This document shows, one piece after another, positions 1-64,000 of a stretch of DNA of 64,000 bases. The DNA is from an uncultured Butyricicoccus sp. GTDB lineage: Bacteria > Bacillota > Clostridia > Oscillospirales > Butyricicoccaceae. Made by a program: the position numbers and the translations under genes. How positions within the stretch are numbered: the first letter of the stretch is position 1; each line of letters begins with the position of its first letter. The stretch lies in assembly GCA_904420185.1 (NCBI GenBank), contig CAJFUJ010000026.1:40318-104317 (forward strand), given 5' to 3'. The notes beneath the pieces were generated by a model that was given only the letters and a program-made list of their open reading frames with translations, was not told the origin of the DNA and made no database searches.

Positions 1-1442
1 TTGGGGTTGACCGCTTCTTGGCGCACCCGCCAGCACCAATTCCCGCCCACAGTGGCTGGGACGTTCATGCGCGCGTCTGCTCCCAGCGAAAGGATGTCCT
101 GCATGGTGGTCATGGTGATGCAGGCGCAAGAGGCCCAGACGCTTTTGATCGCGCTCCAACCCAGCGCTTCGCTGGTCGAGGAACGCAAATAGCGGTAGGC
201 AAACTGCCGCTCATCTTCGTTACAGATGTCCATGATCTGCTCACAGATGCTTTGGCTGTCATGGGTCGAGGTGTAGACGATCATATTGGGGCGGTAGTTG
301 TGGGGCAAGTGTTCGTTGTCATTCCACACATCAAAGCCAAAGATGAGCACTTTCATGCCCGGGAACCCGCTGGCTTTGAGCAGGGCGCGCACCTTGTCGG
401 TGATCAGTCCCAAGTCCTCGGCGATCACCGGCAGCTCACCCAGCGCGCCCTCGAGCGCGCGCAGCAGCTTCATGCCCGGGCCCTTGCACCAGCGGCCTTT
501 GACCGCGTTTTCCGCCCCAGCGGCGACTTCCCAATAGGCTTCCAAGCCACGGAAGTGGTCGATGCGGATGACGTCAAACAGCGCCAAGTTGCTTTTCATG
601 CGCCAGATCCACCAGCCAAAGCCGTCGGCCTCGTGTACCTTCCAGTCGTAGACTGGATTGCCCCACAGCTGGCCGGTTTCCGAATAGTAGTCCGGAGGCA
701 CGCCGGCCACCCGCTTGGGGCTGAAATCGGGTTTGAGCTTAAAAAGTTGCGGATGCTGCCATACATCGGCCGAATCAGGCGAAACATAGATTGGGATGTC
801 GCCGATGATCTGCACACCATGGGTGTTGGCGTAGACGTGCAGCGCGTCCCACTGGGCGAAGAAGATGTACTGCAAAAAGATGCGGAAATCGATCTCGCTG
901 GCAAGCTCGTCCTTGACCTGCTGCAGCGCTGCCGGGTCGCGGTCGCGCACCGCGGTGTCCGGCCAATCCCAGAGCGGGCGTCCCTCATACTTTTCCTCTT
1001 TCAGCGCCATGAACAGCGCATAGTCCTCGATCCAGTCGCTGTTTTGGCGGCGGAAGGCGGCAATCTCCTGCTGCATTTGCGCATCGATCCGCGCGAAGGC
1101 GCGGCGCAGCAGCGGTGGCCGGGTTTCGGATAGGGCGATGAAGTCCACCTTGTCGGGCGTGTGGGCAAATTCGGCTGCATCGATCTCGTCTTGGGTCAGC
1201 AGCCCTTGTTCGGCCAAGGCGTCCAGGTCGATCATCAGGTAATTGCCCGCAGCCGCCGAAAAGCACTGGTAGGGCGAGTCGCCAAACCCGGTGTGGCCGA
1301 GCGGGAGCACCTGCCAATACCGCTGGCCGGCGGCCTCAAGAAAATCGACAAAGTCATACGCCGCCTTGCCGAGCGAACCGACGCCGTGCGGCGAAGGCAG
1401 GGAAGTGATGTGCATGAGCACACCGCTGGAGCGTTCAAACAT
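1..1442 (-). CDS. malQ: 4-alpha-glucanotransferase, 3' part truncated by the window edge
   Basis: Translating the minus strand from ATG at 1442 gives MFERSSGVLMHITSLPSPHGVGSLGKAAYDFVDFL..., with the MalQ-like stretches LPLGHTGFGDSPYQ, IIGDIPIYV, RIDHFRGLEAYW and TSTHDSQS. It is not in the ORF track because it runs off the edge. Confidence 0.93.
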   Translation of the reverse strand, partial: MFERSSGVLMHITSLPSPHGVGSLGKAAYDFVDFLEAAGQRYWQVLPLGHTGFGDSPYQCFSAAAGNYLMIDLDALAEQGLLTQDEIDAAEFAHTPDKVDFIALSETRPPLLRRAFARIDAQMQQEIAAFRRQNSDWIEDYALFMALKEEKYEGRPLWDWPDTAVRDRDPAALQQVKDELASEIDFRIFLQYIFFAQWDALHVYANTHGVQIIGDIPIYVSPDSADVWQHPQLFKLKPDFSPKRVAGVPPDYYSETGQLWGNPVYDWKVHEADGFGWWIWRMKSNLALFDVIRIDHFRGLEAYWEVAAGAENAVKGRWCKGPGMKLLRALEGALGELPVIAEDLGLITDKVRALLKASGFPGMKVLIFGFDVWNDNEHLPHNYRPNMIVYTSTHDSQSICEQIMDICNEDERQFAYRYLRSSTSEALGWSAIKSVWASCACITMTTMQDILSLGADARMNVPATVGGNWCWRVRQEAVNP

Positions 1443-1596
1443 AAGGAAATCCTCCGAAAAGGCAAAAGCCGTGAATGATAAGAGATGTCTGTATCATTAT
1501 AAAAGGGAAACGATGATTTGTCAAATATGCTGGTGAAAAATACGAAAAATCCACATCTTTCAGTCTTTTTGTACAAAGGGTGCAGGTGGAATCGCA

Positions 1597-2571
1597 TCAC
1601 CGGCCCAGCAGATCGCCCGGCGCAGCCAGGGTAAACCGGTCGGTCTCCTGCCATATAGGCGCGAGCGCGGACAGCGGGAACAGCGACGTGCGCCCGTCCG
1701 CCTGGCGCAGTACATAGGTCTGCCCGCCGGTAAAGCGCAGCTTGTCGCTGTCAAGCAGCGGGCTGGGCGCCGTGCAAAGGGCGCCGCCGTTGCGGTCAAT
1801 GCGGACCAGGCTGGTGCGTACCGTGTTGCCGTCCGGCAAAAATTCAAACACCTCCAGCAGATAGCGCCCCTGCGTGTCCACGCCCAGGACTTTCAGGCCG
1901 AACAGGGTGCAGTTCTCCGCCGTATACAGCGAAAACCGGTCGAGCGGTTGGCCGTCCTGCCAGATGGTCAGGCAAGCACCGTTGGTCAGGGCACCGTCTG
2001 CGTTGTACTGCAGCGCGCTGTGCGCGAACAGGCCGCCGCCCAGCGGCGTGCCGTCCACCTGGCCAGTGCAGACCGCCTGTGCGCCCGAAACGTCGAGTGT
2101 ATAGGTGCGGTAGGCGGTATCGTCGGGTGAAAATGCGGTGATGCACAGTTGATCCTCAGCGGGCGCGGACAGCTCGGTGTACAGCCCCGGTTCGGCAGCC
2201 ACAGCCGCAGGGTCGAGCGCCGATCTGTGTAAAAGCCCGGATGCACCCGCCTTGAGGATCAGGCCGTTGCGGCCGTCCACGAGATAGAAGTTCCCGTCCG
2301 GGTCGGTCGTCAGGCGGGAAGCGGTCAACCCGCTGTCAGCCAGATCGAGCGGTACCGTGCGCACCAAGCGGCCGGTTTGGTCGTATTCGTAGATCGCTTG
2401 GGACAGTTCCAAGATGTACAGGTTCCCATCTGCGCCGGCGCAAAAGTCCTGGACCGCTGGCACAGGCGTCGGGAGGACCAGCCCAGGAGTAGATGGCGTT
2501 TGCACCGGGGGACAGGGGAGCAGGGCCAGCGCACCGGCGCACACCAGTGCGGGCAAAACGGTGGAAAACAT
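1597..2571 (-). CDS. secreted beta-propeller/NHL-like hypothetical protein
   Basis: Signal-peptide-like N-terminus MFSTVLPALVCAGALALLPC; repeated GNLYILE / GNFYLVD / GRYLLEV style motifs; good RBS (AAAGGAGG) upstream of 2571, so the longer track ORF start is unlikely. Confidence 0.6.
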   Translation of the reverse strand: MFSTVLPALVCAGALALLPCPPVQTPSTPGLVLPTPVPAVQDFCAGADGNLYILELSQAIYEYDQTGRLVRTVPLDLADSGLTASRLTTDPDGNFYLVDGRNGLILKAGASGLLHRSALDPAAVAAEPGLYTELSAPAEDQLCITAFSPDDTAYRTYTLDVSGAQAVCTGQVDGTPLGGGLFAHSALQYNADGALTNGACLTIWQDGQPLDRFSLYTAENCTLFGLKVLGVDTQGRYLLEVFEFLPDGNTVRTSLVRIDRNGGALCTAPSPLLDSDKLRFTGGQTYVLRQADGRTSLFPLSALAPIWQETDRFTLAAPGDLLGR

Positions 2572-2834
2572 GGGGATACCTCCTTTCAAACGGGTTGGAT
2601 ATACCCCTATTATAGCATAGCGCCCCGCCGTGCACAGGTGACAATCGGGCAACATCTCCCCCAGCAAGGAGGCAGGCACGCTGGAAAATCAGCGGCTGCT
2701 GTGGTATGATGGAACCATGCAAAAATACGCCCTGCCCAAAGGCGCAAACCAACCGAAGGGCCGAGAGCCACGGCCCGCGCCGCTGCATACGAATGGGCAG
2801 CCGGGAGATTACAGAAAAGCGAGGGAACCCATCC

Positions 2835-3518
2835 ATGCGAATGCGAAAAAAGAAAAATTTAGATAGCCGTCTGGCCGCCTGCGCGGCGGTGATGGCCGAC
2901 CAGCCGCAAACCTTGCGCGGCCGGTGGCGGGCGCAGTTCGGCAACGAAAACCCGATCCATCTGGAGATCGGCTGCGGCAAGGGCCGCTTTATTTTGGAGA
3001 TGGCCAAACGGTATCCGGACATCAATTTTATCGCCGTCGAGCGGGAGGAGGGCGCGCTTGTCATGGCCACCGAGCAGGCAATGCGGGACAAGCTGCCCAA
3101 CCTGCGCTTTCTCAGCTTTGACGCGGCCGCGCTGGAGCAAATTTTTGCCCCCGGCGAGGTTGAGCGGATCTATTTGAATTTCTCCGACCCCTGGCCGCCC
3201 AACCGGCAGCGCCGCCGCCGCTTGACCCACGCCGACTACCTGGACGTGTACAACGGCATCCTATGCGAAACCGGCGACGTGTGCTTTAAAACCGACAACC
3301 AGCGCCTGTTTGAGTGGTCGATTTCGTCCATCTGTGAATACGGCTGGCTGGTGCAGAATATTTCGCTCGATCTACACAACTCAGCCTGGGCGCAGGAGAA
3401 TATTATGACCGAGTATGAGGAAAAATTTTCTGCACAGGGTTATCGCATCTACCGTTTGGAGGCGCGCCGCCGTCTGCCGCAGTTTATGGACCGCCGCCGT
3501 CCTAAGCATCGGCCGTAA
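2835..3518 (+). CDS. trmB: tRNA (guanine-N7-)-methyltransferase
   Basis: Contains LEIGCGKGRFILEMAKRYPDINFIAVERE and NFSDPWPPNRQRRRRLTHADYL, characteristic of TrmB. ATG at 2835 gives the expected length. Confidence 0.95.
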   Translation: MRMRKKKNLDSRLAACAAVMADQPQTLRGRWRAQFGNENPIHLEIGCGKGRFILEMAKRYPDINFIAVEREEGALVMATEQAMRDKLPNLRFLSFDAAALEQIFAPGEVERIYLNFSDPWPPNRQRRRRLTHADYLDVYNGILCETGDVCFKTDNQRLFEWSISSICEYGWLVQNISLDLHNSAWAQENIMTEYEEKFSAQGYRIYRLEARRRLPQFMDRRRPKHRP

Positions 3519-3563
3519 AACCCGGCCGGCGCGGCTGCCGTCGAATTTTAGGAGGAATCTACG

Positions 3564-4307
3564 ATGATTTTATACTTTTCAGGCACAGGAAACAGCCGGT
3601 ATGTGGCCGCACGTCTGGTGCAAGCGCTGTCAGATGAGCTTGTCAGCATAGGCCCCCTGTTGCGCCAGCGCCAGGGCTGGGACTTTGCGTCCCAAAAGCC
3701 TTATGTAGTGGTCAGCCCGGTCTATGCCTGGCGGCTGCCGCGGGTGGTAGAAGGCTTTGTGCGGCAGGCGCGCTTTACAGGCAGCCGGGAAATCTATTTT
3801 GTGCTGACCTGTGGGCAGGATATGGGCAATGCGGCCGCCTATATCGCGCCGCTGTGCCGGGAAAAGGGGTTATCCTTTCGGGGCGTAGCGGAGATCGTCA
3901 TGCCAGAAAATTACCTGGTTCTTTTCTCGGTGCCGAATGCAGAGGAAAGCGAGCGAATCGTACGTGCGGCCGAACCGTCCATCGATGCGGTAGCCAGTTG
4001 CATTGCGGCCGGCAAGCCCCTCGCGCACAAATCGGCCGGCGTGGTGGATCGGTTGAAGAGCGGCCCAGTCAACCGGCTGTTCTATCGGTTCTTTGTGTCG
4101 GCAAAGGGATTCCGTACGACCGATGGGTGCACAGGCTGCGGCCGATGCGCGGCGGTCTGCCCGCTGGGCAACATCAGCTTGGAAAACGGCCGGCCGGCCT
4201 GGGGCAAGGATTGTACCCACTGTATGGCCTGCATCGGTGTGTGTCCGGAAAAAGCCGTCCGGTACGGCGCTTCGGACAAGGGAAAAGACAGCTATTACCG
4301 CAAATAA
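3564..4307 (+). CDS. EFR1-family flavodoxin/ferredoxin fusion protein
   Basis: N-terminal flavodoxin-like ILYFSGTGNSRYVA; two C-terminal 4Fe-4S motifs CTGCGRCAAVCP and CTHCMACIGVCP. Confidence 0.88.
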   Translation: MILYFSGTGNSRYVAARLVQALSDELVSIGPLLRQRQGWDFASQKPYVVVSPVYAWRLPRVVEGFVRQARFTGSREIYFVLTCGQDMGNAAAYIAPLCREKGLSFRGVAEIVMPENYLVLFSVPNAEESERIVRAAEPSIDAVASCIAAGKPLAHKSAGVVDRLKSGPVNRLFYRFFVSAKGFRTTDGCTGCGRCAAVCPLGNISLENGRPAWGKDCTHCMACIGVCPEKAVRYGASDKGKDSYYRK

Positions 4308-4356
4308 ACCAATCCCGCCCAGACCTTCGCGTTCGGTATGGGCGGGATTGAGCATA

Positions 4357-6507
4357 TTATGCGCCGAAAAAGGAGGAAATTGCGTCAAAAATCGTTTGGA
4401 ATACATGGACAATGCGGTCCCAAACGCCGGTGTCGTCGGCAGCGACTTCTTCAACGGGTGCAGCCGTTTCATCCTCGACCGAGATTTCACTGGTGCGCAG
4501 GATGAATTGCAGGCTGGCGGGTGCGGGATTTTGTGCAGAGGTGAAGGACTTCAGCGCAAGCGAATTATCGACATTGAGCAGATTGCTGTCCTCTTCCACC
4601 TTATCCACTTCATCTGAGATGGTATTGTGGATGGAATCGGTCGCAGTTTGTAGGTCGCCGGTGGTGGAACCGGAGTCGGCAGCCCGCTGCATGACATCGA
4701 TCAGACCATCAATGGATTGCTGCATACTGGCGTCTGAACGGTCGCGTACAGCGCGCAAGGTATCGCGGACGTCGGAAAACAGGGTATTAGCGGCGGTAAG
4801 TGTGTCGGTCAGGGTGGTCGCGGTGTCGGTCACCTTAGGAATCCATGTGTTTATATCGGCGTTTGTCTGGTCAAGTGTCTGCTGGATAGGTGTGAGAAGC
4901 GACAAAAGCACATCCAGGCGGGCCAGCGCATGCTGGATGAGAAGAACCGCCTGCTGCCCCAAGGCCGCTGTATCTGCACCTGTACCTTGGTAATCGTCCA
5001 GCACCTCGCCCAGCGCTTGCAGCTGCTCAATGGTCGCATCTGAGGCGGTGACCAGCTCGTTCAGTGAACCAAAGATATCCTCGGTAGCGTACAGGGTATT
5101 TTGCACCGCCGCGTTGACCTCGCTGCATAGGCTGATAAGCCGTTGCAGACTGCCGAGCGTCGAGGTCAGCCCGCTGGTGAAGATCCCCTCTGGGTCGAGT
5201 GCGGCGAGCGTGTCTTCTATGCTCTGCGCCAGCGAGGTCAGCGTGATGGAAACTGCATCTAAACTATCCAAACTGCTGCGCAGGTCGCTCAGCTCACCTT
5301 GCAGGCCGTTTGAATCCTTGCGGATGTCCTCGAGCGCGCTGCGAATTTGCTCTAGATAGAGCCAGTCACCCTCGGTCAGGCTGTCCAGGTCGGTGAGCAG
5401 GTCCTCTAGCTGGGATAAGTTGCCCTTTAGATCGGTGAGCAGAGATTGGTAGTCGGAGAGGTGGTTGCGTGAGACGGTCAGCTGGTCGAATACCGCGGTC
5501 ACATTCTCATGAAAGGCGTTGAGGTCGGTTTGGGCGGTTTCCAGCTCAGGAATCAGTGCTTCCGAGCTGCCGGTCAGCAGTGTGAGTTGGTCGAGCGCAG
5601 CGTCAATATCCGGGTCGATTTCGCCGCGCGACTGGATGAGTTGCTGGCGTACCGTATTGATACCCGCGATGCCATCAGCCATGGACTGGATCCCGCTTTG
5701 CATACCGTCCATGGTGTCCAGTACATCGGTCAAGCCAGCATATAGGTCATCGTGTGCACCCTCCAACGTGTCGCGCGCGTTGCGCAGGTCAGAGATCGTG
5801 TCCAGTTGAGATAAGGTGGCAGGCGTCATGAGCATGAAAATGCCCATGGACTGGAAATCATTCGAGCCAATACGCAGGGTGTAGGTGTTTTCCTGGCCAG
5901 GTAGGCCGAGAAAGACGGCGATTTTATAGGAGCCGAACGACTGCACCTGGGCGCCCGGCGCTTCGAGCGATTTGGTTTCGTTCATGTCGATCCCGGTGCC
6001 GATGAGCAGGGCCATGTTGTTGCGGTAATAGGCGTCCGCCGCCGGGTTGGGGATGGCGTGAATGGTGATTTCGACCAGGCCCTGCGCGCCGGCCAGTGCG
6101 TCCGCCTCGGTGGGGACCCCGTCGAGCTTGTAAGAGACATCAAAGCTCCAAGGCAGCTGCAAGGCGGCGGGGTCGCTCGGGATGCATTCGTAGTAAAACC
6201 GTGCGCTGTCCAAATCGGGTAGGTTGAAATCCACGCCGTCCTCGCGCAGCTGGGGCTCGTCGTAGGAGGTCATGTTGTACACTGCCGAATAACTGCCAAA
6301 GTCGGACAGTTGGGTCGCGCCATTGAGCGAAACGCCTTTGACAATCCGCATCCCGTCCAGCGCGCCGTAGGCGTCCAGTGTGACATACACCGCCTCGTCG
6401 GTTTGGGGCTGGGGGGCGGCGGCTTGTGCCAGGGGCGCCGCCTGCGGCAACAACAGCGCCCCAGTGAGCAGGGCAGCCGTCCATCGGAAGGCTCTATTTT
6501 TCTTCAT
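4357..6507 (-). CDS. secreted coiled-coil protein (YhgE/Pip-like), MMPL-associated
   Basis: Signal peptide MKKNRAFRWTAALLTGALLLPQAAPLAQA; long heptad-like L/D/T-rich coiled coil; C-terminal hydrophobic segment. Its start overlaps the end of the MMPL gene by 14 bp. Confidence 0.7.
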   Translation of the reverse strand: MKKNRAFRWTAALLTGALLLPQAAPLAQAAAPQPQTDEAVYVTLDAYGALDGMRIVKGVSLNGATQLSDFGSYSAVYNMTSYDEPQLREDGVDFNLPDLDSARFYYECIPSDPAALQLPWSFDVSYKLDGVPTEADALAGAQGLVEITIHAIPNPAADAYYRNNMALLIGTGIDMNETKSLEAPGAQVQSFGSYKIAVFLGLPGQENTYTLRIGSNDFQSMGIFMLMTPATLSQLDTISDLRNARDTLEGAHDDLYAGLTDVLDTMDGMQSGIQSMADGIAGINTVRQQLIQSRGEIDPDIDAALDQLTLLTGSSEALIPELETAQTDLNAFHENVTAVFDQLTVSRNHLSDYQSLLTDLKGNLSQLEDLLTDLDSLTEGDWLYLEQIRSALEDIRKDSNGLQGELSDLRSSLDSLDAVSITLTSLAQSIEDTLAALDPEGIFTSGLTSTLGSLQRLISLCSEVNAAVQNTLYATEDIFGSLNELVTASDATIEQLQALGEVLDDYQGTGADTAALGQQAVLLIQHALARLDVLLSLLTPIQQTLDQTNADINTWIPKVTDTATTLTDTLTAANTLFSDVRDTLRAVRDRSDASMQQSIDGLIDVMQRAADSGSTTGDLQTATDSIHNTISDEVDKVEEDSNLLNVDNSLALKSFTSAQNPAPASLQFILRTSEISVEDETAAPVEEVAADDTGVWDRIVHVFQTIFDAISSFFGA

Positions 6508-8764
6508 GCTCTTGTTCCTCGCTTTCTTCCGGGTTTTTGACGCCCCGCAGCCGGTTCCAAAGGGCGCGCCGCCGTGCCCGGCGGTTTTGCCGCATTTGTT
6601 CGCGCAAAGCCCGGTGCTCTCGTTGCAAAGGGGTGAATTGGGGGCGGGAAAGGCGCTTGCTGTGGATTTTGGCCAGGCGGGCGCTTTTTTCCTCGGCATG
6701 GGTGGACTTAACGATCAGGCGGTCGAAGAGGATCAGACAGCCAGGCAGCAGGAACAGCACCATAAGCATCGAGATAAATGCGCCGCGGCCGATGAGCTGG
6801 CCCAGGCCAGAGATCGCTTCAACGGAGGTCATAAAGTACAGCCCATAGGCAACTGTCATGAGGATCATGCCCGAGGTCAGGATGGATTCTGCGCTGACCG
6901 AGACTGCCCGCTTGGCAGCTTCCCACTTGTCGGAGAGCGCGCGGGCGTCTAAGTAATTGCCCGTAAGTAAGATGGAGTAATCGATGGTCGCGCCCAGCTG
7001 AATACAGCCTACGATGATAAACCCCAAATACATCGTGCGCTGGCCGTAGATATAGGGCAAGGCGGTATTGATGTAGATGGCGCACTCAATGGGGATGAGC
7101 ACCACCAGCGGCAACAGCAGCGATTTGTAGGTGATAGCGACCACGAGCGCTACACCCAGCAGCGACACAATGTTGACCCGCTGGTTGTCGGGGACAATGA
7201 TGGACCGGATGTCCTGGGTCGAGGGGGTGACGCCCACCAGATAGGTCTGGGTATCCGGGTAATAGCGGTCGATAATCGAGCGGATCTCATCCGCGTATGT
7301 AAAAGCGGCTTGGCTCTCCCCAGCCGAACGGACGTTGACGATGACACGCGCCCAGTTTTCCCCGTGCAGGATGCCGGTGATGCTTGGGGGCAGGAAATCC
7401 TCTGGGATGCCCTCTGGCAGCACCGAAGAAAGGCCTAGCGCATACTTCACATAGGGAAGGTCGCCGAGCTCCTCGGTCATCGCCTTTTCGGTGATATTGC
7501 TGTCCAGTGGGACAAGGGCCAGCATCATATTGCTTTGCCCAAATTTTGCATTCATCTGCTGTTCGGCCTCGTAGACCGGTGTACCCACCGAGTTTGCCAC
7601 AGCCTCGTTGCCATAGGTAAAGTCGGCCATGCCTTGGGCCACATAGCAGGGTACGATGAGCAGTGCCACCACCGCCAGCACCGGCCAGCGCAGTTTGTAG
7701 GAAAATTCACCGAACTTGCGCCATTGGGTCGGGATAAAGGGGCGGTGCTGGGTTTTGGCGATCACATTTTGGGCACGCAGGATGAGGGCGGGCATGAGCA
7801 GCAGCACGGTGACCAAACTCAGTGCGATGCCCTTGGCCAGCACAAAGCCCATGTCGGGGCCAATGCCAAACTGCATGAGCGCCATTGCCAAAAAGCCGAC
7901 AATGGTGGTCGCACCCGAAGCGCCAATGGAGGAAAAGGCACGCCTTAAGGCGTTGGCCATGGCCTGCTCGGGCTCGATACCGTGGCTGCGCTCCTCGGTG
8001 AAGGCGTGCAATAGGAAGATGGAGTAGTCCATCGAGCAGGCCAGCTGCAAAACCGCGCCAACCGCGTTGGACAGAAAGGAGATCTCCCCGAACATTAGAT
8101 TGGAACCCATGTTGAGCAGAATGGCGATGCCGAGCACCGACAAAAACAACACCGGTTCAAACCACGAGGTTGTGGTCAAGGTCAAAATGAGGAAAATGAT
8201 GAGCACGGCGAGCATCATCACGCGCGCAACCTCGGCGTTGATGGTCGGCCCTAAATTGGTATCTGACACCGCCGAACCGGCCACAAGGCCCTTTTCACCG
8301 ACAATCTGTTCGATTTCTTGCACGGCCGCATGGGTGCGGTCGGAGGAGTCCTTTTCCAAGAAGATGACGTCCATATAGGCGTCCCCGTCCTTGTAATAGT
8401 CCTCTATATCCGCATAGTCGATGAACTGTTCCGAGCCGTAAATATTGGTGGTCATATCGCACCACATGACCATGTCTACCCCATCCACTTCTGCGATGCG
8501 GTCTTTGATGTGCTTGGCCTCATATAAGGTTACATCCTCTAAAAGGACGCGCCCCATGCCCGGGTAGGTAAACTCCTCTTCCATGATGTCCAGCGCCTGG
8601 GCCGAAGGGGAGGAATCGGGCAAATACTCGGTCAGGTCATAGTTGACCCCTACCATAGGGATGCATAGGAGGCTCGCGATGATCAGAAGAAGATAGACTT
8701 TCTCGATGTGTTTCCGGTTGTGGATGATCCAATCGACCGGCCGGCGTCCAGCGCCTTGTTTCAT
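6494..8764 (-). CDS. MMPL/RND-family transporter
   Basis: Two repeated multi-TM blocks with MDYSIFLLHAFTEERSHG and IDYSILLTGNYLDARA, typical of MMPL proteins. Start MKQGAGRRPVDWIIHNRKHIEK at 8764. Confidence 0.92.
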   Translation of the reverse strand: MKQGAGRRPVDWIIHNRKHIEKVYLLLIIASLLCIPMVGVNYDLTEYLPDSSPSAQALDIMEEEFTYPGMGRVLLEDVTLYEAKHIKDRIAEVDGVDMVMWCDMTTNIYGSEQFIDYADIEDYYKDGDAYMDVIFLEKDSSDRTHAAVQEIEQIVGEKGLVAGSAVSDTNLGPTINAEVARVMMLAVLIIFLILTLTTTSWFEPVLFLSVLGIAILLNMGSNLMFGEISFLSNAVGAVLQLACSMDYSIFLLHAFTEERSHGIEPEQAMANALRRAFSSIGASGATTIVGFLAMALMQFGIGPDMGFVLAKGIALSLVTVLLLMPALILRAQNVIAKTQHRPFIPTQWRKFGEFSYKLRWPVLAVVALLIVPCYVAQGMADFTYGNEAVANSVGTPVYEAEQQMNAKFGQSNMMLALVPLDSNITEKAMTEELGDLPYVKYALGLSSVLPEGIPEDFLPPSITGILHGENWARVIVNVRSAGESQAAFTYADEIRSIIDRYYPDTQTYLVGVTPSTQDIRSIIVPDNQRVNIVSLLGVALVVAITYKSLLLPLVVLIPIECAIYINTALPYIYGQRTMYLGFIIVGCIQLGATIDYSILLTGNYLDARALSDKWEAAKRAVSVSAESILTSGMILMTVAYGLYFMTSVEAISGLGQLIGRGAFISMLMVLFLLPGCLILFDRLIVKSTHAEEKSARLAKIHSKRLSRPQFTPLQREHRALREQMRQNRRARRRALWNRLRGVKNPEESEEQEHEEK

Positions 8765-8803
8765 AAAATGGGTCACCTGCCTTGGCGCGGCCCAAAAGGA
8801 CGG

Positions 8804-8832
8804 TTGCGCACGCGCCGTTTCTATGTTATAGT
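8804..8832 (+). promoter_or_regulatory. candidate sigma-70 promoter of the TetR-family gene
   Basis: TTGCGC (8804-8809), 17-bp spacer, TATAGT (8827-8832). Confidence 0.45.
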
Positions 8833-8882
8833 ATATTACACCTATTAACCGCACACAATAAGCAATTTTATATAAATAAAAT

Positions 8883-8918
8883 AATAACGTACATATTGTA
8901 CATAAAGTGTATGTTATT
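8883..8918. promoter_or_regulatory. candidate TetR-family operator (inverted repeat)
   Basis: AATAACGTACA (8883-8893) and TGTATGTTATT (8908-8918) match as an inverted repeat at 10/11 positions; a nested perfect GTACA-TAT-TGTAC lies at 8889-8901. Confidence 0.5.
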
Positions 8919-8946
8919 GATGAAAGTTTTGAAGGAGAGGACAATT

Positions 8947-9513
8947 ATGAGCGAGGATAAACGGGTGCGGCGCACAAAAAAGCTGCTTCGGCAGGCGTTG
9001 GCAGAGCTGATGCAGGAAAAGGAGTTTAAAAATATCACGGTCACAGATGTGGTGCGCCGGGCAGATATCAACCGGGGAACCTTCTATACCTATTACCAGG
9101 ATGTATTTGACTTGCGCGAAAAGGTGGAAAACGAGATGGTAGACACGTTGCGTGCGTTGGTGGACCGGTCGCTGCTGGGGGGCGAGACAGGTACCATGCG
9201 TTCGGTGCTCGAGCAGGCGGTCAAATATCTGGAGGAAAACCGGGCGCTGACGTATGCGCTGCTCAGCGACCGCAGCTTGGGCAGTTTTGAGGACAAGCTA
9301 ATGACCTTGATGGAAGCGTGCAGCCAAAAAATTCTTCCCCCCAAGAACAGAGGGGATTTGGTGCCAATTTGGTTTGCTGCGGCCGGCTGTATCGGCGTGA
9401 TTAAGAAATGGATGATCCAGGATGAAGCGATCAGCAAGGACGCAGCAATCGCCCAGATTGACGCCATCCTTTGCGGAATCTTGCATATGGCAGGGGCACG
9501 GCCAGGACTGTAG
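8947..9513 (+). CDS. TetR/AcrR-family transcriptional regulator
   Basis: N-terminal RVRRTKKLLRQALAELMQEKEFKNITVTDVVRRADINRGTFYTYYQDVFDL is a classic TetR HTH; divergent from the MMPL operon. Confidence 0.93.
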   Translation: MSEDKRVRRTKKLLRQALAELMQEKEFKNITVTDVVRRADINRGTFYTYYQDVFDLREKVENEMVDTLRALVDRSLLGGETGTMRSVLEQAVKYLEENRALTYALLSDRSLGSFEDKLMTLMEACSQKILPPKNRGDLVPIWFAAAGCIGVIKKWMIQDEAISKDAAIAQIDAILCGILHMAGARPGL

Positions 9514-9737
9514 CCAGAGCAAAACCATAGGCGATTGGACATGACTTTGTCGAAAATATACAAAGTGAGCGGGGCAACCCCTGCGAATCACCGTTAAAAT
9601 TATGATTTTGGTTTTGAGACGAAAAATTCTTCCCTTTTTCATGTGCCGCCGCTACTCAAAAAGGTGAAAATGCAGTATAATAAAATAAAAGAAATTTCCT
9701 CATCGGGCGCATAAACATCATAAAGAAGGAGTGCTCC

Positions 9738-10640
9738 ATGAAAAAGAGAAGAATGTCCGGCAAGCGTTTTGTAGCGCTCGTGCTCGCCTTGGCCGCTACG
9801 ATGGTCCCGGTAGCGGCGCACGGTGCAGAGAAAATCCCGGCATTGGTGGCGATGCAGACCGGTGGCCAGGTTTTATCCAACGAAAAGGCAGCAGTGGATG
9901 CCTCAAACCTTTCCGAAGGCTATATTCTGGTCAAATATACAGGTGGCAAGGATGTGCGGGTCAAGGTGCAAATTTCCCACGATGCGGCCACCTATACATA
10001 CAACCTCAATAACCAGGGCCAAAACGAGACCTTTCCTTTGACAGAAGGAAATGGCAGCTACACGGTTAAAGTGTTTGAAAACACCAGCGGCAACCAATAC
10101 GCCCAGGCGTTCAGCACGACGCTCACTTTGCAGCTGCGAAACGACCTCTTGCCGTTCCTGTATCCCAATCAGTATGTCAACTATTCGGCCGATTCCAAGG
10201 CAGTGGCCAAGGCCGCCGAGCTGACCGCTGGGGTATCCAGCGATCTGGACAAGATCAACGCGATCTTTACCTATGTGACGCAGAATATCTCCTATGATTA
10301 TGATCTTGCAAGCACAGTGCAGTCGGGGTATCTGCCCGACGTGGATCGCACGCTGGAGACTGGTAAAGGCATCTGTTTTGATTATGCGGCGTTGATGACC
10401 GCCATGCTGCGGTCGCAAAATATCCCGAGCAAGCTGGTTGTCGGCTATGCGGGCGAAGCGTATCATGCCTGGATCAATGTGTATATCGAAGGGCAAGGCT
10501 GGATTCAAAACGCCATCTATTTTGACGGCGAACACTGGACATTGATGGACCCGACTTACGTATCAACCGGAAAAGCGAGTCAGGAAACCATGGCCTATGT
10601 GACAAATAGTGCCAATTACTCGATGAAATATGCATATTAA
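9738..10640 (+). CDS. secreted transglutaminase-like domain protein
   Basis: Signal peptide; TGKGICFDYAALMTAMLRSQNIPSKLVVGYAG...YHAWINVYIEGQGW...MDPTY has the Cys/His/Asp transglutaminase-like core. Confidence 0.88.
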   Translation: MKKRRMSGKRFVALVLALAATMVPVAAHGAEKIPALVAMQTGGQVLSNEKAAVDASNLSEGYILVKYTGGKDVRVKVQISHDAATYTYNLNNQGQNETFPLTEGNGSYTVKVFENTSGNQYAQAFSTTLTLQLRNDLLPFLYPNQYVNYSADSKAVAKAAELTAGVSSDLDKINAIFTYVTQNISYDYDLASTVQSGYLPDVDRTLETGKGICFDYAALMTAMLRSQNIPSKLVVGYAGEAYHAWINVYIEGQGWIQNAIYFDGEHWTLMDPTYVSTGKASQETMAYVTNSANYSMKYAY

Positions 10641-10650
10641 ACGCACAAGC

Positions 10651-10690
10651 AAAGAGAGGCTTTTCCAGGCAGGGAAAGCCTCTCTTTTTA
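10651..10690 (+). terminator. intrinsic terminator
   Basis: AAAGAGAGGCTTTTCC-loop-GGGAAAGCCTCTCTTTTT stem followed by a T run. Confidence 0.8.
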
Positions 10691-10703
10691 TGAGGGGGAT
10701 CAG

Positions 10704-11723
10704 ATGAAAAACTTGTTGACGGATGAGCAGATGAGCACCCTATTTTATCAAATGGCGCTAATGGCCCGCGCGGGGATTGGCGACGAGGAAGCCCTGTTGC
10801 TGCTGCTGGAGGACGCGGAAAACGGGGTGCAAACCGGGCTGGAGAACGTGCGCAGCGGGCTGGCGCAGGGTCAGGCGCTCAGCCAAGCGTTGGGTGCATC
10901 GGGATGCTTTCCGCCGTATGCGCTGCAAATGCTGCGCATTGGCGAACTGGCAGGCCGGCAGGAAGAAGTGTTTGCAGCGCTGGCAAACTTTTATAGCCGC
11001 GCGCACACGCTCAAACAGTCGATCCGGCAGGCGGTGGTCTATCCGGTGGTTATGGCAGTGTTGATCGCGGTCGTTTTTTTTGTGCTTGTGGGACGGGTAA
11101 TGCCCGTTTTTTCAGGTGTATTTGACCAGCTTGGCCTTACGCTGCCGCCAGTGGCGGCTACCTTGCTTGGCTTGGGTGGTGTCAGCCAGTATTTGGCCGG
11201 CGGACTGGCGGGCTTGTTGCTCTTGCTGGCGATTATACTGCTGGGTTTATACCGCAGCGGCAAGGTGCGCGAGGAAAGCCTGGTGCGTGAAAAGAGTGCG
11301 GAATGCGTGGCACGCAGCCGGTTTTCTTCATCCATGGCGCTGATGCTGGCTAGCGGACTGCCGATCGATGAGGCGATGGAGCAGGCGCAGACCTTGCTGG
11401 CTGGCACCGTGCTATCGGAGCCCATTGACCGCTGCACCCAAAAGGTGCGCGAAGGTCAAAGTTTTCCGCAGGCGGCTGCAAGTTGCCAGATCTATTCTGC
11501 GCTGGAAACCGGGTTGCTCAAAGCCGGGTTCCGCGCCGGGATGGGTGAGCGTGCAATGGAGGAGCTAGCCCGCCGCAACCAAGAGCAGGCTGAGGAGCAA
11601 CTGAATCGGTTTTTGAGCCGGTTTCAGTTTGGGCTGGTGCTGGTTTTGTGCGCGGCAGTGGGGCTGGTGCTGCTGTCGGTCATGCTGCCGCTCATCGGCG
11701 TTCTGGCTGCCATCGGCGGCTGA
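10704..11723 (+). CDS. type II secretion/type IV pilus inner-membrane platform protein (GspF/PilC family)
   Basis: Two T2SSF-like halves with multiple TM segments (YPVVMAVLIAVVFFVLVGRVMPVF..., FQFGLVLVLCAAVGLVLLSVMLPLIGV). Confidence 0.88.
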   Translation: MKNLLTDEQMSTLFYQMALMARAGIGDEEALLLLLEDAENGVQTGLENVRSGLAQGQALSQALGASGCFPPYALQMLRIGELAGRQEEVFAALANFYSRAHTLKQSIRQAVVYPVVMAVLIAVVFFVLVGRVMPVFSGVFDQLGLTLPPVAATLLGLGGVSQYLAGGLAGLLLLLAIILLGLYRSGKVREESLVREKSAECVARSRFSSSMALMLASGLPIDEAMEQAQTLLAGTVLSEPIDRCTQKVREGQSFPQAAASCQIYSALETGLLKAGFRAGMGERAMEELARRNQEQAEEQLNRFLSRFQFGLVLVLCAAVGLVLLSVMLPLIGVLAAIGG

Positions 11724-11733
11724 GGAGGCGGCT

Positions 11734-12033
11734 ATGTGGAAGTATGTCAAAGCCGGCGCGCCGCTGCTGCTGACCGTGCTGGCAATTGTGGGCCTGGCGT
11801 TGGGCGCGGCCCACATTGGGCAAAAGGCGGACGGGGAAAAGGCCGCGCTTGCGGCACAGGCCATCCGCCGGGCAGCGGTGCAGTGCTATGCCTTGGAGGG
11901 CTTTTATCCGGCCGATTGGTCCTACTTGCAGGACCATTACGGCGTGTCGGTCGATGAAAGCCGTTTTATTGTTCACTATGAATTTATCGCGTCCAACCTG
12001 ATCCCGGATGTCACCGTGATCGCGCGGCGCTGA
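11734..12033 (+). CDS. small pseudopilin-like protein
   Basis: N-terminal TM helix followed by AIRRAAVQCYALEGFYPADWSYLQDHYGV, resembling a pilin head; lies between gspF and DUF4860. Confidence 0.6.
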   Translation: MWKYVKAGAPLLLTVLAIVGLALGAAHIGQKADGEKAALAAQAIRRAAVQCYALEGFYPADWSYLQDHYGVSVDESRFIVHYEFIASNLIPDVTVIARR

Positions 12034-12047
12034 AAGGAGGACCACGG

Positions 12048-12527
12048 GTGCAAATACCGACTACAAACAGCCGCGTGGCTGCTTTGCCGGTTTTGGCGCT
12101 TGGTGCGCTGTTTTTGACGCTGGCGATGGGGCTGGCGCTGCTGGCAGGCAGCGTATACCGCCAGATCGTCGAAAGCGGCGACACACTTGCCATCCGCCGC
12201 ACGGCGCTGAGCTATTTGGTGGGGCAGGTCCGCCGCGCCGACCGTGCAGATAGCCTGGCGGCGGGCACCTTTGGAGCAAGCGATGCACTCTTTGTGCATG
12301 AAAATGACTATGTGACAATCTTATATGTTTACGACGGCCAGCTGCGCGAACTGTATATGGAGGAGGGAACCGGCCTGTCGCCGGCCGATGGACTGGCGAT
12401 CACCCCGCTGGAGAGCTTGACGGTGGAAACTGCGGATGGCCGCTTGACCTTTGCCGCAGAGGATGCGGATGGCGTGCACACGGTTTCGGTGTCCCCGCGC
12501 TGTGGCGTGCAGGAGGAAGGGCCATGA
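12048..12527 (+). CDS. DUF4860-like protein
   Basis: GTG start; single TM then a globular domain (AALPVLALGALFLTLAMGLALLAGSVYRQIVESGDTLAIRRTALSYL). Assignment from memory of the family. Confidence 0.55.
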   Translation: MQIPTTNSRVAALPVLALGALFLTLAMGLALLAGSVYRQIVESGDTLAIRRTALSYLVGQVRRADRADSLAAGTFGASDALFVHENDYVTILYVYDGQLRELYMEEGTGLSPADGLAITPLESLTVETADGRLTFAAEDADGVHTVSVSPRCGVQEEGP

Positions 12528-12850
12528 AGAATGGGCGGTATACGTTGTTTTTGCTGGAGATTGTGCTCGATCTCGTGATTTTTGTCATCTGCGCAGCTGT
12601 TTGTACTGGCTTATTGCTTTATGCGTGGAGACTGAGCCAGGACAGCGCGCGGTTGACCGATGCGGTGTTTTATGCCCAGACGGCGGCCGAAACCTGGCGT
12701 ACAGGCGGACAAGTACCCCAAGAGCAGGACGGCTTTGCGATTGCGGTGACGCCGGGCGCGTCGTCCCAAGCAGGGGTGGAAACCGCGCGCGTGACTGTGT
12801 CGTGGGCAGGCGAAACCCTGTATACGATCGAGGAGGTGGCGCGGCCATGA
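12524..12850 (+). CDS. single-TM pseudopilin-like hypothetical protein
   Basis: MKNGRYTLFLLEIVLDLVIFVICAAVCTGLLLYAWRLS; 4-bp overlap with the upstream gene. Confidence 0.5.
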   Translation: MKNGRYTLFLLEIVLDLVIFVICAAVCTGLLLYAWRLSQDSARLTDAVFYAQTAAETWRTGGQVPQEQDGFAIAVTPGASSQAGVETARVTVSWAGETLYTIEEVARP

Positions 12851-13224
12851 AGCGGAAAGCTCCTTTTGGCATTGGCATCCCGACCATTTTGACCGTGCTG
12901 CTCGTACTATGCTTGACGGTTTTTGCAGCATTGGCGGCTGCAAGCGCACGTGCAGAGTATGCACTCAGCCAGACAGGCGCGCAGACCGTGCAGGACTATT
13001 ACGCGGCAGATGCAAAGGCGCAAGTGCTGTATGCCCAGTTTGTGTCCTCCGGACAAGTAGAACTGGACACCACGCTGGCAGTCAATGAAAACCAGGCGCT
13101 CCATTTGCACCTGCGGCGCGCGGCCGACGGCACGGTGGAAACATTGGCTTGGGAGACCATCCCAGCCGGCACGGCGGCCACCAACACGCCGGATACAACC
13201 CTCCCGGTTTGGACCGGGGAATAG
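12847..13224 (+). CDS. single-TM hypothetical protein of the pilus-like cluster
   Basis: ATG at 12847 overlaps the upstream gene by 4 bp; MKRKAPFGIGIPTILTVLLVLCLTVFAALAAASARAEYALS. Confidence 0.55.
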   Translation: MKRKAPFGIGIPTILTVLLVLCLTVFAALAAASARAEYALSQTGAQTVQDYYAADAKAQVLYAQFVSSGQVELDTTLAVNENQALHLHLRRAADGTVETLAWETIPAGTAATNTPDTTLPVWTGE

Positions 13225-13234
13225 GAGGAACCCC

Positions 13235-14302
13235 ATGCAAGGCATTTCGGAAATTTTGGCGGGCGCGGTGGCGCGCAACGCCTCCGATATTTTAATCATC
13301 GCCGGCCTGCCGGTGTCCTACAAGTTAAACGGACAGATCGTACGTGAGGGCGAACGGTTGCTGCCCGACGATACAGCGGTGCTGACCCAGGAGCTGTACC
13401 GCTTGGCCCACGACCGGCCCATGGACACGCTGACCACAACCGGCGACGACGACTTTTCCTTTTCGGTCCGCGGCCTGTCGCGCTTTCGCGTTAATGCACT
13501 GCGGCAGCGCGGTTCGCTGGGCATGGTCATCCGCGTGGTATCCTTCACCCTGCCCGACCGGTACGCCCTGCACATCCCGGATACGGTGATCGAGTTTGCC
13601 AATTATGCCAAAGGGCTGGTGCTCATCACCGGTGCGGCGGGCAGCGGCAAAACCACCACCCTGGCCTGCATTGTTGACCATATCAACTCCACGCGCAGCA
13701 GCCATATCATCACCATCGAGGACCCAATTGAATTTTTGCATCCGCATAAAAAGAGCGTGGTGGTGCAGCGCGAGCTGTATTCGGATACCGCGTCCTATGA
13801 CGTTGCACTGCGCGCCGCGCTGCGCGAAGCGCCTGACATCATTTTGGTCGGCGAAATGCGGGACGCCGAAACCATCCGTGCGACCGTAACCGCGGCCGAA
13901 ACCGGACATCTGGTCATCTCCACCCTGCACACCATCGGCGCGGCCAACACCATCGACCGCATCATCGATTCCTTCCCGCCCGCCCAGCAGCAGCAGATCC
14001 GTACCCAGTTGGCGCTGGTGCTGGAGGGTGTGGTGTCCCAGCAGTTGCTGCCCGATAGCGATGGTGAACTCATCCCAGCCTTTGAGATCCTCAAGGTCAA
14101 TTCGGCGGCCCGCAACCTCATCCGCGAGTCCAAGGCCCACCAGCTGGACAACCTCATCGCAACCTCGGCGGCGCAGGGCATGGTGTCGATGGACCAAAGC
14201 CTGCTGCGGTTGGTGCAAGAGAAAAAAATCGCCCCCCGACAGGCGCTGGACCGCAGCTTAAATTACGACTGGATGTACAAGCGGCTGGAAATGCTCAGAT
14301 AA
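13235..14302 (+). CDS. pilT: PilT-family twitching/retraction ATPase
   Basis: Walker A GAAGSGKTTTLA, Walker B DIILVGEMRDAETI, His box, and an AARNLIRE motif close to the PilT AIRNLIRE signature. Good RBS AGGAGG before 13235. Confidence 0.88.
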   Translation: MQGISEILAGAVARNASDILIIAGLPVSYKLNGQIVREGERLLPDDTAVLTQELYRLAHDRPMDTLTTTGDDDFSFSVRGLSRFRVNALRQRGSLGMVIRVVSFTLPDRYALHIPDTVIEFANYAKGLVLITGAAGSGKTTTLACIVDHINSTRSSHIITIEDPIEFLHPHKKSVVVQRELYSDTASYDVALRAALREAPDIILVGEMRDAETIRATVTAAETGHLVISTLHTIGAANTIDRIIDSFPPAQQQQIRTQLALVLEGVVSQQLLPDSDGELIPAFEILKVNSAARNLIRESKAHQLDNLIATSAAQGMVSMDQSLLRLVQEKKIAPRQALDRSLNYDWMYKRLEMLR

Positions 14303-14440
14303 CACCGCTGGCGGTAAAAAAGTTGAAATCTCCCTTGCAAGCCACCCCCATCCCTGGTATGATATTCTTAAAACAGGGCGTTTTTACGCTAATGAAAGGT
14401 TGAAAATGTGACTGTGTTTGAAAAGGGAAAGGGGATTGCA

Positions 14441-15184
14441 ATGAAAAAAGCAATGCTATGGATGCTCACAGGGGCGCTCTGCTGGTCGCTCACCGCCTGC
14501 GGCGGGCAGGATGCAGGTGACAGCACCGCCAGCACACAGGGCAGCAATACCAGTACAACCAGTGCGCAGGGGGCAGAAGCAAGTGCGCAGAGCAGCGGCA
14601 CCAGTGCTGCCGACACACCGCAGATTCCGACCTACAGCGTGGGGGAAACGGTTTCGACCGATATTTTTTCCTTCACCCTGCAAGCCGCCCAATGGACCAT
14701 TGCGCTGGACAATGTGAGTGGCGAAACCTTCTTTTTGCCCAAGGAATATAGCGCCCAGGACGACGCAGACAACCCCTATGTCGCGCCCATCGGACACACC
14801 TACATCGCCATGACCATTGTGGGAACCAACCTGGACCGGGCCACGAATGAGCTGTACAGCAGTTTTGGCAGCCCGCTGCTCACCGAGGTGCAGGTGGACG
14901 GACAGACTTATCCGGTCACGATGGAGTGCGGGGCGGTTATGACCAATCTGGACAAGACGGTGTTGGACCCAAATGGCTATCCCAACACCATCCACGCCAA
15001 CCAGTGGTACAGCGATGTGACGAGCAACATGTTGCTCCAGGTGGGCGAAAGCCAGACCCGCCGGGTATACCTCGACGTGGCGGAGGAGATCACCGACCTG
15101 ACCACCCCCTTCTCGTTCACCGTGCAGATCCCCAACTCGGATGGGGAAAAGGAAGAATTCACCTATCAAGTGACAGGTGCATAA
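14441..15184 (+). CDS. lipoprotein with DUF4352-like domain
   Basis: MKKAMLWMLTGALCWSLTACGG lipobox; Ser/Thr/Gln-rich linker; beta-rich C-terminal part. Confidence 0.65.
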   Translation: MKKAMLWMLTGALCWSLTACGGQDAGDSTASTQGSNTSTTSAQGAEASAQSSGTSAADTPQIPTYSVGETVSTDIFSFTLQAAQWTIALDNVSGETFFLPKEYSAQDDADNPYVAPIGHTYIAMTIVGTNLDRATNELYSSFGSPLLTEVQVDGQTYPVTMECGAVMTNLDKTVLDPNGYPNTIHANQWYSDVTSNMLLQVGESQTRRVYLDVAEEITDLTTPFSFTVQIPNSDGEKEEFTYQVTGA

Positions 15185-15199
15185 AGAGCGGACAAAAAA

Positions 15200-15243
15200 G
15201 CAGCGTCTTTTGCGCAGACTTTGCGGCAAAGGACGCTGTTTTT
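15200..15243. terminator. bidirectional terminator between convergent genes
   Basis: CAGCGTCTTTT ... AAAGGACGCTG stem flanked by A and T runs. Confidence 0.7.
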
Positions 15244-15250
15244 GCCGGGT

Positions 15251-17275
15251 TTAGCGGGTGATGGGCAGGCCGAGCTTTTTCAGCCGGGCCAGCACGGCGC
15301 CGAGCGGCCGCTCGTGCCGCGCCGCAATTTCAGGGAGAGGAAGGCGCTGGCCGGCTTCGTCGCGCAGCCAATCGTCCTCGGCCTGGGTCCAGGGCTTGAG
15401 AAGGCCATGGTCCTGGGCGCTGATGCGCTGGGCCGACGCCGCGCCGGGCGGCGGTGAATCGGAAGATTGGCGCTGGTGGCGCTTGATACAGCTTAAAAAT
15501 TCGTCGCCATACTTGCCGGACTTGACCCGGCCTACCCCGGAAACCTCCAGCAGCTCGGTTTTGGTGGTGGGCTGACGGGCGCACATATCTTGCAGGGTGG
15601 CGTTGGAGAAGATGACAAAGGCCGGGACTCCCTCGCGCGCTGCAATCTCGGCGCGCAGCGCCCGAAGGGCTTCATACAACGGGCTGCGTTCGATCTTGGC
15701 CGGGTCCTTTTTCTTGCGGTCGCGGGGCAGCTGGACGCAAAAGGGCAGCCGCTTGCGGATGATATCGTTGGACTTGGCGCACAGCTGTACAACCGGATAG
15801 TCCCCGCCGGTGCTGACCAGGTAACCGGCTTCGAGCAGGCGGTCGAGCAGGTCGCGGATGCGCTTAACGGAGTCGGTGCGCATGATGCCGTAGGTGGACA
15901 GGGTGTCAAAGCCACTTTGGCGGATGCGTTCGGTGTCCGCGCCGTGCAGGATGTCGGCGATCATGGATTTGCCGACCGTGCGGCCGCGCTGGTGCAGGCG
16001 GTAGACACAGGAAACGATCTTTTGCGCTTCCAGTGTGGCGTCGGCCAGCTCGAACTGGGTCAAGCAGTTGGAGCAGTTGCCGCAAGAAAGCGGCGCCTGT
16101 TCGCCGAAATATTTGAGGATGAACCGGCGCAGGCAGTCGGTCGTGGTGGCGTAAAAGACCATTTGCCGCAGGCGCTCCTGGTCGCGCTCTTTGAGAGTCC
16201 GGCGGGTAGCGGGGTCCAGCGCTTCGTCGTCGTTGCTGTGCTCGATGAGGAATTCGCAGGTGCGCACATCCTGGGGGCTGTAGAGCAGGATGCAGTCGGC
16301 TGGGGAGCCGTCACGCCCGGCGCGTCCGGCTTCCTGGTAGTAGCTCTCTAGATTTTGCGGCAGGTTGTAGTGAATGACAAAGGAGACGTTGGATTTGTCG
16401 ATGCCCATGCCAAAGGCGTTGGTGGCCACCATGACCTGGAGACGGTCAAAGAGGAAGTCATCCTGGTTTTTTCGGCGGGTCTGGGCATCCAGTCCAGCGT
16501 GGTAGCGTCCAGCGGCAAACCCGCGTGCGGTTAGCAGTTCCTGCACCTCGTCAACCACCTTGCGGGTTGCGCAATAGACAATCCCGCTCTGATCCATACG
16601 TTCGCGCAACAGGGTGACTAGGTGCTCACGTTTGTCGCGCGGTTTTTCGGTGTAAAAGGTCAGGTTGGGCCGGTCAAAGCTGGACACGCACACGAGCGGG
16701 TCGTTCAGCGACAGCAGCCGGACAATATCCTCGCGCACGGCAGCGGTGGCCGTGGCGGTGAACGCACCCACAGGCGGCCGTTCGGGCAGGGCGTGCAAAA
16801 AATCGGCGATTTTGCGGTAACTGGGCCGAAAGTCCTGGCCCCACTGGGAGATGCAATGGGCTTCGTCGATGGCGACATAGGACAGCGGCACCCGCTCAAA
16901 CAGCCCCTGGAACCCGGCTAGCTCCAGCCGCTCGGGCGCGATGTACAGCAGCTTGAGTTCGCCGCGCAGCGCACGGGCAAACACCGCCCGCTGCTCCTCG
17001 GCCGAAAGCGCGCTGTTCAGATAGGCGGCCGGGATGCCGGCCTGTTCGAGCGCGCCCACCTGATCCTTCATCAGCGAGATGAGCGGGGACACCACCAACG
17101 TCAGCCCGGGCACGAGCAGCGCGGGCACCTGGAAGCAGACCGACTTGCCCGCGCCGGTCGGCATGACGCCGAGCACATCGCGCCCGTCGAGCAGGGCGTA
17201 AACGAGTTCCTGCTGCCGGCCGCGGAAGGCGGCGTGGCCAAAATATTCCTTTAAAACCGCTTCGGGTGTGCGCAT
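15251..17275 (-). CDS. recQ: ATP-dependent DNA helicase RecQ
   Basis: MPTGAGKSVCFQVPALL, DEAH box (IDEAHCISQWGQDFRPSYRKI), QEAGRAGRDG, Zn-binding Cys cluster and HRDC domain. Confidence 0.95.
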   Translation of the reverse strand: MRTPEAVLKEYFGHAAFRGRQQELVYALLDGRDVLGVMPTGAGKSVCFQVPALLVPGLTLVVSPLISLMKDQVGALEQAGIPAAYLNSALSAEEQRAVFARALRGELKLLYIAPERLELAGFQGLFERVPLSYVAIDEAHCISQWGQDFRPSYRKIADFLHALPERPPVGAFTATATAAVREDIVRLLSLNDPLVCVSSFDRPNLTFYTEKPRDKREHLVTLLRERMDQSGIVYCATRKVVDEVQELLTARGFAAGRYHAGLDAQTRRKNQDDFLFDRLQVMVATNAFGMGIDKSNVSFVIHYNLPQNLESYYQEAGRAGRDGSPADCILLYSPQDVRTCEFLIEHSNDDEALDPATRRTLKERDQERLRQMVFYATTTDCLRRFILKYFGEQAPLSCGNCSNCLTQFELADATLEAQKIVSCVYRLHQRGRTVGKSMIADILHGADTERIRQSGFDTLSTYGIMRTDSVKRIRDLLDRLLEAGYLVSTGGDYPVVQLCAKSNDIIRKRLPFCVQLPRDRKKKDPAKIERSPLYEALRALRAEIAAREGVPAFVIFSNATLQDMCARQPTTKTELLEVSGVGRVKSGKYGDEFLSCIKRHQRQSSDSPPPGAASAQRISAQDHGLLKPWTQAEDDWLRDEAGQRLPLPEIAARHERPLGAVLARLKKLGLPITR

Positions 17276-17411
17276 TGGCTGCCGCCCCTTTCGCTGGAAA
17301 TCTCTTTCTAGTATACCGGCTTTCGACCGGATTTGCAAGGGCCGCACCCAGGGGATGCGCGGAAAATGAAACTGCCCGTGTCGCGGTGTCCCTAGGAGCG
17401 GTTTTACGAAG

Positions 17412-17452
17412 AAAATCTGTGGGCTATCCAGTGTAACCCGCAGATTTTTATT
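17412..17452 (+). terminator. terminator-like hairpin in the recQ/dhfr-like divergent gap
   Basis: AAAATCTGTGGG (17412-17423) pairs with CCCGCAGATTTT (17437-17448), followed by TATTTT. Confidence 0.5.
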
Positions 17453-17586
17453 TTGCCCGTAACGGAGGACGGGATTTCTCGGGCAACCCATGCCGTTACA
17501 GGGTTAATAGGGCAGAAAGGGAGTAGCTATTTTTTCGGTGGCGTGGTACAATGTTCTTGCAAATTCTGAGAACAAGGAGACGGCAG

Positions 17587-18117
17587 ATGCGCAAGGCAGT
17601 TTTATACATTGCCATGAGTCTGGATGGATACATCGCAGATCAAAACGGCAGGGTGGATTGGCTCGCCGGACAGGACAGTGCGGGAGAACGTGATGATTCC
17701 TATGCGCAGTTTGCGCAAACCGTCGATACGGTTATCATGGGCTGGCGGACCTATCATCAAATCGTGACCGAATTGTCACCTGGACGATGGGTTTATGACG
17801 GGATGCAATGCTATGTTATCACCCATCACAAGGAGCCGTCCACGCAGCAGATCGCCTTTGTTTCAACCGACCCATGCTCGTTGATTCAATCGCTCAAACA
17901 TGATGCGGGTAAGAACATCTGGATCTGCGGCGGTGCGATGTTAGCACAGCAGCTTATGCAAAAGAACTTGATCGATATTTACCATATTTCTGTGATTCCT
18001 ACGATTTTAGGGGCTGGTACGCGGCTGTTCGCAAGCATGGAGCAGGAAATGCCGTTGCGGCTGCTGCAAGTAAAGGATAGCAATGGGATCGTCGAGGTTG
18101 TTTATCAAAAGAGATAG
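17587..18117 (+). CDS. dihydrofolate reductase-family (RibD C-terminal-like) protein
   Basis: MRKAVLYIAMSLDGYIADQNGRVDWL ... VIMGWRTYHQI ... IWICGGAMLAQQLMQKNLIDIYHISVIPTILGAGTRLF. Confidence 0.88.
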   Translation: MRKAVLYIAMSLDGYIADQNGRVDWLAGQDSAGERDDSYAQFAQTVDTVIMGWRTYHQIVTELSPGRWVYDGMQCYVITHHKEPSTQQIAFVSTDPCSLIQSLKHDAGKNIWICGGAMLAQQLMQKNLIDIYHISVIPTILGAGTRLFASMEQEMPLRLLQVKDSNGIVEVVYQKR

Positions 18118-18144
18118 AAGCTTTGAGGAAAGGGGAGAATCCGC

Positions 18145-19284
18145 TTGAAATTCATCCACCTGGCCGATCTGCACCTGGGCAAACGGGTGTGTGAGGTGTC
18201 CATGCTGGACGACCAGATCTACATTTTGGAGCAAATTTTGGGGCTTGTCCGGCAGCACCGGGCCGATGCGGTGCTGATTGCGGGCGATGTATACGACCGT
18301 CCGGCGCCGCCGCCCGAAGCCGTGGCCGTGCTCGACGATTTTTTGACCAAGCTGCAGGCGCTGGGGACGCCCTGCCTGCTGATTCCGGGCAACCACGATT
18401 CGGGTGAACGGCTGGCGTTTGGCGCCCAGCTGCTGGACCGGGCGGGCGTCTACCTGGCGCCGGTGTTTGACGGCCATGTGCGCACGGTGGAGCTGCAAGA
18501 CCCCTACGGGCCGGTGCAGTTTACGCTGCTGCCCTTTTTGCGGCCGGTGCAGGTGCGGCGGTATTTTCCCGAGATTGCGCCGGGCGATTACGAAGGGGCG
18601 GTGCGCGCTGTGCTGTCCACCGTGCCCGCCGAACCGGGGATGCGCCGGGTGCTGCTCGCCCATCAGTTTGTCACCGCATTGGGCGTTCCGCCTGAGCGGT
18701 GTGAATCCGAATTGGCGTCGGTGGGCACGCTGGACAATGTGGACGTTTCGGCGTTTGACGGGTTTGACTACGTCGCCCTGGGCCACATCCACGGCCCGCA
18801 GCGCATCGGGCGGGACACGGTCCGCTATGCCGGCTCGCCGCTCAAGTTCTCCTTTTCCGAGGCGCGGCACCGCAAATCGGTACCGCTGGTCACCCTGGGG
18901 CCCAAGGGGCAGGTTGAATGGGAATTGCTCCCGCTCACCCCTAAGCGCGATTTACGCGAAATACGCGGGTCGATTGCGTCTCTGCTCGATCCGGCCAACC
19001 GCACCCATACCGGCGATTACCTGCACATCACGCTGACCGACGACGCGGTGATGGACGCCATGAACCGGGTCCGGGCCGCCTATCCCAACACGCTGCGGCT
19101 GGATTTTGACAACGCCTTGACCGCACTGGCCCAAGCGCCCGTACCGGTGCGGCAACCAGCGCTGCGCGCGCCGTTGACGCTCTTTGCCGCGTTTTACGAA
19201 CAACAAAACGGCCAGCCCATGGACGCGGACATGCAAGCGCTGGCGCGTGAAATGTTGGAAGATGTCGGGGAGGGATTGCGATGA
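18145..19284 (+). CDS. sbcD: exonuclease SbcCD subunit D
   Basis: TTG start; MKFIHLADLHLGKRV, AGDVYDRP, PGNHDSGERLAFG metallophosphoesterase motifs; 4-bp overlap with sbcC. Confidence 0.93.
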   Translation: MKFIHLADLHLGKRVCEVSMLDDQIYILEQILGLVRQHRADAVLIAGDVYDRPAPPPEAVAVLDDFLTKLQALGTPCLLIPGNHDSGERLAFGAQLLDRAGVYLAPVFDGHVRTVELQDPYGPVQFTLLPFLRPVQVRRYFPEIAPGDYEGAVRAVLSTVPAEPGMRRVLLAHQFVTALGVPPERCESELASVGTLDNVDVSAFDGFDYVALGHIHGPQRIGRDTVRYAGSPLKFSFSEARHRKSVPLVTLGPKGQVEWELLPLTPKRDLREIRGSIASLLDPANRTHTGDYLHITLTDDAVMDAMNRVRAAYPNTLRLDFDNALTALAQAPVPVRQPALRAPLTLFAAFYEQQNGQPMDADMQALAREMLEDVGEGLR

Positions 19285-22046
19285 AACCGCTGCATTTGAC
19301 GATGTGTGCCTTTGGCCCGTATGCAGGCAAGGTGGAGGTGCCGCTGGCACAGCTTGGGGAGAGCGGCCTATATCTAATCACCGGCGACACCGGCGCAGGA
19401 AAAACCACCATCTTTGACGCCATCACCTTTGCCCTGTACGGGGAGGCGAGCGGCAAAACCCGGGAGAGCACCATGCTGCGCAGCGACTACGCCGCCCCGC
19501 AAGACAAGACCTATGTGGCCTTGACCTTCCGCTACCGGGGGGAAACCTATGTGGTTGAGCGCAGTCCGCAGTATGCCCGGCCCAAACTGCGCGGCGAAGG
19601 CACAACCTTGGAAGCAGCGGGTGCGGTACTTACTTATCCGGACGGACGGGTCGTGACCGGTGCGCGGCAGGTAACCGAGGAGATTACCGAGCTGATCGGC
19701 ATTGACCGGGCCCAATTTTCCCAGATTGTCATGATTGCCCAGGGGGATTTTTTGCAGCTGCTGCTTGCCGATACCCGCGAACGCGCGGGAATCTTCCGCC
19801 GGATCTTTTCCACCGAAGGCATCCAACGCTTTCAGTTGGCCCTCAAAGAACGCAGCAAAACGGCCAACCGCGCCTATGATGACCTGAAAAAGGGGGCGGC
19901 GCAGTATGTGGCACAGATTGTCTGTGAGGGCGAACCGATGCAAGATTTGCAGCAGGCACGCGACGAAGGCGGTGTCCATGACCTGCAAACCCTGCTGCCC
20001 CGGCTGGAAGCCGCGGTGGCCAGCGACCGCGCACAGGAGGGGGCGCTGGCCGCCGGGCTGTCGCGTGCCCAAAAGGATCTGGAGGCTTTGGCAAGCGCAG
20101 TGCACAAGGCCGAACAAGAGGCGGCCTTGCAGGTTCAAATCGTTCAAGCGCAACAGGCCTATCAGGCGCTATTGCAACGGCAAGAGGGGTTGGAACAAAC
20201 CTACCGTGCCGAGCAGGCGCGGGCCGGTGAACGGCAAAAGCTGGCTGGCCAGATTGCCCAGCAGCAGACTGCACTTGCGTCTTATGATGCGCTGGAGGCC
20301 GCTCTGCACGCCCTGCAAACGGCGGGAAAAGAAGCCGAGCAAGCGCGCGCGGCCCGCGTACAGGCGCAAAAGGCGGTGGAAGAGGGGATGCGGCGACGGG
20401 AAGAGTTGCAAGCGCAGCGGCAAGCCTTGCGGGATGCGCCGGTGCGCTTGGCCGAAGCGCAGACCAACCAGGAAAAAATAGACGCCCGTCAGCAGAGCTT
20501 GGCCGGGCTGGTACGCGCGTATCAGCAGGCCCAGGCCGCGGTCAGCCAATATCAGGCGGCTAAATCAGCCTATTTGACAGCTGAGCAGAAAAGCCAGGTG
20601 GTTCAGGACGATTTTCAGCGCAAGGAGCGCAGCTTTTTGCGCAGCCAGGCAGGCATTTTGGCTGCCGGATTACAAGCGGGGAAGCCGTGTCCGGTCTGCG
20701 GCGCATGCGAGCATCCGGCACCCGCACAGCTGGAGCAGGGCGGCGTGACCGAGTCTGACCTCAACAAAGCGCGGGCGGCGGCAGAACAGGCCCAGCAGCA
20801 AGCGCATATGGCCAGCAAGCAAGCGGCCTCAGCGCACGCCGCCGCGCAGACGCAAAAGGACAAGCTGTTATCCGATGCGCGCGCGCTTTTGGGGGAAGAA
20901 ATCCGGTTGGACGGCCTGCGCGAACGGTTGCAGCAGGAAATTACGCGGGTACAGGCGGATGGTATAGCAGCCGGACAGGCGATCCAGACCTACCAAATGC
21001 AGGTTCGGCGTCTGTGCGAATGCGAAGAAGAGGACAAGCGGCTGGAAAGCCAGAACGCCAGACAGTCCCAAGCGCTTTCGTCGCTTGAGCAGACCTACGC
21101 TGAAAGCGCCAAGCGACAGGCGGCGGCGGACGCCAAAGTGCAGACGCTACGCAGCAGCTTGCCGTTTCCAGACAAGCGGCAGGCGCTGTCGGCATTGGAT
21201 GTGATCCGCAGACAGCTTGAGCAAATGCAAAAGGCCTGGGAGCAGGCCGACCAGGCGCGCACCCAGGGCAGCCAGGCGGTGGCGCGGCAGGCGTCCGCCC
21301 TGGAGACCTTGCAGCAGCAGGCGCCCGCCCATGTACCGGCAAAGCTGGACGCCTTGCGCGTACAATATCAAGCCGCCGATGCGGCTTTCCGCGAAAACCA
21401 GCGGCAGTATACCGCGCTGTACAGCCGGCGCAATACCAACGAAAAGCTGCTGGAGCGCTTGGCGGATCAGCAGAAACAGCTGTGCCAGCAGGAGAAAACC
21501 TGTCAGATGCTCGCGCGGTTGTCCAATACGGCCAACGGCGAGCTGAGCGGGCGGCAAAAGCTGGCCTTTGAAAATTACATCCTAGCCTTTTACTTTGACC
21601 AGGTCGTTGCAGCGGCCAATGAGCGCTTCCGCTACATGACCGGCGGGCAGTATTGCCTGCTGCGCCGAAAGGAGGCGGCGAACCAGCGTGCGCAGACCGG
21701 TCTGGAACTAGATGTGATCGATTATTACACCGGCAAAACGCGCAGTGTGCGTACCCTTTCGGGCGGGGAATCGTTCAAGGCTGCACTGTCGCTGGCTTTG
21801 GGGCTGTCCGATGTGATCCAGCAGTCGGCGGGCGGCGTGGAAATCGACGCCATGTTCGTCGATGAGGGGTTTGGTTCGCTTGATGCCGAATCACTGGACC
21901 AAGCTATGTACATTTTGAGCGGCCTTGCGGGGACCGAACGCTTGGTGGGGATCATCTCCCACGTCGCTGAGCTGCGCGAACGTATGGACAAGAAGATTGT
22001 GGTCACGCGCTCACGGGAAGGCAGCCGTTTGCGCCTGGAGCTTTAA
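19281..22046 (+). CDS. sbcC: exonuclease SbcCD subunit C
   Basis: Walker A TGDTGAGKTTIFDAITFALYG; zinc hook CPVCG; C-terminal signature LSGGESFKAALSLALGLSDV and DEGFGSLD. Confidence 0.94.
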   Translation: MKPLHLTMCAFGPYAGKVEVPLAQLGESGLYLITGDTGAGKTTIFDAITFALYGEASGKTRESTMLRSDYAAPQDKTYVALTFRYRGETYVVERSPQYARPKLRGEGTTLEAAGAVLTYPDGRVVTGARQVTEEITELIGIDRAQFSQIVMIAQGDFLQLLLADTRERAGIFRRIFSTEGIQRFQLALKERSKTANRAYDDLKKGAAQYVAQIVCEGEPMQDLQQARDEGGVHDLQTLLPRLEAAVASDRAQEGALAAGLSRAQKDLEALASAVHKAEQEAALQVQIVQAQQAYQALLQRQEGLEQTYRAEQARAGERQKLAGQIAQQQTALASYDALEAALHALQTAGKEAEQARAARVQAQKAVEEGMRRREELQAQRQALRDAPVRLAEAQTNQEKIDARQQSLAGLVRAYQQAQAAVSQYQAAKSAYLTAEQKSQVVQDDFQRKERSFLRSQAGILAAGLQAGKPCPVCGACEHPAPAQLEQGGVTESDLNKARAAAEQAQQQAHMASKQAASAHAAAQTQKDKLLSDARALLGEEIRLDGLRERLQQEITRVQADGIAAGQAIQTYQMQVRRLCECEEEDKRLESQNARQSQALSSLEQTYAESAKRQAAADAKVQTLRSSLPFPDKRQALSALDVIRRQLEQMQKAWEQADQARTQGSQAVARQASALETLQQQAPAHVPAKLDALRVQYQAADAAFRENQRQYTALYSRRNTNEKLLERLADQQKQLCQQEKTCQMLARLSNTANGELSGRQKLAFENYILAFYFDQVVAAANERFRYMTGGQYCLLRRKEAANQRAQTGLELDVIDYYTGKTRSVRTLSGGESFKAALSLALGLSDVIQQSAGGVEIDAMFVDEGFGSLDAESLDQAMYILSGLAGTERLVGIISHVAELRERMDKKIVVTRSREGSRLRLEL

Positions 22047-22161
22047 AAGGCCGGCAGACGGGTGTCGGGCGGACTGCGGAAAAAACCCCTTTGCAAGCCG
22101 CTGGTCCAGGTGTATAATAACATTGCTGATTTTGGGGAAATATCCCCTTGGGGAGGCTTTT

Positions 22162-22659
22162 ATGGAGCATAGAATTCGCGTCACCGCCGAGGTGCCGCTG
22201 GAACAGGAAGACGAGGTGCGCGCGCTCATCGAGCGCTGCGCCCTGGGCACGCTGGTGCGGGAGCAGGTGCCGTTTGCAGCCTTTGTGGACGTGACGATTG
22301 TCGATGATGCGAGCATCCGCGCACTCAATGCAGAATATCGCGGGAAAGATGCGGTCACCGATGTGCTCAGCTTTCCGATGTTTGAATTTTATAATGGGCA
22401 AGCCCAGGAGCCGCTCGAGCCCGATCCTGCATCGGGCGAGATAATGCTGGGGGATATGGTGCTCAATTATGAGCGCGCTTGCCAGCAAGCCCAGTCGTTC
22501 GGCCATTCGGCCGCGCGGGAGTGCGGCTTTCTGACCGTCCACTCGGTCTTGCATTTGCTGGGTTTCGATCATGAGCGGGACGAATCCGACCGCGTCCGGA
22601 TGCGCGAGGAAGAGGAAGCCATCCTCGCCGCGCAGGGCTTGACCCGCACGAGCGTATGA
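22162..22659 (+). CDS. ybeY: rRNA maturation RNase YbeY
   Basis: HSVLHLLGFDHERD metal-binding motif; DAVTDVLSFPM. Confidence 0.94.
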   Translation: MEHRIRVTAEVPLEQEDEVRALIERCALGTLVREQVPFAAFVDVTIVDDASIRALNAEYRGKDAVTDVLSFPMFEFYNGQAQEPLEPDPASGEIMLGDMVLNYERACQQAQSFGHSAARECGFLTVHSVLHLLGFDHERDESDRVRMREEEEAILAAQGLTRTSV

Positions 22660-23123
22660 ACCAGGAGATCCGTAAGCTCCGGCAGAGCTTTGGCTATGCG
22701 GTGAGTGGCTTGCGCGCCTGCCTGCGCAGCGAACGCAACTTCCGCATCCATGTGACGGCAGCGGTCTATGTGTCGGCGTTTGCCGGGCTGGGCCGGCTGG
22801 GTATGGTGCGGTTTGCTATTTTATGTTTATGCTTTGCATTGATGCTGTCCGCTGAACTGATGAATACCGCCCTGGAGCGCTTGTGCGACCGGCAGAGCGC
22901 GGGCTATGACCGGCTGGTCAAGCAGGTCAAGGATATTGCAGCGGCAGCCGTGCTGGTGTGCGCAGCGTTTTGCGCGGTGATCGGCATGGTGTTTTTTGTG
23001 CCAAGCGGCGCGCTATGGTGTGCGGTGCAGACGTTGGCGGCCTACCCGTGGGCTGTGGGGATACTGGTACTGTCGGTACCGGCAGCGGTTTGGTTTGTAT
23101 TTTGCTTTGGCCGCCCGCAATGA
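22656..23123 (+). CDS. dgkA: diacylglycerol/undecaprenol kinase family protein
   Basis: FGYAVSGLRACLRSERNFRIHV ... AELMNTALERLCD; 4-bp overlap with ybeY. Confidence 0.88.
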   Translation: MNQEIRKLRQSFGYAVSGLRACLRSERNFRIHVTAAVYVSAFAGLGRLGMVRFAILCLCFALMLSAELMNTALERLCDRQSAGYDRLVKQVKDIAAAAVLVCAAFCAVIGMVFFVPSGALWCAVQTLAAYPWAVGILVLSVPAAVWFVFCFGRPQ

Positions 23124-23141
23124 CAAGGAAGGAGCAGATGT

Positions 23142-24041
23142 ATGTCTGAAATTACAAAAACAGCAATTCTTTCGGTGGTCGGCCGGCCGAACGTGGGCAA
23201 GTCTACCCTGGTGAACCGGCTGGTTGGCTTCAAGGTTGCGATTGTGTCAAGCAAGCCGCAGACCACCCGCACGCGCATCACAGGCGTGCTAACCCAGGAG
23301 GATTGCCAGTTTGTCTTTCTGGATACACCGGGATTGCACAAACCGCGCTCCCGTCTGGGCGATTTTATGGTCAAGGTAGTGACCGATACGGTCGCCGCGG
23401 TGGATGCGGCGGTGCTGGTGGTGGAGCCGGTGCCGCAGATCGGCCCGGCCGAAGAAGCCCTGCTCGGCCAGATCAAAGAGGCCGAAATTCCGGCTGTTCT
23501 GGTGATCAACAAAATCGACACCGCCCCCCACGAAAGCCTGCTGGAAGTGATCGCGGCTTACGCAGCCCGGCATGACTTTGACGCTGTGGTGCCGGTGTCG
23601 GCGCGCACCGGGGAGGGCCTGGACGCACTGCTGGGCGAACTGAAAACGTTTGCACTGGAGGGCCCGGCACTGTTCCCTGAGGATATGGTATCCGACCAGC
23701 CCGAACGGCAGATCGCCGCTGAGATTATCCGGGAAAAGCTGCTGTACTACCTGGACCGTGAGGTGCCGCACGGCGTGGCGGTGGGCATTGAACGATGGAA
23801 CGAACGCAGCGACGGTTTGACCGAGGTCAATGCCACCATTTATTGCGAAAAAGCCAGCCACAAGGGCATCATCATCGGGAAAAATGGCGAAATGCTCAAG
23901 CGCATCGGCAAAGCAGCGCGGATCGACATGGAAAAGAATTTTGACCGGCGCATTTTCTTGGAACTGTGGGTCAAAGTCAAGGAGGATTGGCGCAACAACA
24001 CCTATCAGATGCGCAACTTCGGCTACGAGAGCCAGTCATAA
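23142..24041 (+). CDS. era: GTPase Era
   Basis: GRPNVGKSTLVNRL, KPQTTRTRITGV, DTPGLHKP and KH domain KGIIIGKNGEMLKRIGKAAR. Confidence 0.96.
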   Translation: MSEITKTAILSVVGRPNVGKSTLVNRLVGFKVAIVSSKPQTTRTRITGVLTQEDCQFVFLDTPGLHKPRSRLGDFMVKVVTDTVAAVDAAVLVVEPVPQIGPAEEALLGQIKEAEIPAVLVINKIDTAPHESLLEVIAAYAARHDFDAVVPVSARTGEGLDALLGELKTFALEGPALFPEDMVSDQPERQIAAEIIREKLLYYLDREVPHGVAVGIERWNERSDGLTEVNATIYCEKASHKGIIIGKNGEMLKRIGKAARIDMEKNFDRRIFLELWVKVKEDWRNNTYQMRNFGYESQS

Positions 24042-24099
24042 CCACTCGGAACCGGGTGCAATAGGGAAAACAGCATACAGAACATAGGTGGGGAGGACA

Positions 24100-24891
24100 A
24101 TGCAGCATTTGACAGTCAAGGGTCTGGTGATTCGGGAAACCGACTTTGGCGAATCGGACCGGTATATCAGCGTGCTTACCGAGCGCGGCGCCAAAATCGA
24201 GGTGCTGTGCCGGGGTGTGCGGCGGCGTGGCGGCCGGTTGACGGCGGCTGTGCGGCTGTTTTGCTGGAGTGAGCTGACCCTTTATGAAGGGCGCAATGGC
24301 AAATACACCCTGAACGATGCGTCGATTGTGCACTCGTTTTGGGGCGTGACGCGCGATATGGATACCTATGCGATGTGCTGCTACTTGGCCGAGCTGGCGG
24401 GTGTGATGACCGGCCCGGAGGAGGAGACGCCGGACATCACCCGCCTTTTTTTATATGCACTTTATGCGGTCATCGACCAAAACCGCGGGCTGGACTTGGT
24501 CAAGGCTGCCTTCGAGCTGCGGCTGATGGCCGAATGCGGCTTTGCCCCCGATTTGTCGGTGTGCGGCGCTTGCCAGCAGCCGATTGAAGGGACAGTGTAT
24601 TTTTCGGTGCGGGAAGGTGCAGTGCTGGATGCTGCCTGCTGCAAACGGCTGGGCGGAGGCGATTTCGCACCGCTGCCGGACGGCGTCTATATGGCAATGG
24701 CGCATGTCCTGCTCAGCGAGATCCCCCACGTGTTTTCCTTTGTGCTGGGCAGCGATGCGCTGCGGGTATTTGCCGGCGTATGCGAGCGGTACGCCCTGTA
24801 CTATGCCGAGCGCGGGTTCCACAGCCTGGATTTTTATCATCAACTCAAAACAAGCGAGGCGCTGGGCGCTTCGCCTACAAATCGCAAATAA
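24100..24891 (+). CDS. recO: DNA repair protein RecO
   Basis: MQHLTVKGLVIRETDFGESDRYISVLTERGAKIEVLCRGVRR and CGACQQP Cys motif; RBS GGGGAGG before ATG 24100. Confidence 0.92.
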   Translation: MQHLTVKGLVIRETDFGESDRYISVLTERGAKIEVLCRGVRRRGGRLTAAVRLFCWSELTLYEGRNGKYTLNDASIVHSFWGVTRDMDTYAMCCYLAELAGVMTGPEEETPDITRLFLYALYAVIDQNRGLDLVKAAFELRLMAECGFAPDLSVCGACQQPIEGTVYFSVREGAVLDAACCKRLGGGDFAPLPDGVYMAMAHVLLSEIPHVFSFVLGSDALRVFAGVCERYALYYAERGFHSLDFYHQLKTSEALGASPTNRK

Positions 24892-24911
24892 AGAATAATG
24901 GAAAGGGATCT

Positions 24912-27302
24912 ATGAATCGATTAGGAGAAAAATCACTGCGGACGCTAGAATATTTTACCGTGCTGGAGATGCTGGCTGGGCAAGCATCCAGTGAGCGCGG
25001 GCAGGAGCTGTGCCGCGCGTTGCGTCCGGTGTCCGACCGTGAAGAAGCTGCGTTGTGGCTTCAACAGACCTCGGACGCCAAAAATCATATGACCCGGCAG
25101 GGAAGCCCCCCGCTGGGCGGTATCCGCAATGTGCTGGGCGCGCTGGGTCGAGCGGATATCAGCGGCGTGCTCAATTTGAAAGAGCTACTGGATGTGGCGT
25201 CACTGTTGCAGTGCGCGCGGCTGATGCAGGGATACTTTGCCGAGCAGGAGGAAAAGACCGCGCTCACGCCCATTTACCGGCTGTTGACCGGCGACCGCGC
25301 ACTCGAAGAGCGTATCACCACATGCATCGTCAGCGAGGACGAGATCGCTGACGGTGCGAGCCCGGAGCTGGCCTCCATCCGGCGGCAGATCCGGCAGGTT
25401 TCGGGAAAGGTGCGCGAAACCCTCAGCCGCCTGATCTCGGGTGAGCGGTCTAAATATTTGCAGGAAACCATCATCACCCAGCGCAATGGGCGGTATGTGG
25501 TGCCGGTCAAGGCCGAGCACCGCGGCGACGTGCCCGGCCTGGTGCACGACACCTCATCCTCGGGCGCGACCGTGTTTGTCGAGCCAGCGGCTGTGGTGGA
25601 GATCAACAACCAAATCAAGGTGCTCGAGGGCAAGGAGCAAATGGAGATCGACCGCATCCTGGCCGAGCTGTCCAGCGAGGTGGCCGCGCACGCCGAGGGC
25701 ATCCGCCAGGACTACGAACAGCTGACTGCGTTGGACTTTATCTTTGCCCGGGCCAAATTGTCCTTCCAGATGAATGCGGCCGCCCCGCATTTCCGGAAAG
25801 AGGGTTACGGCGTGCGCTTGCAGCGTGCCCGCCATCCGCTGCTCGACCCCAAAAAGGCGGTACCCATCGACATCGCCATCGGTATTGACTATGATACACT
25901 GGTCATCACCGGCCCCAACACCGGCGGTAAGACCGTGTCGCTTAAGACCCTAGGGCTGTTGAGCCTGATGGCCGCATCAGGGCTGCACATCCCGGCCAGC
26001 GAGCTGAGCGAGGTGTGCGTGTTCGAAAACGTCTATGCGGATATTGGCGACGAGCAGAGCATCGAGCAGAGTTTGTCTACCTTTTCTTCGCACATGAAGA
26101 CCATCGTGGGCATGATGGAAAAATGCGCGCGCGGCGACCTGGTGCTGTTTGACGAGCTGGGCGCAGGCACCGACCCGGTCGAAGGAGCGGCGCTGGCGGT
26201 GTCGGTCATCTCGTATGCCCGGCAGATGGGCGCTTTTGTGGCGGCTACCACCCACTATTCCGAGCTTAAGACCTTTGCGCTGACCACCGAGGGCGTGGAA
26301 AATGCCTCCTGCGAATTCGACGTGGGGACGCTGCGGCCGACCTACCGGCTGCTGACTGGCATCCCGGGCAAATCCAACGCCTTTGCCATTGCAGCTCGCT
26401 TGGGACTGCAGCCGGCTATTTTGGAGCGCGCCCGTGAACAGCTGTCCAGCGAGAGCACCCGCTTTGAGGATGTGCTCGCCCAGCTGGAAAAGGAGCGCAA
26501 GCAGCTGGAAAAATATAAGGCAGAGGCCGAACGCTTGCGTTCGGCGGCCCAGAGCGAGCGCGACAAGGCCGAAAACCTGCGCGACAAATCCGAGGATGAA
26601 GCCGACCGCATCGTCGAAAACGCCCGGCTCAAGGCCGACCGCATCCTCAAAGACGCCCGCATGACGGCCGAAACCGTTTTTACCGAGTTGGACGAGCTAA
26701 AGAAAAAGGCCAGCGAAAGCGTAGCCGACCAAAACCTAGCGGCGGCAAAAGCGGCACTGCGCGGGGTCATCACCCAGACCGAAACCGAACTGCGCCAAAA
26801 GAAGGAAAAACGGTCGGTCGCGCCCGAGCAGCAGCGTCCGATCAAGCGGGGCGACGAGGTACAGCTGCTCAACGTGTCCAACATCGGCGCCACCGTCCTG
26901 ACCGACCCGGACAAGGACGGAAACATCCAGGTGCAGGCCGGTATCATGAAGATGAATGTCAAGGTCAGCGAGGTCCGGTTGGTACCCAAAGCACAAAAAC
27001 CCAAGTCCAAAACCTTCCGCGCGGGTGCGGGCGGCGTCAAAGAGTTGCGCTTGGCCACCACACCCAGCGAGATCGACGTGCGCGGCATGAGTGCAGAGGA
27101 AGCCATTTTAGAGGTGGACCAGTTTATTTCCAATTCTCTGCTGTCCGGCCTGCCATCGGTGCGCATTATCCACGGCAAAGGGACCGGCGTGCTGCGCGCC
27201 GCCATTCAGCAGCACCTCAAGCCCAACAAGCGGATCAAGCTTGTGCGCAATGGCGTATACGGCGAGGGAGAAAATGGCGTGACAGTTGTGGAATTTAAAT
27301 AA
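24912..27302 (+). CDS. mutS2: endonuclease MutS2
   Basis: ITGPNTGGKTVSLKTLGLLSLMAASGLHIPA, DELGAGTDPVEGAALAV, C-terminal Smr domain IDVRGMSAEEA ... IIHGKGTGVLR. Confidence 0.95.
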   Translation: MNRLGEKSLRTLEYFTVLEMLAGQASSERGQELCRALRPVSDREEAALWLQQTSDAKNHMTRQGSPPLGGIRNVLGALGRADISGVLNLKELLDVASLLQCARLMQGYFAEQEEKTALTPIYRLLTGDRALEERITTCIVSEDEIADGASPELASIRRQIRQVSGKVRETLSRLISGERSKYLQETIITQRNGRYVVPVKAEHRGDVPGLVHDTSSSGATVFVEPAAVVEINNQIKVLEGKEQMEIDRILAELSSEVAAHAEGIRQDYEQLTALDFIFARAKLSFQMNAAAPHFRKEGYGVRLQRARHPLLDPKKAVPIDIAIGIDYDTLVITGPNTGGKTVSLKTLGLLSLMAASGLHIPASELSEVCVFENVYADIGDEQSIEQSLSTFSSHMKTIVGMMEKCARGDLVLFDELGAGTDPVEGAALAVSVISYARQMGAFVAATTHYSELKTFALTTEGVENASCEFDVGTLRPTYRLLTGIPGKSNAFAIAARLGLQPAILERAREQLSSESTRFEDVLAQLEKERKQLEKYKAEAERLRSAAQSERDKAENLRDKSEDEADRIVENARLKADRILKDARMTAETVFTELDELKKKASESVADQNLAAAKAALRGVITQTETELRQKKEKRSVAPEQQRPIKRGDEVQLLNVSNIGATVLTDPDKDGNIQVQAGIMKMNVKVSEVRLVPKAQKPKSKTFRAGAGGVKELRLATTPSEIDVRGMSAEEAILEVDQFISNSLLSGLPSVRIIHGKGTGVLRAAIQQHLKPNKRIKLVRNGVYGEGENGVTVVEFK

Positions 27303-27427
27303 ATGCCGGACCAGAAAATTTCTATTATGAGAGTAAAAGTCCTATAAATTGTCGATTTTCTACAATTCAAAGGCCTTTTTCTCGGAATTTTCTACAAAAA
27401 TAAAGCGCGCAACAATCAAAAAGGGTG

Positions 27428-27456
27428 TTGACGAAAGGATAAAAAAACGGTATTCT
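27428..27456 (+). promoter_or_regulatory. candidate sigma-70 promoter of the HPr-like gene
   Basis: TTGACG (27428-27433), 17-bp spacer, TATTCT (27451-27456). Confidence 0.55.
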
Positions 27457-27536
27457 ATTTGTAGACTTCACTTTGAAAGCGTTGAGTTCGCAATGATTTT
27501 GGATCAATCTTACTAAGAATAGGGAGCGATGAGGAA

Positions 27537-27800
27537 ATGTATTCGAAAGAGGTACAGGTTACAAACCAGGTAGGTCTGTATGCAAGGCCGGCAACGTTTT
27601 TCATTCAGAAAGCAAATGAGTTCAAGAGCACCATCCTCGTCGAGAAGGAGGAGCGCCGCGTAAATGCGAAGAGCCTGCTGGGTATCCTTTCCCTTGGCAT
27701 TACCAAGGGTACGACGATCAACCTGATCGCAGATGGTCCGGATGAAGAAGATGCGGTAAACGCGCTGGTTGAGCTGATCACCTCGAATTTCACCGACTGA
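27537..27800 (+). CDS. HPr-family protein lacking His15 (Crh-like)
   Basis: 87 aa; GLYARPAT in place of GLHARPAT; KSLLGILSLGI Ser46 region conserved. Residue 15 = Tyr (codon TAT 27579-27581), residue 46 = Ser (AGC 27672-27674). Confidence 0.9.
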   Translation: MYSKEVQVTNQVGLYARPATFFIQKANEFKSTILVEKEERRVNAKSLLGILSLGITKGTTINLIADGPDEEDAVNALVELITSNFTD

Positions 27801-27820
27801 GTTTCTTTTTTGTACGTTTG

Positions 27821-27847
27821 GAGCACCGCAAAACGCGGTGCTCTTTC
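27821..27847 (+). terminator. terminator-like hairpin after the HPr-like gene
   Basis: GAGCACCGC-AAAAC-GCGGTGCTC then TTT; weak T tract. Confidence 0.5.
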
Positions 27848-27876
27848 TGTATACCAAGTGCAAGGAGGCAAAAGCT

Positions 27877-29757
27877 GTGCGTGAACGGTTTGACGAACTG
27901 AAAGAAAAGGTGCGGGCACTGCCATATGAGCCCGGAGTCTACATTATGAAAAACCGCGCGGGTGGCGTCATCTATGTCGGCAAGGCCAAAGCACTCAAAA
28001 ACCGCGTGTCCCAATATTTCCAAAGTGACGCACGGCACAGCCCTAAAACCCGCAAAATGATCGCCCAGATTTGGGATTTTGACATCATCGTGACCGAATC
28101 GGAATTTGAAGCGTTGGTGCTAGAAAATTCGATGATCAAAAAATATAAACCCAAGTACAATATCTTGTTAAAAGATGACAAGGGCTATCCCTACATCAAG
28201 GTCACAACCTCCAAGCCCTATCCGGCCTTTTCTATCGTGTCCAAGCCGCAGGCCGACGCAGACCGGTACTTTGGCCCTTATCCCAGCCGGCGGGCTGCCG
28301 GGCGAGCCATCGACACCATCTGCGAAACCCTAAAGCTCAAGACCTGCCGCCGGGTTTTTCCGCGCGATATCGGGAAGGAGCGGCCCTGCTTAAACCAGCA
28401 TTTGGGCCGGTGTATCGCCCCGTGCACAGGGAATGTGCCGCCTGAAGAATATGCCGCGCTGGTCAGTGAGGCCATCGCGCTGCTGGAGGGCGATTATAAG
28501 CGCCTAACGCGTACGTTGGAAGCGCGGATGCTGGAGGCGTCCGAGCAGATGCAGTTTGAACGCGCCGCCCTGCTGCGCGACCGGATGCGCGCGGTGGAAG
28601 CCCTGGGCGAAAAGCAAAAGGTGGTTGCCGGCTCGTTCGCTGACCTAGATGCACTGGCTTTTGTGCAGGGCCAGACCAAGGGATGTGTGGTGGTGCTGCA
28701 CTATTTAGGTGGTGCGTTGCAGGACAAGGAGTATACGCTGATCGACGGCGCAGCTAGAGAGGATGTGGGTGAGGTGCTAGGCGCCTTCCTCAAGCAGTAT
28801 TATTCGCTGCGCAAAGTGGTCCCCAAGGTGGTGCTGCTCAGCGACAGCATCGAGGATATGCCGGCTGTGGCCGAGTTTTTGTCAGCAATTGCCGGATGTA
28901 AGGTCGAACTGGCGGTACCGCAGCGCGGCAAGCGGCACGATTTGACCCGGCTGGCAGCCAAAAATGCGTCTGAAGAGATCGCCCGCATGGAAACCGGACA
29001 GGAACGGCGGCTCAAATCGCTGGAGCTGCTGCAAGGTATGATCGGGCTGGACCGGCCGCCCGAGATCCTGGAAAGCTACGATATCTCCAACTTTGCGGGC
29101 GCGGATACTGTGGGCTCGATGGTGGTGTTTGAGAATGCGCAGCCCAAACGGAGCCGGTACCGCCGGTTCCAGATTGCATGTGCGGCCGATGGGCAAAACG
29201 ACTACGCTGCCATGGCCGAAATGCTTACAAGGCGGTTGCAGCGCTGGAAGGACGGCGACGAGAAATTTTGTCCGCTGCCCGATGTGTTCCTCATTGACGG
29301 TGGCTTGGGGCATGTGCGCACCGCCCAAGGTGTGCTGGACGCCTTTGGTGTGACCACCCCCTGTTTTGGGATGGTCAAAGACGATCACCACCGCACACGC
29401 GGCTTGGTCGCGCCCGATGGGCGGGAGTTCGGCATTTCGACCATGCCGGCCGTATTTGCACTCATCGGACGCATCCAGGAGGAAACCCATCGCTTTGCCA
29501 TTACCTACAACCGGTCGCTGGGTGCCAAACGGATGCGTGGCTCGACGCTCGATAAAATTCCCGGTGTGGGCGACAAGCGCCGCGGTGAGCTGCTGCGGCA
29601 TTTTAAAACCATAGACGCCATCAAACATGCTTCGGTTGAAGAGCTGCGGCGGGTGACGCCGCTGAACACCGCGTACGCCATCTATGACTTCTTCCACGGC
29701 AAAGAGGACGGGCAAGAATCAAGCGCGGCCCGGGAAAGGAAAATAAGATGCGAGTAA
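27877..29757 (+). CDS. uvrC: excinuclease ABC subunit C
   Basis: LPYEPGVYIMKNRAGGVIYVGKAKALKNRVSQYF GIY-YIG domain; DGGLGHVRTAQGVLDAFG; KIPGVGDKRRGELLRHF. GTG 27877 with AAGGAGG upstream. Confidence 0.95.
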   Translation: MRERFDELKEKVRALPYEPGVYIMKNRAGGVIYVGKAKALKNRVSQYFQSDARHSPKTRKMIAQIWDFDIIVTESEFEALVLENSMIKKYKPKYNILLKDDKGYPYIKVTTSKPYPAFSIVSKPQADADRYFGPYPSRRAAGRAIDTICETLKLKTCRRVFPRDIGKERPCLNQHLGRCIAPCTGNVPPEEYAALVSEAIALLEGDYKRLTRTLEARMLEASEQMQFERAALLRDRMRAVEALGEKQKVVAGSFADLDALAFVQGQTKGCVVVLHYLGGALQDKEYTLIDGAAREDVGEVLGAFLKQYYSLRKVVPKVVLLSDSIEDMPAVAEFLSAIAGCKVELAVPQRGKRHDLTRLAAKNASEEIARMETGQERRLKSLELLQGMIGLDRPPEILESYDISNFAGADTVGSMVVFENAQPKRSRYRRFQIACAADGQNDYAAMAEMLTRRLQRWKDGDEKFCPLPDVFLIDGGLGHVRTAQGVLDAFGVTTPCFGMVKDDHHRTRGLVAPDGREFGISTMPAVFALIGRIQEETHRFAITYNRSLGAKRMRGSTLDKIPGVGDKRRGELLRHFKTIDAIKHASVEELRRVTPLNTAYAIYDFFHGKEDGQESSAARERKIRCE

Positions 29758-30350
29758 TTTCTGGGACGGCGCGAGGATGCAAATTGCAGCCTGTGCCTGG
29801 TATGACCACCCGCCCGACCACTGACCGGGTGAAAGAGTCGGTATTTAATATTTTACAAGGCGTAGTGCGGGACGCACAGGTGCTTGACCTGTTTGCAGGA
29901 ACCGGACAGTTGGGGATCGAAGCCCTCAGCCGCGGCGCTGCACACTGCGATTTTGTGGACCAAGACCGGAAAGCATTGGCTGTGATCCGAAAAAACATTC
30001 AGCTAGCGCGCGTAGAGGATCGGGCACAGGTTCACGCGGGACCAGCAGAGCGGTTTTTGGCGCGCTGCGCCAAGCAATGCTATGATATCATCCTACTCGA
30101 CCCCCCCTATGGCGGAAAAATCCTGAATGACACGCTTTTTGTCTTAAATCGGTTTGACATTTTGTCCCCCTCTGGTATAATATTATGCGAAAGCGCGCTT
30201 GCAGACGAAATTTGCGCGCCGTTTGCCCAGGGCCGGGTTTACCGGTATGGGGCAATTAAAATCACAGCGCTGCACCGGTCAACCGGCGGCACGCCAGAGA
30301 ACAAGAAAGAGAATGCGTATGAAAATAGCCATTTATCCGGGAAGCTTTGA
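29748..30350 (+). CDS. rsmD: 16S rRNA (guanine(966)-N(2))-methyltransferase
   Basis: MRVISGTARGCKLQPVPGMTTRPTTDRVKESVFNIL ... DLFAGTGQLGIEALSRGA ... IILLDPPYGG. Confidence 0.94.
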   Translation: MRVISGTARGCKLQPVPGMTTRPTTDRVKESVFNILQGVVRDAQVLDLFAGTGQLGIEALSRGAAHCDFVDQDRKALAVIRKNIQLARVEDRAQVHAGPAERFLARCAKQCYDIILLDPPYGGKILNDTLFVLNRFDILSPSGIILCESALADEICAPFAQGRVYRYGAIKITALHRSTGGTPENKKENAYENSHLSGKL

Positions 30351-30804
30351 CCCGGTGACGTTGGGCCATCTGGATATCATTGAACGTGCATCCGCCTTGT
30401 TTGATAAACTCATTGTGGTGGTGATGCACAATGTGGCAAAGTCACCGATGTTCACCGTGGAAGAGCGGATGGAATTTTTGCGCCGTACAACCAGCCGTCT
30501 CTCCAATGTGGAGATCGATGCCTTTGGCGGCCTATTGGCCGGTTATGCAGCCCAGCGTGGCGCGTGCACAATTGTCAAAGGCCTGCGCGCAATGAGCGAC
30601 TTTGAATATGAGTTTCAAATGGCGTTGACCAATCGAAAGTTAAACCCCAATGTGGACACGATATTTTTGATGACAAGCGCAGAGTATATGTACCTATCCT
30701 CGTCAATGGTGAAGGACATTGCGCTGCATGGCGGAAAGGTGGCGGATTTTGTCCCGCCAGAGATTGAGGAAGAAATTTTTCACAGAATGCGAAAGGATGG
30801 TTAA
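30319..30804 (+). CDS. coaD: phosphopantetheine adenylyltransferase
   Basis: MKIAIYPGSFDPVTLGHLDIIERA ... KGLRAMSDFEYEFQMALTNRKL. Confidence 0.96.
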   Translation: MKIAIYPGSFDPVTLGHLDIIERASALFDKLIVVVMHNVAKSPMFTVEERMEFLRRTTSRLSNVEIDAFGGLLAGYAAQRGACTIVKGLRAMSDFEYEFQMALTNRKLNPNVDTIFLMTSAEYMYLSSSMVKDIALHGGKVADFVPPEIEEEIFHRMRKDG

Positions 30805-31271
30805 TGAATATGGCAAGCGTAGAAGAACTGGTCAACAACTTATATGAAATGGTACAGGATGCCGGGGCAGTTCCGTTTACTGACAAATGTATGCTAGAAC
30901 GCGACCATGTGCTCGATATGTTGGATGAACTGCGTGTTTCGCTGCCCGCAGACCTGAAGATGGCGCAGGATATTGTGGAAAAACGCAACGAACTGATCGC
31001 TGCCGGCAAACGGGAAGCCGACGCCATGAAGCAGCAGGCCGAAGAAGCCGCCCATACGATGGTCAGCGAGACAGAGGTTGTCAAAGCTGCGCGCGCCAAG
31101 GCAAAAGAAATCCTCAATAATGCTGAAATCCAGGCGCGCGAATTGCGCAAAGTGGCCAACGATTACTGCGATGACATTCTCAAGCGTACCGAAGAATCGG
31201 TTTCTTTGGGGCTGGGAGAAGTGAAAAAAGCGCGGCAGCGGTTTCGTGAAATTGCTAGCAAAAACCAGTAA
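30804..31271 (+). CDS. coiled-coil hypothetical protein
   Basis: Starts 1 bp before the coaD end; charged Ala/Glu/Lys-rich coiled coil resembling ATP-synthase b/E-type subunits; no clear family call by eye. Confidence 0.65.
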   Translation: MNMASVEELVNNLYEMVQDAGAVPFTDKCMLERDHVLDMLDELRVSLPADLKMAQDIVEKRNELIAAGKREADAMKQQAEEAAHTMVSETEVVKAARAKAKEILNNAEIQARELRKVANDYCDDILKRTEESVSLGLGEVKKARQRFREIASKNQ

Positions 31272-31462
31272 TTATAAATTTTATAATGCATAAAAAATAC
31301 GCAAAATTTGCGAAAGAGGCGAAACGGGGGGTGTTTAACGCATTCTCCGTTTCTTACTTTGCAAAAGTAGAACTAACGTTCGAAACTGAAAAAATAAATG
31401 CAATTTTCAGCGAAAGTGACAAGAAAATGGGCTGTATGATTTAAAAAAGTTATAAGCTAGGG

Positions 31463-31491
31463 TTGCAAAACGGAAACAAAAAGGGTATAAT
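31463..31491 (+). promoter_or_regulatory. sigma-70 promoter upstream of mraZ
   Basis: TTGCAA (31463-31468), 17-bp spacer, TATAAT (31486-31491). Confidence 0.7.
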
Positions 31492-31501
31492 GATTCCAGG
31501 G

Positions 31502-31531
31502 TGGAGCAAAGTGGGGCGAAGTGCGGCTTGC
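31502..31531 (+). promoter_or_regulatory. candidate MraZ-binding direct repeats
   Basis: Three consecutive 10-bp units GTGGAGCAAA GTGGGGCGAA GTGCGGCTTG between the -10 box and mraZ. Confidence 0.6.
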
Positions 31532-31550
31532 TCTCTGGTGAGAAAGCGGG

Positions 31551-31976
31551 GTGGCAGAGATGAAAGGCGAATTCCGGCATTCGATCGACGCTAAGGGCCG
31601 CTTGTTCATCCCGGCCAAGCTGCGAGACGAACTTGGCGAATGCTTTACCGTGACGCGCGGATTGGATCAATGCCTGGCCATTTATCCGCAGGCGGCGTGG
31701 AACGCGCTAGAAACGCGCATCCAAGCACTGCCTATGAGCAAAGCGCGCGATTTACAACGTTTTTTCTTTTCGAACGCCTTTGATGCCGAGTTGGACAGCC
31801 AAGGGCGTATCCTGCTCCCGCTGGGGCTGCGGCAATATGCCGGGCTGCAAAAGGAAGCGGTCATTATTGGCGCCGGCGGCCGGGCGGAGATCTGGGATGC
31901 TGCGCGCTGGGCCATCTATAACGAGGCGATCACCGAAGAGCGCGTGATCGCGGCAATGGAGGAATTGGGATTCTAA
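31551..31976 (+). CDS. mraZ: division/cell wall cluster transcriptional repressor MraZ
   Basis: MKGEFRHSIDAKGRLFIPAKLRDELGECFTVTRGLDQCLAIYP is typical MraZ. Confidence 0.95.
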   Translation: MAEMKGEFRHSIDAKGRLFIPAKLRDELGECFTVTRGLDQCLAIYPQAAWNALETRIQALPMSKARDLQRFFFSNAFDAELDSQGRILLPLGLRQYAGLQKEAVIIGAGGRAEIWDAARWAIYNEAITEERVIAAMEELGF

Positions 31977-32004
31977 CCCCCTTCATTGCAAGCTGAGAAA
32001 GTGC

Positions 32005-32991
32005 ATGCTTATGAACCAAACCGAATTTCATCATATATCCATTCTGCTGGATGCGTGCCTGGAGGCACTGCAAATCCGGCCGGATGGAACCTATCTGGAT
32101 GCCACCCTGGGCGGGGCCGGACATTCTCTGGCCATCGCCGAACGGCTGGGGCCAGGCGGCCGGCTGATTTGCATCGACCGGGACGACGAGGCGCTGGCCA
32201 ACGCCGAAAAACGGCTGATTGCGGTGCGTGACCGGGTAACGCTGGTCAAAAGCGATTTCCGTGCGCTGGACGCCGTCCTGGAAGGCCAGGGCGTGGATGG
32301 GGTGGACGGCATCCTATTTGATTTAGGCGTGTCTTCGCCCCAGCTGGATACGGCTGGACGCGGGTTTTCCTATATGCAGGACGCGCCGCTGGATATGCGG
32401 ATGGACCGCCAGCAAACATTGACAGCCTATGAGATTGTAAATCAGTGGAGCCAAGAGGAGCTCCGCCGGATTTTATATGCTTATGGAGAAGAACGCTACG
32501 CACCTGCTATTGCGGCGGCGATTGTACGTGCGCGTGCGCAAAAGCCGGTTGAAACAACCGGTGAGCTGGTGCAGATCATCCGGAATGCAATGCCGCCAGC
32601 GGCCAAGCGCGAAAAGCAACATCCAGCCAAGCGTACCTTCCAGGCCATCCGCATTGCGGTCAATGATGAGCTTGGTGCAGTAGAAGAAGCGATGGGAAAG
32701 GCCATTGATGCGCTGCGCCCGGGTGGGCGGCTGGCAGTGATCACCTTCCACTCGCTGGAGGACCGCATTGTCAAAGAAGCGTTCCGGCAGGCGGCACAGG
32801 GGTGTATCTGCCCTCCGGATTTCCCGGTGTGCGTATGTGGCCGAAAGCCCAAGGTCAAGCGTATCGGTAGAAAACCAGTTGTGCCAGAAGCAGCGGAAGT
32901 GCGGGAAAACGCGCGCGCGCGTTCGGCAAAACTTCGAGTCTGTGAAAAGTTGGGATACGACGGAAAGGAGAGAAGCGGACATGGCGAATAA
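32005..32991 (+). CDS. rsmH: 16S rRNA (cytosine(1402)-N(4))-methyltransferase
   Basis: LDATLGGAGHSLAIAERL, DGILFDLGVSSPQLD, RTFQAIRIAVNDELG. Confidence 0.96.
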   Translation: MLMNQTEFHHISILLDACLEALQIRPDGTYLDATLGGAGHSLAIAERLGPGGRLICIDRDDEALANAEKRLIAVRDRVTLVKSDFRALDAVLEGQGVDGVDGILFDLGVSSPQLDTAGRGFSYMQDAPLDMRMDRQQTLTAYEIVNQWSQEELRRILYAYGEERYAPAIAAAIVRARAQKPVETTGELVQIIRNAMPPAAKREKQHPAKRTFQAIRIAVNDELGAVEEAMGKAIDALRPGGRLAVITFHSLEDRIVKEAFRQAAQGCICPPDFPVCVCGRKPKVKRIGRKPVVPEAAEVRENARARSAKLRVCEKLGYDGKERSGHGE

Positions 32992-33451
32992 AAAAAGTGT
33001 CATGGAGCAGGATGAGCAGTTGCCCAATATGCAGCTCCCCAAGGGCTCTGTGTCGCGTATCCATAAAAAGAAAACCGGTCTGCGCAGGGTTGTGACCTTT
33101 CCGCGTGCGTTGTTTGTAGTCGCTGTATCCTGCCTGTGCATGGCTCTTCTCTATAATAATATGTATTTGACCAGTTTAACCAAGCAAATTGGCGAAAAAG
33201 AAGCCGAGTTGGAGGATATACAAAGCGAGTATGTTTCACTCAAGGCGCGTCAGGAGCAGACACTTAGCATTAGCTATGTGGAGCAATATGCGCAAGAGAC
33301 CCTGGGAATGGTCAAAATGGACCCTTCACAGGTGGAATATATCGAAATGACCAACCCGGAAGTGACCGAGGTTTCCGGTTCGGCCACGTTGGGGGACGCG
33401 GTCGCAAATTTGATGCGCAGCTTTACGGCTGTGCTGGAATATCTGCGATAA
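32981..33451 (+). CDS. ftsL: FtsL-like septum formation protein
   Basis: Short bitopic protein with one TM and a coiled coil, between rsmH and the PBP gene. Confidence 0.72.
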   Translation: MANKKSVMEQDEQLPNMQLPKGSVSRIHKKKTGLRRVVTFPRALFVVAVSCLCMALLYNNMYLTSLTKQIGEKEAELEDIQSEYVSLKARQEQTLSISYVEQYAQETLGMVKMDPSQVEYIEMTNPEVTEVSGSATLGDAVANLMRSFTAVLEYLR

Positions 33452-33570
33452 ACCGTGGAATAAGATGGTGTTACGGGAGTGAGAGGTGATAAACGCTTCT
33501 AACTCCCTTTCTTTGCTTTTGAACTTGCCCGCCTTGCTGTGCGCGCACAGGCGGGAATGGAGGAACAACG

Positions 33571-36018
33571 ATGCGAATTCCCAAATTTAAACGCCGCCCG
33601 ACGCCTCGGATGCGCAGCCGCATTTCGGTGCTGATTTTGTGCCTGGCCTGCGTGGGCTTTGTCGCAGTTGCGGTGCGGCTGTTTTGGATGCAGGTGATCC
33701 GTTACGATTACTACCAAGATAAAGCGATGAACTTCCAAACGCGCGACGACGTCATTGAACCCGAACGCGGTACGATTTACGACCGCAATATGAAGGTGCT
33801 GGCCGAGTCGGCGGCGACCGAGTCGGTGATGTTCAACCCAAAAGGGCTGGTGTCCTGGGTGGAAGAGAAAAACAAATCGGCGCAGTCGGATGACCAGGAA
33901 GGCGGCGGCGTGCAACTATCCTTGGAACAGGTGCAGCAGCAGATTGCCCAAATTTTAAGCAACAACCTGGATGTATCCTACGAAACTGCTTTGCAGCGGA
34001 TTCAGCAAACCGACCGGCAGTCGGTCAGGATTCAGAGCCAGGTGGAAAAAGAGATTGTCAACAAGATCTATCAGGAGATGAAGGACGCCAATATCTCCAC
34101 GGGTTCGAGCGTTTCGGTTTACACAACCCCGGATACCAAACGATACTATCCATACAGCTCCTTCGCCTCCCAGGTGATCGGGTTTTTGAACGCCAGCGGT
34201 GCAGTGGGCGGCATGGAACTGGAGTATGACGAGGTGCTGTCCGGCATGGCCGGCCGCATTGTGCGCGCACAGAACGCGCGCAACTCGGATATGCCCTATG
34301 AATATGAACAGTACATCCCAGCCGAGAACGGCGCGTCGCTGGTTACGACCATTGACGAGACGGTGCAACATTACTTGGAAAAACACCTGGAAACGGCCTT
34401 GACCGACAATCCTTCGGCGCGCGACGGCGTCTCCGGCATTGTGATGGATGTCAAAACCGGAGAAATCTTAGCTATGGCAAATATGCCGGATTTTGACCTG
34501 AATGCATATAGCACCATCACAAAGGACAGCCTGTACTATAACGAACTGGTCACCGAAATCCAGGCCTACTTTACCGAAAATGGCCTGACCGGCACAGTGA
34601 CCGATGAATACCTGTGCGAGGGATTGTGGTCAGGTCTTCCCAGCACGCTGAGCGATGACCAAAAGACCGAAATCGACGCCTTGCGCACCGACAAGTTGCA
34701 GGGGATGTGGCGTAACCACATCGTATCCGACACCTATGAGCCAGGCTCGACCTTCAAGCTCATGACTGTCGCGACCGCGCTGGAGTCGGGTGCCATCACC
34801 ACCGAGGATACCTTCTTCTGCGGTGGCGTGATGCATTTCGATGATTGGGATATCCATTGCCATAATACCAGCGGCCACGGCCAGCAGACCCTGACCGAAG
34901 CACTGATGAATTCGTGCAATGTGGCTATGATGCAGATCGCGGCCCGCACAGGTGCAAGCGATTTCTATGCGTATTTTGAGGCATTTGGCCTGACCAAACA
35001 GACCGGCGTTGACCTGCCCGGTGAGGCCAACAATGAATCCTTGGTCTACACCGAAGAACAGCTGACCGTTACACCGACCAACCTGGCTGTTTCCTCGTTC
35101 GGCCAGCGCTTTCAGGTCACCCCTTTGCAGATGATTTCCATGGTCTGCGCCATTGTGGATGATGGGAACCTCAAGACCCCGCACATTGTCCGCCAAATCC
35201 TCAACGATGACGGCTCGGTGCGTGAAACCATCAGCCCCGAGATCAAACGCCAGGTGGTTTCGGCCGAAACATCGGCCTTCATGCGCCAGGCTATGGAGCA
35301 GGTGGTCGCCGAAGGCACAGGTAAAAACGGCTATGTAGCCGGTTATCGGGTAGGCGGTAAAACTGCGACCTCAGAAATTCAAAAAGAGGCAGAGGATCTT
35401 GAGCCGCGATACACAGCTTCGTTCATCGGCGTGGCACCGATGGATGATCCGCAGGTTGCGGTTCTGGTAGCAATTCAAGACCTGCCCGAAAGCGCACCAC
35501 ACGGCGGCGGTGCCATCGCAGCACCAGTTGTCGGCCGTATTTTAGCCGATATCCTGCCCTATCTGGGTGTGGAGCAGACTTATGATGATTCCGAAGAGGA
35601 CCGCCGCGAAATCGAAGTGCCTAGCCTCATCGGCCAGACCGAGGAAAATGCGGCATCGGCGCTGGAATCTGCGGGCTTTACCTACACGACCGTGGGCGAA
35701 GGCGATACCGTTACCGACCAGGTACCATCGGGCGGGGTCAACATCCCGAACGGCAGCCAGGTTATCTTGTACATGGGCGGCGAAAAGCCGACTGAAACCA
35801 TCACGGTTCCCAATGTGCTCGGCGAACATCCGACCACAGCGAAGGACCGTCTGGAGGCGCTAAACCTCTACATGCGCCGTACAGGCATCAAGACCAGTCA
35901 GACCAATAGCGGCACCGTGGCTACCCAGCAAAACCCGGCCGCAGGCACCGAGGTGCCGATCGGCACGGTCATCACGGTTTCGTTTGAAAACTCGACCGGC
36001 GTCAGCGATCACGAGTAA
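33571..36018 (+). CDS. penicillin-binding protein 2/SpoVD-type transpeptidase with two PASTA domains
   Basis: YEPGSTFKLMT (SxxK), HNTSGHGQQTLTEALMNSCNVAM (SxN region), GKTATSE (KTG-like), then two PASTA repeats IEVPSLIGQ... and ITVPNVLGE.... Confidence 0.93.
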   Translation: MRIPKFKRRPTPRMRSRISVLILCLACVGFVAVAVRLFWMQVIRYDYYQDKAMNFQTRDDVIEPERGTIYDRNMKVLAESAATESVMFNPKGLVSWVEEKNKSAQSDDQEGGGVQLSLEQVQQQIAQILSNNLDVSYETALQRIQQTDRQSVRIQSQVEKEIVNKIYQEMKDANISTGSSVSVYTTPDTKRYYPYSSFASQVIGFLNASGAVGGMELEYDEVLSGMAGRIVRAQNARNSDMPYEYEQYIPAENGASLVTTIDETVQHYLEKHLETALTDNPSARDGVSGIVMDVKTGEILAMANMPDFDLNAYSTITKDSLYYNELVTEIQAYFTENGLTGTVTDEYLCEGLWSGLPSTLSDDQKTEIDALRTDKLQGMWRNHIVSDTYEPGSTFKLMTVATALESGAITTEDTFFCGGVMHFDDWDIHCHNTSGHGQQTLTEALMNSCNVAMMQIAARTGASDFYAYFEAFGLTKQTGVDLPGEANNESLVYTEEQLTVTPTNLAVSSFGQRFQVTPLQMISMVCAIVDDGNLKTPHIVRQILNDDGSVRETISPEIKRQVVSAETSAFMRQAMEQVVAEGTGKNGYVAGYRVGGKTATSEIQKEAEDLEPRYTASFIGVAPMDDPQVAVLVAIQDLPESAPHGGGAIAAPVVGRILADILPYLGVEQTYDDSEEDRREIEVPSLIGQTEENAASALESAGFTYTTVGEGDTVTDQVPSGGVNIPNGSQVILYMGGEKPTETITVPNVLGEHPTTAKDRLEALNLYMRRTGIKTSQTNSGTVATQQNPAAGTEVPIGTVITVSFENSTGVSDHE

Positions 36019-36037
36019 GGGAGAAAAGGAGAAAGGT

Positions 36038-37480
36038 ATGAAATTATCCAAATTGCTGCAAGAGGTGGAAGTCCTCCGGAGCCAGGTGGAGGGCGATCCG
36101 GAAATCGGCGAGGTGCGCTATGATTCGCGCGCAGTGCAGCCAGGCGACCTGTTTGTCGCCATCCGCGGGTTTGCAACCGACGGCCACAAATACATCGCGT
36201 CCGCCCTGGAAAACGGGGCGGCTGCGGTGGTGTGCGAGCAGGCGGCACCCGATGTACCCGCAGTGCTGGTACCCGATTCCCGCCGCGCTTTGGCTCAGCT
36301 GGGCATCGACCGCTTTGGCCATCCGGCCGATCAGCTGACCATGGTCGGCGTGACCGGCACCAATGGGAAAACGACAACCACTTATCTAATCAAGCATATC
36401 CTAGAAAGCCAAGGGGCCAAGGTGGGCCTCATCGGCACCAACCAAAACCTCATCGGGGAGGAGATGGTCCCCACCGAGCGGACTACCCCAGAATCCTATG
36501 AGCTGCAAAGCCTGCTGCGCCGCATGGTAGATGCGGGCTGCACCCACTGTGTAATGGAGGTCTCCTCGCATTCGTTGGCGCTCGACCGGGTATATGGGAT
36601 CGAGTTCGCGGTGGGTGTGTTTACCAACTTGACCCAGGATCACTTGGACTTCCACCATACCATGGAGGAATACCGCAAGGCCAAAGCAATCTTGTTCACC
36701 ATTGCCGACCAGGGCGTGCTCAATATGGATGACCCGGCAAGCGAAAAAATGCTGTTGGATGCAACTTGCCCCATTCAGACCTTTTCGGCTAAATCGGATG
36801 CCGCTGACCTGACTGCCAAGGACATCCGCCTGCACGCCGACCATGTGGACTTTGTCGCCGCAGCCGAGGAGGGCATTGCGCGCGTTCACCTGGGCATCCC
36901 GGGGCAGTTTTCGGTGGAGAATGCGCTGGCCGCGCTGGGCGCCTGCCGGGCGCTAGGCGTGCCGCTGGATGTGGCGGCCGCTGCGCTGAAAACCGCGCAT
37001 GGCGTCAAGGGCCGGGTTGAAGTCGTGCCCACCGGCACCGATTACACCGTATTGATCGACTACGCCCACTCGCCGGACGGCGTGGAAAATGTGCTGCGCG
37101 CGGTACGCGGGTTCACCAAAGGGCGGGTCATCGCCTTGTTTGGCTGCGGCGGCGACCGCGACAAGACCAAGCGCCCCAAAATGGGGGCCATCGCGGCGCG
37201 GCTGGCCGATTTTTGCATTGTCACCAGCGACAATCCCCGCACCGAGCAGCCCGAAGCCATCATTGACGACATCGTCGCCGGCATGCAGGATAGCAAAACC
37301 CCAAAGGAGGTCATTGTTAACCGGCCGGAGGCCATCCGCTTTGCGCTGGACATGGCCAAGGCTGGCGATACCATCGTACTCATGGGCAAAGGACACGAAA
37401 CCTACCAGGAAATCAACCATGTCAAGCATCATCTTGACGAAAGAGAGATCGTCGCTGAATATTTCGCGCAGAAAGCCTGA
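36038..37480 (+). CDS. murE: UDP-N-acetylmuramoyl-tripeptide synthetase
   Basis: GVTGTNGKTTTTYLIKHIL, CVMEVSSHSLALDRV, SDNPRTEQP (DNPR motif). Confidence 0.94.
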   Translation: MKLSKLLQEVEVLRSQVEGDPEIGEVRYDSRAVQPGDLFVAIRGFATDGHKYIASALENGAAAVVCEQAAPDVPAVLVPDSRRALAQLGIDRFGHPADQLTMVGVTGTNGKTTTTYLIKHILESQGAKVGLIGTNQNLIGEEMVPTERTTPESYELQSLLRRMVDAGCTHCVMEVSSHSLALDRVYGIEFAVGVFTNLTQDHLDFHHTMEEYRKAKAILFTIADQGVLNMDDPASEKMLLDATCPIQTFSAKSDAADLTAKDIRLHADHVDFVAAAEEGIARVHLGIPGQFSVENALAALGACRALGVPLDVAAAALKTAHGVKGRVEVVPTGTDYTVLIDYAHSPDGVENVLRAVRGFTKGRVIALFGCGGDRDKTKRPKMGAIAARLADFCIVTSDNPRTEQPEAIIDDIVAGMQDSKTPKEVIVNRPEAIRFALDMAKAGDTIVLMGKGHETYQEINHVKHHLDEREIVAEYFAQKA

Positions 37481-37552
37481 TTTTTTGGGGAAAACGTGGT
37501 ATGATGGAGAAACACGCCGGAAAACGGCGGATAGATCTGCGGGGTGAAGTGT

Positions 37553-38917
37553 ATGGAAAAATTTTTGCTCAGCCAGGCGGCCGCTTGGACCGGCGGCCGG
37601 GCGGCTGGGGAAGCTGAAATCGGTTCAGTTTCCAAGGATACAAGTGAGATTGGGGCGGAATGCCTGTTTTTTGCCATCCAAGGTGAACGGTTTGACGGCC
37701 ACGATTTTATCCCCAAGGCCATTGAAAACGGGGCGGTGGCGGTGATGAGCCACCGGGAGCAGGAGCTGTATCCGGTCCCAACGCTGTATGTTGAGGATAC
37801 CCGGCAGGCGCTGCTGGATTTGGCTGGCGGCTACCGCGACCAGTTCGGCTGCCCGGTGGTGGCGATTACCGGCTCGGTCGGCAAAACCACCACGCGTGGT
37901 ATGACCGCGTCGGTGCTGTCGCAGCGGTACGAGACCTGCGCCACCCATGGCAACCTCAACAACCAAATCGGCCTGCCGCTGAGCGTTTTACAGCTGGAAC
38001 ACAGGCATGAAGCGGCTGTGTTCGAGATGGGGATGTCGGCCTTTGGCGAGATCGCTTCCATGGCCGATTGCGCAAAACCCAACATTGCGGTTATTACCGC
38101 GATTGGCACCTCGCATATCGAGTTTTTGGGGTCGCGTGAGGGGATTTGCCGGGCAAAGATGGAAATTCTCTCCGGGTTAGCAGCGCGCGGCGGTATCGCC
38201 GTCCTAAACGGCGATGAGCCGCTTTTATGGGACCAGCGCGACCAGATTTTTGGCCGCAAGGTCTGGTTTGGCTCGGAAAACCCGGACTGTGACATTCGCG
38301 CGCAGGACATCGTCCAGACGGCGGATGGCGTGCGCTTTACTGCGGTTACACCCGACGGCGCTTTCCCGGTGGTCCTGCACCTGCCTGGGCGGCACAACGC
38401 CGGCAATGCGCTGGCCGCGATTGCGTGCGGTTGGCTGCTCGGACTAGATGCAGAGGAGATCGCCCAGGGCCTGGACGCTTTCCGGCCCGAGGGACGGCGG
38501 CAGCGGCTGTATGAGAAAAACGGCTTTACGATCTACGAGGATTGCTACAACGCCAGCCCAGACTCCATGCAGGCCGCCTTGCAGGTGCTCGGCGGGCAGA
38601 AGGGGCGGCGGTTTGCCGTGCTCGGCTCCATGCTCGAGCTGGGCGACTACACCGCCGAAGGCCATCGGCAGGCCGGCCGTGCGGCTGCGCAAAATGCCGA
38701 CGCTGCCTACCTTTACGGTGAGAGCGCAGCATATCTGGCCGAAGGCGCACGGGACGGCGGCATGAAAGAGGAGAACATCAAAATTTTTGACAGCCATGCG
38801 GCGCTGGCTGCCGCATTGCGGCAGGACGCGCAACCAGGGGATGCGCTGCTGTTTAAGGGCAGCCGTGGGATGCGGATGGAACAGGCGCTGGGGCTGTTTT
38901 TGGGGGAGGACGTTTAA
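37553..38917 (+). CDS. murF: UDP-N-acetylmuramoyl-tripeptide-D-alanyl-D-alanine ligase
   Basis: ITGSVGKTTTRGMTASVL, GNLNNQIGLPLSVL, YEDCYNASPDSMQAAL. Confidence 0.94.
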   Translation: MEKFLLSQAAAWTGGRAAGEAEIGSVSKDTSEIGAECLFFAIQGERFDGHDFIPKAIENGAVAVMSHREQELYPVPTLYVEDTRQALLDLAGGYRDQFGCPVVAITGSVGKTTTRGMTASVLSQRYETCATHGNLNNQIGLPLSVLQLEHRHEAAVFEMGMSAFGEIASMADCAKPNIAVITAIGTSHIEFLGSREGICRAKMEILSGLAARGGIAVLNGDEPLLWDQRDQIFGRKVWFGSENPDCDIRAQDIVQTADGVRFTAVTPDGAFPVVLHLPGRHNAGNALAAIACGWLLGLDAEEIAQGLDAFRPEGRRQRLYEKNGFTIYEDCYNASPDSMQAALQVLGGQKGRRFAVLGSMLELGDYTAEGHRQAGRAAAQNADAAYLYGESAAYLAEGARDGGMKEENIKIFDSHAALAAALRQDAQPGDALLFKGSRGMRMEQALGLFLGEDV

Positions 38918-38920
38918 AAA

Positions 38921-39937
38921 ATGGCACCGATTTGGATTCCGGTCCTGGCGGCCGTCATTGGGTTTGTGGTGACAGCCGCGATTGGCAAGCCGGTGATTCA
39001 CTGGCTGCGCAAGATGAAATTTGGGCAAAAAATCCTGGAGATTGGCCCTAAATGGCATATGAACAAGCAGAATATCCCGACCATGGGCGGTTTTATGTTT
39101 ATGATCGGGATTACAGTGAGCATGTTGGCTGTGTGCGCTTACCTACTGCAAACCGAACGGGCAAATGCGCAGCTTGGCTGGCTGGCCGTCTATTTTTCGG
39201 TGCTTCTGATTGCGCTGGCCTATGGGTTAGTCGGTATGATTGACGACTGGGCCAAAATTAAGAAAAAGCAGAACGCCGGTCTGACCCCCATGCAGAAGCT
39301 GCTGTTGCAGATTGTGGTGGCGGCAGTATTTCTGTCGCTGTTGCGCCTAAATGGTGGCCTGACCGGGCGGCTGTGGATTCCGGGTGTCAATGTGACGGTG
39401 ATGCTGCCGTGGGTGGCCTATTTGGCGCTGGCGATCGTGGTGGTCGTGGGATGCGACAATGCGGTCAATCTGACCGACGGAATCGATGGACTGGCCGCCA
39501 GCGTGACCGTACCAGTCGGCGTGTTTTTTGCAGCAGCCGGATATGTGCAGGGCAACCTGGGTGTAACCGTATTTGCAGGCGCGCTGGTCGGCGGGCTGCT
39601 GGGGTTTTTGATTTTCAACTTCAATCCCGCCAAGGTCTTTATGGGCGACACCGGTTCGCTCTTCCTGGGCGGTGCGGTCGCCGGGATGGCGTTTGCGTGC
39701 GATATGCCGCTGATTTTGATTCCGGTGGGCCTTGTTTATATTGTGGAGACCCTGTCCGTCATGCTCCAGGTGACCTATTTCAAGGTCACCCATGGCAAGC
39801 GTTTGTTTAAAATGGCGCCCATCCACCACCATTTTGAGATGTGCGGCTGGAGCGAGCGTAAAATCGTCGGGGTCTTTACGCTGATTACCATTGTGATGTG
39901 CATCCTGGCGTGGATGTTGTTTCGAAGCGCACTCTGA
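38921..39937 (+). CDS. mraY: phospho-N-acetylmuramoyl-pentapeptide-transferase
   Basis: IPTMGGFMFMIGI, DNAVNLTDGIDGLAASV, MGDTGSLFLGG, APIHHHFEMCGWSERKI. Confidence 0.96.
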   Translation: MAPIWIPVLAAVIGFVVTAAIGKPVIHWLRKMKFGQKILEIGPKWHMNKQNIPTMGGFMFMIGITVSMLAVCAYLLQTERANAQLGWLAVYFSVLLIALAYGLVGMIDDWAKIKKKQNAGLTPMQKLLLQIVVAAVFLSLLRLNGGLTGRLWIPGVNVTVMLPWVAYLALAIVVVVGCDNAVNLTDGIDGLAASVTVPVGVFFAAAGYVQGNLGVTVFAGALVGGLLGFLIFNFNPAKVFMGDTGSLFLGGAVAGMAFACDMPLILIPVGLVYIVETLSVMLQVTYFKVTHGKRLFKMAPIHHHFEMCGWSERKIVGVFTLITIVMCILAWMLFRSAL

Positions 39938-39978
39938 GTGCGTAGGACGCCCGCGCCGGATGGGAAAGGAAAGGTTTC

Positions 39979-41163
39979 ATGCCCAGGCAATCGGTACAAC
40001 TTTATGAACCCGAACAGCGCGTCCCCCAAAAGGTCAAAAAGCCGCGGGTATCTAGGGTCAAAAAAATGGACTTTAGCACGGTGATTATGGTGGTTCTGCT
40101 GATGATCGTAGGGCTGATTGCCCTCTTTTCAGCCAGCTATCCAACAGCGCTGTATAATTTTAATGATCCGACGCGGTTTATCCGCAATCAATTTATTTTT
40201 GCGGTTGTTGGTATGGTGGCAATGCTGATCGTATCCCGGGTGGATTACCATATTTACGGCCGGTTTTCCAAGCAAATCTTTATCTTTGGCATTATCCTGC
40301 TGGTCTTGGTTCTGATTCCGGGCGTGGGTGTATCGCATAACAATGCGACCCGCTGGCTGGAGGTGCCGGGCCTGGGCGAGTTCCAGCCGTCCGAGATCAT
40401 GAAAACCGGTGTTATTGTCGCATTTGCCTACTATGCGGCCAAGGCAGGACCCAAGATCCGCACGGTCCGGTATGGCATTTTGCCCTATTTAGGGGCCTTG
40501 GCCGTGATCGCGGGCCTGCTTTATCGGGAGCCGCATTTGTCGGCCACGGTCATCATCATCGGCGTGGGCCTTTGTATCTTGTTTGTGGCGGGCATCCGGG
40601 TATGGTATTTCTTCCCGATTGGTGCTGCGGCAGGCGTAGCGTTCGCGCTGGCGTATAACACCCCGATTTTTGCCCATGTGCGCGACCGGATCGCGGTGTG
40701 GCTCGATCCGTTCATCGATTTGACGGGTGACGGCTGGCAAGGGGCAAACAGCTTTGTGGCCATCGGTTCGGGCGGGTTTTGGGGCTTGGGCCTGGGCCAA
40801 GGCCGGCAGAAATATTTATATCTGCCTGAGCCACAAAATGACTTCATTTTTTCCTCTTGGTGTGAGGAAACTGGGTTTATCGGCGCGGTGTTGGTGATGC
40901 TGCTGTTTGCCTACCTGATCTACCGCGGATTTTACATCGCGCGCGGCTGTAAGGACAAGTTCGGCTGCCTGCTGGCGGTGGGGATCACGGCCAAGCTGGC
41001 GATCCAGACCCTGATTAACCTGTTTGTCGTGTCCGGCCTGTTTCCGGTCACAGGCGCAAGCCTGCCGTTTTTCAGCTACGGTGGTACAGCGCTGCTCATC
41101 CAGCTAGGGGAAATGGGGATTTTACTCAACATATCACGGCATATTACGCGCGACGGCACCTAG
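39979..41163 (+). CDS. ftsW: FtsW/RodA/SpoVE-family glycosyltransferase
   Basis: SEDS family: NNATRWLEVPGLGEFQPSEIMK, PEPQNDFIFSSWCEETGFIGA, TGASLPFFSYGGTALL. Confidence 0.93.
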   Translation: MPRQSVQLYEPEQRVPQKVKKPRVSRVKKMDFSTVIMVVLLMIVGLIALFSASYPTALYNFNDPTRFIRNQFIFAVVGMVAMLIVSRVDYHIYGRFSKQIFIFGIILLVLVLIPGVGVSHNNATRWLEVPGLGEFQPSEIMKTGVIVAFAYYAAKAGPKIRTVRYGILPYLGALAVIAGLLYREPHLSATVIIIGVGLCILFVAGIRVWYFFPIGAAAGVAFALAYNTPIFAHVRDRIAVWLDPFIDLTGDGWQGANSFVAIGSGGFWGLGLGQGRQKYLYLPEPQNDFIFSSWCEETGFIGAVLVMLLFAYLIYRGFYIARGCKDKFGCLLAVGITAKLAIQTLINLFVVSGLFPVTGASLPFFSYGGTALLIQLGEMGILLNISRHITRDGT

Positions 41164-41184
41164 CGGTGCAGGAGGGGGATTTTT

Positions 41185-42312
41185 ATGAAATTGTACATCA
41201 CCGGCGGCGGCACCGGCGGACATGTCACGCCGGGCTTGGCGATTGCGCGGTATTTTCAGCAAAAGCGGCCGGATACCGAGGTGCGCTTTGCGGGCACTTC
41301 CAAGGGAATTGAAGCCCAGTTGATCCCGCGGGAGGGCTATCCGCTGGATATTGTAGAAATCACCGGCCTGCGCCGCTCGATGCGTCCCAAAGCCATTGGA
41401 CACAACATCGGCGCCATGTATCAGACCCTGACCGCCCAGGCCAAGGCCAAAAAGCTGCTGCAAAAGCATCGCCCCGACTGTGTGATCGGCTGCGGCGGCT
41501 ATGTGAGTTTCCCGATTGTTTCAGCCGCGCAAAAGCTGGGCATCCCGACCGTGCTGCTTGAGGTCAACGCCCTACCGGGGGTGACCACCAAGATGCTCGC
41601 CAAAAAGGCCAAAAAGGTGCTCATCTGCTTTGAAGAGGCGCGCAGCCTGCTGGGAAATGGGGACAATATCTTTATGACCGGTTCGCCGGTGCGCACCGAA
41701 ATTGTGTTTGCCGACCGGGCATCGGCTCGGAAAAAATGCGGCCTGTCGGAAAACGACCGAATGGTGGTTTCCTTTTGGGGCTCCATGGGTGCGAAATACA
41801 TGAACGAGCATATGGCAGACATGCTGGCGCGTGAGGCACTGGAGGGCACCAAGTTTCGCCACGTCCACGCGACCGGATCGGCCGCATACGCCTGGCTGCC
41901 CGAGCTGGTCGCCAGCAAGGGTGCGGACCTCAAGGCGCACCCGAATATTTGCTTGACCGAGTATATCTACGACATGGCCGACCAAATGGCGGCCGCCGAC
42001 CTCATCATCTGCCGCGCGGGCGCGGCGACAATTGGTGAATTGTGTGCATTGGGCCGCGCGAGCATTATGGTACCCTCGCCCTATGTGGCCGAGAACCATC
42101 AAGAAAAAAATGCCCGTGCGCTGGAAAAAGTAGGGGCGTGCCAGGTGTTGCTCGAAAACCAGGCGAGCGGACAAAAGCTGCTCGATATGACAACCGCGCT
42201 GCTGGCCGACGACGATAAACGGGAGAAAATGGCCCACAGCGCCGCCAAACTGGCCACCTTGGACGCTGGGGAGAAGATCTATCAGCATATTCTGGAGGCG
42301 ATCGGTTCCTGA
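41185..42312 (+). CDS. murG: UDP-N-acetylglucosamine transferase MurG
   Basis: MKLYITGGGTGGHVTPGLAIA ... GGYVSFPIVSAAQKLGIPTVLLEVNALPGVTTKML. Confidence 0.95.
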   Translation: MKLYITGGGTGGHVTPGLAIARYFQQKRPDTEVRFAGTSKGIEAQLIPREGYPLDIVEITGLRRSMRPKAIGHNIGAMYQTLTAQAKAKKLLQKHRPDCVIGCGGYVSFPIVSAAQKLGIPTVLLEVNALPGVTTKMLAKKAKKVLICFEEARSLLGNGDNIFMTGSPVRTEIVFADRASARKKCGLSENDRMVVSFWGSMGAKYMNEHMADMLAREALEGTKFRHVHATGSAAYAWLPELVASKGADLKAHPNICLTEYIYDMADQMAAADLIICRAGAATIGELCALGRASIMVPSPYVAENHQEKNARALEKVGACQVLLENQASGQKLLDMTTALLADDDKREKMAHSAAKLATLDAGEKIYQHILEAIGS

Positions 42313-42338
42313 CCGCCGCAATGGACAGGAGGAGAGCC

Positions 42339-43337
42339 ATGAGCAAAAAAAGAGCAAGACCAGCGCGTGGGCAAAGTTTGCCGCCCGGCGCCGGTGGAGC
42401 GCCCAGAGAAAATGCGCCTGTACAGCAGCAGCCACCCCTCCAAGCCAACCAACCGGTGAAAAAACGGCGCAAGCCGCCTGCCCAACCGCTCAGCCGCTCG
42501 GAGCGGCAACGCCGGCAGGTGCGCCGCAGTTTTCGCCGGAAATGGACCCGGCGGATTTTGTTTTTCTTACTGACCTGCGGACTGGCGTTTTTGGCGGTGA
42601 CGGTTTTTTTCCAAATCCGAAGCGTGCAGATCACAGGCACTGCGCACTATTCGGCCGAAGAGCTGGCCAAGTCGCTGGGTGTGGAGGAGGGCGACAACCT
42701 GTTCACCTTCCGCGCAAGCAGCTTGGAGCGTGCGCTCTTGGCGCAGTATCCCTATCTGAGTGAGGTGTCGGTCACGCGCCAGCTGCCCGATACGCTGATT
42801 GTGACAGCGACCGATGCGGTCCCAGCCGTGGCCCTTTCGCTGCAAAGCGGCGGCTATTACCTGATGGATGCGCATGGAAAATTGCTTGAGCAAGTGGCCG
42901 CCATTCCGGAAGGGGTGGCGAGCGTGACCGGCGTGAGCCTGCGCGCTGGACAGCCGGGCCAGCAACTGACCGTTGAAGACACGGACCGCGCCGGTATTTT
43001 GATCGACCTGACCGAAGAACTGACCCGGCAAGGCATGATGGGCGATGTGGATTTTATCAATGTTTCGGCGCTGTACGATGTGCGTTTTAGCTATCAGGAA
43101 CGGTTGGATGTCCGTTTGGGCGAAGCGGTCCAGCTGACGGACAAATTGCGGATGCTGGGGCGTATCGTGCAAGATGAGCTGTCGCCCTCGGACATGAATA
43201 CGGTCTACTTGAGCGACCCTGCGACGGTCTACTGCCCACCGACCACCCAGGAGCAAATCCAGCAATCAGCACAACCGCTTGAGGATAGTATCCCGCCGGA
43301 CATCGGTGTAGACGGGGGGACAAGCAGCCCATCTTGA
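42339..43337 (+). CDS. ftsQ: cell division protein FtsQ/DivIB (POTRA domain)
   Basis: Basic cytoplasmic N-terminus, one TM, POTRA-like IRSVQITGTAHYSAEELAKSLGVEEGDNLFTF. Confidence 0.85.
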   Translation: MSKKRARPARGQSLPPGAGGAPRENAPVQQQPPLQANQPVKKRRKPPAQPLSRSERQRRQVRRSFRRKWTRRILFFLLTCGLAFLAVTVFFQIRSVQITGTAHYSAEELAKSLGVEEGDNLFTFRASSLERALLAQYPYLSEVSVTRQLPDTLIVTATDAVPAVALSLQSGGYYLMDAHGKLLEQVAAIPEGVASVTGVSLRAGQPGQQLTVEDTDRAGILIDLTEELTRQGMMGDVDFINVSALYDVRFSYQERLDVRLGEAVQLTDKLRMLGRIVQDELSPSDMNTVYLSDPATVYCPPTTQEQIQQSAQPLEDSIPPDIGVDGGTSSPS

Positions 43338-43459
43338 TCGGAACCCGATCGAAATATGCAAAAATTGGGGCATTTCTCGTCAAGTCGGCCGCTTTTGTAA
43401 AGCGTTAAGCGGTCTGCCTCTGCAATTTCAACAATTTTTCTGGATGCGGGCAATTATTG

Positions 43460-43488
43460 TTGCAAAATCCGGCGCAAGGTTGTAAAAT
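43460..43488 (+). promoter_or_regulatory. candidate sigma-70 promoter of ftsZ
   Basis: TTGCAA (43460-43465), 17-bp spacer, TAAAAT (43483-43488). Confidence 0.55.
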
Positions 43489-43600
43489 TATAACGATAGG
43501 GCAGCCTACCCTTTTTTATACCCTTTGCAGGATTGAAACCGAGGGATCAGTTTTTTTCAGATATATTGACCAGGACGAAAAATAACGGAGGACGGCAAAC

Positions 43601-44716
43601 ATGAGCTTTAAATTCGAAGAAACCATGGATAATGTGGTAAATATCAAGGTCATTGGCATTGGCGGCGGCGGCAACAATGCGGTCAATCACATGATTACAA
43701 GCGGAATGAAGGGCGTGGAGTTTATTGCGATCAACACCGATAAGCAGGTGCTCAACCACTCGCAGGCTGGGACGAAAATCCAGATCGGTGAAAAGCTGAC
43801 CAAAGGCCAGGGCGCAGGCTCCAACCCGTCGATCGGGCAGAAGGCGGCCGAAGAGAGTAAGGACGAAATCATGGCCGTGCTCGAAGGCGCGGATATGGTC
43901 TTTATCACAGCAGGCATGGGTGGCGGCACCGGCACGGGCGCAGCCCCGGTTGTCGCTGAGATTGCTCATAACATGGGAATCCTGACGGTCGGCGTGGTCA
44001 CTCGTCCCTTCAATTTTGAGGGCAAAAAGCGGTTGGATCAGGCTTTGCAGGGCATCGAGGCCATGCGCGAAAATGTAGACTCCTTGGTCATCATCCCGAA
44101 TGAACGGCTGAAGCTGGTTTCGGATCAGAAGATCACCTTTAAGAATGCATTTGATATCGCAGACAGCGTGCTGCGTCAAGCGGTTTCCAATATCTCCGAC
44201 CTGATCACAGTGCCGGGCTTTATCAACCTGGACTTTGCCGACGTGACCAGCGTGATGAAGGACGCCGGCTTTGCCCATATCGGCACCGGCAAGGCAGCAG
44301 GCAAGGAAAAGGCTGCCGAGGCAGCCAAAATGGCGATCTCCAGCCCGCTGCTGGAAACTTCGATCGAAAACGCCCGCGGTGTCATCTTGTCCATCATTGG
44401 CTCGGACGACATTGGCCTGGACGAGGTCGAAACGGCGGCTGGTATGGTACAGCAGGCAGCCCACCCAGAGGCACATATTATCTTCGGCGCGTCGATTGAC
44501 GAGGAGCTGGACGATGAGCTGCGCGTCGTTGTCATTGCGACCGGCTTCGATAAGGTCCCGAACTCGGCGGTCAACCCCGAGGAAGGCCAGCAGGGCGGTG
44601 CAAGCCCCTATGCAGGCGCACGCAGCAAGGCCGAAAAGGATGCCAAGGGCAAGGGTGGCGACGAGAGCTCAGACCCGTACATCGAACTGTTGAAAATTTT
44701 CAACCATCAGTCGTAA
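43601..44716 (+). CDS. ftsZ: cell division protein FtsZ
   Basis: [14 protein letters not shown], tubulin signature [14 protein letters not shown]7 loop region. C-terminal tail ends [16 protein letters not shown]. Confidence 0.97.
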
Positions 44717-44745
44717 GTAAGTTTATATACCGTTTCCGTGGAATC

Positions 44746-44776
44746 AAACAGCTCTTTGAACAGAAGAGCTGTTTTT
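44746..44776 (+). terminator. intrinsic terminator after ftsZ
   Basis: AAACAGCTCTT-TGAACAG-AAGAGCTGTTTTT. Confidence 0.8.
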
Positions 44777-44825
44777 ACCATGGGAAAAGGATAGAGAAAT
44801 TTTAAATTAAAGGGGGTATCGCGCC

Positions 44826-44903
44826 GTGAGTGCTGATCCTGGCAGTAGTCGAAAACAGAATACACAGCGGCGCGACGCGTGGGAGAGGTGCGTCCGCCGT
44901 TAG
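44826..44903 (+). CDS. candidate 25-codon leader peptide upstream of corA
   Basis: GTG AGT GCT ... CGC CGT TAG translates to MSADPGSSRKQNTQRRDAWERCVRR; AAAGGGGG lies upstream at RBS-like distance; not in the ORF track because of its size. Confidence 0.35.
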   Translation: MSADPGSSRKQNTQRRDAWERCVRR

Positions 44904-44918
44904 AGAAAGGTGGACGCT

Positions 44919-45863
44919 ATGATTGAATACTACAAAACATTGGCGGGCCGCGTTGTGCCCATCAAAGAGCCCGAACATGGCTGCTGGATCAATGTAGTCC
45001 ATCCGACATCGGATGAACTCAGTCGAATCATCAGCCAAACTGGCGCCGAAGAGGATTTCATCTATGCTGCTCTGGACCCGGAGGAAAGCTCCCGTGTGGA
45101 GATCGAAGAGGATCAGGTGCTGATGATTGTGGACATTCCCACGGTGGAAAAGGAAAAGGAAAACGAAGAGGGCAGCCAGATTTTTGGTACAGTCCCAATG
45201 GGTATTGTGATTCTGTCTGGTACAGTCATCACCATCTGCCTGCAGGACACCGTGGTGCTGCGCTCGATTGCTGAAGGGGCGGTAAAGGATATCCATATCT
45301 CCCTAAAAGCGCGGTTTGTGTTCCAAATTTTGTTGCGCGTGGCTGGGCGCTTCCTCAAAAACCTGCGCCTGATCGAGCGCGATTTTACAAAGATCGAGCG
45401 CCGGCTGTATGACTCACTGAAAAATGAGGAGCTCATCCAGCTGCTGGGCTTGTCCAAATCGTTGGTTTACTTTTCGGCCTCGCTCAAGGCCAATGAGGTG
45501 ACCATGGAAAAGGTGCTGCGCGGCCGTGTACTCAAGCTCTATGAGGATGACCGCGATATCCTGGAGGATGCGCTGATCGAGATCCGCCAGGCGATTGAGA
45601 TGTCCAACATCTATTCGAGCATTTTGGCCGGCACCATGGATGCCTATGCCTCGGTGGTTTCGAATAATTTGAATATCATCATGAAGGTGTTGACCGTCAT
45701 CACGATCATCATGACCATCCCCAACATTATTTTTGGATTCTATGGCATGAATATTTCGGGGAATGGATTGCCTATGGCAGCGTTCTGGTGGATGCCGGTG
45801 CTATTGGCTGCAATCGGAATGACTGGTGCGTGGCTCTATTTGAAGAAGAACAACCTGAACTGA
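44919..45863 (+). CDS. corA: CorA-family divalent cation transporter
   Basis: Two C-terminal TMs with YGMN motif (FGFYGMNISGNG). Confidence 0.93.
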   Translation: MIEYYKTLAGRVVPIKEPEHGCWINVVHPTSDELSRIISQTGAEEDFIYAALDPEESSRVEIEEDQVLMIVDIPTVEKEKENEEGSQIFGTVPMGIVILSGTVITICLQDTVVLRSIAEGAVKDIHISLKARFVFQILLRVAGRFLKNLRLIERDFTKIERRLYDSLKNEELIQLLGLSKSLVYFSASLKANEVTMEKVLRGRVLKLYEDDRDILEDALIEIRQAIEMSNIYSSILAGTMDAYASVVSNNLNIIMKVLTVITIIMTIPNIIFGFYGMNISGNGLPMAAFWWMPVLLAAIGMTGAWLYLKKNNLN

Positions 45864-45867
45864 ACAA

Positions 45868-45910
45868 AAGGCGTGGAAAGCTCGGAGAACGGAGCTTTCC
45901 ACGCCTTTTT
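45868..45910. terminator. bidirectional terminator between corA and the XRE gene
   Basis: AAAGGCGTGGAAAGCTC ... GAGCTTTCCACGCCTTTTTT. Confidence 0.8.
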
Positions 45911-46116
45911 TATTCAGGATCTGGCTCAAAGGTGAACAGATCTTCCACTGACACACCGAATACCTTTGCAATATCCATGGCCAGCTTGAGCGAGGGATTA
46001 TACTGCCCCTTTTCCAGCCGGCCGATGGTTTCCCGCCGCACACCGACCAGCCCGGCCAAAGTGGCTTGATCCATGTTCCGCGCTGCGCGGAATTCCTTGA
46101 TGCGTGTCTTGAGCAT
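45910..46116 (-). CDS. XRE-family HTH regulator (small)
   Basis: [68 protein letters not shown]. Confidence 0.9.
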
Positions 46117-46119
46117 GGC

Positions 46120-46533
46120 TTATTTCCCAAACCGCTCATAGAGCAGAAAGACAACATCGTGTACTAGGCAAAAGGACGCAAACACAAGCAGCAGTTGGTC
46201 GCGGGTGAAGGTGACCGTATCCATCCCCAGCCGCTCGCCAAAGAGGACATACAGGGCAAAGACGAAGAACAAAAGCTCATAGATGGTGGAGTTGGCACGG
46301 TAGGTGTTGTAGGCCGCCCGCTCGTCTGGCTTTTCCACCCGGCGGCTCAGCGTAGTGTAAAAGATGACCACGATGCACCCGGCCAGCACAAGTGCGATGG
46401 CGATGCGCAGCGGCGTGGGCCAGCCGCGCACCGGGAAAAATACAGCCAGCGCCTCAAAGAATACGACAATCGCCCAACTGGTCATATGGGCCAGCTTGGC
46501 TTGGGTGAGCGTCAGACTGGGAATGCGTGTCAT
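46120..46533 (-). CDS. small multi-TM membrane protein paired with XRE regulator
   Basis: About four TM segments; start MTRIPSLTLTQAKLAHMTSWAIVVFFEAL; 3 bp upstream of the XRE gene. Confidence 0.75.
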   Translation of the reverse strand: MTRIPSLTLTQAKLAHMTSWAIVVFFEALAVFFPVRGWPTPLRIAIALVLAGCIVVIFYTTLSRRVEKPDERAAYNTYRANSTIYELLFFVFALYVLFGERLGMDTVTFTRDQLLLVFASFCLVHDVVFLLYERFGK

Positions 46534-46576
46534 ATGGCTCCCTCCTTGTGTGATGTATTTGTATCTTTGTGAGATA

Positions 46577-46605
46577 AATATATCACACAGGTGTGGGGTT
46601 GTCAA
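46577..46605 (-). promoter_or_regulatory. sigma-70 promoter of the first membrane-protein/XRE module
   Basis: Minus-strand TTGACA (46605-46600), 17-bp spacer, TATATT (46582-46577). Confidence 0.7.
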
Positions 46606-46608
46606 GGC

Positions 46609-46833
46609 CTATTCAAAATAGAACAGCGATTCGAAGGGGCGGTCCAATGCGATGCACAGCAGCAAGGCCAACCGGGCGCTCGGACAGAACTGCAAATTTT
46701 CAATCGAGCTGATGGTTTGCCGGGATACGCCGACCAGTTTGGCCAGCTCGTCCTGGCTCAAGTGCTTTTCCGCGCGCGCAACGCGCAGGCGGTTGTGCAG
46801 GATCAGCTCATGTTCTTCGCGCATGCCCATCAT
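46609..46833 (-). CDS. XRE-family HTH regulator (small)
   Basis: ILHNRLRVARAEKHLSQDELAKLVGVSRQTISSIENLQFCPSARLALLLCIALDRPFESLFYFE. Confidence 0.9.
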   Translation of the reverse strand: MMGMREEHELILHNRLRVARAEKHLSQDELAKLVGVSRQTISSIENLQFCPSARLALLLCIALDRPFESLFYFE

Positions 46834-47144
46834 TCAAGCACAGCCAATACATAGGCGGTGGCAAAGGAGAGTGTGGCGACGAGGTAGCAAATCGAACAGA
46901 TCAACTCGCCGCGCTCCTTGATGCTGCGGTATTTGGACAGATAGTATGCCGCCCAATAGCCGCAGTAGACGGTGAATAGTTCATAGCTGTGCCGCCCCTG
47001 GATCAGGTCAAAGATGATCAACAGGACACACAGCAGGGTGAACAGAAAAGCGCTGCTTTCGAAGGCTTTCCGCCGGATGTACTGCTGTCCCTCGTCGGGG
47101 CGGATGTTCTTTTGCGCACGGGCCAGGATCTCCTTTTTGTCCAT
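46830..47144 (-). CDS. small membrane protein (DUF6442-like) paired with XRE regulator
   Basis: MDKKEILARAQKNIRPDEGQQYIRRKAFESSAFLFTLLCVLLIIFDLI; 4-bp overlap with the downstream XRE gene. Confidence 0.75.
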   Translation of the reverse strand: MDKKEILARAQKNIRPDEGQQYIRRKAFESSAFLFTLLCVLLIIFDLIQGRHSYELFTVYCGYWAAYYLSKYRSIKERGELICSICYLVATLSFATAYVLAVLE

Positions 47145-47173
47145 GCAATGCGCCTCCTTTCGGTGATGCCTTT

Positions 47174-47202
47174 AGTATAAGACAGGGGGCAAACCATGTC
47201 AA
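47174..47202 (-). promoter_or_regulatory. sigma-70 promoter of the second membrane-protein/XRE module
   Basis: Minus-strand TTGACA (47202-47197), 17-bp spacer, TATACT (47179-47174). Confidence 0.7.
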
Positions 47203-47280
47203 GTAAACTTGTCAAAATATCTTGTAAACTTGGCGGAGGAGGGAGAAAAAATCCCGCAACGCCGGTTGCGGGAAGAGAAG

Positions 47281-48678
47281 TTATTTTTTCTTGCCAGTAA
47301 GCGAAAGATCGTTGTCTTGCAGCACATCGCTGCCCTTGGCCGCCCGGGCCACCAGGCCGGAGAGCGCGATCAGCGCGACTAGGTTGGGGAAGACCATCAA
47401 AGCGTTGAACAAGTCGGACAGTTTCCAGACCAGATCGACCTGGAGGGTGGAGCCGATGACGATGCAAACTACCACAATTGCGGCATAGACCTTGGTCGCT
47501 TTGTGACCAAACAATGCTTTGACGTTGGTTTCTCCGAAAAAGTACCAGCCGATGATGGTCGAAAAGGCGAAAAACAGCATACAAATGGCGACAAAAATAT
47601 TGCCAAACGAACCGAAGGACACGTTGAACGCCGCTTGGGCCAGTTCGGTGCCTTGTAGGCCGCCAGGTACACCAGATTGCAGCTGGCCCGATGTCAGAAT
47701 GACCAGTGCGGTCAGCGTCAGCACGATAAAGGTGTCGAGGAATACGCTGACGATGGCAATTTCCCCTTGGTCTTGGGGCTTGTCTACCTTGGCCAGCGCA
47801 TGGGCGTGCGGTGTGGAACCCATGCCAGCCTCATTGGAAAACAGACCGCGCGCAACACCGTACCGCATGGCTTCGCGCACCGAAATACCGACCGCACCGC
47901 CCAAAATGGCCTGCGGATTGAAGGCTGCAACAAAGATCGAACGAAGGGCGGGCAGGATGGCTGCATGGTTGATGATGAGCACAATGAGGCAACCTGCAAT
48001 GTAGAACACCGCCATTACGGGTACGAGCTTTTCGGTCACCGACGCAATACGGCCTACGCCGCCCAAAAAGATAAAGGCCGCGATTACTGCACAGACGATG
48101 CCGACCGCCAGCGCTGGGGTGCCAAAGGCGGTCTGAAATGCGGCGCTGATCGAGTTTGCTTGTACCATATTGCCGCTAAAGCCCAGCGCAAAGATGATGG
48201 CAAGGGAGAAGAAGCCTGCTAGGAATTTGCCGAACTTTCCAGTAAAGCGTGCCCGGATATAGTAAATCGGGCCACCGGTCACATGGCCAGCCGAATCGAC
48301 GGTTTTAAATTTTTGTGCGAGCACGGCTTCCCCGTAAATGGTACTCATGCCGAAAAAGGCGGACACCCACATCCAAAAAATCGCGCCTGGGCCACCAGAA
48401 TAGAGGGCGGTCGCCGCGCCTGCGATGTTGCCTGTGCCGACCTGGGCGGCAATCGCAGTGGTGAGCGCCTGAAAGGAGCTCATTCCTTCTTTGCCGGCCT
48501 TCTCGCCGTTGAGGGAGAAGCCGCCAAACAAGCGCTTGACGCCGGTGCCGAATTTGCGCAATTGCACAAAGCGTGTGCGGATGGTAAAGAGGATGCCTAC
48601 GCCGACCAGCAAATACAGCAGTAGATTGTTCCACACAAAGTCGCTGACTTGGCTGATCGTTTGTGTCAAATGATCCAT
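47281..48678 (-). CDS. alanine/glycine:cation symporter (AGCS) family protein
   Basis: LTTAIAAQVGTGNIAGAATALYSGGPGAIFWMWVSAFFGMSTIYGEAVLAQKF is typical AGCS; preceded by a glycine riboswitch. Confidence 0.93.
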   Translation of the reverse strand: MDHLTQTISQVSDFVWNNLLLYLLVGVGILFTIRTRFVQLRKFGTGVKRLFGGFSLNGEKAGKEGMSSFQALTTAIAAQVGTGNIAGAATALYSGGPGAIFWMWVSAFFGMSTIYGEAVLAQKFKTVDSAGHVTGGPIYYIRARFTGKFGKFLAGFFSLAIIFALGFSGNMVQANSISAAFQTAFGTPALAVGIVCAVIAAFIFLGGVGRIASVTEKLVPVMAVFYIAGCLIVLIINHAAILPALRSIFVAAFNPQAILGGAVGISVREAMRYGVARGLFSNEAGMGSTPHAHALAKVDKPQDQGEIAIVSVFLDTFIVLTLTALVILTSGQLQSGVPGGLQGTELAQAAFNVSFGSFGNIFVAICMLFFAFSTIIGWYFFGETNVKALFGHKATKVYAAIVVVCIVIGSTLQVDLVWKLSDLFNALMVFPNLVALIALSGLVARAAKGSDVLQDNDLSLTGKKK

Positions 48679-48712
48679 GGTTTTCTGTTCCTTTCCACTT
48701 GCCGCAAACAAA

Positions 48713-48745
48713 GAAAAAGGCCAAACCATGAAGAGCATGATTTGG
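48713..48745 (-). terminator. intrinsic terminator between glycine riboswitch and AGCS gene
   Basis: Minus strand CCAAATCATG-CTCTT-CATGGTTTGG-CCTTTTTCTT. Confidence 0.7.
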
Positions 48746-48789
48746 TCTGGAATGTGTCGAAAACACAGCGGCACACAAGGAGATGCCTG

Positions 48790-48960
48790 CTTTCGATACT
48801 CTGTCCTTTTGCCTGAGAGATTCACGCTTGCGCGCTTGCACCTTCGGCACCCATTCCGGGATTCTCCAGAGCCCCATCCGTCCATAGTCGCTACCCGGAT
48901 TGGGCGCCTGAGAGTGTTACTCCTTCGGCGGACGCGATGCGTCCCTTTCCTACGAACTTC
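48790..48960 (-). ncRNA. tandem glycine riboswitch
   Basis: Minus strand reads ...CGCCGAAGGAGTAACACTCTCAGGCGCC... then ...GGGTGCCGAAGGTGCAAGCG...CTCTCAGGCAAAAGGACAGAG, i.e. two glycine-aptamer cores in series. Confidence 0.9.
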
Positions 48961-49174
48961 GTTTGACGGTCTTTTTTTGTACATCAGTTACGATAACACA
49001 GGCCGGCGCCGCTGTCAAGGAAAATGAACGAGATAGCACAGGGGGAGGAGGATGTAAATTTTTTTTGAAAAGCGGGCAGCCGTCAGGAAAGGAGGAGAAA
49101 ATATGGTATAATAGGCCGCGAAGAAATAAATATTGGCGGCCTTGCCGCCTACAACATGGAGAGGTGTGATTTGT

Positions 49175-49702
49175 ATGAAAAAACAAATGACAGCCGCTTT
49201 GCTCAGCTTGGGCCTATTGGCCGGTTGCGCTCCGGCGCCGGACCCTGTAGAAAGCGCCCCATCTGCGAGCACGTCAGCAGCCGCATCAGCGAGCAGTAGC
49301 ACGCAGGTTACATATGAGGAAGTTACGCTATATGTGCCGAACGAGACAGCTGATGGGCTGATCGAAAAGACCGTTCAGGTAGAGCAGACCGGTGCGCCCG
49401 CAGAAGAGCTCGTGCAAGCTTTGGTGGGGGAAGGGGCGTTGCCCAAGGGAACTGCGGTGGGGCATTGGTCCTCCAGCAGCGATACGCCGCCAGCGGTGAC
49501 GGTGGACCTCAATGCAGCCTTTGCGGAGGGCATCCTGAACCAGGGGACAGCGGGCGAAACCATGATTCTGGCCTCGCTGGTGAACACGTTGTGGGCCTAC
49601 TATACACCGTCTGAGCTGACCGTGACCGCGGATGGCAACCCGATTGAAACCGGACACAATGTGTACGATATGCCATTTACAGCGCCGATGACCGTCCAAT
49701 AA
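49175..49702 (+). CDS. GerMN-domain lipoprotein
   Basis: Lipobox LLAGCAP; VTLYVPNETADGLIEKTVQVEQTGAPAEELVQALVGEGALPKGT resembles GerMN. Confidence 0.8.
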   Translation: MKKQMTAALLSLGLLAGCAPAPDPVESAPSASTSAAASASSSTQVTYEEVTLYVPNETADGLIEKTVQVEQTGAPAEELVQALVGEGALPKGTAVGHWSSSSDTPPAVTVDLNAAFAEGILNQGTAGETMILASLVNTLWAYYTPSELTVTADGNPIETGHNVYDMPFTAPMTVQ

Positions 49703-49710
49703 TGACTTTG

Positions 49711-49748
49711 TTTGCGCATCCACGCCAAGGGATGCGCAAATTTTTTTG
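49711..49748 (+). terminator. intrinsic terminator
   Basis: TTTGCGCATCC ... GGATGCGCAAATTTTTTTG. Confidence 0.8.
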
Positions 49749-49834
49749 AAGAAAGAAAAAATATTTCGACGAATGTGGGAACCTTTTTGAACCCTTGCCG
49801 TCTATATGGACAGGATCGAAAAGGAGAGATACGA

Positions 49835-50647
49835 GTGAAACGAAAAATGATCGGTACAATGGCGGCGTTTTTGTTGATCGCCGGTTTGGCAGGATGCGGT
49901 AAACAGGACAATGGAAGCGTATCGGTGATCGATGTGCCAGTGATCGGCGCATCATCTAGCCAGGCAGCAGGTTCTTCTGAAGCGGACGCTTCTACAAGTG
50001 GCGTTTTGCCGGAAACGGGTGCTGCTGACAGCGCGCAAGGCGCGGCAGGTTCGGCAGGCCAGACGCCCCCTGCCGGGACGGAACAAAATGTGCCGGCGCA
50101 GGCCCCGTCTACGACCACACCGCAGACGTCTCCCCCCCAGCAGACGCAGAATACAGGTAAGCAACCTTCCTCTACAGGTGGCGGCCATGTGGAAGCTCCT
50201 TCTGCGCCGCCCCAGCAGCCGCAGGTCCCTCAACAGACCCCGCCAGCCAGTCAGAGCAAGCAACCGGCCATCAGTGAGGTAGCCACGGCTGTGGAGCAGG
50301 CGATGGGGTTACAGACCGAAATGATGCAGTTTACAAGCGAGGATTTGTCATCCCTGTATGGGCTGAGCAGCGCGGCGGTAGAAGGCTTCGTGGGTAAGAT
50401 GCCGATGATGAATGTGCAAGCGACCGAGTATTTGGTCGTAAAAGCCGCGCCCGGCCAGGTGGACACCGTCAAAGCCGGGATGCAAAAGCGGCAGGCCGAC
50501 TTGGATACAACCTGGAAACAGTATTTACCCGAGCAGTATGCGTTGGTGCAAAATTATAAGCTGGTGGCCAATGGTGAGTATGTTTTGTTCGCCGTGGGCG
50601 AGAACGCGCAGGCGGCTGTCAACGCATTTAACAATTTGACCAAATGA
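49835..50647 (+). CDS. DUF4358-like lipoprotein
   Basis: GTG start, lipobox LAGCGK, long Pro/Gln/Ser linker, C-terminal domain AVEGFVGKMPMMNVQATEYLVVKAAPGQVDTVKAGMQKRQADLDTTWKQYLPEQYALVQN. Confidence 0.75.
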   Translation: MKRKMIGTMAAFLLIAGLAGCGKQDNGSVSVIDVPVIGASSSQAAGSSEADASTSGVLPETGAADSAQGAAGSAGQTPPAGTEQNVPAQAPSTTTPQTSPPQQTQNTGKQPSSTGGGHVEAPSAPPQQPQVPQQTPPASQSKQPAISEVATAVEQAMGLQTEMMQFTSEDLSSLYGLSSAAVEGFVGKMPMMNVQATEYLVVKAAPGQVDTVKAGMQKRQADLDTTWKQYLPEQYALVQNYKLVANGEYVLFAVGENAQAAVNAFNNLTK

Positions 50648-50670
50648 TTTGCGGCAATCCGAAACCGGAC

Positions 50671-50697
50671 AAAAGGGCGGCGCCATCCGCCCTTTTT
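50671..50697 (+). terminator. intrinsic terminator
   Basis: AAAAGGGCGG-CGCCAT-CCGCCCTTTTT. Confidence 0.75.
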
Positions 50698-50720
50698 CCA
50701 TGCTTTAAAGGGGGAATCCG

Positions 50721-52085
50721 ATGGTTTTTAGCAGCATGACCTTTCTGTTCGCCTACTTGCCGGTGACCTTGGTGTTGTATTATCTATGTCCGCTGTGGCT
50801 GCGTAATCCGATGCTGTTGGTGGCCAACCTGATTTTTTACGGCTGGGGTGAGCCTAAGTATATTGTGATTATGTTTGCGTCGATTCTGATCGATTATGTG
50901 CATGGTGCGCTGATTGACAAATACCGCGCAAACGACAAATTGGCGCGCAGGTTTGTGGCCTCATCGGTGGTGTTCAACCTGGCGCTGTTGTTCTTCTTTA
51001 AATATTGGGACTTTTTTGCCAGGCAGTTTGGCTTGCCGGTGTTGGGGATTCCGCTGCCGCTGGGGATTTCGTTTTACACCTTTCAGACGATGTCCTACTC
51101 CATCGATGTTTATCGCGGCGAGGCTGAGCGGCAAAACAGTCTATTGAAATTCGGAGTATTTGTCACCCTGTTTCCCCAGCTGATCGCCGGGCCAATTGTC
51201 CGGTATAAAGAGATCGCCCACGAGCTGACCGAAGGGGTGCGTCCGCGTATAAGCGACATCAGCGCAGGCGCACAGTTGTTTACGGTTGGACTTTGTAAGA
51301 AAGTGTTGTTGGCCAACAATATTGGGAAACTGTGGGAAACATTGCAGGCGAGTGAGGGATTGACGGCTGGTGGCGCTTGGTTGGGCGCAGTCGCATTTGC
51401 CTTTCAGATCTATTTCGATTTTTCCGGGTATTCGGATATGGCCTGTGGGCTGGGGCGAATGTTGGGGTTCCACTTCCCGAAGAATTTCAATTATCCGTAC
51501 ATTGCGTGCTCGGTTACCGACTTCTGGCGGCGCTGGCATATGACGTTGGGCAGCTGGTTCCGGGAGTATGTGTACATTCCACTCGGCGGCAACCGGGTTC
51601 CGGCTTTGCGGCAGTATTGTAACATTTTCATTGTCTGGGCGCTAACCGGGTTTTGGCACGGTGCAGATTGGAATTTTTTGGCGTGGGGGTTGTATTTTGG
51701 CGTAGTCCTAGTGTTGGAGAAAAAGGTGCTGGGGCGCTGGCTGCGCCAGATGCCTCGGGCTGTACAACATCTCTACACCCTGGTGCTGATTGTGGTTTCC
51801 ATGGCGATCTTTGCGACGCCAGGGGAATTTTGGGTGTATTTGTCCAAGATGTTTGGCGCTGCGCCGCTGTGGAGTGAGACAACCGGGTATTATTTGTGCA
51901 GCTACCTGCCGACGCTGGTGATTTTGGCGTTAGCGGCCACGCCGCTGCCCCGAAAGCTTTTTGGCAGACTGCCGGACAGCATGCGTAGTGTTTGTACAAG
52001 CGTGCTTTTGGTGCTTGGGCTGGCGGCATCCACTGCTTTTCTAGTGTCGGATAGTTACAATCCGTTTTTGTATTTCCGGTTTTAA
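50721..52085 (+). CDS. MBOAT-family O-acyltransferase (AlgI-like)
   Basis: FFKYWDFFARQF, PLGISFYTFQTMSYSIDVYRG, DFWRRWHMTLGSWFREYVYIPLGGNR, GFWHGADWNFLAWG. Confidence 0.93.
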   Translation: MVFSSMTFLFAYLPVTLVLYYLCPLWLRNPMLLVANLIFYGWGEPKYIVIMFASILIDYVHGALIDKYRANDKLARRFVASSVVFNLALLFFFKYWDFFARQFGLPVLGIPLPLGISFYTFQTMSYSIDVYRGEAERQNSLLKFGVFVTLFPQLIAGPIVRYKEIAHELTEGVRPRISDISAGAQLFTVGLCKKVLLANNIGKLWETLQASEGLTAGGAWLGAVAFAFQIYFDFSGYSDMACGLGRMLGFHFPKNFNYPYIACSVTDFWRRWHMTLGSWFREYVYIPLGGNRVPALRQYCNIFIVWALTGFWHGADWNFLAWGLYFGVVLVLEKKVLGRWLRQMPRAVQHLYTLVLIVVSMAIFATPGEFWVYLSKMFGAAPLWSETTGYYLCSYLPTLVILALAATPLPRKLFGRLPDSMRSVCTSVLLVLGLAASTAFLVSDSYNPFLYFRF

Positions 52086-52097
52086 GGGGGCAATCCA

Positions 52098-53210
52098 ATG
52101 AAAAAGATTTCGGACAAGGTCAATGTGCTGCTGTTTGGCGGTTTTATTGGGGTGTTTGGCCTATGTGCGCTGTTGCTTCCCGACAAGGCATTTTCTGAGA
52201 TGGAAAACCGCGCTTTGCAGCAAACACCGCAGTTTTCGGTAACCGGCTTGTTTGACGGCAGCTTTGCCGACGAAACCGAGACCCATTTGGCCGACCAGTT
52301 CATCTTACGCGATGAGAGCGTGGCGGCCAAGACGGCCCTAGAGGCGCTGGCCGGACGGCGGGAGTTCAACGGAGTCTATTTGGCCGAGGGCCGCTTGTTG
52401 GAGCGCATGGACCCGCCCGATGAGGAGCGGCTGGCCGCGAACATTGCCGCTGTGCGCAGCATGGGGCAGGTGCTGGACCAGCCGGTCTGGCTGGCGCTCG
52501 CGCCCACCGCTGCTGATGTGTACAAGGATATGCTGCCCAAAGGCGCGCCGACAGCCGACCAGCAGGCGTTGCTGTCGCGCATCTACGCGCAATGTGGGGT
52601 GGACACCATCGACCTGGCCGGTCCGCTCCGCGCCCAGCGGGAGGGCTATATCTTTTACCGCACCGACCACCACTGGACCAGCCTGGGGGCGTACTATGGT
52701 GCGCAGGCGCTGCTGGATGCTATGGGGCAGGAGATTGCGCCTTTGGATCGCTTTCACCCCGAGCGGGTGACCGAGGACTTCAATGGGACGCTGTTTTCCT
52801 CGTCCGGGGTGCGGTCGGTCCAGCCCGATGCCATTGATGTCTATGTGCAGCCAGGCAACGAGCAGGTTGTGTCCTGGCGCACAGGGTCGCCGGAAGTTGG
52901 ACGTCTATATGATGAATCGTTTTTGCAGACCAAGGACAAATATTCGTTCTTTTTGGGGGGCAATCAGCCGTTGGCAGTCATCCGTACGGGCAATCCGGGC
53001 GGCAAGCTGCTGATCTTGCGGGACTCCTATGCTGACAGCTTGGCGCCCTTTTTGCTTGACCATTTTGCAGAGATTCACTTGTTCGATGCGCGGTATTTTA
53101 AACAGTCGGTTTCCAGTTATGTGGAGCAAAATCAGATCGACCAGGTGGTGTTGCTGTTTTCACTCAAGAATTTTTTGACAGACAGCGATTTGCAGCTGGT
53201 CTGCCGGTGA
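52098..53210 (+). CDS. DHHW-family (AlgX/AlgJ-like) protein
   Basis: FYRTDHHWTSLGAYYGAQ and LLILRDSYADSLAPFLLDHF; adjacent to MBOAT. Confidence 0.88.
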   Translation: MKKISDKVNVLLFGGFIGVFGLCALLLPDKAFSEMENRALQQTPQFSVTGLFDGSFADETETHLADQFILRDESVAAKTALEALAGRREFNGVYLAEGRLLERMDPPDEERLAANIAAVRSMGQVLDQPVWLALAPTAADVYKDMLPKGAPTADQQALLSRIYAQCGVDTIDLAGPLRAQREGYIFYRTDHHWTSLGAYYGAQALLDAMGQEIAPLDRFHPERVTEDFNGTLFSSSGVRSVQPDAIDVYVQPGNEQVVSWRTGSPEVGRLYDESFLQTKDKYSFFLGGNQPLAVIRTGNPGGKLLILRDSYADSLAPFLLDHFAEIHLFDARYFKQSVSSYVEQNQIDQVVLLFSLKNFLTDSDLQLVCR

Positions 53211-53305
53211 CCGTCAGGGGGATCGACCCCCTGGCGGTCACCGGGGCGCCGCCCCGGACCCTGCTGGGGCGCTGCCCCAGGCCCCGCCCGCTTTTTGAAA
53301 AAAGC
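53204..53305. repeat. multi-hairpin palindromic intergenic element
   Basis: Serial inverted repeats: CCGGTGACCGTCAGGGGG (53204-53221)/CCCCCTGGCGGTCACCGG (53227-53244); CCGGGGC-GCC-GCCCCGG (53241-53257); CTGGGGC-GCT-GCCCCAG (53264-53280); GCTTTTTGAAAAAAGC. Confidence 0.75.
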
Positions 53306-53505
53306 GGTGCAAAAACTTCCCTGCGTTCAGATGCCTTCCGCATCCGGACGCTTTTTTTGTGCAAGCGGCTGAAAAAAGCGAAGCGCAGCTATGAGAATTG
53401 ACAGTTTTCCTGTTAAGAACAAATAAGCATAGTTTCGAGAAACAGTTCATGGTATAATAAAACATAACAGGATGATCTCGATACACCCCGGAAAAGGAGG
53501 CACAA

Positions 53506-55227
53506 ATGCGATATCTCGAAGCGATGCAGCTTCTCTCACAGGTAGGCTTTGGCGCGGTTTTGGTTTCAGAGGACCGGCAGGTTCTAGAGGCCAACGAGGC
53601 AGCAACTGCGCTCTTACACGACAGAGGTGAGCTCAAAGGCCGCAGCTTTGCCGAGCTTCTACCCGAAGCCGGGGAACAAAGCCCCTATCTGAATACGGCG
53701 TTTTACGAATATTTGGCCCTCCAGCCTACGCCGGCGGATATCCAGACGCCGGCGGGCACCCAGCTCATCTGTTTTCGTGACGCCACCGGTGAGGTATCCC
53801 AGCACATGTTGCGGACCATTGTCAATCTGATCCGGGAGCCGATTTTACTTTGCGACGAGAAAAAACGGATCATGTTGGCCAACGATGCGCTGATGCGGAT
53901 GGAATCGCTGATGCCTGAAGATGTGATCGGGAAGGATATCAATGAGGCATACACCTGTATTGATGGAAACGAGTTGACTGTGCCAGAAATTGTGCGCGAA
54001 AAAAAACCCATTGTGGACCGGCGGCAAGTATATACAACCTTACAGGGTAAGCGGTTGAATATTATGTGCAATAGTTATCCGATTTTTGCTGGTGGCACAA
54101 TTTTGGGCGTATTCTGCATGACGGCCGATACTTCGCGTATCGAGGCGCTGAGCAAGCAAATCATCGATTTGCAGGAAGGGTTGTTGGAAAAGCATCCGGC
54201 GGCCAAAAAGCCCCAGAAAAACGGTTTGTCAGCCAAATATAAATTTGCGGATATTATTTGCCAAAGTGCGGCCATGAAGGATATGATTGCACAGTGTGAG
54301 CAGGTGGCCAAATCCGATTCTTCGGTGATGCTGTATGGCGAGACTGGCACGGGGAAAGAGCTGGTCGCACAGAGTATCCACAACGCCTCCGGACGGGCCG
54401 ATGGGCCGTTTCTGGCCATCAACTGCGCGGCAATCCCGGAGAATTTGCTGGAATCGCTGTTGTTTGGTACAGAAAAGGGCGCCTATACGGGTGCCGAGCG
54501 GCGGCCTGGCCTTTTTGAACAGGCCAACGGTGGTACGCTATTGCTCGACGAGCTCAACTCGATGAGTATGGGGTTGCAGGCAAAGCTGCTGCGCGTGTTG
54601 CAGGACGGTGTCGTGCGGCGGGTAGGCGGTACCGAAGAAAAGTTTGTTGATGTGCGGGTGCTGTCCAATGTCAATGTGCCGCCTTATCAGGCGATCGAGC
54701 AAAAGCTACTGCGGCAGGATGTGTTTTACCGCTTGGGGGTGGTGAATATCAATATTCCGGCGCTGCGGCGGCGAAAAGAGGATATTCCGATTTTGACCCG
54801 GTATTTTTTCCGGCAGATGAATAAAAAGCTGCGCAAGAGCGTTGAGGACGTGGACGAGGAAGTACTGACCTTGTTTTATGCCTATGATTGGCCGGGCAAT
54901 GTGCGGGAATTGCAGCACTGCATCGAGCACGCGGTCAATGTGTTGCCTGATGAGGAGACGGTTTTGCGCAAGGAATATTTGCCCGAACACATCCGGCGTG
55001 TGGACGGTTGGGTACAGCCGGTTGTAGCCGAAACTGGCGGCATGTTGGAATCGGTGTTGGCCGACGTGGAGCGCGGGCTGCTTACCAGTGCCTTGCAAAA
55101 AAATCACGGCAATATCTCCCGTGCTGCCCGGCAGCTGGGGATTAGCCGGCAGAATTTACAACATCGGATGAAGCGCAGCGGCTTGGATTGGCAAACCATT
55201 TTAGAAAATCAGCGCGCCGCCGAGTAA
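53506..55227 (+). CDS. sigma-54-dependent PAS/AAA+/Fis-type enhancer-binding protein
   Basis: PAS-like N-terminal segments, Walker A GETGTGKELVAQSIH, GAYTGA loop, DELNSM Walker B region, C-terminal Fis-type HTH NISRAARQLGISRQNLQHRM. Confidence 0.94.
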   Translation: MRYLEAMQLLSQVGFGAVLVSEDRQVLEANEAATALLHDRGELKGRSFAELLPEAGEQSPYLNTAFYEYLALQPTPADIQTPAGTQLICFRDATGEVSQHMLRTIVNLIREPILLCDEKKRIMLANDALMRMESLMPEDVIGKDINEAYTCIDGNELTVPEIVREKKPIVDRRQVYTTLQGKRLNIMCNSYPIFAGGTILGVFCMTADTSRIEALSKQIIDLQEGLLEKHPAAKKPQKNGLSAKYKFADIICQSAAMKDMIAQCEQVAKSDSSVMLYGETGTGKELVAQSIHNASGRADGPFLAINCAAIPENLLESLLFGTEKGAYTGAERRPGLFEQANGGTLLLDELNSMSMGLQAKLLRVLQDGVVRRVGGTEEKFVDVRVLSNVNVPPYQAIEQKLLRQDVFYRLGVVNINIPALRRRKEDIPILTRYFFRQMNKKLRKSVEDVDEEVLTLFYAYDWPGNVRELQHCIEHAVNVLPDEETVLRKEYLPEHIRRVDGWVQPVVAETGGMLESVLADVERGLLTSALQKNHGNISRAARQLGISRQNLQHRMKRSGLDWQTILENQRAAE

Positions 55228-55239
55228 AAAGCAAAAACG

Positions 55240-55281
55240 ATCCCCCCTGATGCAGATGGAAAGGACTGCATCAGGGGGGAT
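55240..55281. terminator. perfect 16-bp inverted repeat, terminator-like
   Basis: ATCCCCCCTGATGCAG (55240-55255) and CTGCATCAGGGGGGAT (55266-55281), 10-nt loop; better T run on the minus strand. Confidence 0.55.
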
Positions 55282-55307
55282 TTGCATTTGCTTCCATAGA
55301 GAGGGGC

Positions 55308-55499
55308 GCAAATATCCTTGCTTTGCAAAGATATTTGCATGGAAATTGACTTGAGGAAAAGAAAAGGCGCATCGGAAAAAGCGGCAAATTTGTTTCTGAA
55401 ATTGGGCATATGCGCCGAAAACCGAGGACAATTTTGTGCAAAACTGATATGCAAGGATATTTGCGTAAAATAGAGACGAATATAAGCAAAAATATTTGC
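55308..55499. promoter_or_regulatory. four-copy candidate enhancer (UAS) motif GCAARGATATTTGC
   Basis: GCAAATATCCTTGC (55308-55321, reverse orientation), GCAAAGATATTTGC (55325-55338), GCAAGGATATTTGC (55451-55464), GCAAAAATATTTGC (55486-55499). Confidence 0.65.
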
Positions 55500-55660
55500 G
55501 CTTTTTCGGTGTAAAGATTTTAGGAAATTGTCCATAGAAATAAATGGACAGCGCGGCCTATACATTTTGCACAAAAACAAGGAGGGAAAAATCCGGGATA
55601 TTTCCGCTAAAAATTGTGCAAAGTGCTGAAACGGGAAAAAGTCCGCGCAAAAGGGCTGGT

Positions 55661-55676
55661 TGGCATGACGATTGCA
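55661..55676 (+). promoter_or_regulatory. sigma-54 (-24/-12) promoter
   Basis: TGGCATGACGATTGCA matches TGGCAYRNNNNTTGCW; lies upstream of the TIM-barrel gene and downstream of the repeated motif. Confidence 0.8.
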
Positions 55677-55753
55677 ACCTAAGAGGGCACAAGACGGAAC
55701 AGCAGCCCCACAGGGGCGCGACACCCAGAACAATTTTCGAGGAGGTTTGAACC

Positions 55754-56668
55754 ATGTATAACGACCGGAAAATGAAGCTTGGCATCCACACCTACACCCT
55801 GCACCTGAATGGACTGGGACAAAATTGGGGCTTTGTCGGGGAGACCCGCCCGCAGAAGATCAACATCTTTCAGCTGATGGATCTGGCTGTCGAGTGGGGC
55901 CTGGATGGCTTGCACGTCACCAACTGCGACTTAGTAAACCATGACCCGGAAAACCTGGCCAAAATCAAAAAAGCGGCCGAGGATCACGGCCTGTACATGG
56001 AATTCAACTGTTCGCTTGATGAGGAATTCGATCCCCGGTTGAACGAGACCTTCCGCAGCGCTTGCGCGGTTGCTGAGGCCATCGGCGCCGATCTGGTCAA
56101 GTTTAGCCTGGATATTCGCCGCCCCAAGCCGCTGTACGGCAGCTGCATGTGTCCCCAAGTCGTGCGTCAGCTGTGTGACGTAGTCGATCAGATCAAGGAA
56201 GCACTGCCTGAATATGAACGCACCGGAATCCGCCTGGCAGTCGAAAACCACACGGAAACCTTTGCCGACGAAATCGTTTGGGTGATCGAGCAAGTCAATC
56301 ATCCGCTGGTTGGCGCCTGTGTGGACACGATCAACTCGTTCTCGGTGCTTGAGTACCCGGAATACGCAGTCGAGCGCTTGGCGCCCTATGCGTTTAACTG
56401 CCATTTCTGTGATAATAAGCTGGTTCGAGATGACCAGGGTGCACACTTCTTGGGTGTAGCGCTTGGACAGGGCGATATCGACTGCAAAAAAACGCTGCAA
56501 ACGCTCAAGGATATGGCGCCGCCCTTCTTTGACCGGATCACCTTTGAGGTGGAATATCCGAGCGCTGGGGAACCGCTGGAAATCGCCCAAGAGAAGGAAG
56601 TCCAGTTCTGCATCGACAGTATCCGCTATCTGCGTGAGGAACTGGGGCTCGGTATGCGCGGCCGCTAA
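55754..56668 (+). CDS. sugar phosphate isomerase/epimerase-like TIM-barrel protein
   Basis: AP_endonuc_2-like: MKLGIHTYTLHL, RLAVENHTETFADEIVWVIEQVNHPLVGACVDTINSF, FNCHFCDNKL, ITFEVEYPS. Confidence 0.85.
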   Translation: MYNDRKMKLGIHTYTLHLNGLGQNWGFVGETRPQKINIFQLMDLAVEWGLDGLHVTNCDLVNHDPENLAKIKKAAEDHGLYMEFNCSLDEEFDPRLNETFRSACAVAEAIGADLVKFSLDIRRPKPLYGSCMCPQVVRQLCDVVDQIKEALPEYERTGIRLAVENHTETFADEIVWVIEQVNHPLVGACVDTINSFSVLEYPEYAVERLAPYAFNCHFCDNKLVRDDQGAHFLGVALGQGDIDCKKTLQTLKDMAPPFFDRITFEVEYPSAGEPLEIAQEKEVQFCIDSIRYLREELGLGMRGR

Positions 56669-56829
56669 AGCAAACCGCGAGGGTGTATCCGATTTTGCGC
56701 CGGCTTTGTAGCGGATATCCCTCTTAATTTCAATAAACGCAGAGATGGCTCCGGCCGGGGCGCAGGAAAAGCGCTCCGGCTGGGCGCCAAGCCATAGGGA
56801 AATGATACTTGGAGGGGAGTTGAAACCGT

Positions 56830-58482
56830 ATGAAGAAAAAGTTTAAGATCAATGGCGTAATATTTTATCCAGGAGCGGGTATCCTGCTGGCGCTGATCCT
56901 ATATGGATTTTTGTTTAATGATTCGTTTGTCCGCATTATGACGGCAGCCTACAACGCGGTAACAGATGCGACCGGCTGGTTTATGATGCTCGTCACAGGA
57001 CTGATTTTGATATTGTGCTTTGTTGTCTGCTTTACGCCGCTCGGCGACAAAAAGGTCGGCGGGCCAAATGCGCAGATCAAGCATGGTATGTTCACATGGG
57101 TTGCCATGGTCACCTGCGCCGGTACAGCGACGGCTGTTGTATTCTATGCGGTTGGCGAACCCATCGGTTATTTCCACAACCCACCGGCATGGTGGAATAT
57201 GGAGCCGGAAACCATGGACACAGCTGTACGTGCCCTGTCCCAATCGGCGTTTCATTGGAGCTTTATTTACTATGCGATGTACGCGTTTTGGGGCTTGATC
57301 TGTGGCTATATGATTATGAACCACAAATTGCCGCCTCGTCCATCCTCGGCCCTGTATCCGATTCTCAAGGATAAGGCGTTTGGCCCCATCGGCAAAGTGT
57401 TCGACGTGGTTGCCCTACTCGGCCTAGTCGGCGGTATGGTCACCTCGTTGGGGCTTGGTGTTCAACAATTTGCGGCCGGATTGGATTATGTATTCGGCAT
57501 TGCACCGTCGAATTTTGTATATATTGTAACGCTGGTGGTTGTGATCTGCTCGTTTACCTTCTCCTCGCTTCGCGGGGTCAAAAAGGGCATGGCCATCATC
57601 AGCAACGCCAATGCGTGGATTTATCTGGCGGTTATCGCCTTCTTGCTCATCGCTGGGCCCACGATCTTTGAGTTTAAGATTTTCACCCAGGTGGTCGGTG
57701 AGATGTTCACCCGGTTTATTCCCAATATCACTGCCGCCGACTCCTTCAACGTGGGCGATGGCTGGGTACAGAACAACACCATTTTCTATGTTGCATGGAT
57801 CATGGCCTACGCGCCGCTGATGGGCGTGTTCCAAGGTAAAGTCGCGGTCGGCTACACCTGGCGCCGGTTCCTGCTGGTCAACGTGCTGGGCCCTGGCATC
57901 TTCAACGTGGTTTGGTTCGTCGCCTTTGGCGGCAATGCCATCTACCTGGATGCATTTGAAGGCGCGACCTTGGGACAGGAGATTGCCGAAGGCGGTATCC
58001 CGATTGCAAACTACGCGCTGCTCAACTATATGCCGCTGAGTGTCATCATGATTCCGTTGGTGGTCGCGGCGTTGTTCTTTGGGTTTATCACCTTGGCTGA
58101 CGCTATGACCGGTACCCTGGCTAAAATGACCATCAAGACCTCCCGCGAGGACGAGGAGGAAGAGGCCCCCATGCTGATGAAGGTGATTTGGGGTGCACTG
58201 GTCGGTGTGGACACCTTCTTGTGCTTGTTCTGCTTGGGTTCGGTTGGCACAGGCGCACTACAATTCATGTCGGTTGTCTTTGGGTTGCCCATCTTCATTG
58301 TCACCTTGTGCGTCATCTGCAAGCTGGGCAAGATATGCAGCGGCAAGCTGGATAAAGAAATTGAAGCCCTGTCTCCTGCGGAGAAGGAGGCGCTTTATGA
58401 GGGCAAGATGTTTAACACCATTGCGCAAAAGCAAATCCCAAAGGCCGAAGGCGTGTCAATCAGCGCGTCCACAGATGAGTAG
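56830..58482 (+). CDS. BCCT-family transporter
   Basis: About 12 TMs; FHWSFIYYAMYAFWGLICGY, RPSSALYPIL, GVQQFAAGLDYVFGI, FYVAWIMAYAPLMGVFQGKVAVGYTWRRF align with BCCT signature regions. Confidence 0.88.
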   Translation: MKKKFKINGVIFYPGAGILLALILYGFLFNDSFVRIMTAAYNAVTDATGWFMMLVTGLILILCFVVCFTPLGDKKVGGPNAQIKHGMFTWVAMVTCAGTATAVVFYAVGEPIGYFHNPPAWWNMEPETMDTAVRALSQSAFHWSFIYYAMYAFWGLICGYMIMNHKLPPRPSSALYPILKDKAFGPIGKVFDVVALLGLVGGMVTSLGLGVQQFAAGLDYVFGIAPSNFVYIVTLVVVICSFTFSSLRGVKKGMAIISNANAWIYLAVIAFLLIAGPTIFEFKIFTQVVGEMFTRFIPNITAADSFNVGDGWVQNNTIFYVAWIMAYAPLMGVFQGKVAVGYTWRRFLLVNVLGPGIFNVVWFVAFGGNAIYLDAFEGATLGQEIAEGGIPIANYALLNYMPLSVIMIPLVVAALFFGFITLADAMTGTLAKMTIKTSREDEEEEAPMLMKVIWGALVGVDTFLCLFCLGSVGTGALQFMSVVFGLPIFIVTLCVICKLGKICSGKLDKEIEALSPAEKEALYEGKMFNTIAQKQIPKAEGVSISASTDE

Positions 58483-58546
58483 CCCATATCTTTCTTCTTA
58501 CCCTTTTTATACACTTGCCCCCAGGCGCTTTTGATAAGCTAGGGGG

Positions 58547-58574
58547 AACGGGGCGGAGCAATCCGCCCCGTTTT
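58547..58574 (+). terminator. intrinsic terminator
   Basis: AACGGGGCGGA-GCAA-TCCGCCCCGTTTTCC. Confidence 0.7.
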
Positions 58575-58640
58575 CCTGCTTTACACGCAGGCAGGGCTGT
58601 GCTATCCTAAATGAAGATCGCAAGGGTGAGGAGGAATTGG

Positions 58641-59315
58641 GTGAAAATCACGATTGAACCTGCTCAGATGTCGGAATCCCTCCGGCTGGGGGCAGTATTG
58701 GCCCTGACAGGCGGATTTTTTGATGCATACACCTATCTGTGCCGGGGCGGCGTGTTTGCAAACGCACAAACCGGCAACATGGTATTGCTTGGGGTGGATC
58801 TGGCCCAAGGGCAATGGATGCATACAACCCATTATTTGCTGCCCATTCTGGCCTTTGCGCTGGGCGTGGCAGTGGCAGACATCTTGAAGCGGCGCTTAAA
58901 AAACCGGCCTAGTGGGTTGCATTGGCGGCAGCTGGTGGTATTGGCCGAAATCATGCTGGTCGTGTTGGTTGGCTTTTTGCCCCAATCGATGAATATGGTG
59001 GCCAATACACTGATCTCCTTTATCTGTGCGTTGCAGGTGGAATCCTTTCGCAAGGTGCATGGCAGTGCCTTTGCCACCACGATGTGCACGGGCAATTTGC
59101 GCTCGGCAACCGAGCTGTTGATCCGCTGGCGGGCGGAGGGGGACGAGGAGGCCCGGCGCAAGGCGGGGCGGTATCTAGCGGTCATCGGATACTTTATCGC
59201 AGGTGCTGCGATTGGCGTCGGTGCAGTGCAGTTGTGGGGAAGCCGTGCGGTGTTGGTATGTTGTGCATCGCTGTCGGCCGCTGTTGCATTGATGTTCTGG
59301 CAGAGGACCGCTTAA
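58641..59315 (+). CDS. YoaK/DUF1275-family membrane protein
   Basis: GGFFDAYTYLCRGGVFANAQTGNMVLLG ... ALQVESFRKVHGSAFATTMCTGNLRSATELL. Confidence 0.9.
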   Translation: MKITIEPAQMSESLRLGAVLALTGGFFDAYTYLCRGGVFANAQTGNMVLLGVDLAQGQWMHTTHYLLPILAFALGVAVADILKRRLKNRPSGLHWRQLVVLAEIMLVVLVGFLPQSMNMVANTLISFICALQVESFRKVHGSAFATTMCTGNLRSATELLIRWRAEGDEEARRKAGRYLAVIGYFIAGAAIGVGAVQLWGSRAVLVCCASLSAAVALMFWQRTA

Positions 59316-59344
59316 ATTTCGGCACTTGCGGGCTGGAATCAAGG

Positions 59345-59725
59345 CTAGAGCAGGTTGAAATAGGTGGGCGTTTCCATTTCGGGGAGATGGTTCAACATCG
59401 CGTGCAGCTCGGCCAGGTGCAAAGCGGCCTGCTGCATATCTCCGTCAGCCAGTGACTGCTGGGCGCGAACAAAGAGGAGTTCGGTATTGTCGATTTCGTT
59501 GTGGCGGACTAGGGCGCTGAGCGGCTGGTAATGCTGGCGCCACAGGCCGTAAATGTGCAATAGACTGTCCTGTGCGGCGGACAGATCGCCGGAGCGGATG
59601 CTTTGACTGGTTTGCTCCAGCGACTGGGCAAGGGTGGAGGTGGTTCGCTCCACATAGCGGTAGGAGCCGTAGCAGGCAGCAGCGACAAGGCACAGCAGAA
59701 AAACCGCAGTGATGACCCGTTTCAT
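59345..59725 (-). CDS. DUF4363-like protein
   Basis: Single N-terminal TM plus helical domain; 4-bp overlap with the upstream YetF-like gene. Confidence 0.7.
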   Translation of the reverse strand: MKRVITAVFLLCLVAAACYGSYRYVERTTSTLAQSLEQTSQSIRSGDLSAAQDSLLHIYGLWRQHYQPLSALVRHNEIDNTELLFVRAQQSLADGDMQQAALHLAELHAMLNHLPEMETPTYFNLL

Positions 59726-60405
59726 GGTTGCACAACCCCCTTTCGCTGGATAAACTCATTACCGCAGTCGTCGAGTGTCATGAGAAACACCTCGGAAACC
59801 GAGGGGATGTTGGCCTTTTGCAGCCGGGATTGGATGTCGGATGCCTGCAAGCCGAGTTGCCGCAGATTGCCACGGATGAGTTTGCCGTCTGAGATGACAA
59901 TAAGCGGGAGGCCCTCTTCGTCGGGTGAGAGCGACAGCATGGATGCGGTAACCGGCCGGTGCTGGGCGTAGAGCACATAGGAAAGCTGGCCGTTGGGCTC
60001 TAAGATTCCATATTTTACCTCTGCGGGCGAGGCGATGTTGTTTTGCCGCAGCGCCTCCAACACTTCATCGGTGGTCAGGCGCAGGTCGGCCATTTTTTTG
60101 CGGTCCAACTTGCCGCCGCGGATGATAACGGCGGCGCGGCCATTGAACAGACGGCGCAGGCGGCGATTTTTTAGGCATAAAAAAGAAATCAAGATTTCAA
60201 GCGAGATGAGGGTCAAGATAGGGATCACGCCGGCAAACAACGGTACGGTTACATCTTGCATGGGGATGGCGGCCAACTCGGAAATCAAAATCGTGACCAC
60301 AAGGTCGGACGGCTCCAACTCGCCCACCTGCCGCTTGCCCATTAGCCGCAGCGCCGCGATGATGGCGACATAGAGGATCAAGGTGCGGAAAAGAGAAATA
60401 GCCAT
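59722..60405 (-). CDS. DUF421/YetF-family membrane protein
   Basis: RLMGKRQVGELEPSDLVVTILISELAAIPMQD and AAVIIRGGKLDRKKMADLRLTTDEVLEALRQNNI. Confidence 0.9.
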   Translation of the reverse strand: MAISLFRTLILYVAIIAALRLMGKRQVGELEPSDLVVTILISELAAIPMQDVTVPLFAGVIPILTLISLEILISFLCLKNRRLRRLFNGRAAVIIRGGKLDRKKMADLRLTTDEVLEALRQNNIASPAEVKYGILEPNGQLSYVLYAQHRPVTASMLSLSPDEEGLPLIVISDGKLIRGNLRQLGLQASDIQSRLQKANIPSVSEVFLMTLDDCGNEFIQRKGVVQP

Positions 60406-60507
60406 AAAAAACGCTCCAAATTTAGACTCGTATTGGTTAGAATGACCGGAAAAGCGGAATTTATGCACGCCCAATCCGCATGTTTTGCGAAAAAATCAAA
60501 GAAACGG

Positions 60508-60536
60508 TTGACATTTGGCGGGCGTGTGCTTATAAT
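60508..60536 (+). promoter_or_regulatory. sigma-70 promoter of the ilv T-box leader
   Basis: TTGACA (60508-60513), 17-bp spacer, TATAAT (60531-60536): exact consensus. Confidence 0.85.
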
Positions 60537-60561
60537 GAAAAACAATTACAGAAATTTTAAA

Positions 60562-60826
60562 TGCGATGAACAGGAAAGTAATGCGTCCAGGGCCTAAGCA
60601 GAGAGCCGCCGGCTGGTGCGAGACGGCAAGGCAGGGTGTGTGAAAGTCGCCTGTGAGCGGCTGCGCTGAAACCAAGGAGTAAGCGCAGACGGCTAACCGC
60701 CGTTATACGGTTCGGCGTTTGTTTATTTGAATGCCGGTAAAGGGGCCGCGCCAGGCGCGGCAATAAGAGTGGTACCGCAGAGCGAAAGTCTTTGTCTCTT
60801 AAAAAGAGGCAAGGGCTTTTTTTATT
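60562..60826 (+). ncRNA. T-box leader upstream of ilvB
   Basis: AGTA-type motif (GGAAAGTAATGCG), AG-bulge/distal-loop region, T-box AATAAGAGTGGTACCGCAG (60762-60780), terminator AGTCTTTGTCTCTT..AAGAGGCAAGGGCTTTTTTT (about 60784-60824). Confidence 0.93.
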
Positions 60827-60888
60827 GACGGCGCCCATGGCAAGGCGGCTAGGCCGCCGGTATCTCCAGAAGGAATGAGGGTAGAAGA

Positions 60889-62553
60889 ATGAAGATCAAT
60901 GGTTCACAGATTTTGGTCGAAGTCCTGGTCGAGCAGGGTGCGGATACGATTTTTGGCTATCCCGGCGGCTCGGTGCTCGATATCTATGATGCGTTGTATA
61001 AAAATCGCGACCGGGTCCACCATGTCCTGACCGCGCATGAACAGGGCGCCGCTCATGCGGCTGACGGCTATGCCCGCGCAACCGGTCGCACCGGCGTATG
61101 CCTGGCGACTTCGGGACCGGGTGCGACCAACCTGGTCACCGGGATTGCGACTGCATATATGGACTCGATTCCCATGGTTGCCATCACTGGCAATGTCGGC
61201 ACCAAGCTCATCGGCAAGGATTCCTTCCAGGAAGTTTACATCGGCGGGATTACGATGCCGATCACCAAGCACAATTTTATGGTCCGCCGGGTGGAGGAGC
61301 TGGCCGACGCTTTGCGGGACGCATTCCGGATCGCCCAGACCGGGCGCCCGGGACCGGTCTTGGTTGATATCCCCAAGGATGTGATGGTGGCAGAGTGTGA
61401 GTTTGAAAACAAAGCGCCGTTGGATACTACGACGGTTTTTGATGTCAAGCAGAGCGATTTGCAGCGCATCGCCGCGGCCATCAACGAGGCCAAGCAGCCG
61501 GTCCTGTATTTTGGCGGCGGTGTTGCGACCGCAGACGCTGGCAAAGAGCTGGCTGAGTTGATGCACAAGGCAAATATCCCGGCGGTCGGGACGATCATGG
61601 CCATCGGCGTGCTGCCGGTGGAGGACCCGCTCTATATGGGAATGATCGGTATGCACGGTAAGGTATCTTCGGGCTTTGCGGTCGATAAAGCCGATCTGAT
61701 TGTCGCCATTGGCGCGCGGTTCTCCGACCGCGTCGCAACCGATCCCAATGCCTTTGCCCCCAACGCTAAGGTCATCCATGTGGACATTGATGCGGCCGAG
61801 ATCAACAAGAATATGGCGACGGATGACTCACTTGTTTCAGATGCCAAAACTTTCTTGCAAGGTGTGCTGCCCTTTGTCCAGCCGCGTGAGCATAAGGAGT
61901 GGCTGGCCCAGATTGCCGACTGGCAGCAGCGCATGGACTATCGCCCCAAGGATGATGACAGCGTCATCAAACCCCACCAGATCATGGCCGCGATTGCCGA
62001 TATGGCCGGAGAGGATGCGTTGATTGTCACCGATGTCGGCCAGCACCAGATGTGGGCGGCCCAGTACAGCCGCCGCAACAAGCCCCGCCACTTTATTACC
62101 TCGGGCGGTCTGGGAACCATGGGCTTTGGCTACGGCGCCGCCATCGGCGCGCAGATGGCCCAGCCGGGCAAACGGGTCATCCACATCACGGGCGATGGGT
62201 CCTTCCACATGAACCTCAATGAGATGTGTACGTCGGTTTCTAACAATCTGCCGATTATCACGGTCCTGCTCAACAATCAGGTATTGGGCATGGTATACCA
62301 GTGGCAGACCATGTTCTACGGCGAGCGTTATGCCGCCACCGAACCCGAGCGCAAGACCGATTTTGTCAAGCTGGCTGAGGCATTCGGCGCCCACGGCTTG
62401 CGTTGCCACGACCTGGCCGGATTTAAGCAGGCGTTTGCTCAGGCACTGCAAAACCAAGGCCCGACGGTCATCGATTGTGTGATGGACCGCAAAGAGCGCG
62501 TGCTGCCCATGATCCCGGCCGGCAAGTCGGTCCGCAATATTGTTATCTATTAA
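60889..62553 (+). CDS. ilvB: acetolactate synthase large subunit
   Basis: GADTIFGYPGGSVLDIYDAL, TSGPGATNLVTGIATAYMDSIPMVAITGNV, ThDP motif GDGSFHMNLNEMCTSVSNNLPIITVLLNN. Confidence 0.96.
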   Translation: MKINGSQILVEVLVEQGADTIFGYPGGSVLDIYDALYKNRDRVHHVLTAHEQGAAHAADGYARATGRTGVCLATSGPGATNLVTGIATAYMDSIPMVAITGNVGTKLIGKDSFQEVYIGGITMPITKHNFMVRRVEELADALRDAFRIAQTGRPGPVLVDIPKDVMVAECEFENKAPLDTTTVFDVKQSDLQRIAAAINEAKQPVLYFGGGVATADAGKELAELMHKANIPAVGTIMAIGVLPVEDPLYMGMIGMHGKVSSGFAVDKADLIVAIGARFSDRVATDPNAFAPNAKVIHVDIDAAEINKNMATDDSLVSDAKTFLQGVLPFVQPREHKEWLAQIADWQQRMDYRPKDDDSVIKPHQIMAAIADMAGEDALIVTDVGQHQMWAAQYSRRNKPRHFITSGGLGTMGFGYGAAIGAQMAQPGKRVIHITGDGSFHMNLNEMCTSVSNNLPIITVLLNNQVLGMVYQWQTMFYGERYAATEPERKTDFVKLAEAFGAHGLRCHDLAGFKQAFAQALQNQGPTVIDCVMDRKERVLPMIPAGKSVRNIVIY

Positions 62554-62566
62554 GGAGGCGCGTACC

Positions 62567-63043
62567 ATGCAAAAATATATCTTGTCGGTGATGGTTAAGA
62601 ATAACGCCGGCGTGCTGGCGCGTGTGTCCAGCCTGTTTGGCCGCCGCGGGTTTAACATCGACTCTTTGACCGTGTCAGCGACCACCGACCCCAAGGTTTC
62701 CCGGATGTCGATCATCGTCCAGGGCGACGAGGCCACGCTCGAGCAGATCATTAAGCAGGTGTCCAAGCTGGAGGAGACCATTTGGATCGACCAACTGTGG
62801 GAGGATGAGAGTTACTGTAAGGAGCTGGTGTTTGTCAAGGTGCTCGCCGAGACACCCGACGCCCGGGAGAGCATCCGCGAGATCGCAGAGGTCTACAACG
62901 CGAACATCGTCGAGTCCACCCATAATGCGATTATTGTGGAGCTGACCGAGGTGCCCAGCCGGATCGATGCGTTTTTGGATGTGATCTCGAATTTCGAGAT
63001 CATTGAGATGTGCCGCTCGGGCGTGACAGCGATGGTGCGGTAA
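62567..63043 (+). CDS. ilvN: acetolactate synthase small subunit
   Basis: ACT domain: MQKYILSVMVKNNAGVLARVSSLFGRRGFNIDSLTV. Confidence 0.95.
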   Translation: MQKYILSVMVKNNAGVLARVSSLFGRRGFNIDSLTVSATTDPKVSRMSIIVQGDEATLEQIIKQVSKLEETIWIDQLWEDESYCKELVFVKVLAETPDARESIREIAEVYNANIVESTHNAIIVELTEVPSRIDAFLDVISNFEIIEMCRSGVTAMVR

Positions 63044-63091
63044 GCATTCTGCTTTTGCCGGTGCCATTGTAGGAGTTGTTTTGTTATATAA

Positions 63092-64000
<909 letters not shown>

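Follow-up and report, generated by a model that had tools for sequence, protein, structure and literature searches.

An HPr gene without His15 at the mutS2–uvrC locus

HPr is the textbook case of a protein in which two phosphorylation sites compete, and the HPr gene found at 27537–27800 (+ strand) of the window, the whole stretch of 64,000 nucleotides analysed here, encodes an HPr in which one of the two is missing. As the original prediction had read from the DNA, codon 15 (27579–27581, + strand) is TAT, encoding Tyr in the context GLYARPAT in place of the His phosphorylated by enzyme I (EI), and codon 46 (27672–27674, + strand) is AGC, encoding the Ser that is the expected target of HPrK/P, in the context NAKSLLGILSLGI. 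The open reading frame of 87 codons starts with ATG, and the 87-residue product also has Arg17 and the 43–52 segment NAKSLLGILS. It matches the HPr profile (PF00381; 105.2 bits against a cut-off of 23; E-value, 1.8e-30), and its AlphaFold2 model (pLDDT, 95.3) has the HPr fold, closest in the structure comparison to Thermoanaerobacter tengcongensis HPr (PDB ID: 3le1; TM-score, 0.97); the protein thus belongs to the HPr family by both profile and fold. In the model, residue 15 directly precedes the helix 16–26, and Ser46 directly precedes the helix 47–52. With Tyr15, the protein lacks the EI-phosphorylated His by which a PTS phosphocarrier is defined, and it has the sequence features of an HPrK/P substrate, namely Ser46 in the conserved 43–52 segment and an hprK gene in the same genome. 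In an order-wide sample, codon 15 does not start with C in 43 of the 43 genomes of the family Butyricicoccaceae (all Tyr), against 9 of the 351 others; Tyr15 is therefore not a sequencing slip. Comparison with the nearest genera of the family gave dN of 0.000–0.041 and dS from 0.37 up to saturation, a pattern of purifying selection by which a pseudogene was rejected.

The gene forms its own transcription unit between mutS2 (24780–27302, + strand, as the listed open reading frame, the true start being probably further in) and uvrC (27838–29757, + strand, as listed), the conserved upstream and downstream neighbours. A sigma-70-type promoter (TTGACG-17-TATTCT; 27428–27456, + strand) precedes it, and an intrinsic terminator hairpin of 10 bp (27820–27844, + strand) follows it. 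Neither element is clearly above chance in this single sequence, and the claim of a stand-alone gene with its own promoter holds because a promoter of the TTGACGAA...TATNCT type upstream and a terminator downstream of hpr recur in most of the family relatives read, among which the flanks otherwise differ. No hprK is adjacent to the Tyr15 gene in the flanks read. Shortly upstream of the start codon, another ATG (27529; GCGATGAGGAAATG) is out of frame in the window and in frame in some relatives, e.g., at locus L154; the GGAGCGATG stretch is conserved.

Reciprocal residues in the paralogs of the family

The assembly that contains the window (2.1 Mb) is 83% complete, and a further HPr could therefore be missing from it. 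Nevertheless, the second HPr, hprK, and ptsI that the original prediction had proposed to look for are all present. The second HPr (locus L001) has the residues reversed, with His15 and Arg46; hprK (C40:92368–92877) encodes both domains with intact motifs (GDSGVGKS, LIADDAV, and ELRGIGIVDVR); and EI contains all three domains with the active-site motif GGRTSHSAI. As this genome holds a Tyr15/Ser46 and a His15/Arg46 protein, the two functions of a bifunctional HPr sit on two proteins.

The named near-identical matches of this genome are Butyricicoccus, Agathobaculum, and Intestinibacillus. We then read the family (Butyricicoccaceae according to the named matches; 87 genomes), in which EI is found in 53 and HPrK in 79 genomes. 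In the genera devoid of EI, HPr was found in 26 of the 31 genomes, exactly one in each and always with Tyr15 and Ser46, and HPrK in 28 of the 31. The remaining genera have the Tyr15/Ser46 gene together with at least one HPr that combines His15 with Arg, Lys, or Gln at position 46, and the few single-HPr exceptions among them are incomplete assemblies. Among the listed family matches, from which the weakest HPr matches were left out, 78 copies are Tyr15/Ser46 (77 without one locus fetched twice), none is Tyr15 with another residue at 46, 69 are His15 without Ser46, and two, both from genome G082, are His15/Ser46, one having extra residues inserted close to position 46; these counts describe a pattern rather than 148 independent events, and Fisher's p is just a guide because the copies are related. 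Every Ser46 HPr read at the mutS2–uvrC locus in the family has Tyr15, which answers in the affirmative whether this residue defines a clade: it defines the family. Conservation follows a reciprocal pattern: the 44 unique Tyr15 sequences of the family, those of EI-less genera included, share NAKSLLG and GLYARPAT without variation, whereas the 68 unique His15 proteins all have GxHARPAG but have diverged in the 43–52 segment. In this family, the two jobs of one HPr have been divided between a carrier and a protein that serves as the serine switch. HPr genes number up to 7–8 per genome in G039, G034, and G054; where Tyr15 is lacking, the copies read from the first two genomes have His15 and Lys46 without exception.

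Replacement in place and its recurrence in the order

HPrs that have Ser46, whichever of His, Tyr, Arg, or Cys occupies position 15, adjoin mutS2 and/or uvrC at nearly all loci, and in our gene-order reading no His15 copy without Ser46 adjoins either gene. A tree was built with columns 15 and 46 removed; in this tree of 85 columns, in which many inner forks are unresolved, all sampled Oscillospirales Ser46 HPrs form one clade (support, 96/98) that leaves Bacillus subtilis Crh outside, and the His15 HPrs without Ser46 form a separate clade (100/98). Sequences of HPr, Crh, CcpA, and MgsA from B. subtilis served as references; the letters used for Crh match the PDB alignment. On the basis of the tree and gene order, His15 was replaced in place; horizontal gain of a Bacillus Crh, with which both tree and synteny disagree, was rejected. 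By the same two criteria, the Tyr15 HPr is not an ortholog of Bacillus Crh but arose at the HPr locus in parallel to it.

The same position has changed repeatedly in the order. The nine genomes outside the family in which codon 15 does not start with C comprise eight with Tyr and one with Thr in an extra copy. Among the matches listed, which leave out about 90 of the matching genomes, codons starting with C encode mostly His, and Arg15 occurs in three groups. Arg15/Ser46 HPrs are found in f3 (G088, G112, G130, G147, G162, G174, G186, G199, and G212), in f19 g67 (G158, G208, G346, and G376), and in f13 g45 (G120 and G227); loci L261–L263 likewise encode HPrs of this type. EI is absent from the genomes of these three groups that hold Arg15/Ser46 HPrs, and no LacI protein was found in the f3 and f19 Arg15 genomes tested. 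In two f13 genomes, Cys15 goes with an altered 16–18 loop but an unchanged NAKSLLGVL; Tyr15 is combined with Lys17–Ala18 in two f15 genomes. At loci L236 and L237 (G420 and G365, respectively), Cys15-Thr-Glu-Ser replaces HARP and the Ser46 segment is intact; these two EI-bearing genomes also carry a separate His15/Gln46 HPr, and this coexistence is a second, independent split of both functions.

Ten changes of residue 15 are needed on the tree, the Gln of Crh counted, and at the same syntenic locus elsewhere in the order His15 has been replaced by Tyr, Arg, and Cys several times. EI is absent from all the genomes found in which the sole full-length HPr has lost His15, and the EI-bearing genomes with a His15-less HPr (G325, G365, G420, and G372) hold another HPr with His15. 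EI is missing in 262 of the 394 genomes of the order-wide sample, many of which keep a His15/Ser46 HPr. Outside the family, His15 seems to be retained in the majority of genomes without EI; the loss of EI thus allows the residue to change without compelling it to, and in the EI-less genomes that retain it His15 may have a role outside the PTS.

Comparison with known HPr and Crh proteins

With Bacillus and Geobacillus Crh (PDB IDs: 1zvv and 1mu4) the window HPr shares the HPr fold, the lack of His15, and Ser46 within NAKS, and by sequence it is nearer Crh than B. subtilis HPr (74 versus about 65 bits). It is Crh-like also in that residue 15 is not His, Ser46 is kept, and a separate His15 HPr is encoded in the genome. 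However, Crh has Gln15 instead of Tyr15, the score of the window HPr (101.5 bits) is below the cut-off (123) of NF010354/PRK13782, which we take to be the Crh model, and the Oscillospirales clade described above excludes Crh. Whereas crh adjoins whiA–glmR (PMC10714963) in the order glmR–whiA–crh, the order in the window is mutS2–hpr–uvrC. The partner of Crh is CcpA, but no CcpA was identified for the window HPr. The designation as Crh-type therefore stands as an analogy, that of a carrier-defective signalling protein, and fails as membership, on account of the tree, the synteny, and the NF010354 cut-off.

The nearest precedent is the Crh-like protein Ccel_0806 of Clostridium cellulolyticum, a bacterium that seems to have neither an HPr ortholog nor a cognate EII and in which CcpA homologs were proposed as partners (PMC3656788); a Crh-like clostridial HPr was thus known before. 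The C. cellulolyticum phosphocarrier in PDB entry 7ff5 is probably this protein. Like the window HPr, it is clostridial, with His15 replaced and NAKSLLG kept, whereas 7ff5 aligns as GLDSKAA, with Asp15 and an altered 16–18 loop, and no paired His15/Arg46 carrier such as L001 is described in C. cellulolyticum. Canonical Firmicutes HPrs (3le1, ~49% identical to the window HPr, and that of B. subtilis) have the fold and Ser46 in common with it but possess His15, the defining PTS residue. The L001-type paralogs with Arg46 or Lys46 are of the same family and occur in the same genomes as the Tyr15 HPr, but belong to the separate clade, keep His15, have lost Ser46, and are located at other loci. A literature search of limited scope found no description of a Tyr15 HPr in Butyricicoccaceae.

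Proposed function and candidate partners

Altogether, the window gene is most probably the original main HPr gene of the lineage, still at the mutS2–uvrC locus, and its His15 would have given way to Tyr in the family's ancestor or close to it. The Tyr15 HPr would no longer carry PTS phosphate, but HPrK/P would still act on it at Ser46. This enzyme senses fructose-1,6-bisphosphate, ATP, and Pi in other Firmicutes and would toggle the protein between the Ser46-phosphorylated and unmodified forms, one of which may dock on a regulatory partner. Where EI exists, the carrier work would fall to the separate His15 HPrs with Arg or Lys at position 46, which, because of that residue, would not be switchable by HPrK. 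Since Tyr is unfit for His-phosphate transfer and since Ser46 with its neighbouring residues has been retained together with HPrK, an HPrK/P-switched regulator is the most likely function, as judged by analogy with the biochemistry of HPr and Crh (described in PMC9631020). The loss of PTS carriage, foreseen in the original prediction, agrees with both the residues and the genome checks. The reading as a carrier-defective, HPrK-switched protein is well supported, and we regard it as highly probable that the original HPr, having lost His15, has been kept as an HPrK/P-switched regulator, with separate His15 carriers where EI exists.

As for the partner, the CcpA-type regulation that had been predicted fared poorly. 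A classical Crh-type corepressor would bind, as Ser46-phosphorylated HPr, to a CcpA-like LacI protein and repress catabolic genes; Ser46 and HPrK are available for this, and the window genome encodes LacI-family proteins (16 TIGR01481 and 7 PF00356 matches). However, the CcpA cut-off is reached in none of the 87 family genomes (best, 246 versus 442 bits), and YDIGAVAMRLL, a CcpA segment that we take to be a marker of HPr binding, is kept in none of the alignable LacI-family proteins of the window genome. Moreover, PF00356 is absent in 16 of the 16 EI-less family genomes tested and in most of the other Tyr15 or Arg15 genomes tested, in which HPr is still conserved. A corepressor is thus an unlikely role, and regulation through CcpA probably does not apply, at any rate in the relatives that lack EI. 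In those tested, EI and the whole LacI family are gone and the switch is kept, so that the partner is probably a protein other than CcpA. We tentatively suggest, with slightly less than even confidence, that the EI-less, LacI-less members and several other lineages operate a free-standing HPrK/P–HPr serine switch that involves neither PTS nor CcpA, in which HPr would persist solely as a regulator under metabolite control and Tyr15 would be preserved because it belongs to the docking face.

Methylglyoxal synthase would be such a partner, if the unphosphorylated HPr inhibited the enzyme and HPrK relieved the inhibition, as established for Crh and MgsA in B. subtilis (described in PMC9631020). 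A gene for an MGS-like protein is present in 36 of the 37 genomes checked, LacI-less and EI-less ones included, but being nearly universal in the set it does not discriminate, and most EI-less matches are below the MgsA cut-off. Furthermore, where B. subtilis MgsA has GGD, which we assume to contain the catalytic Asp, the proteins read from the window genome and its family have GGE, presumably an altered or lost catalytic Asp. MgsA accordingly stays just a lead, and a doubtful one. The GGE-type proteins are encoded at L362 (2483–2842, − strand) and also at L360, L361, L363, L365, and L370.

Alternatively, Tyr15 could itself be phosphorylated or make a new contact, with chemistry or binding beyond that of Gln or His. 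The invariance of GLYARPAT in the family, where some other His15-less lineages let residues 16–18 decay, and the more than one origin of Tyr are consistent with such a role, but one C-to-T substitution suffices to turn His into Tyr, and Arg and Cys serve at position 15 elsewhere. We know of no kinase for Tyr15 and consider the role improbable. Finally, although many relatives lack EI, a decaying, functionless relic of a lost PTS carrier is scarcely conceivable, being already refuted by the selection pattern (dN of 0.000–0.041 at high dS in near genera), the invariant NAKSLLG, and the recurring promoter and terminator.

Within this gut family, to which Butyricicoccus and Agathobaculum belong, evolution has cleanly separated the two sites of HPr by reciprocal loss of residues, and the loss of His15 has been repeated several times in the order. 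The genomes without EI and LacI proteins offer a natural background in which effects of HPrK and HPr are not attributable to the PTS or CcpA, and the non-CcpA roles of Crh-like proteins are thereby directly testable.
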